Source of the DNA: Paracoccaceae bacterium
GTDB lineage: Bacteria > Pseudomonadota > Alphaproteobacteria > Rhodobacterales > Rhodobacteraceae
Assembly: GCA_007695345.1 (NCBI GenBank)
Contig: REDZ01000060.1
Location: 1-34,574 of the forward strand
Reading direction: 5' to 3'
DNA length: 34,574 nucleotides
Shown: piece after piece, positions 1 to 34,574 of the stretch
How the letters are laid out: each line of letters opens with the position of its first letter
How positions within the stretch are numbered: position 1 is the stretch's first letter
The notes under the pieces: model-generated
Databases searched by the model: none
Told to the model about the DNA's origin: nothing
What the model saw: only the letters and a program-made list of their open reading frames with translations
Position numbers and translations under genes: made by a program

Positions 1-301
1 GCAGCACCAGAACCGCGAGATCGCCATGAACGCGCTGAAATCGCGCCTGTATGAGTTGGAATTGCGCAAGCGGACCGAGGCGATCGATGCTGCGCATGAG
101 GCCAAGGGCGATGCAGGCTGGGGCAATCAGATCCGGTCCTACGTGCTGCACCCCTACCAGATGGTGAAGGATCTGCGCACGGGGCATGAGACATCGGACA
201 GTCAGGGCGTCCTGGACGGGGCTCTTGATGGGTTCATGGCGGCGACGCTGGCGCTGGATGTGGCCGGCAAGTCGCGTGCCGAGGCAACGGCGGGCGCGTG
301 A
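1..301 (+). CDS. prfB: Peptide chain release factor 2, C-terminal part (5' truncated by window edge)
   Basis: The open frame enters from the left edge and ends at a TGA at 299-301. About 99 residues are visible. They read as the C-terminal end of bacterial RF2: [20 protein letters not shown] is the helix that follows the GGQ domain, and [20 protein letters not shown] is the conserved RF1/RF2 tail. RF2 reads UGA and UAA stop codons and triggers peptide release at the ribosome. The GGQ loop and the SPF anticodon-like motif, which separates RF2 from RF1, lie outside the window. The RF2 call rests on the [10 protein letters not shown] wording typical of RF2. Any programmed frameshift site would also be outside the window. 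Confidence 0.93.
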
Positions 302-368
302 AAGCGCGCGCTCGGGGTCCCCTCCCGCCCGCCCATGACCCGCTCGCGCGCGCTTGCCCCTGCGGGGC
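302..368 (+). terminator. Possible transcription terminator region after prfB
   Basis: Directly after the prfB stop, AAGCGCGCG (302-310) is complementary to CGCGCGCTT (347-355). A compact hairpin GCCCC-tgc-GGGGC follows at 356-368. Neither has a T run, so intrinsic termination is uncertain. They could only be structured 3' UTR. Confidence 0.35.
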
Positions 369-433
369 AGGGCTGGTGCGAAACATGCGCTCCAAATAGA
401 TGTTTTAAAAGCTCTGTTCCGGCCTGAAATCAC

Positions 434-462
434 TTGCCAGAGAGCGGGTCGCTTTCCATACT
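434..462 (+). promoter_or_regulatory. Candidate sigma70-type promoter for the DUF2189 gene
   Basis: TTGCCA (434-439) and CATACT (457-462) are 17 nt apart. They match the -35 consensus at 5 of 6 and the -10 consensus at 4 of 6 positions. The predicted transcript would start near 469, just upstream of the ribosome binding site AGGAGA before the ATG at 493. This is motif matching only. Confidence 0.4.
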
Positions 463-492
463 CGCCATCTGACGCTGACAGGAGACCAACAG

Positions 493-1263
493 ATGAGTGA
501 CGAGATCCTTCCCGGCACCCCGCCTGCCGCAAGCCCGCGCACATTGTCCGAGGCCGATCTGCGCGCGGCGCTTCATCAGGGCTGGGATGATTTCCGCGCA
601 GCGCCCGCCTTTGGCCTGTTCTTCGCGCTGGTATATGTGTTGGGCGGGCTGGGGCTGTGGTTCGGGCTGGGGGCGGCCGGGCAGCCTGTCTGGTTCATCC
701 CCATCGCCGCTGGCTTTCCGCTTTTTGCCCCTTTTGCCGCTGTCGGCCTGTATGAGGTCAGCCGCCGCCGCGAGGCCGGGGAGCCGCTGGACTGGCCGCC
801 GGTGCTGAGCGCGCTGAAAGGCCGCGGCGATGGCCAGCTTGCCCTGATCGCGGTCATGGTGCTGATTGTCTTCGGCTTCTGGATCATCCTCGCACGCGGG
901 ATTTTCGCGATCTTCATGGCGCGCACGGGCATCGGGTTCGAGACCATGGGCATGTTGTGGTCCGCAGGGGGCGTGTCGATGCTGCTGGTGGGCAGCATTG
1001 TGGGAGCACTGGTGGCGCTGTTCTTGTTCTCGGTCACGGTGATCAGCCTGCCGATGCTGCTGGAGCGCGAGGTCGATTTCGTGACCGCCATGATCACCAG
1101 TGTCGAGACCGTGCGCCTTAACCTTAAGGTCATGCTGACCTGGGCGGGTGTGATCGCGGGACTGCTGTTTGTCTCGATGATCCCCGCTTTTCTGGGTCTG
1201 TTCGTCGTGCTGCCGGTTCTGGGACATGCGACCTGGCACCTGTACCGGCGCGCGATTCCCTGA
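493..1263 (+). CDS. DUF2189 domain-containing integral membrane protein
   Basis: The 256-residue product has a short polar N-terminus followed by several hydrophobic segments at about 43-62, 70-93, 116-141, 155-187 and 213-247. The length and layout fit the DUF2189 family of inner-membrane proteins common in Alphaproteobacteria, whose function is not established. The N-terminal WDDFRAAPAFGLFFALVYV and the later SLPMLLEREVDFVTAM are the recognisable family stretches. The ATG at 493 has ACAGGAGA about 9 nt upstream. The gene stands alone between prfB and the Hint-domain gene and has its own candidate promoter. A long open frame on the opposite strand is a codon-bias shadow. Confidence 0.85.
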   Translation: MSDEILPGTPPAASPRTLSEADLRAALHQGWDDFRAAPAFGLFFALVYVLGGLGLWFGLGAAGQPVWFIPIAAGFPLFAPFAAVGLYEVSRRREAGEPLDWPPVLSALKGRGDGQLALIAVMVLIVFGFWIILARGIFAIFMARTGIGFETMGMLWSAGGVSMLLVGSIVGALVALFLFSVTVISLPMLLEREVDFVTAMITSVETVRLNLKVMLTWAGVIAGLLFVSMIPAFLGLFVVLPVLGHATWHLYRRAIP

Positions 1264-1600
1264 CGCTGAATGCAATTTGCGAATCGGCGGTCGCCCGTGT
1301 GGCGACCGTCGAATGCCTTGTGGGACAATGAAAATTGTTCGTGTTTTCGCGGGAACCCACAGCGTCGCCCCGCACTGTTTTCAAAATGCAAACAATCCGT
1401 GGATTGCCAGGCAATCGGCTGGGGTTTGACATTTTTTTGCCTTATTCGGGCGGCATTTGAATATGATAGTGTGCAAAAGAGGCACGTGATGTCCATTAGA
1501 GGATGTGCGTGCCGACGGACTGGATCATGCGGATGCGGCCATGATCAGGGCCATCAGGTCCGCTGGGCATTCGCGATATTGGTGACGAAGGGTGGGTAGA
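1264..1600. promoter_or_regulatory. 337-bp intergenic region with hairpins and a promoter-like stretch before the Hint gene
   Basis: There is no convincing gene here. A perfect 8-bp hairpin CGGTCGCC-cgtgt-GGCGACCG (1288-1308) follows the DUF2189 stop and may be its terminator, although no T run follows. An AT-rich stretch from about 1426 holds a perfect TTGACA (1426-1431), but no good -10 lies at normal spacing. A TTGCCT (1437-1442) and TATGAT (1462-1467) pair with a 19-nt gap is an alternative. A second inverted repeat, GATCATG (1523-1529) and CATGATC (1540-1546), lies in the presumed leader. Base composition is clearly more AT-rich than the flanking genes, as expected for a promoter. Confidence 0.4.
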
Positions 1601-2674
1601 ATGTCTGAAGTAACAATTAACGACCTGATCTTGATTAACAGCCCGGGCCTCGACAATTCGTTGCCGGTGGGGTCGCGTTTTGACTGGAGCGATGATCCGG
1701 ATGAGACAGGGCTGATCGATGTCCTGAACGGGGTGACCTTCGAGACCGACAATGAGTTCGGCACCATCCCTGTCGGATCGACCGCCGAGATCGGTGGCGA
1801 GACCTTTACCTTGTCCTCGGCTTACAACGCCCTGTCAACCTATACCATGAACGCGGGCACCAAGGACGAATTCCAGCAAGAGGGGCAGACGCTCTATCTT
1901 GTCCTGACAAATGAAGCGGGCGAGGAACTGGTGATCGCCTCGCCTTCGGATGACTTCAATGATGAGGGGTGGCAGTCGGGGCTGATCAACAGCATCAAGG
2001 TAACCTCGCCGCTGACCGAAGAAAATGCGATCAACCTCAATCGCGATGGCGATGGCAACAAACTGGGGGATGACAAGGACGTCGAAATCCCGTGTTTCGT
2101 GTTGGGCACGCTGATCGACACTGCAGACGGGCGCAAGCCGGTCGAGGATCTGAAACCCGGCGATCTGGTACTGACACGCGATCACGGCTACATGGCGCTG
2201 CAATGGGTTGGTCAACGGGCAATGGATGATGCTGATATTGCCGCCATGCCTGGTTTCGCAGCGGTGATTCTGCGCGCAGGCGCGCTGGGTCCGAACATGC
2301 CCGAACGCGATACGCGGGTGTCGCCGTCGCACCGGGTGCTGGTGACCGGACCGCGTGCCGAAGTGCTGTTCGGCGAAAGCGAAGTGCTTGTCCCGGCGGG
2401 GCATCTGGTGGGCAATCCGGGGATCGAACGCGATACGGGCGCAGTGACCTATGTGCATATCATGTTCGATTCGCATCAGATCGTGCTGGGGGATGGTTTG
2501 TGGAGCGAGAGCTTCCAGCCAGCGCAATACTCGCTCGACGGGCTGGGCGCCGAGCAGCGCGACGAGATCTTGGCGCTGTTCCCTGAATTGGTCGATCAGC
2601 GCGGCGCGGGCAAGTTCAGGGCGGCGCGCATGACCCTGCGTCTGCATGAATCGCGTCTGCTGTTCGCAGCCTGA
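1601..2674 (+). CDS. Hint (Hedgehog/intein) domain-containing protein
   Basis: The 357-residue product has an acidic N-terminal region of about 160 residues. It ends in an Asp-rich, calcium-loop-like stretch, NRDGDGNKLGDDKD (147-160). A Hint domain follows, starting at Cys165 in IPCFVLGTLIDTADGRKPVE and continuing LKPGDLVLTRDHGY. Later Hint blocks include VSPSHRVLVTG and YVHIMFDSHQIVLGDGLWSES. Hint domains can cleave or splice the chain at the first Cys. This subtype (Hint_2) is frequent in Rhodobacterales and has no clear C-terminal His-Asn splice junction, so simple splicing is unlikely. The ATG at 1601 is preferred over the upstream GTG at 1592 because GAAGGG lies about 9 nt before it. Cellular role unknown; secretion is possible but no signal peptide is seen. 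Confidence 0.85.
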   Translation: MSEVTINDLILINSPGLDNSLPVGSRFDWSDDPDETGLIDVLNGVTFETDNEFGTIPVGSTAEIGGETFTLSSAYNALSTYTMNAGTKDEFQQEGQTLYLVLTNEAGEELVIASPSDDFNDEGWQSGLINSIKVTSPLTEENAINLNRDGDGNKLGDDKDVEIPCFVLGTLIDTADGRKPVEDLKPGDLVLTRDHGYMALQWVGQRAMDDADIAAMPGFAAVILRAGALGPNMPERDTRVSPSHRVLVTGPRAEVLFGESEVLVPAGHLVGNPGIERDTGAVTYVHIMFDSHQIVLGDGLWSESFQPAQYSLDGLGAEQRDEILALFPELVDQRGAGKFRAARMTLRLHESRLLFAA

Positions 2675-2702
2675 CACCGCGACATCCGCGATATTATCAA
2701 AT

Positions 2703-2730
2703 GCCCTGCCAGCAATGGCAGGGCGTTTTG
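2703..2730 (+). terminator. Intrinsic terminator after the Hint gene
   Basis: GCCCTGCC (2703-2710) and GGCAGGGC (2717-2724) form a perfect 8-bp stem with a 6-nt loop AGCAAT. GTTTTG follows directly. It lies about 30 nt past the Hint stop codon, which is typical for a rho-independent terminator. Confidence 0.8.
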
Positions 2731-2824
2731 CATGTTGGCGGCGCACAGAGGCGGATCGTGGACCTTGTGGGGCTGGACACTGCGCGCGGGGCAGGGCAAT
2801 CTGACGCAAAACAGGGAGTTGCCC

Positions 2825-3277
2825 ATGGCCGACGCAAAATCCGCAACAAAGCAACGCAGTTTCTTCGTCACGCTGTTCGGTGTCGTCGGCACATTGTGGT
2901 TCGCACTGCACGGGTTCGAATATGTTCATGCGCGCTATGATGCGTTGGGCGGATTGCTGATCCTGCCACCGCCGCTTGGCCTGCGGCCCTTTTTTGCAGA
3001 ACTGCCGCAATGGTCGTCAATCGCGATTACGGTGACAATCTGGGCCGGTCTGCTGGGGGCGTTCCTGCTGCTGCTGGGGGATCGCGCGTCGGTTTTCATC
3101 CTGTCGCTTGCCCTGCTGGCGGCTTTTGTTGCCCTGGTCTGGGGGGTGCTGGCCTTTGTGCAGGGGGCTGGCCCGATGGGGGGCGTCGATCCGCTGTTTT
3201 TTGCTGCCAGTCAGACGGCGGTGACAGCGGGCCTGTGGCTCTATGCGCGCACGGCCAAACGTTACGGCACGTTGTGA
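2825..3277 (+). CDS. Small integral membrane protein of unknown function
   Basis: The product is 150 residues with four hydrophobic segments at about 12-30, 62-83, 87-113 and 124-143. The first covers SFFVTLFGVVGTLWFALHG, and a loop carrying Pro-rich LLILPPPLGL follows. No catalytic motif is visible. Similar short four-helix proteins occur in Rhodobacterales next to house-keeping genes, but I cannot name a function. The ATG at 2825 is chosen because AGGGAG lies 7 nt upstream; upstream extension would run into the terminator hairpin. It is probably transcribed separately from the Hint gene and precedes cysteine synthase by 95 nt. Confidence 0.75.
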   Translation: MADAKSATKQRSFFVTLFGVVGTLWFALHGFEYVHARYDALGGLLILPPPLGLRPFFAELPQWSSIAITVTIWAGLLGAFLLLLGDRASVFILSLALLAAFVALVWGVLAFVQGAGPMGGVDPLFFAASQTAVTAGLWLYARTAKRYGTL

Positions 3278-3372
3278 CCTGGCAGGCACGAATCAAGCGG
3301 GGTCACGCGCGCGTGTGACGCGCTTGCCATCCCGAACGGTACGTCATACCCCTCGGGAAACGGGAGCATGTC

Positions 3373-4404
3373 ATGACCATTCACGCTGATCTGTCGCACG
3401 CCATCGGAAACACCCCGCTCATCCGGCTGAACAAGGCCAGCGATGCGACCGGGTGCGAGATTCTGGGCAAGGCGGAATTCATGAATCCGGGCCAGTCGGT
3501 CAAGGATCGCGCGGCGCTGTATATCATTCGGGACGCAGTCGCGCGCGGGGCGCTGCGCCCCGGCGGCACGATTGTCGAGGGAACGGCCGGCAACACCGGA
3601 ATCGGGCTGGCGCTTGTCGGGGCCTCGATGGGGTTTCGCACGGTCATTGTCATTCCGAAGACGCAGAGTCAGGAAAAGAAGGACATGCTGCGGCTTGCCG
3701 GGGCAGACCTGGTCGAGGTGCCCGCCGCCCCTTACCGCAACCCGAACAATTACGTGCGCTATTCCGGGCGCCTGGCCGAGGAACTGGCAAAGAGTGAGCC
3801 TGCGGGCGCGATCTGGGCCAATCAGTTCGACAATGTGGCCAACCGGCAGGCGCATATTGAAACCACCGGTCCCGAAATCTGGGACCAGACCGAGGGCCGC
3901 GTGAATGGTTTCATCTGCGCCGTCGGGTCGGGTGGCACGCTGGCCGGGGTCGCGCAGGCGCTACAGCCCAGGGGTGTGAGGATCGGTCTGGCAGATCCGA
4001 TGGGGGCCGCCCTTTACAGCTTCTACACCACCGGAGAGTTCAAATCCGAGGGCGATTCGATCAGTGAAGGGATCGGGCAGGGGCGTATCACGGCCAATCT
4101 GGAAGGGTTGGTGCCGGATTTCTGTACCCAGATCCCCGATGCCGAGGCGCTGCCGGTGGTCTTTGATCTGTTGGCCGAAGAGGGGCTGTGCCTGGGCGGG
4201 TCATCGGGTGTGAATGTCGCCGGTGCGATCCGCATGGCGCGCGAGATGGGGCCGGGCCATACCATCGTGACCATCCTGTGCGATTATGGCACGCGTTATC
4301 AAAGCAAATTGTTCAACCCCGACTTCCTGCGCAGCAAGAACCTGCCGGTCCCTGACTGGATGGACCGCAGCCCCCGTGCACTGCCCGATGTGATGGTGGA
4401 GTGA
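3373..4404 (+). CDS. cysK: Cysteine synthase A (O-acetylserine sulfhydrylase)
   Basis: This 343-residue fold-type II PLP enzyme joins O-acetylserine and sulfide to give cysteine. The PLP-binding lysine is K44 in NPGQSVKDRAA. The substrate loop is TAGNTGIG, and the phosphate-binding loop reads GSGGTLAGV where many relatives have GTGGT. A later GGSSGVNVAGA block and the C-terminal ILCDYGTRYQSKLFNPDF complete the family pattern. The start ATG has CGGGAG about 7 nt upstream. In the 95-nt gap upstream, GTCAC (3301-3305) and GTGAC (3314-3318) can form a small hairpin. A cystathionine-beta-synthase-like side activity cannot be excluded by eye. metY elsewhere in the window supplies the parallel homocysteine route. 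Confidence 0.9.
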   Translation: MTIHADLSHAIGNTPLIRLNKASDATGCEILGKAEFMNPGQSVKDRAALYIIRDAVARGALRPGGTIVEGTAGNTGIGLALVGASMGFRTVIVIPKTQSQEKKDMLRLAGADLVEVPAAPYRNPNNYVRYSGRLAEELAKSEPAGAIWANQFDNVANRQAHIETTGPEIWDQTEGRVNGFICAVGSGGTLAGVAQALQPRGVRIGLADPMGAALYSFYTTGEFKSEGDSISEGIGQGRITANLEGLVPDFCTQIPDAEALPVVFDLLAEEGLCLGGSSGVNVAGAIRMAREMGPGHTIVTILCDYGTRYQSKLFNPDFLRSKNLPVPDWMDRSPRALPDVMVE

Positions 4405-4411
4405 TCCTGCC

Positions 4412-6874
4412 GTGCTGATTTCGACCCTCAGGGCGGCTTTCCTTGCTGTCCTTCTGTCCGTGACCTGGATTGTTGTTGCGCCTGCGCAGATACAGGCGCA
4501 GGCGGAGATCGCGCTGACGACCTCCGAGATTGAGGAATGGCGCAGTTTTGCCAACCGGGCCGAAGGGTTGATCGATGGCACGCTGACCAGCGATGCGGTG
4601 CTGACGGAACTGCGCTCGGATCTGGTGACCTTTCGCGCGCGGTTTCTGACCGCGCAGGATGCCAATGCCTCGCGCATCTCTGCCACACGTGACCAGCTCG
4701 CCGCCCTTGGCCCCCCGCCTGAAGAGGGCGAGTCAGAGCCCGACGAGATCGCAGAGCGGCGCGCGGAACTGTCGGAACAACTGGCCACGCTGCAGGCCCC
4801 CGGCATCGCAGCGCAAGAGGCCTTTCGCCGCGCTGACGGACTGATCCGCCAGATCGACACCACGTTGCGCGAACGTCAGGCCGAAGCACTGCTGGCGCTG
4901 TCGCCATCACCGCTGAACCCGGTCAACTGGGTGGCCGCGGTCGATGCGATCTGGGGCACGACATTCGCCTTCGTCACCCAGACAGTCGGTTCGCTCGAAG
5001 ACCCGGCAAGGATGCGCGAATTCCGCTCGAACCTGCCGGTTGTGGTCCTGCTTCTGGTGTTCTCGGGCTTTGTGCTGTGGCGCGGGCGCGACTGGATCGA
5101 GCGCTTCGTGGCCAGGTTGCTGGACGAAGGGGGCGGGCGGCGCAGCAAGCGGTTGCTGGCACAGGTCATGTCGCTGACCCAGATCATCGTGCCGGTGGCG
5201 GCGGTGTTCGCCCTTGCCCTCGCGCTCGAGACGACATCGCTGTTCGGGGATATCGGCACGGCGCTGACCGGCGCCATGGTCACTGCCGGGATGGGCTATT
5301 TCACGGCGCGCTGGGCCGGGCGGCAGATGTTCCCGGTCCGCGACAACACCGAATTATCGCTGCGCCTGCCCGCACCGCGGCGGCGCGAGGGGCGGTTCAT
5401 GGCCAATATGGTCGGTCTGTTCCTTGGCCTCTACTTCCTGGTGATTGCCTATCTGAACCCCGAAGCGCAGTCCGATGCCGCCAATTCCGTCATCGTCTTT
5501 CCGCTGATGGTGTTGGCGGGGGTCGTGCTGTTCCGCCTGGGTGCGCTCTTGTCGATGCATCAGCGCCTGATCCTCGAGGATCAGTTGGAGATGCGCTTTT
5601 TTGACCGGATGCTGGGAACACTGGGCAAGCTCGCCATGGCGATCGGCCTTGGCGCGCCGGTTTTTGCGGGTATCGGTTATGTGCAGGCGGCACAGGCGCT
5701 TCTGTTCCCGGCGATCATGTCGCTGGGGATGATCACGGCGCTGATCTTCCTGACCCAGCTTGTCAGTGACATCTACGACCTGCTGACCAAACGCGGCCCT
5801 GATGATCCAGATGCACTGGTGCCCGCGCTGATCAATTTCGCGCTGGTGCTGCTGTCGCTACCGCTGTTCGCGCTGATCTGGGGCATGCGCGTAACCGAAT
5901 TGATGGAGGTCTTTCAGGTCCTGCGCGAAGGGTTCAGAATTGGCGAAACGCGCATCGCGCCTGGCAATATCCTGAGCTTCATCATCGTCTTTTCCATCGG
6001 CTACATGCTGACCCGCGCCGTGCAGGGGGCGCTGGGCAGTTCGGTCCTGCCAAAGACACGGATCGACACGGGCGGGCAAAAGGCGGTGATCTCGGGCACA
6101 GGCTATATCGGGATCTTCATCGCCGCGCTGGTCGCGATCTCGACCGCCGGGATCGACCTGTCGGGCCTGGCAATCGTTGCGGGTGCGCTGTCGGTGGGGA
6201 TCGGCTTTGGCCTGCAGAACATCGTGTCGAATTTCATTTCGGGGGTGATCCTGCTGATCGAGCGCCCGGTGGCCGAGGGCGACTGGATCGAGGTCGGTGG
6301 CACCATGGGGATCGTGAAGAGCATCTCGGTCCGCTCGACCCGGATCGAAACCTTTGACCGGACCGATGTGATCGTGCCCAATGCCGACCTGATCTCGGGC
6401 ACGGTGACCAACTGGACGCGCTACAGCGCACTGGGGCGGATCACGGTTGTCGTTGGCGTCGCTTACGGGTCGGATACGCGCAAGGTCGAACGCATCCTGC
6501 AAGAGATTGGCGAGGCGCAGCCACTCGCGCTGATCGACCCGCCGCCCTCGGTCACCTTCAATGATTTCGGGGCCGATGCGCTGGAATTCGAGTTGCGCAT
6601 GGTGATCAGCGATGTCGCCTTCGGGCTGTCAGTGCGCACCGAAATCCGCCACCAGATTGCCGAGCGGTTCCGCGAAGAAGGCATCGAGATCCCGTTTGCG
6701 CAGCGCGATGTCTGGCTGCGCAACCCCGAGGTGCTGCGCGGCGACCCGCCACCCGCCGCCCCGCCCCCCGAGTTCGAGAAACCCGCGCAGGACGGGCTGC
6801 GCCGCGACAATCTGGGCGATGTGATCGAGGGGCTGAGCGACGACGCCGGCGCAGGCGGCGAGGACGGGCGCTGA
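4412..6874 (+). CDS. Mechanosensitive ion channel (MscS family) with N-terminal DUF3772 domain
   Basis: The 820-residue inner-membrane channel starts at a GTG 8 nt after the cysK stop, so translation is probably coupled. Residues 1-33 form a signal peptide ending near AQIQAQA. The periplasmic DUF3772 region, helical and charged, spans about 36-165. Many membrane helices follow. The C-terminal MscS core begins near 565: the pore helix is rich in Gly and Ala (SVGIGFGLQNIVSNFISG), the beta domain contains ERPVAEGDWIEVGGTMG, and the signature VPNADLISGTVTNWTR is near 653. The tail is Pro-rich. It is larger than E. coli MscS (286 aa) and closer in plan to MscK-type channels. Likely role: releasing solutes upon hypo-osmotic shock. 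Confidence 0.92.
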   Translation: MLISTLRAAFLAVLLSVTWIVVAPAQIQAQAEIALTTSEIEEWRSFANRAEGLIDGTLTSDAVLTELRSDLVTFRARFLTAQDANASRISATRDQLAALGPPPEEGESEPDEIAERRAELSEQLATLQAPGIAAQEAFRRADGLIRQIDTTLRERQAEALLALSPSPLNPVNWVAAVDAIWGTTFAFVTQTVGSLEDPARMREFRSNLPVVVLLLVFSGFVLWRGRDWIERFVARLLDEGGGRRSKRLLAQVMSLTQIIVPVAAVFALALALETTSLFGDIGTALTGAMVTAGMGYFTARWAGRQMFPVRDNTELSLRLPAPRRREGRFMANMVGLFLGLYFLVIAYLNPEAQSDAANSVIVFPLMVLAGVVLFRLGALLSMHQRLILEDQLEMRFFDRMLGTLGKLAMAIGLGAPVFAGIGYVQAAQALLFPAIMSLGMITALIFLTQLVSDIYDLLTKRGPDDPDALVPALINFALVLLSLPLFALIWGMRVTELMEVFQVLREGFRIGETRIAPGNILSFIIVFSIGYMLTRAVQGALGSSVLPKTRIDTGGQKAVISGTGYIGIFIAALVAISTAGIDLSGLAIVAGALSVGIGFGLQNIVSNFISGVILLIERPVAEGDWIEVGGTMGIVKSISVRSTRIETFDRTDVIVPNADLISGTVTNWTRYSALGRITVVVGVAYGSDTRKVERILQEIGEAQPLALIDPPPSVTFNDFGADALEFELRMVISDVAFGLSVRTEIRHQIAERFREEGIEIPFAQRDVWLRNPEVLRGDPPPAAPPPEFEKPAQDGLRRDNLGDVIEGLSDDAGAGGEDGR

Positions 6875-6946
6875 CGCGCACAAAGCGACGGATGCCTTGC
6901 GCCTGCGGCGCGATTGGGGTCTGCTGCGGCGCAGGAGAGGCCGCGC

Positions 6947-7975
6947 ATGTTCACCCCGCTACCCCCGGCACAGGATCGCTGGTTCACCTTTCGGATGCAC
7001 TGGAAGCGCCGCCGCCTGCGTGCGCGCGCCATCCTGAAAGCGCGCGAGCTGACCTGCCTGCGCCGCAGGCCCATTTCGCGCGGGGCGATCCTGCTGTTCT
7101 GCACCCTGCGCAACGAGGCCGAGCGCCTGGACTGGTTCCTGCACCACTACCGCCGCCTTGGCGTACAGCATTTCATCTTTGTCGATAATGCCAGTGACGA
7201 TGGCACGCGCGAGCGGCTGCTGGCGCAGCCTGATGCCACCGTCTATGCCACACAGGCCAGCTACCGGGCGTCGCGCTTCGGGCTCGACTGGATCAACTGG
7301 GTGATGCTGCGCCATGCGCATGGGCATTGGTGCGTGGTGGCGGATGCGGATGAATTGCTGATTTATCCGCATTGGCAGACCCGCCCGCTTCCGGCGCTGA
7401 CCGGCTGGCTGGACGACCAGGGCGCGCAGGTAATGCCCGCCATGATGCTGGAGCTGTATCCCAAAGGCCCGCTCGATCAGGCGCAATATACCCCTGGCAC
7501 GGACCCGCTGAACTGTCTGAACTGGTTTGATGCGGGCAACTACACCATCACCCGCAAACCCCTGCTCGACTGTCTGCTGATCCAGGGCGGTCCGCGGGCG
7601 CGTGCGTTTTTCCATGACCGGCCCAATCGCGCCCCCACGCTGACCAAGCTGCCGCTGATCCGCTGGAGCTTTCACAACGCCTGGGTCAATTCCACGCATT
7701 CGATTTTGCCGCGCGCGCTGAACCGCGTCTATGATACCGGGCCGGGCGAGCGGATATCGGGCGTGCTGCTGCACACCAAATTCCTGCCCAGCGTGGTCGC
7801 GAAATCACCCGTGGAAAAAGCGCGCGGCGAGCATTTCGGCAATGCGACGGTGTTCGATGCCTATTACGACGCGGTCGCGCAGGCACCTGATCTGTGGTGC
7901 GCGGACTCCACGCAATTCGCCGGCTGGGAACAACTGGAAGAGCTTGGCCTGATATCGCGCGGGGGATGGGCGTAG
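6947..7975 (+). CDS. Glycosyltransferase family 2-like protein (first of two paralogs)
   Basis: The product is 342 residues. The catalytic part follows the pattern of the Glyco_tranf_2_4 group: ILLFCTLRNEAERLDWFLHH at about 48-67, the nucleotide-sugar motif DNASDDGT (80-87) and the metal-binding DADE (133-136). The basic N-terminus (KRRRLRARAILKARE) suggests contact with the membrane face. The ATG at 6947 is preferred over an in-frame TTG at 6914 because GGAGAGG lies 7 nt upstream. Donor and acceptor sugars cannot be predicted. The next gene is a clear paralog with the same motif order, including DMYPKG-like ELYPKG and a shared WFDAGNY/H block. The gene follows the MscS channel by 72 nt. Confidence 0.85.
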   Translation: MFTPLPPAQDRWFTFRMHWKRRRLRARAILKARELTCLRRRPISRGAILLFCTLRNEAERLDWFLHHYRRLGVQHFIFVDNASDDGTRERLLAQPDATVYATQASYRASRFGLDWINWVMLRHAHGHWCVVADADELLIYPHWQTRPLPALTGWLDDQGAQVMPAMMLELYPKGPLDQAQYTPGTDPLNCLNWFDAGNYTITRKPLLDCLLIQGGPRARAFFHDRPNRAPTLTKLPLIRWSFHNAWVNSTHSILPRALNRVYDTGPGERISGVLLHTKFLPSVVAKSPVEKARGEHFGNATVFDAYYDAVAQAPDLWCADSTQFAGWEQLEELGLISRGGWA

Positions 7976-8000
7976 CTGGGGCGCGACTGGCAACAAATAT

Positions 8001-8058
8001 CGCGAATTGCAAAGATTGTTGCAATTTGTGAATGGCTTGGGCAATGCTGCCGCCCAAG
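8001..8058 (+). promoter_or_regulatory. Two adjacent hairpins in an AT-rich gap between the paralogous glycosyltransferase genes
   Basis: AATTGCAA (8005-8012) and TTGCAATT (8019-8026) form a perfect 8-bp stem that extends to 12 bp with two G-T pairs (8001-8030). A second hairpin, CTTGGGC (8036-8042) with GCCCAAG (8052-8058), follows after 5 nt. The AT content is unusual for this region. The element may be a terminator/attenuator or contain a promoter for the second glycosyltransferase. Confidence 0.45.
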
Positions 8059-8136
8059 GCTGCACGGCCGGACCGGCGCGCATAACAAGGGCAGCCAAAC
8101 CGCATGGATGTGCCATGCGATCAGGATGGGCAGGCG

Positions 8137-9147
8137 ATGGGTGTGCGCGAACAGTTGCGGTTGCGGGGCGAACGCCAGGCAAAGCTGCTGCGCGCTTTGC
8201 GCAAGGCCGCCAGCCTGCGCCGCTGTGCGGACCGGACCGACCGCATCCGCCCGCGTGATATTCTGGCCTTTGTCACCCTGCGCAATGAATTGCCGCGCCT
8301 GCCGTATTTTCTGGAGTATTACCGCGCGCAGGGTGTGGCGCATTTTCTGATGGTGGATAATGGCTCGGATGACGGGACGCGCGAATGGCTGGAAAAGCAG
8401 CGCGATGTGTCGCTCTGGACCACGCCGGCCAGCTACAAGGCGGCGGGGTTCGGCATCGACTGGCTGAACCATCTGCTGTGGCGCTTCGGGGCGGGGCATT
8501 GGTGCCTGACGCTCGATGTCGATGAATTTCTGGTCTATCCGTTCTGCGACACGCGCCCTCTCAGCGCGCTGACCGACTGGCTGGAGGCACAGGGGCGGCG
8601 ATCCTTCTCGGCCATGCTTCTGGACATGTACCCCAAAGGCGCGATCTCGGCGCAGCCCTATGCCTCGGGGCAGAACCCTTTCGAGATTGCGCGCTGGTTC
8701 GATGCGGGCAACCATGTCATCTCGCGCAACCCGAAATATCACAATCTGTGGATACAGGGTGGCGTGCGTCAGCGCGTCATCCTGCGCGACAGCCCGGAAC
8801 AGGCGCCCGCGCTCAACAAGATCCCGCTGGTGCTCTGGACCCGGAAATACGCCTATAAAAGCTCCACTCACATGCTGCTGCCGCGCGGGTTGAACAAGGT
8901 CTATGATGCAGGCGGGGGGGAACTGGCCTCGGGCGTGCTGCTGCATGCGAAATTCCTTGATCTGGTGGTGGACAAGGCACAGGAAGAACTGCAGCGCGGG
9001 CAGCATTATGCCGGCTCGCGCGAGTATCGGGCCTATGCCGACACGCTGGCGCGCGATCAGGATTTGTGGTGCGAATGGTCGCAGGAATACATCAACTGGC
9101 GCCAGTTGGAGATTCTGGGTCTGATGTCGAAAGGGGATTGGGCATGA
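8137..9147 (+). CDS. Glycosyltransferase family 2-like protein (second of two paralogs)
   Basis: The product is 336 residues from the ATG at 8137. An in-frame ATG at 8104 would add 11 residues; the later start lines up better with the paralog and has an AGG-rich stretch before it. Motifs are ILAFVTLRNELPRLPYFLEY (42-61), DNGSDDGT (74-81) and the metal-binding DVDE (127-130), then MYPKGA and WFDAGNHVISRNPKYH. It shares motif order and spacing with the gene before it, implying duplication and divergence. The stop overlaps the next start as ATGA at 9144-9147, so it is translationally coupled to the branching glycosyltransferase. Substrate unknown; surface polysaccharide or glycolipid assembly is an inference from the neighbours. 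Confidence 0.84.
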   Translation: MGVREQLRLRGERQAKLLRALRKAASLRRCADRTDRIRPRDILAFVTLRNELPRLPYFLEYYRAQGVAHFLMVDNGSDDGTREWLEKQRDVSLWTTPASYKAAGFGIDWLNHLLWRFGAGHWCLTLDVDEFLVYPFCDTRPLSALTDWLEAQGRRSFSAMLLDMYPKGAISAQPYASGQNPFEIARWFDAGNHVISRNPKYHNLWIQGGVRQRVILRDSPEQAPALNKIPLVLWTRKYAYKSSTHMLLPRGLNKVYDAGGGELASGVLLHAKFLDLVVDKAQEELQRGQHYAGSREYRAYADTLARDQDLWCEWSQEYINWRQLEILGLMSKGDWA

Positions 9148-10802
9148 GCGCGCGGCTGGGCATCGTGATGCTGTGTCACACGGCGCTGGACCGCGCGGAA
9201 CAGGTCGCGCGCTTCTGGATGCAGGCGGGCTGCCCGGTGGTCATGCATATCGACCGCGCGGTGCCGGAGCGCGAGGTGACAGCGCTGCGCGCGGCATTGG
9301 GATCGCAGGATCTGCTGCGTTTTGGCCCGCGCTACCGCTGTCCCTGGGGGTCATGGAATATCGTGCGCGCGTCGCAGGATGCGGCCGCGCTGTTGTTGCG
9401 CGAATTCCCGCAGGTCAATCATGTGATGCTGAGTTCGGGTGCCTGCCTGCCCCTGCGTCCGGTCGCGCAGATGCTGGAGATGCTTTCAGCCCGACCCGAT
9501 ACCGATTTCATCGAATCCGTCGCGATCGACCATGCGACATGGATCATGGGGGGCTTGTCCGAGGAACGCTTCACCCTCTATTTCCCGTTCAACTGGCGCA
9601 GCCAGCGCTGGCTGTTCGACCGCGCGGTGGACTGGCAGCGCCGCTTGCGCATCCGCCGCGAGATCCCGCGCCCGCTGGCGCCACATATGGGGTCGCAATG
9701 GTGGTGCCTGACCCGCACCACGTTGCAGGCGATCCTGACCCACCCGAAGCGCGCGCGGTATGAGCGTTATTTTCGCCGCAACTGGATTCCTGACGAATCC
9801 TATTTCCAGACGCTGGTGCGCCTGCATGCGCGCGAGATCGAAAGCCGCTCGCTGACGCTGGTGAAATTCGACCGCAACGGGCGGCCCAACCTGTTCTATG
9901 ACGACCATCTGAACCTGCTGCGCCGGTCTGATTGCCTGATGGCGCGCAAGATCTGGCCGGGGGCGGATGGTCTGTATGATTTCTTTCTGTCCGACCAGCC
10001 CGCCAGGCTGCCAGCGGTCCCGGCAGAACCTGCCAAGATCGACCGCTATTTTGAACTGGCCGAACGCCAGCGGACCGAAGGGCGCGCGGGGTTGTATATG
10101 CAAAGCCGCTTTCCCGATATCAATGAGACAGGCGCGGCGCGCAGTGCGGGCCCCTATGTGGGATTTGCGGGCTTTGACCATGTGTTCGAGAATTTCGACT
10201 ACTGGCTGGGGCAGGTCACGGGGCTGCGCCCGCATGGGCATCTTTATGCGCCGGGGTGCGTGCAGTTTCATGGCGGCGCGCAGGTCTGGCATGGTGCGCT
10301 CAGCGCTTCGGCCAAGTTGCGCGACTATAACCCGCGCATGTTCCTGACCAATCTCTTGTGGTCCACGCGCGGCGAGGTTCAGGCCTTCAGCTTCGGCCCC
10401 GAGGATACGCTGGGTCATGAGATGATCGATTTCATGACCTATGACCCCAATGCCACGCTGGCAGTTATCCGCGGTGCTTGGCTGCTGCCATTGTGGCGGG
10501 GCGAGGCGCGGTCAGAGGATCTGTTGGCCCATGCCGGGGCACTGCAACGGCGCGAACAGGACTGGCTGGGGCAGATGGCCTCGCGCTGGGCGCAGGCGCG
10601 GGTGCACGTCTGGTCGCTGGGCGAGATGCTGGCCGCTCCCAACCCCCGGCTGGAAGAAATCGTGACCCGCCTGGGCGGCACGGCGGGGCTGCAGGCGCAT
10701 GGCTACCCGTCCCTGCGCCCGCGAGAGGGGTTTGACGACTGGCTGGTGGGCCTGCGCAACAAGGGTCTGCCCCCGCAGATTCTGAAGGATTATCAGCCCT
10801 GA
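9144..10802 (+). CDS. Core-2/I-branching-type beta-1,6-N-acetylglucosaminyltransferase with DUF5928-like tail
   Basis: The product is 552 residues. The N-terminal 230 or so residues match the Branch family (GT14): LGIVMLCHTALDRAEQ at the start, HIDRAVPE (35-42), LSSGACLPLRP (97-106), GSQWWCLT (183-190) and IPDESYFQ (215-222), which are family signatures. The C-terminal part (about 300-552) is not part of the branching fold; it contains GFDHVFENFDYWLGQ, VQFHGGAQVWHG and a late block around MIDFMTYDP, and corresponds to the DUF5928 region found in Rhodobacterales. The start is at ATGA overlapping the previous stop, with AAAGGGGA before it. Family members transfer GlcNAc or xylose in beta-1,6 linkage; the bacterial acceptor is unknown. 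The sulfotransferase gene follows after 20 nt. Confidence 0.87.
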   Translation: MSARLGIVMLCHTALDRAEQVARFWMQAGCPVVMHIDRAVPEREVTALRAALGSQDLLRFGPRYRCPWGSWNIVRASQDAAALLLREFPQVNHVMLSSGACLPLRPVAQMLEMLSARPDTDFIESVAIDHATWIMGGLSEERFTLYFPFNWRSQRWLFDRAVDWQRRLRIRREIPRPLAPHMGSQWWCLTRTTLQAILTHPKRARYERYFRRNWIPDESYFQTLVRLHAREIESRSLTLVKFDRNGRPNLFYDDHLNLLRRSDCLMARKIWPGADGLYDFFLSDQPARLPAVPAEPAKIDRYFELAERQRTEGRAGLYMQSRFPDINETGAARSAGPYVGFAGFDHVFENFDYWLGQVTGLRPHGHLYAPGCVQFHGGAQVWHGALSASAKLRDYNPRMFLTNLLWSTRGEVQAFSFGPEDTLGHEMIDFMTYDPNATLAVIRGAWLLPLWRGEARSEDLLAHAGALQRREQDWLGQMASRWAQARVHVWSLGEMLAAPNPRLEEIVTRLGGTAGLQAHGYPSLRPREGFDDWLVGLRNKGLPPQILKDYQP

Positions 10803-10822
10803 GCGGGCAGGAGGCGACGCAC

Positions 10823-12238
10823 ATGGCGCAGTTTGACTATTTCGTGGTGCTGGCCGAAATGCGCACAGGCTCGAACCTGCTCGAGGCGTATCTGAACAGC
10901 TTTGACGGGCTGTCCTGCGAAGGTGAAGTGTTCAACCCGGCCTTTGTGGCCTATCCCAAGATCGATGCGCTTTACGGGGTGACACGCGCAGCGCGCGATG
11001 CCGACCCGCTGGCGCTGCTGGCGCAGATCGCGGATCAGCCGGGGCTGAACGGGTTTCGCTATTTCCACGATCATGACCCGCGCGTGTTCGACACGTTCAT
11101 GCGTGATCCGCGCTGCGCCAAGATCGTGCTGACGCGCAATCCGCTGGAATCCTATGTCTCACTCAAGATCGCGCGCGAAACGCAGCAATGGCGGCTGGGC
11201 GATGTAAAGAACAAGCGCGCGGCGCAGGTGGTGTTCGACCCGGTCGAATTTGCCGACCATGTCACCGAGTTGCAGGGCTTTCAGACCCGCGTGCAGCATG
11301 TGCTTCAGACCACGGGGCAGACGGCATTCTATATCGGGTATGAGGATATCAAGGATCTGGATATCATCAACGGACTTGCAGGCTGGCTGGGGCTGACCGA
11401 GCGGGTCGAACAGGCCCCGCGCAGGATGAAGCGCCAGAACCCCGAGCCGCTGGAAGAAAAACTTCTCAACCCCGAGGCGGTATCAGACGGGATCGCCCGG
11501 CTGGACCGGTTCAACCTGTCCCGCACCCCCAATTTCGAGCCCCGCCAATCCCCGCCCATCGGCGCGTTCCGGGCCTGCGCGCGCACGCCACTGATCCATG
11601 CGCCCATCCCTGGCGGGAATGACCGGGCGATCCATGCCTGGATGGCGCAGATCGACGGGGTGGCGCCCGACGCGCTGCTGCGCGATTTCACGCCGCGCGC
11701 CTGGCACGACTGGCAGGCGGCGCATCCGCAGCGCGTGGCCTTCAGCGTGTTGCGCCACCCTCTGGCCCGCGCGCATGAGACATTCGTCCGGCAGGTCATT
11801 CTGGGCAAGCGCGTCAATGTGCGCGCCTTTATCGAACGCGTGCATGGCGTGCGCCTGCCCGCGGATGCGGAAGAGGCGCGCGGCTGGGCGAATGCCGAGC
11901 ATCGGGCCGGGTTTCTGGGCTATCTGCATTTCGTCCAGGCCAATCTGGCCGGGCAGACTGCGCTGCCCACCCGCGCGATCTGGGCCAGCCAGTCGCGACT
12001 GATCGAGGCCATCGTGACGCAATGCCCGCCCCACCGGTTGATCCGGGCCGAACGGCTGGCCGAGGACCTGCCCGCGCTGGGCGGTGAGCTGGGGCAGGAT
12101 TTGCCGGAATATGCCGAGGGCCCGGGCGATCTGCCGCTGGATCTGGCCGCGATCCATGATGCGGCGCTCGATACGGCCTGCCGCGCGGCCTATACCGAGG
12201 ATTACCTGCGCCTGGGCTTTGGCGATTGGGCGCGCTGA
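10823..12238 (+). CDS. Two-module sulfotransferase-like protein (NodH-like N-terminal half)
   Basis: The product is 471 residues. The first half resembles NodH/Stf0-type sulfotransferases that move sulfate from PAPS to a sugar. The 5'-phosphosulfate loop is EMRTGSNLLEAYL (12-24) and the 3'-phosphate motif is LTRNPLESYVSLK (103-115). The second half holds another sulfotransferase-like pattern: RTPLIHAPIPGGNDR, a degenerate PAPS loop, then FSVLRHPLARAHETFV at about 308-323, resembling the sulfotransferase family 2 RhP motif. Most family members carry one such domain, so this looks like a fusion; the second module may be inactive. GCAGGAGG precedes the ATG at 10823. It is probably co-transcribed with the branching transferase and would sulfate its product. 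Confidence 0.82.
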   Translation: MAQFDYFVVLAEMRTGSNLLEAYLNSFDGLSCEGEVFNPAFVAYPKIDALYGVTRAARDADPLALLAQIADQPGLNGFRYFHDHDPRVFDTFMRDPRCAKIVLTRNPLESYVSLKIARETQQWRLGDVKNKRAAQVVFDPVEFADHVTELQGFQTRVQHVLQTTGQTAFYIGYEDIKDLDIINGLAGWLGLTERVEQAPRRMKRQNPEPLEEKLLNPEAVSDGIARLDRFNLSRTPNFEPRQSPPIGAFRACARTPLIHAPIPGGNDRAIHAWMAQIDGVAPDALLRDFTPRAWHDWQAAHPQRVAFSVLRHPLARAHETFVRQVILGKRVNVRAFIERVHGVRLPADAEEARGWANAEHRAGFLGYLHFVQANLAGQTALPTRAIWASQSRLIEAIVTQCPPHRLIRAERLAEDLPALGGELGQDLPEYAEGPGDLPLDLAAIHDAALDTACRAAYTEDYLRLGFGDWAR

Positions 12239-12358
12239 AAGACGCCTGCGCAGCGATCCGGGGCCGGCGGTGTATCTGGATATTTTTACAAAGATGAAAG
12301 GGCAGGGGGGGGCGGTTGTCCTGGCGCTCAAGGCCCTTTGGGCCGGGTTCGGGCCGGA
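12239..12358. other. Gap between convergent genes with an AT-rich patch and small hairpin
   Basis: This 120-bp gap separates the sulfotransferase gene (+) and ptsN (-). An AT-rich patch at about 12271-12300 (TATCTGGATATTTTTAC and following) stands out. A GGCCC-TTT-GGGCC hairpin lies at 12332-12344 and could help end ptsN transcription. A G8 run is at 12305-12312. Confidence 0.35.
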
Positions 12359-12823
12359 TCAGGCGGCCTTGTTGGCCTCGGGCGCGCTGAGGATGGCGTG
12401 CAGCTTGGCCGGGTCATCATTGGCGCGCAGCTTTTCGCAGATATGGGGGTTGCGCAGGGTGCGCGAGATGAAGGCCAATGCCTTGAGATGTTCGACCCCC
12501 GCCTCGCGCGGGGCGAAGAGCGCAAAGACCAGATCGACCGGTGATTTGTCAACCGAGCCGTAGTCGAGCGGCTTTTCCAGCCGGAAGAATACCCCGAGCA
12601 CCGAGTCGATCCCGTCGAGCCGCGCATGGGGCACCGCCACACCATGCCCGACACCTGTGGGGCCAAGGCTTTCGCGTTCCTGCAGCGCCGAGATGGCCGT
12701 TTCCTGATCCAGACCATAGACCGACTTCGCGACATCGCCAATGCTTTGAAACAGGCGTTTCTTGCTGGTGGCAGAGGACAGGAAACGCACGGCCTTGGGA
12801 TTGAGCAAGGTGATCATGTCCAT
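12359..12823 (-). CDS. ptsN: PTS IIA-like nitrogen regulatory protein PtsN (EIIA-Ntr)
   Basis: The 154-residue product is a single PTS EIIA type-2 domain, the usual size of PtsN. The phosphorylated histidine is H66 in GVGHGVAVPHARLDG. The block KPLDYGSVDKSPVDLVFALF and the C-terminal HLKALAFISRTLRN are family-typical. PtsN receives phosphate from NPr and EI-Ntr and adjusts potassium transport and stress responses rather than moving sugar. It is the last gene of the nrnC-lptCAB-hpf-ptsN run, 71 nt after hpf. A very stable hairpin in that gap may lower its read-through. The E. coli order lptB-rpoN-hpf-ptsN is kept except for rpoN. Confidence 0.92.
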   Translation of the reverse strand: MDMITLLNPKAVRFLSSATSKKRLFQSIGDVAKSVYGLDQETAISALQERESLGPTGVGHGVAVPHARLDGIDSVLGVFFRLEKPLDYGSVDKSPVDLVFALFAPREAGVEHLKALAFISRTLRNPHICEKLRANDDPAKLHAILSAPEANKAA

Positions 12824-12853
12824 GATGGCGGGCTCCCGGTCAGCAAAATGGGC

Positions 12854-12877
12854 GGGCCCCGGCGCAAGCCGGGGCCC
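12854..12877 (-). terminator. Strong hairpin between hpf and ptsN (terminator or attenuator)
   Basis: GGGCCCCGGC (12854-12863) and GCCGGGGCCC (12868-12877) form a perfect 10-bp GC stem around a 4-nt loop. Read on the minus strand it starts 17 nt after the hpf stop and is followed by GCCCATTTTGC, a short T run after a few spacer bases. Partial termination, or RNA processing within the operon, is likely. Confidence 0.6.
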
Positions 12878-12894
12878 GGGTGAAAAGGAATGGG

Positions 12895-13461
12895 TTATTG
12901 CGGGTCGATCCAGCCGATATTGCCGTCGTCTCGCCGATAGACGACATTCAGCCCGCCATGGCGCTCATTGCGGAAAATCAGAACAGGCGCATGGGCGAGT
13001 TCCATCTGCATCACGGCTTCTCCTGCGGATAAGGATGGAATGCGGGTTTCCATCTCGGCAATGATGATCGGTTGCAGACTGTCAGGCTCGCTATCAGTCG
13101 CATTCTCGTCTCCGGCGAGGATATAGGACGATGCGCCGGCAAACTCAACCGGTTTGGCGCGGTCGCGGTGATGGTCTTTCAGGCGGCGCTTGTAGCGGCG
13201 CAACTGCTTGTCGAGTTTCTCGCGGCAGGATTCGAATGCGGCATAGATTTCTGTCGCCTGCGCCTTGGCCTGCGCGGTCAGCCCGGTGGACAGATGCAGC
13301 GTTGCCTCGCAGACGAGGTTATGGGCATCACGCGAAAAGATCACGACGGCTTCGGTCGGGCGCTGCTGATACTTCTCGACCAGTTCGCCGAATTCGGCCT
13401 TCACATGGGTCTGCAGGGCTTCCCCGATATCGATCTGTTTGCCGCTGATCTGGTAACGCAT
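12895..13461 (-). CDS. hpf: Ribosome hibernation-promoting factor, long form
   Basis: The 188-residue product starts MRYQISGKQIDIGEALQTHV, the N-terminal S30AE domain (about 1-100) that binds the 30S decoding site. A variable linker follows, then the C-terminal dimerisation domain from about 130 (IIIAEMETRIPSLSAGEAVM, then APVLIFRNERHGGLNVVYRR). This makes it the long form that pairs 70S ribosomes into 100S particles during slow growth. The start at 13461 is chosen because GGAGG lies 6 nt upstream; an open extension of 77 codons upstream has no family similarity. The 172-nt gap to lptB has a TTGACA on the minus strand (13586-13581) but no clear -10. rpoN, which sits here in E. coli, is missing. 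Confidence 0.93.
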   Translation of the reverse strand: MRYQISGKQIDIGEALQTHVKAEFGELVEKYQQRPTEAVVIFSRDAHNLVCEATLHLSTGLTAQAKAQATEIYAAFESCREKLDKQLRRYKRRLKDHHRDRAKPVEFAGASSYILAGDENATDSEPDSLQPIIIAEMETRIPSLSAGEAVMQMELAHAPVLIFRNERHGGLNVVYRRDDGNIGWIDPQ

Positions 13462-13633
13462 ACGCGCCTCCTTGGTGTTTGGGCAGGCCGCAGATGGCCC
13501 GCCGGTGTTATCTGGTCCTGCATCGCGCGATGGGGAAACGCGCCTGTCCTCGGCACATTTGGCGTCATATCGGGACAGGATGTCAATGCTTTCGCGACGG
13601 GTCGTGGTGCAGCCTGGGGCGGGGCGCGGTGGC

Positions 13634-14422
13634 TCAGTCCAGCCGGAAATCCGCGCCCAGATAGACGCGGCGGACCTCTGGATCGGCCACAACCTCTGCG
13701 GGTGTCCCGGAATTCAGGACGCGCCCGTCATGCAGGATATAGGCGCGGTCCACGATGGCGAGGGTTTCGCGGACATTGTGATCGGTGATCAGAACGCCCA
13801 GCCCGCGGGTCTTGAGATCGGCCACCAGCGCGCGAATCTCTCCCACGGCAATCGGGTCCACCCCGGCGAAGGGTTCGTCCAGCAGCACATAGCGCGGCCG
13901 CGCGGCCAGCGCGCGCGCGATTTCCACCCGTCTGCGTTCGCCGCCCGACAATGCGAGCGCGGGCGAGTCGCGCAGATGCCCGATCGAGAATTCGGCCAGC
14001 AGCCGTTCCAGCGTGTCGCGGCGCGCGTGGCGGTCACGTTCGGTCACCTCCAGCACCGCCATGATATTCTGCGCCACGCTCAGCCCGCGAAAGATCGACA
14101 TTTCCTGTGGCAGATAGCCCAGCCCCAGTCGCGCGCGCCGAAAGAGCGGCAGGTCAGTTGCGTCCTGCCCGTCAATGCGCACCCCGCCGCCTTCATGTTT
14201 GACGATCCCGGCGATGCAGTAGAAACAGGTTGTCTTGCCGCAACCATTGGGACCTAACAGCGCCACCACCTCGCCCGGTTCCAGATGCAGCGACACATCG
14301 CGCAGGATCACGCGCTTGCCATAGTTTTTCCGCAACCCTTCGATCACCAGCGCCGCGTCCCTGCGCTGATCAATCGCGGGCGGGGCCATCGGGCCTGTCT
14401 GTGTTTCCGACGTGGTCTGCAT
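13634..14422 (-). CDS. lptB: LPS export ABC transporter ATP-binding protein LptB
   Basis: The 262-residue ATPase powers lipopolysaccharide extraction from the inner membrane by LptFG. The Walker A reads GPNGCGKTT (57-65), with Cys where most LptB have Ala. The Q-loop is YLPQEMSIFRGLSV, the signature LSGGERRRVEIARAL (158-172), the Walker B YVLLDEPFAGVDP (178-190) and the switch His is H215 in ITDHNVRET. The DEPFAGVDPIAV wording is typical of LptB rather than of LivG or other ABC ATPases. The start at 14422 lies 4 nt after the lptA stop; an in-frame ATG 11 codons later is the alternative. The N-terminus is about 20 residues longer than E. coli LptB. Confidence 0.94.
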   Translation of the reverse strand: MQTTSETQTGPMAPPAIDQRRDAALVIEGLRKNYGKRVILRDVSLHLEPGEVVALLGPNGCGKTTCFYCIAGIVKHEGGGVRIDGQDATDLPLFRRARLGLGYLPQEMSIFRGLSVAQNIMAVLEVTERDRHARRDTLERLLAEFSIGHLRDSPALALSGGERRRVEIARALAARPRYVLLDEPFAGVDPIAVGEIRALVADLKTRGLGVLITDHNVRETLAIVDRAYILHDGRVLNSGTPAEVVADPEVRRVYLGADFRLD

Positions 14423-14426
14423 GGGG

Positions 14427-14948
14427 TCAGGGCGTCGTCTGGATAATGGTGCGCACATTGCCGTCCATCCGGCCGCGCGATGCGCCCAGATCAACGGTCA
14501 GCCGATCGCCTGACAGCACGTTCGGCCCCTGTGTCAGGATGACATCGCCGCGCATGGTGACGGTGCCTGCAACGACCTCATAGATGGCTTCCTGCGCTTC
14601 TGCGGCCTCTTCTGCGGTGACGAGCGTGACGCCGCCCTCGGCTTCCAGCCGCAGGATACGGTTGCTGGCGCCGGGATCGTAGAAAATGCGGATCACAGGG
14701 GCGGCAAGGCGCATGTCGCCCTGGCCCAGCACGGCATTGCCGCGCAGCAATGTCTCGCCCGTGGTGTTGTCCACATCCAGACTGTCGGCGCGCAGCTCGA
14801 CCGGTTCGCCGCGCACGCTTTCAAGGCCCGAAAAGTTCATCCCGGTGCCCTGGGCTGCCGCAGGAGCCAGCGTGCCCAGCGCCCAGAACAGCGCCCCGGC
14901 AAGGGCGGCACAGGTCAGGGCAGACCGAGAGATGGCTTTGGGGCGCAA
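14427..14948 (-). CDS. lptA: LPS transport periplasmic protein LptA
   Basis: The 173-residue product has a signal peptide (ALTCAALAGALFWALGTLAP then AAAQG, cleavage near residue 33). A beta-jellyroll OstA/LptA domain follows: VELRADSLDVDNTTGETLLR, an early strand pair, and VTMRGDVILTQGPNVLSGDR, the closing family motif. LptA forms the periplasmic bridge that carries LPS between LptC and LptD. The start is a TTG at 14948 preceded by TGAGGAG with 9-nt spacing. No ATG occurs before the mature domain, so the TTG is needed to encode the signal peptide. It sits 13 nt after lptC. Confidence 0.9.
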   Translation of the reverse strand: MRPKAISRSALTCAALAGALFWALGTLAPAAAQGTGMNFSGLESVRGEPVELRADSLDVDNTTGETLLRGNAVLGQGDMRLAAPVIRIFYDPGASNRILRLEAEGGVTLVTAEEAAEAQEAIYEVVAGTVTMRGDVILTQGPNVLSGDRLTVDLGASRGRMDGNVRTIIQTTP

Positions 14949-14961
14949 GCGGGCGGGCTCC

Positions 14962-15606
14962 TCATTCCGGGTCAGGATGGTATATCACCCTGACATCGCC
15001 CCGAAACGCAAGCAGATATCCGTCCGAATCGTTCTCTGAGGGGCGGATTGTGACGGTTCGTGCCGTAATCTCGCCGGGCGGACCGGTGGCTGTTACCCCG
15101 CCCGTGCCCAGGATGTGAGAGCGGTCGAGCGCAGTGGTCAGTTCGCGCATCCGCGCATCATACCCGTCGGAACTGACGAGCCTCACATCCCCGCGCATCA
15201 CCAGTCGCTCGGTTGTCTGGTCAAGCTGCCCGCTTTCGGATTCGAATTCGACCTGCCGGCCATTCGGGAAGCTCAGCAATCCGCGTGGAGCGTCCAGAAA
15301 CAGCCGCAAGGGTGCATCGCCGCGCGGATCGCCGGGGGTGCGCAGGGCGGCGGCAGTCACGTTCAGCGCGGCATCGTCGCGGGTGACACCGGCAATGCGG
15401 ACCATGCCGATCCGCGGCTCGCGCGTCAGTTCCTCGATATCGAGACCGGACTCCTGCACCGCCTGATCGGGGTCAACCTGCCCCGAGATCAGGAAGATCG
15501 TGGACAAGAGCACAAGCGCGGCCAGTGGCAGGACCCAGCGCAGCACCCTGCCCAGAGCGGCGGTTACGCTGTCCCATGCGGTCAGACGGCGCAAGGCGCG
15601 GCTCAA
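14962..15606 (-). CDS. lptC: LPS export protein LptC
   Basis: The 214-residue bitopic protein has one membrane helix at about 22-44 (WVLPLAALVLLSTIFLISGQ) and a periplasmic beta domain. The domain holds two repeats of the LptC/LptA pattern (ERLVMRGDVRLVSSDGYDAR and later LLAFRGDVRVIYHP). LptC docks on LptFG and hands LPS to LptA. The call is supported by position directly upstream of lptA and lptB. The start is a TTG at 15606 overlapping the nrnC stop as TTGA; no ATG is available before the helix. A GTG about 20 codons later would leave almost no cytosolic residues. Confidence 0.88.
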   Translation of the reverse strand: MSRALRRLTAWDSVTAALGRVLRWVLPLAALVLLSTIFLISGQVDPDQAVQESGLDIEELTREPRIGMVRIAGVTRDDAALNVTAAALRTPGDPRGDAPLRLFLDAPRGLLSFPNGRQVEFESESGQLDQTTERLVMRGDVRLVSSDGYDARMRELTTALDRSHILGTGGVTATGPPGEITARTVTIRPSENDSDGYLLAFRGDVRVIYHPDPE

Positions 15607-16214
15607 TGCGCGAAAATGTCAGTGTCGGGCCAGCCTGCCAGATCAAGCTCGGCGCGTGTGGGCAGAAAGTCGAAACAGCGCTGCGCCAGGTCTGTGCGCC
15701 CTTCGCGCTCCAGCATGGTGTCGAGCGCCATGCGCAAGCGGTGCAGATACAGCACATCGGATGCCGCATAATCCTGTTGTGCCTGGCTCAATGCGGGCGC
15801 GCCCCAGTCAGAACTTTGGTTCTGTTTCGAGATATCGACATTCAGCAATTCCGACAGCAGGTTTTTCAGCCCATGCCGGTCGGTATAGGTGCGCACCAGT
15901 TTCGAGGCGATCTTGGTGCAATAGACCGGCGCTGCCGTCACCCCGTAGCTGTGCCGCAAAAGCGCGATGTCGAAGCGGCCGAAATGAAACAGCTTCAGCC
16001 GCGCGGGATCGGCCAGCAGGCGGGTCAGGTTGGGCGCGGGCCGGATATCGCGCGCGACCTGCACCAGATGCGCGTTGCCATCCCCGCCAGAAAGCTGGAC
16101 CACGCACAGCCGGTCGCGATGCGGCAGCAGGCCCATCGCCTCGCAATCGATGGCGATGACAGGGCCAAGGTCCAGATCATCGGGCAGGTCATCAGAATGC
16201 AGATAGACGGACAT
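15603..16214 (-). CDS. nrnC: NanoRNase C (short RNase D-like DEDDy exonuclease)
   Basis: The 203-residue product is only a DEDD exonuclease domain, without the HRDC domains of E. coli RNase D (375 aa). Its size and wording (LPHRDRLCVVQLSGGDG, KIFHFGRFD-like KLFHFGRFD, TYTDRHGLKNLL, SSDWGAPALSQAQ, YAASDVLYLHRL) match NrnC of Bartonella and Brucella, the alphaproteobacterial substitute for oligoribonuclease that degrades dinucleotides. Catalytic residues are D23 and E25 in IDCEAMGL, D82, and Y149 with D153. It is often annotated as ribonuclease D. It heads the lpt operon and its stop overlaps the lptC start. The 154-nt gap upstream is shared with the divergent hemolysin III gene. Confidence 0.9.
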   Translation of the reverse strand: MSVYLHSDDLPDDLDLGPVIAIDCEAMGLLPHRDRLCVVQLSGGDGNAHLVQVARDIRPAPNLTRLLADPARLKLFHFGRFDIALLRHSYGVTAAPVYCTKIASKLVRTYTDRHGLKNLLSELLNVDISKQNQSSDWGAPALSQAQQDYAASDVLYLHRLRMALDTMLEREGRTDLAQRCFDFLPTRAELDLAGWPDTDIFAH

Positions 16215-16368
16215 GCGCGAACGCTCCTCTCGCAGCGGGTTGCAACGGGGCTAGTCGGGTTTCGTGCTGAACGCAAGCATGACCGGCGGCGCAGGTTGAC
16301 GCTTGGTCACCCGGCGCGGGCCGCTGCTGCCGCTTTGTCCCGTGCCTTGCATGGCCTATGGTAGCATC

Positions 16369-17019
16369 ATGACTGCCGGCGCAAAAACCTATACCGCATC
16401 GGAAAAGCGGCTTGATTCGGCTGTCCATGTCGTTGGGTTGGGATTGGCCTTGCTGGCGGTGCCGCTATTGATCGGCGCCGCGCTGGTGCGTGCCCTCGAT
16501 ACCGGCTCAGGCAGTTTCGTGGTTGCAGTCACGATCTATGGCGTCAGCTTGCTGGGCATGCTGGGGGCATCGGCGCTGTTCAACATGGGGGTGAACCCGG
16601 CGCTGAACTGGCTGTTCCAGCGCATCGATCACGCGGCGATCTATGTCAAGATCGCGGGGACCTATACGCCGTTCACGCTGATCACGGGGCAGGGGCTGGG
16701 TCTGCTGGCGGGGCTGTGGGGGGCTGCGGCGGTGGGTGTTGCGCTCAAGATCGTGTCGCCCCTGCGGTTCCGGGTTCTGGCGCTTGGGCTGTATCTGGGA
16801 ATGGGCTGGGTCGGGGTGGCGCTACTGCCGGGGCTGACAGCAAGCCTGCCCATCGCGGTGGTGGTGCTGATGGTGTCGGGCGGAGTGGTCTATACGCTGG
16901 GTGTGGTGTTCTACCTGTGGACACGGCTGCCCTATCACTTCGCGATCTGGCACATCTTCGTGCTGGCGGGCTCTTTCCTGTTCTATGCCGCTGTGATGGC
17001 GATGCTGCTAAGCCTGTGA
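16369..17019 (+). CDS. Hemolysin III family (PAQR-like) membrane protein
   Basis: The 216-residue product has seven hydrophobic segments and family blocks RIDHAAIYVKIAGTYTPFTL and AIWHIFVLAGSFLFY. The family is related to adiponectin receptors; bacterial members are linked to membrane energetics and lipid homeostasis, and the hemolysin name is historical. Two of the expected zinc-site histidines appear replaced: SALFN where SALYH is common, and GSFLFY where a His is usual before the aromatic residue. The start is uncertain: ATG at 16369 gives the family-like N-terminus, ATG at 16351 adds six residues, and neither has a strong ribosome binding site. The gene converges on the GDPD gene with a 12-bp overlap of coding ends. 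Confidence 0.85.
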   Translation: MTAGAKTYTASEKRLDSAVHVVGLGLALLAVPLLIGAALVRALDTGSGSFVVAVTIYGVSLLGMLGASALFNMGVNPALNWLFQRIDHAAIYVKIAGTYTPFTLITGQGLGLLAGLWGAAAVGVALKIVSPLRFRVLALGLYLGMGWVGVALLPGLTASLPIAVVVLMVSGGVVYTLGVVFYLWTRLPYHFAIWHIFVLAGSFLFYAAVMAMLLSL

Positions 17020-17784
17020 TGGCCATGCGCCGCGCGCCTGCAGCACCTCGCGCAGGCGGGTGGGGCAGTCGGTCATCAGCCCGTCCACGCCCATATCCAG
17101 CAGGCGATGCATCTCGGCCGGTTCATCAACGGTCCAGACCTGCACGGCACGGCCAGCGGTATGGGCCGCGTGCACAAAACGCGGTGTGACGATGGGGATA
17201 CCCTTCCACGCCACGGGCACTTGCACGACCCCGAAGCCATCATCCAATCCCAACGGCACACCCCAGCCCCGCGCCCAGAGCCGCGCGACCTGTGCATGGG
17301 CAGGCGAATACAGCAGGCCGGGGCCAAGCACGGCGCGCGCGGCCCGCGTGCAGGCCGGGTCAAACGCGCCGATACAGACCCGGTCCAGTACACCCAACCG
17401 CCGGATCAGCGCACAAAGCGGCGCGACCACGTCGCGCGATTTCGTCTCGATATTGACGAAAAGCCCCGGAAACTCCTGCAACAGCGCTTCCAGCAGCGGC
17501 AGTTCCGCACCCTGGCGCGTGCGGATATGGCGCAACTCGGACCAGTCCAGGTCGGCAATGCGGCGGGGGTCGTTGCAGATGCGCGTCAGATCGGCGTCGT
17601 GATGGATCACGACCTGCCCGTCGCGCGTGGCATGCACATCCAGCTCTACATGCGTGTAGCCAAGCCGGACCGCATGGTCAAAGGCGGGGATGGTGTTTTC
17701 CTCACACTCAATGGCGCCGCCGCGATGGGCAAAGGCATGGGACAGCGGCGCCGTCAGGAAAGGGTGGTCGCGCAATGGGGGCAT
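17008..17784 (-). CDS. Glycerophosphodiester phosphodiesterase family protein
   Basis: The 258-residue TIM-barrel enzyme hydrolyses glycerophosphodiesters to glycerol-3-phosphate and an alcohol. Catalytic and metal motifs are all present: HRGG (20-23), ENTIPAF (29-35), the metal pair E47 and D49 in VELDVHATRDG, H51, and HHDADLTR (61-68). Later family blocks are VNIETKS and the C-terminal VQVWTVDEPAEM and GVDGLMTDCPTRL. There is no signal peptide, so a cytosolic UgpQ-like role in recycling phospholipid head groups is likely. The start at 17784 is picked because similarity begins just after it; upstream codons are unlike the family. The ribosome binding site is weak. Its 3' end overlaps the hemolysin III gene. 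Confidence 0.92.
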   Translation of the reverse strand: MPPLRDHPFLTAPLSHAFAHRGGAIECEENTIPAFDHAVRLGYTHVELDVHATRDGQVVIHHDADLTRICNDPRRIADLDWSELRHIRTRQGAELPLLEALLQEFPGLFVNIETKSRDVVAPLCALIRRLGVLDRVCIGAFDPACTRAARAVLGPGLLYSPAHAQVARLWARGWGVPLGLDDGFGVVQVPVAWKGIPIVTPRFVHAAHTAGRAVQVWTVDEPAEMHRLLDMGVDGLMTDCPTRLREVLQARGAWPSQA

Positions 17785-17994
17785 GGCGTCACTATGCAGG
17801 GTTTCGGGCCTGAGTCGAGAGGGGGCAGGGCGACAACGGCGCGTTGCCTTGATCTGAGTCATTTGGGCCGGAAAGCTTGCATGAGAAGCTGGAAGGATGC
17901 AGGCTGTAACGATGTCGCGCAATGCAAGCTGAAACCGGCACCGCGCGACAGGCAGATTCGGATACCGGGCTGCCAACAGGAGGGGGAACAGACA
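17785..17994. promoter_or_regulatory. Divergent intergenic region with a 9-bp inverted repeat
   Basis: This 210-bp region lies between the GDPD gene (-) and the small ORF (+). AGCTTGCAT (17874-17882) and ATGCAAGCT (17922-17930) are perfect inverted repeats 39 nt apart. This could be a pair of operator half-sites or the closing stem of a structured leader. No clear -35/-10 pair was identified. Confidence 0.4.
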
Positions 17995-18198
17995 ATGCCC
18001 AAGGACAACTCAGCCGCACGTGACAGCGAGCCTGTGGTTCGATCGCGCAATGACGAACGTCATGACATGGCGATCCTGAGCCTGGCGCTGCGCGGCATGG
18101 CGCGCGTGCATCGCGAGCACGAGGCCGCCTGGCCGCGACGCGTGCCACCTCTGCACAGCGCGAACCCGCGCGAAAAGAACACGGCGCTGGCACGCTGA
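17995..18198 (+). CDS. Small protein of unknown function, 67 residues
   Basis: I do not recognise this product. It is proposed as a real gene because the ATG at 17995 has an excellent Shine-Dalgarno stretch, AGGAGGGGGA (17978-17987), with about 7-nt spacing, and the frame stops cleanly at 18196-18198. The product is highly charged (many Arg, Glu and Asp), begins MPKDNSAARDSEPVVRSR, has no signal peptide, and contains a short helical centre, HDMAILSLALRGMARVHREH, that could be amphipathic. The frame is open far upstream, but that part is antisense to the GDPD gene and is a shadow. The GST gene follows 111 nt later. Confidence 0.55.
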   Translation: MPKDNSAARDSEPVVRSRNDERHDMAILSLALRGMARVHREHEAAWPRRVPPLHSANPREKNTALAR

Positions 18199-18309
18199 CT
18201 CCCTGCGTGCCTGCGCGTTGGCGCAGGGGGCCTGTGTCCGGCCATGGGCTTGGCAATCGTGCGTGGCAGGTTAGCATCTGCACGAACGCGAATCCATGCA
18301 GGAGCAGAC

Positions 18310-19011
18310 ATGAGTATCGACCTATATTACTGGCCTACCCCGAATGGCTGGAAGATTTCCATTGCGCTGGAAGAGATGGCGCTGCCCTACAGTGTGCATT
18401 ACGTCAATATCGGGGCGGGCGATCAGTTCAAGCCCGAGTTCCTGAAGATCGCACCCAATAACCGGATGCCTGCGATCGTGGACCCTGATGGCCCTGATGG
18501 CGCACCGATCTCGATTTTCGAATCCGGTGCCATTCTGCAATATCTGGCCCGCAAGACCGGGCAATTCGGTGGCAGCTCGGAGCGGATGCGCATTGCGGTC
18601 GATCAATGGCTGATGTGGCAGATGGGCGGGCTGGGGCCGATGGCCGGGCAGGCGCATCATTTCCTGAAATACGCGCCCTCGATGGACCCGCCGCAGGACC
18701 TGCCATATCCCAAGGAACGCTACAGCAATGAGGTTGGTCGCCTCTATGGTGTGCTGGACCGGCAACTGGCCGAAAACGAGTATGTCGCGGGCGACAGCTA
18801 CAGCATTGCCGACATGGCCATCTGGCCCTGGGCCACGCTGTGGGAAGGGCAGTCACAGACCTTGGATGACAAGCCCCATCTGGCGCGCTGGCTGGATCTG
18901 GTCGGCGCGCGCGACGCAGTGCAGAAGGGCCATGCACTGGGCTCCGATCAGCGCCAGAACCTGCAGGATGATCGCGAAGCGCAGAAAATCCTGTTCGGCA
19001 AGCGCGGCTGA
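18310..19011 (+). CDS. Glutathione S-transferase, Nu-class (YfcG/YghU-like)
   Basis: The 233-residue product begins MSIDLYYWPTPNGWKISIAL. The thioredoxin-like domain (about 1-85) carries the Nu-class pattern YWPTPNGWK, where Thr and Asn replace the usual catalytic Tyr or Ser, then NNRMPAIVDPDG and the glutathione gamma-glutamyl contact ESGAILQYLA. The alpha-helical C-terminal domain includes LMWQMGGLGPMAGQAHHF and SIADMAIWPW, both typical of YfcG and YghU. Family members act as disulfide reductases using glutathione or glutathionylspermidine. The start ATG has CAGGAG 7 nt upstream. The gene converges on yciB across a 90-bp gap with a large hairpin. Confidence 0.9.
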   Translation: MSIDLYYWPTPNGWKISIALEEMALPYSVHYVNIGAGDQFKPEFLKIAPNNRMPAIVDPDGPDGAPISIFESGAILQYLARKTGQFGGSSERMRIAVDQWLMWQMGGLGPMAGQAHHFLKYAPSMDPPQDLPYPKERYSNEVGRLYGVLDRQLAENEYVAGDSYSIADMAIWPWATLWEGQSQTLDDKPHLARWLDLVGARDAVQKGHALGSDQRQNLQDDREAQKILFGKRG

Positions 19012-19040
19012 GTTCCCGCCGTGCCGATTGGCAAGGGGTG

Positions 19041-19080
19041 GGCGCCCGATCGGGGTGTGATGACACACCTCGCGGGTGCC
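19041..19080. terminator. Nested hairpin between convergent genes (bidirectional terminator candidate)
   Basis: The outer arms GGCGCCCG (19041-19048) and CGGGTGCC (19073-19080) pair with one G-T. The inner arms GGGGTGTG (19052-19059) and CACACCTC (19064-19071) pair with one G-T around ATGA. The whole 40-bp element sits between the GST (+) and yciB (-) stops. T runs are lacking, so efficiency is unclear. Confidence 0.5.
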
Positions 19081-19101
19081 ACCCCTGAGAGGCAAAGCCG
19101 G

Positions 19102-19701
19102 TCAGTCGTCGGCAGCGGTCTTGTACCGCTCGAACAGCTTGGCCTGCGCCATGAAGAACAGAAACAGCGCGAAGGGCAGGACGAAGGTGCGGAAATTCAC
19201 CCAGGCATCGGTGGACATGCTGCGCCACACGATCTCATTCGCGCAGGCCAGTGCGGCAAACATCAGCGCCAGCCGCCGCGTCAGAACGATCCAGCCTTCA
19301 TGCGTGATGGGCAGGGCCCCTTCCATCACCAGTTCCAGCCAGCTTTGTCCACGCGCCAGCCCGATGAACAGCAGTGCTGCAAAGATCGAATAGACCGCTG
19401 TCGGCTTCATCTTGAAGAAGCGTTCGTCATTCAGCCACACGGTCAGCCCGCCGAACAGCACCACCATCACCAGCGTGACAAGCTGCAACCGGCTCAGCCG
19501 GCCCGAGAGCTTCCATAACACGAATGTCGCCACGGCCATCAGCGGGATGAACCCCGCCGTCAGCAGGATGAAGGCGTCATATTCCGTGCCACCGATGGTA
19601 TAGACCTGTCCACGTGTGCTGATATATCCGAGAAAAAACAGCAACACGGGGCCAAGTTCCAGCCCGATCTTGACTGCGGGCGAGACCTGTCGTTCCAGCA
19701 T
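19102..19701 (-). CDS. yciB: Septation protein A / inner membrane-spanning protein YciB
   Basis: The 199-residue polytopic membrane protein has family landmarks in KIGLELGPVLLFFLGY at the start, MKPTAVYSIFAALLFIGL in the middle, and NEIVWRSMSTDAWVNFR followed by LPFALFLFFMAQ at the end. YciB (also called IspZ or septation protein A) supports envelope integrity and cell elongation or division in enterobacteria; its exact activity is unknown. The start at 19701 is preferred because AAGGA lies about 7 nt upstream and homology begins there; an open upstream extension overlaps the preceding gene. The 34-nt gap after the 979-residue gene suggests co-transcription with it. Confidence 0.92.
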   Translation of the reverse strand: MLERQVSPAVKIGLELGPVLLFFLGYISTRGQVYTIGGTEYDAFILLTAGFIPLMAVATFVLWKLSGRLSRLQLVTLVMVVLFGGLTVWLNDERFFKMKPTAVYSIFAALLFIGLARGQSWLELVMEGALPITHEGWIVLTRRLALMFAALACANEIVWRSMSTDAWVNFRTFVLPFALFLFFMAQAKLFERYKTAADD

Positions 19702-19735
19702 GCGAATTCCTTGATCCTGATCTGTTATGCGAGCG

Positions 19736-22675
19736 TCATGAATCGATGCGCAGCACGTGATCGCGCCCGCGCCGGACATAGCGCAATTCATTTTCACCAA
19801 TCGCTGTGACCTGCCCACCATCCAGCGATGCGCCGACCTGCACCATCTCCACGCGCCCGTTCGACAGTCGCACCAAGGCGCGGCGGTTGCTGGACGTGCC
19901 CATCACGCCGATCAGATTGACCTCGCGCAGGTTGATCGCGCCGGTTTGCGTGGCCTCGCGCGCGACCGAGGCGGAAGTCGGGATTGCGGGGGCGGCGCTT
20001 GCAGCGCTGGCGGTTTGCTGCGGTTGCGGCGCTGCCGGTTGCTGCGGTGCAGCCTGTTGTGCGGTCTGGCTGCGCGCCTGCTCTGCTTCGATCGTGCGCT
20101 GAACGATGGCCGAGAACTGGCCGGGTCGCGACCCTGGCCGCAGTGAGGCGGCGACCGCCATCTCCGAGGCATCGAACTCCTCGGGCGCGGGGGTCAGGGC
20201 CGCTTCAACCACAGCCTCGGGGCGCGTGACAGGGCGCAGGGCGGTCAGGGCGATCCCGCCGGGCGGCGGGGTCAGGCCGGCCTGATCGCCGTCATCGGCC
20301 TCGGCTTCAGCTTCGGGCAGGGCCGCATCGTCCGGGGGGGCGTCGGTTTCGGGTTCTGGTTGCGCAGCAGCTTCGGGCGCCAGCCCCTCGGGGCGCTGGG
20401 GCGGAATGGATGCCGGGGTGCCGTCGCTGACCTCAATCTCCAGCAGGCTTTCATCCAGCAATTCGGCAGCGGCCTCGGCTGCTTGTGCCTCTGCCGCAGC
20501 GGCGGTTTCTTCCTCGGCCAGGGCTGCGGCTTGGGCGGCCTGCGCCTCTGCTTCCGCTGCAGCCTCTGCCTCGGCTATGGCGGCGGCTTCGGCTTCAGCC
20601 TCGGCGGCTGCGGCAGCCTCTGCCGCAGCGGCGGCTTCGGCCTCAAGCTCGGGGGTCAGCGCTTCTGGCCGCGTGGGCGGAGTGGAGGGCGGGGTGCCGG
20701 ACGTAACGGCAATTTCCAGCTCTGCTTCTTCGGCGGGCAGGCCCGCCTCCTCCTCGGCGATCACCGCATCATCGGTCACGTCATCCTCGACCGGGGCAGC
20801 ATCCAGCGCGGCCAGTTCCGACCGGGTGGGGGGCAGCGGATCGGCCCCGAACGGTGAAGGGGCCGCAGGGGTTTCCGGCAGGGGGCTGGCCTCTTGCAGC
20901 GGCAGCAGAGCGACCGAGCGGAGCCCTGCCACACGGCCTGCGGGCATGTCGGGCTGGCTGGCAGGCGCGGCGTCACCTGCCCCGGTATCCTGCGCCTCGC
21001 CTGTCTCTGCGGGTTCGGGGGCATCAGCCGGGGGTTGCTGGGCCGCATCTTCCAGCCCAAGCGCGGCCTCGATCTCTGCAGCATCGGCCTCATCGGGCTC
21101 GACGGTTGCCTGACCCTGTGTATCCTCGGCCGGGGCAGTCTCGGCAGGCAGGGCCGCGTCATCGGGGGCGACGATCTCATCCCCTGGCAGGGCCGCAATC
21201 TCTGGCGGCGGGCTTTGGGGCGTGCTGGTAAAGAATACCGCCCAGATCGTGACCGCCCCCAGCAAAAGCGCGACCCCACCGGCGACCAGCACCCCACGTC
21301 GCATGGCCGTGCCGCCGGGCTGATCCTGATTGCGCGCGCCGAAAATCGTCATGCGCTTGGCTTCGTCATCCGATGCGCCTGTCGCGACGCGCGCATGCAG
21401 CGTCTCCAGCGGGTCCTTGCGCTTGGCCGGGTCAGGCGCTTTTGCGGCGGGGGATGCCTTGGCGGGGGCGGGTTTTGCAGTCGGTGCCTTTGCCTCCGGG
21501 GTTCTGGCTTCGGGCGCCTTGGCCTTTTCCGGCTTGCCTGCCGGTGCGGCGGGCTTGGGCGGGACCGGGGTTCTGCCATCTTTCGTATCTGCAGCGACAG
21601 GTTTGGTGCTTTGCGTGCGCCCCACACCACTGACCTGTTGCGCCGCAGCGCCCAGCCGCGCGCGCAGCGCTGTCGCCACCCCGGCAGAGGCTGCACTGGC
21701 CGCGGCCTTGCCGGTCGCTGGCTTGGCTGCCGGCTCTGGCGTTTTTGCTGCGGGTTTGTCGGGCGTGCCGGGCTTGCGGCGCGAGGAAAAGGTCAGCGGG
21801 TTGTCGTCATCCGGCTTGGCGGTCGTCTCGGGTTTGGCGGTCTTGCCCTTGCTGCGCAGAGACAGTAGCCGCGTCAGACCCAGTGACTCGCTTGCCTTGG
21901 GCGCGCCTTGTTCGCCCTCTGCCGAGGCGGGCTTGGCCTCTGGCGCGTCCGGTCTGGCCGCTTCGGTCTTGTCTGCAGCGGCTGCTGGCGTCGGTGTGGC
22001 AGCTTTGCCTTTTGGCGCAGGGGCGTCTGCCTGTGCAGGCTTGGCCGGTGTGTCGGCAGGTTTTGCGGTCCCTGACCCGGCGGCCCCTGGGGCCGCGGCG
22101 GGGGCCATCTCCGGGTCCGGCAACTCGGCGATACCGGTCTCGCGCAGGATTTCCGGCTCGCGCTCGATCTTCTCGGGGTCGCCCACAATCTTGCGGGCCA
22201 GTCGCGTCGGGCCGAAAAAGGGCTCTCGGTTGAAGCGGCCATTGGCAGGCGCGGCGGTTGCGCTGACCGGGTTGAACCCGTAGCCCTGGGCGAAATCTTC
22301 AGCCTCGACAATGGTTTCGCGCGCAACCACGGCCACATGCACCTGCGCGCCATTGATCGTCCAGTCGAAATCCAGCTCTTCAACCGGGTAGGGCGTGCGC
22401 CCGGCCAGCTTGGCGCGGATCTCGGCCTCTCTCGCGTTGCGGTCGCGCGCCGCAACCTCCAGGTCGCAATAGAGGATCTGTTCATCCGGCACGACCAGCT
22501 TGGTCGTGATGCCATCAGGGGCCAGCGCCTGCGCGACCTTGCTCAGATCGCGCATCTGCGCATCCATATCCGGGGCGTCAGGGGCGACGGCCCCGACACG
22601 CAACCACCCCGAGCGGCCCCGCTGCCAGAGCGTGATGCCGTCCGTGGTCATGCCGAGAGCGAAATTCGGTTTCAT
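19736..22675 (-). CDS. Large bitopic protein with PilM/GspL-like N-terminus and PilP/GspC-like C-terminus
   Basis: The product is 979 residues. Residues 1-143 resemble the first subdomain of PilM/GspL: LVVPDEQILYCDLEVAARDR (60-79), then IRAKLAGRTPYPVEELDFDW (86-105) and VHVAVVARETI (112-122). Residues 190-440 are a Pro/Ala/Lys-rich linker. A membrane helix lies at 461-482 (GVLVAGGVALLLGAVTIWAV and following), preceded by Arg. Residues 483-910 are Ala/Pro/Glu-rich, including an Ala-Glu coil at about 677-740 flanked by two copies of a GTPxSxPPxRPE unit. The C-terminal 915-979 (LREVNLIGVMGTSSNRRALV, then VQVGASLDGGQVTAIGENEL) fits the PilP/GspC homology region. Likely cytoplasmic N-terminus and periplasmic C-terminus. 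No pilus or type II secretion genes are seen nearby. Relatives have been mislabelled as translation initiation factor 2. Function unknown. Confidence 0.8.
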   Translation of the reverse strand: MKPNFALGMTTDGITLWQRGRSGWLRVGAVAPDAPDMDAQMRDLSKVAQALAPDGITTKLVVPDEQILYCDLEVAARDRNAREAEIRAKLAGRTPYPVEELDFDWTINGAQVHVAVVARETIVEAEDFAQGYGFNPVSATAAPANGRFNREPFFGPTRLARKIVGDPEKIEREPEILRETGIAELPDPEMAPAAAPGAAGSGTAKPADTPAKPAQADAPAPKGKAATPTPAAAADKTEAARPDAPEAKPASAEGEQGAPKASESLGLTRLLSLRSKGKTAKPETTAKPDDDNPLTFSSRRKPGTPDKPAAKTPEPAAKPATGKAAASAASAGVATALRARLGAAAQQVSGVGRTQSTKPVAADTKDGRTPVPPKPAAPAGKPEKAKAPEARTPEAKAPTAKPAPAKASPAAKAPDPAKRKDPLETLHARVATGASDDEAKRMTIFGARNQDQPGGTAMRRGVLVAGGVALLLGAVTIWAVFFTSTPQSPPPEIAALPGDEIVAPDDAALPAETAPAEDTQGQATVEPDEADAAEIEAALGLEDAAQQPPADAPEPAETGEAQDTGAGDAAPASQPDMPAGRVAGLRSVALLPLQEASPLPETPAAPSPFGADPLPPTRSELAALDAAPVEDDVTDDAVIAEEEAGLPAEEAELEIAVTSGTPPSTPPTRPEALTPELEAEAAAAAEAAAAAEAEAEAAAIAEAEAAAEAEAQAAQAAALAEEETAAAAEAQAAEAAAELLDESLLEIEVSDGTPASIPPQRPEGLAPEAAAQPEPETDAPPDDAALPEAEAEADDGDQAGLTPPPGGIALTALRPVTRPEAVVEAALTPAPEEFDASEMAVAASLRPGSRPGQFSAIVQRTIEAEQARSQTAQQAAPQQPAAPQPQQTASAASAAPAIPTSASVAREATQTGAINLREVNLIGVMGTSSNRRALVRLSNGRVEMVQVGASLDGGQVTAIGENELRYVRRGRDHVLRIDS
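20456..20647 (-). repeat. Low-complexity Ala/Glu-coding tract inside the 979-residue gene
   Basis: About 64 codons are nearly all Ala or Glu (AEAEAEAAAIAEAEAAAEAE is a sample). They encode a long, probably continuous helix in the periplasmic half. The near-repetitive GCN/GAN codons could allow length change by recombination or slippage. Confidence 0.65.
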
Positions 22676-22705
22676 GCCTTGCCTTTAGCACAGGTTTTGC
22701 AGAAA

Positions 22706-22732
22706 CGGGGAGTCACAAAACCCTGACCCCCG
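22706..22732 (-). terminator. Terminator candidate downstream of metY
   Basis: CGGGG (22706-22710) with CCCCG (22728-22732), and GTCA (22712-22715) with TGAC (22724-22727), make a 9-bp stem with one bulged base and an 8-nt loop. On the minus strand TTTCT follows. It lies about 50 nt past the metY stop and just before the 979-residue gene. Confidence 0.5.
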
Positions 22733-22741
22733 CTTCATGGC

Positions 22742-22753
22742 GCGAAATTTCGC
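22742..22753. promoter_or_regulatory. Perfect 12-bp palindrome upstream of the 979-residue gene
   Basis: GCGAAATTTCGC is a perfect palindrome between metY and the large gene, 67 nt upstream of the latter's start. The AT centre and GC ends look like a dimeric repressor site, but no regulator can be assigned. Confidence 0.3.
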
Positions 22754-22779
22754 CCAGCCGCTTGGTCCTGCGGTATGCG

Positions 22780-24066
22780 TCATGCGCCCGCCGCGGTCAG
22801 GGCCTGATCCAGGTCGGCGATGATGTCATCGGCATTTTCAAGCCCGATGGACAGCCGCACCACATCGGGGGCGGCACCGGCGGCGATCTGCTGTTCTTCA
22901 GTCAGTTGCCGATGCGTGGTCGATGCCGAATGGATGATCAGCGAGCGCGTATCGCCCAGATTGGCCACATGGCTGAGCAGATTGACCGAATCGATCAGTT
23001 TGACGCAAGCCTCGTACCCGGCCTTGAGCGAGAAGGTGAAAAGCGAAGACGCCCCTTTCGGGCAGATCTGCGCCATCCGGTGATGATAGGGCGAAGAGGG
23101 CAGACCGGCATAGGTGACATAGGCCACGCGGGGATCGCGCTCCAGCCATTCGGCAACCTTGACGGCATTGGCGCAGTGCTTGTCCATGCGCAGGCTGAGC
23201 GTCTCGATCCCCATCAGCGTGTAATGCGCGGCCTGGGGGTTCAGCGTCATGCCCAGATCGCGCAGGCCAATGGCGATGGAGTTGAAGGTAAAGGCCAGCG
23301 GTCCGAATGTCTCATGAAATTTCAGACCGTGATAGGCGGGTTCGGGCTCTGACATGGCGGGGAATTTGCCATTGGACCAGTTGAACGTACCCGAATCGAC
23401 GATCACCCCGCCGGTCACGGTGCCATTGCCAGTCAGGTATTTGGTCAGCGAGTGCACCACCAGCGTGGCGCCATGTTCAATGGGGCGGCACAGATAGGGC
23501 GTGGCGGTGGTATTATCCACGATGAGCGGAATGCCGTTGCGATCCGCAATTGCGGCCAGCGCGTCCAGATCGGTGATATACCCGCCCGGATTGGCGATGG
23601 ATTCGCAGAATATGGCGCGGGTGTTTTCGTCAATCGCGGCCTCGACCGCATCCAGATCGTCAGTATCGACAAATCTGGCCTGCCAGCCGAAGCGCTTGAT
23701 CGTCTGGCTGAACTGCGTGACCGTGCCGCCGTATAGTCGATTGGATGACACGATATTCAGCCCCGGCCCCATCAGCGGAAACAGCGCCATGATCTGCGCG
23801 CCATGCCCTGACGAACAACAGACAGCACCTGCACCCCCTTCAAGCGCGGCCATGCGTTCCTGCAGCGCGGCCACAGTGGGGTTGGTCAGGCGCGAATAGA
23901 TATAGCCCACTTCCTGCAGGTTGAAGAGCGCTGCGGCATGATCTGCGTCGCGGAACACATAGGATGTCGTCTGATAGATCGGCACCTGCCGGGCGCCCGT
24001 CGCCGGGTCCGGACGCGCGCCCGCATGGATCTGAAGCGTCTCGAAATCGGGTGTCTTGTCAGCCAT
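22780..24066 (-). CDS. metY: O-acetylhomoserine sulfhydrylase (aminocarboxypropyltransferase)
   Basis: This 428-residue fold-type I PLP enzyme of the Cys/Met metabolism family makes homocysteine from O-acetylhomoserine and sulfide. The PLP lysine is K209 in VVHSLTKYLTGNG. PLP contacts include YSRLTNPTVAALQERMAALE (57-76), SSGHGAQIMA (85-94), SNRLYGGT (108-115) and DNTTATPYLC (184-193). The length (about 430) and the insert containing NWSNGKFPAMSEPEPAYHGL favour MetY over the shorter MetB or MetZ (about 390). The start ATG has GCAGGAGG about 5 nt upstream. I looked for a SAM-II type riboswitch before it and saw none. With cysK it covers the two direct sulfhydrylation routes. Confidence 0.93.
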   Translation of the reverse strand: MADKTPDFETLQIHAGARPDPATGARQVPIYQTTSYVFRDADHAAALFNLQEVGYIYSRLTNPTVAALQERMAALEGGAGAVCCSSGHGAQIMALFPLMGPGLNIVSSNRLYGGTVTQFSQTIKRFGWQARFVDTDDLDAVEAAIDENTRAIFCESIANPGGYITDLDALAAIADRNGIPLIVDNTTATPYLCRPIEHGATLVVHSLTKYLTGNGTVTGGVIVDSGTFNWSNGKFPAMSEPEPAYHGLKFHETFGPLAFTFNSIAIGLRDLGMTLNPQAAHYTLMGIETLSLRMDKHCANAVKVAEWLERDPRVAYVTYAGLPSSPYHHRMAQICPKGASSLFTFSLKAGYEACVKLIDSVNLLSHVANLGDTRSLIIHSASTTHRQLTEEQQIAAGAAPDVVRLSIGLENADDIIADLDQALTAAGA

Positions 24067-24143
24067 CGGGTCCTCCTGCCCTTCGGAAATTGGCCGTGAC
24101 GCTACGCCAGCACCGGGTGCAGGGCAAGGCCCGAGTAAGCGGC

Positions 24144-24431
24144 TCAGGCCGCGCTGGCGCTGGGTTTTTCGGACGCTTGCGGCGCGGACGGGGCCTCTGG
24201 TGCCTTGGGTTTCGCCTCGGGCGCAGGCAGGGCCTTGGCCTCATCGGGCATCTGTTCGGGCAGCTCTATGCTCAGCGTGCCCTCTTCCGGATAGATCGTG
24301 ATGCGGGGCTTGGGGTCCAGGTCTGCCATGATCTCGTTCACCTCGCGCAGGGCGCGGGTCACGGTTTCGCGCTGCGTCTCGCGCTTGACTTCCGGTGCGT
24401 CGGATTTTGAGCCGAACAGAAACTTGAACAT
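24144..24431 (-). CDS. Small Pro/Ala-rich protein of unknown function
   Basis: The product is 95 residues. The N-terminal 60 residues look folded (MFKFLFGSKSD, a charged helix VKRETQRETVTRALREVNEI, then ITIYPEEGTLSIELPEQ, likely a beta hairpin). The last 30 are a Pro/Ala/Lys tail with repeated AxP steps. There is no signal peptide or membrane helix. I do not recognise a family; similar short proteins appear as hypothetical in Rhodobacterales. GGGGAT lies upstream of the ATG. A 13-bp hyphenated palindrome sits just before the start. It precedes metY by 77 nt on the same strand and could be co-transcribed. Confidence 0.7.
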   Translation of the reverse strand: MFKFLFGSKSDAPEVKRETQRETVTRALREVNEIMADLDPKPRITIYPEEGTLSIELPEQMPDEAKALPAPEAKPKAPEAPSAPQASEKPSASAA

Positions 24432-24443
24432 TGCATATCCCCA

Positions 24444-24456
24444 TGTTGTGACAACA
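24444..24456. promoter_or_regulatory. Hyphenated palindrome before the small Pro/Ala-rich gene
   Basis: TGTTGT-G-ACAACA has 6-bp perfect arms and one central base, 13 nt upstream of the start codon at 24431. It overlaps the expected promoter or leader of this gene and so may be an operator. No regulator is assigned. Confidence 0.35.
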
Positions 24457-24533
24457 CCCCTGCGTATACCAAGGCTGCGGGCAGGAAAACCCGCTTGCCG
24501 CAGTGCAGCACCATTTGTGCGATCACATGCTGG

Positions 24534-25538
24534 TCAGGCAAATCCCGGCGCGAGGCGCGTCTCACCTGTCACGATATCGCGCCGGTTGCGCGTGGGGCCG
24601 ATATAGCGGGCCACGACTGGATGATCAGCCGCCAGCGCGCCGTGACGAATCAGCAGCGCTGTTATGGCGGCTTCGGCGGCGCGCACGCCGCCATCCACGA
24701 TCTTGAGCGCGATGCCCAAACCCGCCTGCGGCAGTATGGCCACGAAAACGGCCTCGGCCCCGGTCTTGATGGCCGCGCGCCCGCCCATGGCGCGCATCAG
24801 GTCGGTGCAGGCGCGGGTTTCACCTGCGACCAGATCGGGATGGGCCATCATTGCCTCGCGCAGACGCACCATTGCGCGGCTGCGGGCATCGCCGTCACTC
24901 GCGCTGGCAAATCGTGCCATGCCGCCCGCGAGCGCCGCGACCGTGGTGGCGAAATTCGGGGCCGAACACCCGTCGATCCCGTAACCGGGCGCGGGCATCT
25001 CCGTCACCTCCTCGAACGCGGTGCGGACGGCGCGCTGCACGGGATGATCGGGGGCCACATATTCAGAATCGCCACCAAGGTGCTGATTAAGGGTCAAAAA
25101 TCCCGCATGCTTGCCAGAGCAATTGTTGTGCAACTGCCCTGCTTTATCGCCCGCGCGCACCAGACGGTCGCGTTCTTCGATATCCTGTGCGTCCTGACAA
25201 CCGCATCGCAGATCGTCCTCGGACAGGCCCATATCGGCCAGCCACCGCGCCACACGCTCGACATGGATGCCCGCGCCCTGGTGCGATGCGCAGGCCAGTG
25301 CCAGATGTTCTGACCCCAGGTCCCGCCCGGCGCCCGATTCCAGCAACGGCAATGCCTGCACCATCTTACAACTTGAGCGTGGGTAGATCAGCGCGTCGGT
25401 GCGCCCCCAGGCCTCGACCACGTCGCCCGATGCGCGCGCGACAACCGCATGACCACGATGCAGGCTTTCCAGCAAATCGCCGCGCCACAACTCTACCAGT
25501 GGCACCGCGCCCGCATCCACGCTGGTCACATCTTGCAT
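24534..25538 (-). CDS. Asparaginase, AnsA/Asparaginase II family (PF06089 type)
   Basis: The 334-residue product belongs to the family of the rhizobial thermolabile asparaginase, unrelated in sequence to E. coli AnsB. Landmarks are VELWRGDLLESLHRGHAVVA, LIYPRSSCKMVQALPLLESG (serine/lysine SxxK-like site), CASHQGAGIHVERVARWL, HNNCSGKHAGFLTL and GYGIDGCSAPNFATTVAALA. It hydrolyses asparagine to aspartate and ammonia, probably in the cytosol, as no signal peptide is present. The ATG at 25538 is chosen over the ATG at 25550 because AGGGA precedes it at usable spacing, whereas GGGA abuts the first ATG. It diverges from the IalB gene. Confidence 0.88.
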   Translation of the reverse strand: MQDVTSVDAGAVPLVELWRGDLLESLHRGHAVVARASGDVVEAWGRTDALIYPRSSCKMVQALPLLESGAGRDLGSEHLALACASHQGAGIHVERVARWLADMGLSEDDLRCGCQDAQDIEERDRLVRAGDKAGQLHNNCSGKHAGFLTLNQHLGGDSEYVAPDHPVQRAVRTAFEEVTEMPAPGYGIDGCSAPNFATTVAALAGGMARFASASDGDARSRAMVRLREAMMAHPDLVAGETRACTDLMRAMGGRAAIKTGAEAVFVAILPQAGLGIALKIVDGGVRAAEAAITALLIRHGALAADHPVVARYIGPTRNRRDIVTGETRLAPGFA

Positions 25539-25725
25539 TCTGTCCCTCATTCCCGATCACTCCCATTGCACGACCGCTCACGCCTGCGCGATTTTTCGCC
25601 ATCAGGGCTTTGAACTTTCCTGGCGCAGGCGCTAAGAATTGCAATCACAGGCTGTCCACACCACGCAGGCTTGCGATGTGGGTGGCGCAAAATCCGAGCC
25701 GGGTCAATTGGAGGCGAGAGAGCAT
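25539..25725. promoter_or_regulatory. Divergent promoter region between asparaginase and IalB genes
   Basis: This 187-bp gap must hold both promoters. CGCCTGCGC (25581-25589) and GCGCAGGCG (25623-25631) are 9-bp perfect inverted repeats 33 nt apart, enclosing an AT-richer core that includes ATTTTT. No consensus -35/-10 pair is convincing. Confidence 0.4.
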
Positions 25726-26253
25726 ATGACGTCACTGGGCAGAATTGGAGCCGTGGCCGCCGTCGCGGCCCTGGCAGGGCCGGGCGCGCAGGCGCAGGAA
25801 TCGAGCAACCGCGTCGCCGCCGATACCGACTGGAGCGTTTTTGTAGAGGACAGCCCGCGCGAATGCTGGGCGGTTTCGGCGCCCAAGGAAACCGTGAACA
25901 CCCGCGATGGCCAGCCGGTGCAGGTGAATCGCGGCGATATCCTGCTGTTTGCGACCTATCGCCCGGGCAGCAGCACGCCAGAGATTTCCTTTACTGGCGG
26001 ATACCCGTTCGCAAGCGATTCGACTGTGGCGCTGACCATCGGATCAAACGAGTTCCAGTTGTTCGTGGATGACCAATGGGCATGGGCCGGATCGTCCGAG
26101 GAAGACCAGCGCATTCTGGCGGCCATGCGTTCGGGCGCAGAGGCCGAACTCGTCGCGCGCTCGTCGCGCGGAACCGACACGCAGGACACCTTTTCGCTGT
26201 TCGGCTTTACCGCCGCGACCGAGGAAGCGCAGCGCCAATGCGCTGAGGAGTGA
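25726..26253 (+). CDS. Exported IalB-family (invasion-associated locus B-like) protein
   Basis: The product is 175 residues with a signal peptide (residues 1-23, MTSLGRIGAVAAVAALAGPG then AQAQ). The mature part starts ESSNRVAADTDWSVFVEDSP and has the family's single-domain beta layout, with Cys in PRECWAVSAPKE and QRQCAEE that may pair. IalB-family proteins are periplasmic or envelope proteins; IalB of Bartonella is linked to erythrocyte invasion, but free-living Rhodobacterales carry many relatives with no known role. The ATG at 25726 is preferred because it gives the signal peptide and GGAGG lies about 12 nt upstream. A strong hairpin follows the stop codon. Confidence 0.82.
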   Translation: MTSLGRIGAVAAVAALAGPGAQAQESSNRVAADTDWSVFVEDSPRECWAVSAPKETVNTRDGQPVQVNRGDILLFATYRPGSSTPEISFTGGYPFASDSTVALTIGSNEFQLFVDDQWAWAGSSEEDQRILAAMRSGAEAELVARSSRGTDTQDTFSLFGFTAATEEAQRQCAEE

Positions 26254-26272
26254 TCACAGAACAACCTGATTT

Positions 26273-26307
26273 GGCCGCCCGGGCTGTCAAAGCCGGGCGG
26301 TCTTGTT
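26273..26307 (+). terminator. Intrinsic terminator after the IalB-family gene
   Basis: CCGCCCGG (26275-26282) and CCGGGCGG (26293-26300) pair perfectly; two further pairs extend the stem to 26273 and 26302. TCTTGTT follows. It is about 20 nt past the stop codon and separates this gene from rlmN. Confidence 0.75.
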
Positions 26308-26339
26308 ATATGTGAACGAACAAACCCCGAGAGGCCCAG

Positions 26340-27533
26340 ATGAGTGCGACCCCCCCGATCACGCAGGATGTCCTGACCCTGCCGCGCAAACTGCCCGAGG
26401 ACGGGCAGCGCAATCTGGTGGGCCTGACGCGCGCGCAGATGATAGAGGCCCTGATCGCGATGGGCACGCCCGAGCGGCAGGCCAGGATGCGTATGGGCCA
26501 GATCTGGCAATGGATCTACCACTGGGGCGCGCAGGATTTTGACGCGATGACAAATCTGGCCAAGGCGTATCGCGCGCAACTGGCCGAGCATTTCACCATT
26601 GCCCGCCCCGAAATCGTGTCGCGCCAGATCTCGGATGACGGGACGCGCAAATACCTGTTGCGGATCGCGGGCGGGCACGAGGTCGAGGCCGTCTACATCC
26701 CCGAAGAAAGCCGCGGAACCCTTTGCATTTCCAGCCAGGTCGGCTGCACCCTGACCTGTTCCTTCTGCCATACCGGCACGCAGAAACTGGTGCGCAACCT
26801 GACCCCCGCCGAAATTGTGGGCCAGGTGCTGGTCGCGCGCGACGATCTGGGCGAATGGCCCGTTCCGGGCGCCCCGCGCGATGAGACGCGGCTGGTCAGC
26901 AATGTGGTGCTGATGGGCATGGGCGAGCCGCTGTATAATTTCGACAATGTCCGCGACGCGATGAAGGTGGTGATGGATGGCGAGGGGCTGTCGATCTCGC
27001 GCCGCCGCATCACGCTGTCCACATCGGGTGTGGTGCCCGAGATCGCGCGCACAGCCAGCGAGATCGGCTGCCTGCTGGCAGTGTCCTTTCATGCCACCAC
27101 GGATGAGGTGCGCGACCGGCTCGTGCCGATCAATAAGCGCTGGAACATCCAGACGCTGCTGGATGCGCTGCGCGACTACCCGCGCCTGTCCAATTCCGAA
27201 CGGATCACCTTTGAATATGTCATGCTCAAGGGCGTGAATGATTCGGATGATGATGCGCGGCGTCTGGTGCGCCTGATCGCGGGCATCCCGGCCAAGATCA
27301 ATCTGATTCCATTCAATGAATGGCCTGGCGCGCCTTACACGCGCTCGGACTGGGCGCGGATCGAGGCCTTTGCCGATATCGTGCACAAGGCCGGCTATGC
27401 CAGCCCCATCCGCACCCCGCGCGGCGAGGATATCATGGCCGCCTGCGGACAGTTGAAATCCGCGACCGAACGCGCGCGCCGCCCCGCCGCGCAGATCGCC
27501 GCCGAGGCCGGGCTAACCCCCTCGCGCCCCTGA
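26340..27533 (+). CDS. rlmN: Dual-specificity 23S rRNA (A2503-C2)/tRNA (A37-C2) methyltransferase RlmN
   Basis: The 397-residue radical-SAM enzyme methylates C2 of A2503 in 23S rRNA and A37 of some tRNAs. The iron-sulfur CxxxCxxC motif is [14 protein letters not shown] (C136, C140, C143). It also has [55 protein letters not shown] and the C-terminal region with the second methyl-carrier Cys near [10 protein letters not shown]. Relative to E. coli RlmN (384 aa) the length is normal. The start ATG has CGAGAGG about 6 nt upstream. The DUF418 gene follows within 30 nt, suggesting co-transcription. Confidence 0.96.
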
Positions 27534-27559
27534 GACACTGACCCCGCAAGAGGCACGCC

Positions 27560-28759
27560 ACGTCACATCCGGCCGCTCCGAATGCCGCCCCGCCGCCCCG
27601 CAAGACCCCGGACAAGGCACAAGCGGCTGATCGCCTCGTCACGCTGGATGCAACGCGGGCAGCGGCGCTGATCGGTGTGCTGACCATCAACATGCTGACC
27701 ATCGCCGGGCTGACCTATCTGACGCCCGAGATGCGCGCCGCGATCCACGGCCCCGCCGACCGGGTCGTGGCCTATCTGTTGTCGGTGCTGGTCGAGGGCA
27801 AGGCGCGCTCGGCATTCTCGTTGATGTTCGGGGTCAGCTTCACGCTGCTGATGCGCCGGATGCAGGCGCGGGGCGAGCCCTGGGTTGCGATCTATCTGCG
27901 GCGTATCCTGCTGCTCTATGGGCTGGGGTTGCTGAATGCGTTGTTTTTCTTCTGGGGCGATATCCTGACGACCTATGCGGTGCTGGGGTTGTTCTTACCG
28001 GTCGCGGCCCTGTTGCCGATCAAGGTGCTTCTGGGGCTGGCGGCCACCCTGCTGATCGCGCCGCCCATGGCCTATGCGCTGCTGGGTCAGGCCCCGATCC
28101 CGCCACTGGAGATGGATCAGCTGCAAAGCCTGCGCGCCTTTGCCGATCCACGCCCGGCTGTGACCATTTCGCATAACTGGGCGCTGTTCACCGGTGCAGA
28201 TGGCGAGACGCGCGGGTTGCGGGCGATCCGGTACGCGCAGCTTGCCGCGCTGTTTCTGGTGGGGCTGGCGGCGGGGCTGGCCAATCTGCCCGCGCGGCTG
28301 GGCGAGGTGCGATCCTGGTTGCTGCCCCTGGGCTGGGGGCTGGTCACGGGTGGGCTGGCGCTTGAGGCGATTCACCGCACAGGGCTGGTGCTGGTGCCCG
28401 GCGGGCTGCTTCTGGAGAATGTCGAGGCGCTGGTGGGCATGGGCTATGTCGCGCTACTCGCGCTATGGCTGGACAGCGGGCGCGGGGCGCGGGTGCGGGC
28501 GCTTCTGGCGCCTCTGGGGGCGATGGCGCTGACCGGTTACCTGATGGGCGGGTTATTGGGGCAGATCGTGTTCTATGGCTGGGGGCTGAACCAGATCGGG
28601 CGGCACGGCACCTTTACCGTGATCCTGATTGCCGCCGCGATCTTTGCCGTGATGCTGGTTTTCGCGCGGCTGTGGCTGCGGCGCTACCGGCAGGGCCCGT
28701 GGGAATGGTTGTGGCGCTGCCTGACCCGCTTGCGGGTCGAACCCATACGCCGCCGCTGA
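27560..28759 (+). CDS. DUF418 domain-containing membrane protein; canonical start codon missing
   Basis: The family N-terminal block RLVTLDATRAAALIGVLTIN begins at 27632 and is in frame with the rest, but no ATG, GTG or TTG lies upstream of it before the stop at 27539. AAGAGG (27548-27553) is followed 6 nt later by ACG at 27560, exactly where an ATG would be expected, so an ATG-to-ACG change, use of ACG, or a sequence error is inferred. CTG at 27644 or GTG at 27677 would cut into the first helix. The product (about 400 residues) has many membrane helices. The C-terminal DUF418 domain contains PGGLLLENVEALVGMGYVAL, GALGAMALTGYLMG-like APLGAMALTGYLMG and the closing GPWEWLWRCLTR. Function is unknown; a transport role has been suggested for the family. 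Confidence 0.75.
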   Translation, partial: TSHPAAPNAAPPPRKTPDKAQAADRLVTLDATRAAALIGVLTINMLTIAGLTYLTPEMRAAIHGPADRVVAYLLSVLVEGKARSAFSLMFGVSFTLLMRRMQARGEPWVAIYLRRILLLYGLGLLNALFFFWGDILTTYAVLGLFLPVAALLPIKVLLGLAATLLIAPPMAYALLGQAPIPPLEMDQLQSLRAFADPRPAVTISHNWALFTGADGETRGLRAIRYAQLAALFLVGLAAGLANLPARLGEVRSWLLPLGWGLVTGGLALEAIHRTGLVLVPGGLLLENVEALVGMGYVALLALWLDSGRGARVRALLAPLGAMALTGYLMGGLLGQIVFYGWGLNQIGRHGTFTVILIAAAIFAVMLVFARLWLRRYRQGPWEWLWRCLTRLRVEPIRRR

Positions 28760-28789
28760 CCCGGCCCTTTCAGCAGATCAGGACCCGCG

Positions 28790-30082
28790 TCAGACAAAGC
28801 CCTTCTGCAGCGCCTGTTCGATATTCTCTGCGATCACCGGGCTGCCGCCGGGCAGACCGCTTGCCAGCAACCGGCAGACATTGCGCCCGGCAATCCGCTC
28901 GATCGTGCTGGCATCGAATCCTGCGCGGCGCAGGGTCGCGGTCAGCACCCCCAGTTCATTGGCCGAGATCTGCGTGGCCACCGAGCCATCGAAATCAGAC
29001 CCGAGCGCGACATGATCGGCCCCGTTCAGCCCGCGCTGTTCGGCCATTTCCATGATGTATTCCATCACGCGGGGGATATTGGCCACGCCTTCGCCCACGG
29101 CCTGTCCCCAATAGCCCACGCCGATCAGCCCGCCACTGTCCAGCACCGCACGGATCGAATCATCCGACATGTTGCGGTCAGGCAGGCAGGGCAGCCCCTC
29201 GCAGACCGCGCGCACACCGGTATGCGACACGATGAAGGGATTGCGCAGCAGTTCTGACGCATCGCGGATCAGATCCTCGGAGGCATGGGCAAGGTCGATC
29301 ATCATGCCCTGTTCTTCGGCGACCTGCAGCGCCACGCGCCCCGCCGGTGTCAGCCCGTAGCGTTCGCACCCCTCGGACGAGCCGCCCAGCGGATTGTCAA
29401 AGCGGTGCACTGGCGCAAATATCCGCAATCCGCGATCATAGAGCCGCCGGATCTCGGCCGATACGACGCCGGGGCCGGGGTCATACTGGCCGACCCAGTG
29501 CCCGCCCTCGAGCGCAAGCATGCCGCCCATCACCGAAGCGCCCGCACTGCGCGCCTCGATCAGCGCCAGCAGTTCCGAGGCATTGAGGATGGGACGGATT
29601 TCAGGCGTGTCTGCGGCCAGGCGCGAGCGGTGGACTGCGTCCCAGAACAGGTCCATCTGGTAAAAGGCCCGTCCCCGCGCGCTGCGAAAGGGGCGCCCCT
29701 GCAGCGCGGCCAGCCAGGCCGCATGGTTGGGCGCATCGGCGCTGAGACAGTCGCGCCACGGGAAGTTCACGGGCGAATGGGTGACCATGGCAAAGACCTG
29801 CAGCGCCGTGTTCCCGGCATGCAGACGCGGGACATCGGCATGGCCGTATTCGGACCATTGCAGCAGGTCGCGATCCCATTTCAGGCAGTCGGCATGCAAA
29901 TCAGCGAGAAACAGACCCTGGTGCATGTCAAGATCAGCGGCATCGGGTTCGGGCGCATCAGGGTCGAGCGCGAAGCGGTTGAAGCCACGGTCAACAGCAG
30001 CGATCGCCGGTCCACGCGCGCCCCACCCGAGCGCCGCCGCGGCACCCGCACCCCCGGCGAACAAAAGATGTCTTCTTTTCAT
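28790..30082 (-). CDS. Membrane dipeptidase family (peptidase M19) protein with export signal
   Basis: The 430-residue zinc dipeptidase is related to renal dipeptidase. Expected metal and substrate ligands are present: H63 and D65 in LADLHADCLKW, E192 in LALEGGHW, H266 in IDLAHASED, H287 in IVSHTGVRAVCEG, and D363 in GSDFDGSV. Residues 1-29 (KRRHLLFAGGAGAAAALGWG and following) have a twin-arginine pair and a hydrophobic core, suggesting Tat export of the folded enzyme to the periplasm. Usual substrates of the family are L- or D-dipeptides, including peptidoglycan or peptide scavenging products. It converges with the DUF418 gene across 30 nt and diverges from the small YeaQ-like gene. Confidence 0.9.
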   Translation of the reverse strand: MKRRHLLFAGGAGAAAALGWGARGPAIAAVDRGFNRFALDPDAPEPDAADLDMHQGLFLADLHADCLKWDRDLLQWSEYGHADVPRLHAGNTALQVFAMVTHSPVNFPWRDCLSADAPNHAAWLAALQGRPFRSARGRAFYQMDLFWDAVHRSRLAADTPEIRPILNASELLALIEARSAGASVMGGMLALEGGHWVGQYDPGPGVVSAEIRRLYDRGLRIFAPVHRFDNPLGGSSEGCERYGLTPAGRVALQVAEEQGMMIDLAHASEDLIRDASELLRNPFIVSHTGVRAVCEGLPCLPDRNMSDDSIRAVLDSGGLIGVGYWGQAVGEGVANIPRVMEYIMEMAEQRGLNGADHVALGSDFDGSVATQISANELGVLTATLRRAGFDASTIERIAGRNVCRLLASGLPGGSPVIAENIEQALQKGFV

Positions 30083-30115
30083 GCCTTATAGCATAGGTGT
30101 TCTGACGCAGATGTG

Positions 30116-30137
30116 TAGGGTGGGTGTACCCACCTTA
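30116..30137. repeat. Palindromic intergenic element (REP-like)
   Basis: TAGGGTGGG-TGTA-CCCACCTTA is a 9-bp inverted repeat with one G-T pair, in the 204-bp gap upstream of the YeaQ-like gene. Similar GTAGGGTGGGT/ACCCACC palindromes are recurrent in many bacterial genomes (from memory, unchecked). Only one copy is seen here. The remainder of the gap shows no gene. Confidence 0.4.
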
Positions 30138-30286
30138 CCTTTTGCGGGCATAACTTCTTTGCGAAGACTGGACCTTGGGCAGCCTGTGTGGAATTCTGCA
30201 GCACGAACCATTGAGGATGTCCATGGTGTTATCACAAAAATCACCCGGCGCAGGCCCGCCCGCGCATCAGCGGCGGGGCTGAGCGG

Positions 30287-30529
30287 ATGCCGGGTGTGTT
30301 CCTTCTCATGCTGATCGGCGCAGCCGCGGGCGTCTTTGCCACGCGGCTGATGCGGATGCAGACCGATCTGCCCACCGCCATGCTGATCGGCGTTCTGGGC
30401 GCCTTGGTGGGCGGCATGGGGTTCCGGTTTCTCGCAAGCTCGGCCTCGTGGGTCGGAGCGTTTGTGCTGGCGCTGATCGGGTCATTGCTCCTTTTGTGGC
30501 TGTGGCAGACATATCAGGGGCGACGCTGA
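30287..30529 (+). CDS. GlsB/YeaQ/YmgE-type small stress membrane protein
   Basis: The 80-residue product consists of three hydrophobic segments: FLLMLIGAAAGVFATRLM (4-22), MLIGVLGALVGGMGFRFL (32-49) and VGAFVLALIGSLLLLWLW (56-73), closed by a short basic tail. The Gly-rich pattern IGVLGALVGGMGF is typical of the transglycosylase-associated protein family (PF04226), small inner-membrane proteins often induced by stress, function unclear. The ATG at 30287 has only a weak GGGGCTGAG upstream. It lies alone between opposite-strand genes. Confidence 0.8.
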   Translation: MPGVFLLMLIGAAAGVFATRLMRMQTDLPTAMLIGVLGALVGGMGFRFLASSASWVGAFVLALIGSLLLLWLWQTYQGRR

Positions 30530-30532
30530 GGG

Positions 30533-31156
30533 TCAGTTGCGCCGCGGCCGGCTTTTATAGACCGGCAGATGCCAGCCAAACCCCAGTGATCCCGCGCGCA
30601 GCGCGAATGTCGTAAGCGCGCAGGTCAGCAGGATGAACCGGCTGTCATCCGTCAGCAGCGTTGTCCCCAGCGCTGCCAATGTGCCAGCAAAGGCGGCTGT
30701 AGCGTATAGCTCGCCCTTTTTCAGCACCAGCGGCACCTCATTGCACACGACATCGCGCATCAGCCCGCCGAAAGTGCCGGTGGCGATGCCCATGATCACC
30801 ACGACCGGCCAGCTTTGATCCATCGCCAGAGCCACGCCGACCCCTGCGGGCACAGCCGCGCTCAGCGCAAAGGCATCGCACCATTCCAGCGCGCGCAGCC
30901 GCGATTCCAGCAGATGTGCCGTGAAAAAGACCAGAACCGCCGCGAGGCAGCCCGAGGCGATCATGCCCGGATCGGCGATCCAGAACACCTGATCACGATT
31001 CAGGATCACATCGCGCAACGTGCCCCCGCCAACCGCCGTCAGGCAGGCCAGAAACACGAACCCCACGACGTCAAGCTGCGCGCGGCTGGCTGCCAGCGCC
31101 CCGGTCACGGCAAAGATGAAAACAGCCGCGTAATCAAGGACCTGAACGGCGCTCAT
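30533..31156 (-). CDS. Trimeric intracellular cation (TRIC) channel family protein (UPF0126/YicG-like)
   Basis: The 207-residue product has seven hydrophobic segments arranged as two repeats of three plus one. Each repeat has a glycine-hinge motif: [19 protein letters not shown] (41-59) and [20 protein letters not shown] (126-145). These are signatures of bacterial TRIC channels, homotrimeric potassium-permeable pores related to the eukaryotic sarcoplasmic reticulum channels. The start ATG overlaps the rnhA stop as ATGA, so it is translationally coupled to rnhA. Substrates other than monovalent cations cannot be inferred here. Confidence 0.92.
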
Positions 31157-31620
31157 GATCCCTGTTTCCCGCGCTGAAAGGGCGCCATCCCGGCGCGCGC
31201 CAGCGCGTCGGCGCGTTCATTTTCGGGGTGGCCCGCATGGCCCTTGACCCATTCCCAGCGCACCTTGTGGCGCGCCTGCGCGGCATCCAGCCGCTGCCAG
31301 AGTTCCACATTCTTGACCGGCTTGCGCGCGGCGGTGCGCCAGCCATTGCGTTTCCAGCCATGGATCCAGCTTGTCACCCCGTTTTTCACATAAGCGCTGT
31401 CGGTGACGATGGTCACCTCGCTGGGGCGCTCCAGCGTTTCCAGCGCGGTGATTGCGGCCATCAGTTCCATGCGGTTATTCGTCGTCTCTGCCTCGCCGCC
31501 CTGAAGCGCACGCTCGCGGATCACCTGATCGTCGCGCAGCGCCTGCAGCAGCACCCCCCAGCCACCGGGGCCGGGGTTGCCCGAACAGGCCCCGTCAGTA
31601 TAGGCGACCAGATCGGTCAC
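31153..31620 (-). CDS. rnhA: Ribonuclease HI
   Basis: The 155-residue enzyme cuts RNA in RNA-DNA hybrids, such as Okazaki primers and R-loops. All catalytic residues are present: D9 in [17 protein letters not shown]52 in [13 protein letters not shown]74 in [12 protein letters not shown]138 in NERADALA and the catalytic-loop His in [10 protein letters not shown]. The basic protrusion [12 protein letters not shown] is present as in E. coli RNase HI, which has the same length. The start is the GTG at 31620 that overlaps the upstream GST stop as GTGA; an upstream ATG extension would add 13 unrelated residues. The 3' end overlaps the TRIC gene. Confidence 0.95.
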
Positions 31621-32216
31621 AGCGGCACATATCCGGGCAGGGCGGCAATGCGGTCGCACCAGCCGCGCAGATGGGGCAGGTGGGCCATGTCAAACCCGCC
31701 GCGCGTGCCTGCGCTATGCGTATAGCCATACAGGCACAGATCGGCGAGGCTTGGGGCATCACCCACCAGCCAGTCACGCGTGCTCAGATGATCCTCCATG
31801 TGCTGCAGGATCGCCTGACCCTGGCTCAGCAACGCGGCCAGACGCTCTGGCGTGGCCTCGGGCTTGCGGTGGGGGTAGTGCAGCAGCGCGGCGCGCACGG
31901 CGATCACGCCCTCATGCTGGTTCTGTTCCCAGAACATCCAGCCCAGCATCTGCGCGCGGGCCACCGGGTCGGCGGGAACAAACGGTGTGTCCGCGCCCAG
32001 ATACCACAGGATCGCGTTCGATTCGGGCAGGGCGGTGCCATCCTCCAGCAGCAGCACCGGCGCCCTGTCAAAGGGCAGGCGCCCTTCCGCATGCGCACTC
32101 TCCAGCGCGGCGCTGCCATATTCGACATCGATGCGTGTCACATCGCGCCCGAGCAGCGCCAGCAGCAGCCGCACCTTGTAGCTGTTACCCGAAGAGGGCA
32201 TGGAATAGAGGATCAT
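31617..32216 (-). CDS. Glutathione S-transferase family protein
   Basis: The 199-residue product starts [20 protein letters not shown], with SSGNSYK at the place of the catalytic Ser or Cys. [20 protein letters not shown] holds the cis-Pro-like loop and the ESNAI glutathione contact. The helical C-terminal domain contains [20 protein letters not shown] and the N-capping motif [11 protein letters not shown]. The class is not certain; it resembles the broad bacterial beta/theta-like group. The likely role is detoxification or thiol exchange. It is first in a tightly overlapping unit with rnhA (GTGA) and the TRIC gene (ATGA). Confidence 0.88.
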
Positions 32217-32246
32217 CTGATTGTCTCCGCCGCGTCTGGCGGCTGT

Positions 32247-32699
32247 CTAGCCCAAGGTCAGCCCCAGCGCCAGACACAGCACCACCCCGGCGGTCAGGAT
32301 CAGGCGCAGGGGCATCCACCAGCGCGGGGTCAGGCCCAGGCGGCTGAAATGCCAGTCGATCAGCAGCAGCCCCAGAAAGCCTGCAATCAGGGCGTTCAGC
32401 GCGAACACGGCCCCGCCGCCCACGAAGAAAAACGCCCAGAGCGCGGGGATGACCGAGAGCGCATAGCCTGTCCACTGCTGCTCCGCGCCGCGCGCGGCAA
32501 AGCCCCAGAGCACACCGGACATGAAGCACAGGATGACCGTGCCGTAGGAAATGAGCACATAGGGCGCAGTAAAGCGCGGGCCGACCAGGCGCAGGGTCAG
32601 ATCCGCCAGCGCGGGTGAGAGCAGGGTTGCCACCCCGAACAGGAACGGCAGCAGCCCGGCAAGCCCGAGCGCAAGGGCCGGGCGGGGAATGGCGCTCAT
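32247..32699 (-). CDS. DUF3429 domain-containing membrane protein
   Basis: The 150-residue product has five hydrophobic segments. Family features are [17 protein letters not shown] at the N-terminus, [17 protein letters not shown] in the second-third helix region, the aromatic [20 protein letters not shown] near the end, and a short hydrophobic C-terminus. DUF3429 proteins are small inner-membrane proteins of unknown function, frequent in Proteobacteria. The start ATG overlaps the ispH stop as ATGA, so translation is coupled to ispH and levels probably follow it. A link to isoprenoid metabolism is not supported by anything beyond this position. Confidence 0.88.
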
Positions 32700-33643
32700 G
32701 CAGGTTCGCGCAGCGCGCGCGGCACCTTGAATTCGACCCGTTCCTGCGCCGTCTCGACCAGTTCGACGGTCACGTCATAGCGCGCGCGGAACGCGTCGAT
32801 CGCCTCATTGACCAGTTCTTCGGGGGCAGAGGCCCCGGCCGTGATGCCCACAGACGACACGCCCTGCAGCGCACGCCAGTCGATTTCCGCCGCGCGTTGC
32901 ACAAGCTGGGCATAGGCGCAGCCCTTCGCGCGCCCGACCTCGACCAGCCGTTGCGAGTTGGACGAATTGGGCGCCCCGATTACCAAAAGCGCGTCGATGC
33001 GGGGCGCAATGGCCTTGACGGCTTCTTGCCGGTTGGTCGTGGCGTAGCAGATATCTTCCTTGTGCGGACCGATGATGGCCGGAAAGCGCGCTTTCAGCGC
33101 GGCCACGACCTCGGCGGTGTCATCGACCGACAGGGTGGTCTGCGTGATAAAGGCCAGACGCTCCGGGTCGCGCACCTGCAGCCCCGCCACATCCGCGGGC
33201 GTTTCGACCAGTAGTACTTCGCCGTCGGGCAATTGCCCCATGGTGCCGATCGTCTCGGGGTGCCCGGCATGACCGATCATGACCATCTGCAAGCCATTGG
33301 CGTGATGGCGCTCGGCCTCGATATGCACCTTGCTCACCAGCGGGCAGGTCGCATCGACATACAGCATGTTGCGCGCCTGTGCGGCCTGCGGCACGGATTT
33401 GGGCACGCCATGGGCGGAAAAGATAACCGGGCGGTCGGGCGGACATTCATCCAGTTCCTCGACGAACACGGCCCCCTTGTCGCGCAACCCGTCCACGACA
33501 TAGCGGTTATGCACGATCTCATGGCGGACATAGACTGGCGCGCCCCATTTCTCCAGCGCCATCTCGACGATCTTGATGGCGCGGTCCACCCCGGCGCAGA
33601 AGCCGCGGGGCGCCGCCAGATAGAGGGTGAGGGGGGGGGGCAT
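32696..33643 (-). CDS. ispH: 4-hydroxy-3-methylbut-2-enyl diphosphate reductase IspH (LytB)
   Basis: The 315-residue iron-sulfur enzyme makes IPP and DMAPP in the last MEP-pathway step. The three cluster cysteines are C16 in [14 protein letters not shown]100 in [12 protein letters not shown] and C199 in [13 protein letters not shown]. Substrate residues include H41 (HEIVHN), H78 (SAHGVPK), E130 in GHPET, and the SSNSQRL block. A run of ten C directly follows the ATG and encodes the start MPPPL; one added or lost base would shift the frame. The normal start of homologs lies close to [17 protein letters not shown], so the ATG is well placed. GGAGGTCTGAC lies upstream. Confidence 0.95.
33631..33640 (-). 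repeat. Ten-base homopolymer (C10 on the coding strand) right after the ispH start codon
   Basis: The plus strand reads G10; on the ispH strand C10 forms codons 2 to 5 in part (Pro-Pro-Pro-Leu). It is the longest single-base run I noticed in the window. Confidence 0.9.
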
Positions 33644-33770
33644 GTCAGACCTCCGTTGCTCGCCCCAGACCTAACCTTTGGGGGCGCGCAGGTCCAGTGG
33701 GTTGCAGTCTGCGCGGTCAACAGGTCGCGTTTCGCGGGTGCGTGGCGCTTCAGTATCACGCACACCAGAG
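33644..33770. promoter_or_regulatory. Intergenic region between znuA end and ispH start
   Basis: This holds the presumed ispH promoter on the minus strand. GGAGGTCTGAC just before the ispH ATG is the ribosome binding site. No good -35/-10 pair or operator was identified. Confidence 0.3.
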
Positions 33771-33799
33771 GGGCAGCCCCGCCGAATGCGGGGCTGCCC
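33771..33799 (-). terminator. Terminator downstream of znuA
   Basis: GGGCAGCCCCGC (33771-33782) and GCGGGGCTGCCC (33788-33799) make a perfect 12-bp stem with a 5-nt loop, 27 nt past the znuA stop on the minus strand. The following CTCTGGTGTG has no continuous T run, so termination is likely but not textbook. Confidence 0.65.
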
Positions 33800-33825
33800 T
33801 GTGTCGAACCAGCTTCAGACCGCGC

Positions 33826-34574
33826 TCACCCGGCCACGCAATCCGCGATTTCCTGCGCCATGCTGCGCATCAGCGTGGGATAGAGGTCCGCGCCTGAATC
33901 GAACATGACGCCCTCGGGGTCAAGTGTCGCACCCACGCGCACATCCGTTCCCTCGACCACAACATCGACATAGCGAGAGGAGTGATTGACCTCGGGGAAG
34001 ATGCAGACGATCCCGCCCTCCTGCAGTTCGGCGCGCAGTTCGGACAGCCGCTGCGCCCCCGGGCTGGCCGCATCCCCCAGGGCAATCGTGCCTGCCACAT
34101 TCACCCCGAACTGGTGCGACAGGTAGCCATAGGCGTCATGGAACATCACGATGGGGGTGTCGCCCACAGGCTCCAGGATCGCTTCGACCTCGGCGCGCAT
34201 CTCGGCAATCGTGTCGCGCGCGGCCTCTGCATTGGCGGCATAGGTTTCGGCATTGTCGGGATCGTGGCGCGACAGTTCCGCCGCGATCACGTCCAGCCAC
34301 GCCTTGGCGTTATGCGTGTACATCCAGGCATGTGGGTCGAGCCCGTCATGGCTGTGGTCATGCCCGTGATCATGCGAATGGCCGTGATCGTCATGGCCGT
34401 GGCCATGGTCATCGTCATGCGAATGGCCGTGATCGTCATGGCTGTGGCCGTGGTCGTGATCATGCGCTTGGCCGTGATCGTCATGGCTGTGGCCGTGGTC
34501 ATCATCATGCGAATGGCCATGATCGTCATGGCTGTGGCCGTGGTCATCATCATGCGAATGGCCATGATCGTCAT
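33826..34574 (-). CDS. znuA: Zinc ABC transporter substrate-binding protein ZnuA (5' part outside window)
   Basis: About 249 C-terminal residues are visible; the frame is open to the right edge. The distal part has a His/Asp-rich loop of repeated [15 protein letters not shown], then [20 protein letters not shown], the cluster A-I block with a zinc-ligand His in DPHAW. Later ligands and landmarks are [16 protein letters not shown] and [14 protein letters not shown], and Cys in IVCIFPE and IADCVAG may form the usual C-terminal disulfide. ZnuA delivers periplasmic zinc to ZnuBC. The His-rich loop is typical of zinc rather than manganese binding members and is unusually long. An internal ATG at 34323 is not the true start because homology continues upstream. 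Confidence 0.93.
34370..34574 (-). repeat. 45-bp tandem repeat coding the ZnuA His-rich loop
   Basis: Four full units and one partial unit begin at 34370, 34415, 34460, 34505 and 34550, each opening TCATGCG on the plus strand. Units are near identical with a few substitutions and encode 15 residues each (six His). The array runs out of the window, so the total copy number is unknown. Confidence 0.9.

Follow-up and report, generated by a model that had tools for sequence, protein, structure and literature searches.

We describe a long membrane protein whose one polypeptide seems to unite the two grips of a protein-secretion machine, the inner and the outer, and which nearly all Rhodobacteraceae examined seem to carry. 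Its gene lies on a contig of a Paracoccaceae bacterium (REDZ01000060.1), of which 34,574 nucleotides, hereafter the window, were analysed (Table 1). Our data make it on balance probable that the protein is a stand-alone trans-envelope connector derived from two subunits of the type II secretion platform.

Table 1. Features of the focal gene and its neighbours in the window
Feature	Position	Strand	Residues or size	Basis or remark
Focal open reading frame	19736-22675	minus	979 aa	
Head, GspL/PilM-like, about the first half of an actin-like fold	22241..22675	minus	1-145	alignments, profiles, model
Cytoplasmic linker, low-complexity, Ala/Pro/Lys-rich	21296..22240	minus	146-460	composition
Membrane helix, N side predicted inside	21230..21295	minus	461-482	hydrophobicity and charge
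Periplasmic arm, long, acidic, Ala/Pro, repeated RP motifs	19928..21229	minus	483-916	
Last RPxxRP of the arm	20123..20140	minus	846-851	
HR domain, GspC/PilP/GspB type, six beta strands, C-terminal end	19739..19927	minus	917-979	
yciB (Pfam IspA, intracellular septation protein A)	19102..19701	minus		same strand; 34 nt from focal stop codon to likely start
Cys/Met metabolism PLP enzyme	22780..24066	minus		family named on relative in L055

Architecture of the fused protein

The initial annotation had proposed a PilM/GspL-like start and a PilP/GspC-like end on one polypeptide. Such a frame is real: both ends stand in one frame in the window and in 41 further loci, whose proteins have 793-1381 aa. 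Since both ends match by sequence profile and by fold, that reading is supported, and the contrary outcome, with neither end matching the PilM/GspL or PilP/GspC folds, did not arise. Proteins were compared in a set of 42 (the window's protein and 41 relatives, three partial relatives being omitted), and the domain alignments hold 31 members, the window's included.

The head carries invariant W24, T94 and P95 and nearly invariant P63, Q66, Y96, L101 and D104. As a single sequence, the N-terminal domain found no match in Pfam and PilM as its sole match in NCBIfam (E 5.6e-4); across the aligned set, window included, pilM was matched by 13 of the 31 members and gspL by 10 at E<=0.1, every other family by one member, and Pfam PilM_2 was matched weakly (3 of 31, best E 0.003). 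Profile-profile comparison gave GspL at E 4e-9 and PilM at E 6e-8, against 0.32 and 0.16, respectively, in the reversed-alignment control. The top structural rows for the predicted model (mean pLDDT 94.3) were GspL and PilM at 12-13% identity; the rows for this model and for that of the HR domain came via a second look over the top 1000 chains. The actin-like cytoplasmic domain of GspL is present, but the complete actin-like fold is not: the PilM alignment ends at PilM column 171 of 361, low-complexity linker follows, and the second half of PilM is missing. The likeness of the N-terminus to PilM/GspL was thus confirmed and narrowed, as it extends to about the first half of PilM only and scores nearer GspL.

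At the other end, Pfam PilP (PF04351) scored 26.0 bits on the last 130 residues (E 1e-5; cut-off 25.6) and 21.3 on the whole protein, and 23 of the 31 members matched it at E<=0.01. Taken in ten-residue blocks, the last 60 residues of the predicted model reach pLDDT 88-95, and the model's best 11 structural rows were entries on GspC, PilP, LspC, PulC, GspB, pilus/secretin complexes and one Dot/Icm chain. The protein thus ends in one HR domain, which corresponds to the periplasmic HR domain of GspC as well as to that of PilP; profile and fold uphold the proposed C-terminal likeness and place the domain equally near GspC and PilP. Free HR-domain ORFs of about 82-123 aa were also seen in L097-L106 (for example, L097:7838-8104 and L105:7472-7738), with no helix or export signal by eye; those inspected adjoin genes that by eye are purF, a short-chain dehydrogenase gene or surE. 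By hand count, 43 of 198 family genomes contain a second HR match, a free HR ORF was present in 10 of 10 loci fetched, and two of the three free HR ORFs scanned matched Pfam PilP.

A reciprocal search was run on 656 ORFs from 22 loci, 20 of which were picked around pilM or gspL. The best 15 head-profile matches were 11 PilM and 4 GspL ORFs (E 5e-5 to 0.31, 13 of the 15 at <=0.1), with five of nine GspL loci outside these 15; the best five tail-profile matches sit at the pilP position in pilM operons (E 4e-5 to 0.12), and GspC of gammaproteobacterial-type loci was not matched. Taken singly these scores are weak; what speaks for the relationship is the order in which they fall.

Between the two ends, each of the 42 proteins has its strongest hydrophobic segment in the middle of the chain, and in 40 of them no other segment passes the threshold (two segments pass in L071 and three in L076), in agreement with the single membrane helix first proposed. 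The flank before the helix is more positive than the flank after it in 42 of 42 (mean net charge +2.4 and -1.3, respectively); therefore, the N-terminus is predicted to be cytoplasmic and the C-terminus periplasmic. No conserved block was found after about residue 160 of the linker in the 24 alignment rows inspected, and linker conservation is limited to the RP motifs. In the arm these take the forms PPxRP and [L/F]RPxxRP and are possible binding points; RP-x(1-3)-RP averages 1.93 per protein versus 0.06 in shuffles of the 42 proteins, and an RPxxRP-type pattern precedes the HR domain in 36 of 42. The arm of the window's protein also contains an Ala/Glu-rich, long-helix-like stretch (20441-20653, residues ~675-745), which we take to be TolA-like. 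The periplasmic part measures 389-653 residues (median 450) and, if extended, would be far longer than is needed for a periplasm of ~30 nm, the width given in the accessible part of PMC9239104.

Distribution in the family

Among 198 Rhodobacteraceae genomes, about one per genus, the HR domain was found in 188 and the head in 185, either end in 194 and both ends in 179 (the last two by hand count from two tables); the head match is single in 183 of the 185, with two in G136 and G165. An order-wide draw gave the HR domain in 101 of 101 genomes, all listed as Rhodobacteraceae. When genomes were drawn from the whole class, 7 of 192 had an HR-profile match, and three of these seven belong to the family; the head profile matched 10 of 385, including five from the family, whose open frames measure 843-982 aa. 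The five head matches outside the family are four GspL-like open frames of 373-392 aa and one TPR-like ORF (a marginal match in G305, rejected); thus, in these draws, the fusion was seen only in Rhodobacteraceae.

Independence from secretion machinery

We surveyed 29 neighbourhoods (2101 ORFs of at least 80 aa) with type II reference proteins from L111, L112, L210 and L213 and the pilM-Q operon of L178. At E<=1e-3 these matched nothing except two focal proteins, a pilMNOPQ operon context was not encountered, and in every locus the focal ORF alone was matched by the head and tail profiles. The remark that no pilus or secretion genes are in view therefore holds for the neighbourhood, but the genome has two secretin matches and, on another contig (L111, G000 C109), a gspC-D-E-F-like cluster. 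Two subtilase-like ORFs, one Pfam-confirmed, follow this cluster, and gspL, gspM and pseudopilins found no match in the 17.8 kb fetched around it.

A secretin was detected in 176 of the 198 family genomes (~470-500 aa in most of those listed) and is absent from 22, of which G176 and G181 were read off as secretin-less and the other 20 are among those listed. Nineteen of these 22 keep an HR match, 17 of the 19 with the head too. Fourteen of the 19 have no T2SSE ATPase match at E<=0.001, three are above the cut-off and two are weak; in the 14, the GspD N0 domain was not matched either, the sole match of that search being in the window's own genome. Both ends occur in 12 of the 14, and in at least seven of the 12 (G148, G117, G056, G167, G176, G181 and G078) the two matches lie in open frames of equal length. 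G148 (L062 in the alignments) has the complete architecture in 873 aa, and G045, a single contig 100% complete, is among the 12 with both ends, its open frames lying outside the matches listed. Head and HR matches are weak in secretin-less G094, G136 and G172, and G090 and G164 have no head match. The protein is thus not tied to the co-occurrence of a secretin and an assembly ATPase, and the description 'stand-alone' is borne out, the neighbourhoods being free of type II and IV matches and the gene being kept in genomes where neither a secretin nor a secretion ATPase was found. The presence of the protein where the machine was not found suggests re-use for something else in the cell envelope.

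The neighbours vary. yciB lies beside the gene in the window, but only 10 of the 29 loci have it as a near neighbour, each of them from a close relative of the window, and because of this we dropped a link to yciB or septation. The commonest neighbour is the Cys/Met PLP enzyme, an O-acetylhomoserine sulfhydrylase by its look, at most three genes away in 21 of 29 loci; SIMPL (DUF541), a cation antiporter and hydroxyphenylpyruvate dioxygenase recur within that distance in 12, 11 and 9 loci, each of these families being named on one relative. The SIMPL gene adjoins the focal gene upstream and divergently in its 12 loci (L062-L077), with ORF starts less than 200 nt apart, so that a common promoter region is possible. 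The recurrent neighbours named include no regulatory gene except, in some loci, a small regulator that looks Lrp-like by eye. MshEN-domain proteins were considered as partners of the head and rejected, as they occur in only 7 of 15 genomes, one of the seven below cut-off. In L196 and L199, both from secretin-less genomes, the MshEN domain is the N-terminal part of a glycosyltransferase-like ORF, which adjoins a carA-like ORF; both ORFs were named by eye.

A possible origin in type II operons

Eight loci from other members of the class were chosen by matching one profile, and four of them have both ends. In these Xps-type type II operons (L210, L212, L213 and L217), gspL is matched by the head profile at E 8e-5 to 1e-11, and gspC, which lies downstream in the same orientation, by the tail profile at E 8e-5 to 2e-7; L211 matches the head only, its contig ending there, and L214, L215 and L216 the tail only. 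NCBIfam recognizes the gene in between as GspM in two of the four (L210 and L212), identifies GspC in L210 and L213 and gives it a weak match in L217, and scores the GspL of L210, L212 and L213 as PilM; L212 GspC and L217 GspL match no family, so their names rest on position and profiles. The L212 GspL tracks the head profile nearly from its start (positions 6-143). The type II cluster of a family member (L112, genes by eye) has the same L-M-C order, its GspL being without a head-profile match, and no fusion intermediate was found. From these sequences we infer that gspL and gspC may have fused, with loss of gspM, in the family ancestor.

We propose a model whereby gspL, gspM and gspC were adjacent in an ancestral Xps-type operon, gspM and the periplasmic half of GspL were lost, and the remainder was fused into one chain, in which long disordered linkers would separate the cytoplasmic head of GspL, a single membrane helix and the HR domain of GspC. 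This fusion would have spread to near-universality in the Rhodobacteraceae, freed from secretion. The GspL cytoplasmic domain contacts the ATPase GspE; in the fused protein, the head would dock a cytoplasmic partner, the ~430-residue arm would cross the cell wall, and the HR domain would grip a periplasmic or outer-membrane partner other than a secretin, so that the chain might serve as a load-bearing connector across the envelope. The accessible part of PMC11981180 describes for Xanthomonas that XpsL binds the ATPase, that XpsC, L and M form one complex, and that the HR domain of XpsC, joined to the platform by a disordered linker, is predicted to contact the secretin.

Comparison with known systems

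Compared with GspL/XpsL of the type II inner-membrane platform, the protein has an HR domain in place of the periplasmic ferredoxin-like domain (whole-protein Pfam and NCBIfam sequence scans at E<=10 gave no GspL C-terminal family), lies outside a gsp operon and is present where no GspE-type ATPase was found. GspC/XpsC (formerly XpsN) has its helix near the start, at 5-39 in five GspC proteins (L112, L210, L212, L213 and L217), whereas the helix of the fused protein follows a large cytoplasmic part near residue 461, without the short N-terminus of GspC; the fused protein has no PDZ family match, ends in the HR domain and occurs where no secretin was found. In type IVa pili, PilM and PilP are separate proteins, PilP being a lipoprotein according to structure entry titles. 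TolA and TonB also have one helix, a long extended periplasmic arm and a small C-terminal domain, but their C-terminal folds are different and they have no large cytoplasmic head. The accessible part of PMC9239104 describes GspB/OutB, an inner-membrane protein with a periplasmic HR domain and a known trans-envelope scaffold of variable length and composition; no GspL-like head is mentioned for it there, and it serves a secretin, which many carriers of the fused protein lack.

Each end is already known, as are HR scaffolds besides GspC, shown by GspB/OutB (PMC9239104, accessible part); the points of difference are the fusion, its near-universal spread in one family and its many hosts without a secretin. 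No description of the fusion was found in titles and abstract starts, in a search mostly outside subscription papers, and no role for this near-universal family protein was found in print. In the accessible part of PMC9275681, the gene is not identifiable for a link to the CenKR envelope regulon.

Alternative explanations

One alternative is that the protein is an extra platform or scaffold part, GspB/OutB-like, serving the Tad pilus or the type II systems that occur patchily in the family, and is kept in machine-less genomes only through the recency of the loss. Because HR domains of GspB, GspC and PilP are reported to bind secretin N0 domains (PMC9239104, accessible part) and a secretin is so widespread in the family, most hosts could provide a secretin as partner, and the window's genome itself has the gspC-D-E-F-like cluster and two secretin matches. 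We nevertheless consider this explanation improbable, as the gene is retained in 19 of 22 secretin-less genomes, 14 of them also ATPase-less and several with strong conservation, it adjoins no such cluster in 29 loci, and G162 and G195 have a secretin but match neither end. We give a similarly low probability to a signalling or positional protein that is no mechanical link, whose HR domain would sense the periplasmic state and whose head would relay it within the cytoplasm, either to a regulator or to machinery of division or of the cell pole; Pfam and NCBIfam gave no enzyme or DNA-binding domain beyond chance rows, the named recurrent neighbours offer no regulatory gene save the Lrp-like one, and the septation gene yciB adjoins only in close relatives.

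Far less probable is a relic in decay, left over from a type II system since lost: the protein does resemble fused gspL and gspC pieces and is missing or weak in a few genomes, but a relic would hardly be near-universal when genera are sampled by about one genome each, nor keep invariant residues in its two domains. That the likenesses of the ends arose by chance in a low-complexity protein we hold to be excluded. PDB searches with single sequences and profiles did give chance rows only, with no credible match, Pfam scores lie near or below cut-offs, and synthetic TPR proteins reach E 3e-7 with the head profile; this last value, however, is summed over many repeats of less than 9 bits each, none of which passes alone, and TPR likeness was rejected. 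Against chance, the reversed-alignment control, two family libraries, the reciprocal search and two structural comparisons concur. As for the connector in its most specific form, namely that the family fused both gripping ends of the type II platform into a housekeeping tether between the cytoplasm and the outer envelope, with a non-secretin partner for the HR domain, we regard it as close to evenly balanced.

Implications

We know of no earlier HR domain with a non-secretin partner. If the tether is real, it would be the first such case and would add a new kind of link across the envelope to Tol-Pal and TonB; it would also exemplify how components of secretion machines can be put to other uses, with both ends drawn from well-studied machine parts. 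The protein would offer, too, a direct test of how a GspL head and an HR domain behave with no ATPase or secretin to hold, and the HR partner, if found, may expose an unknown part of the Rhodobacteraceae envelope.
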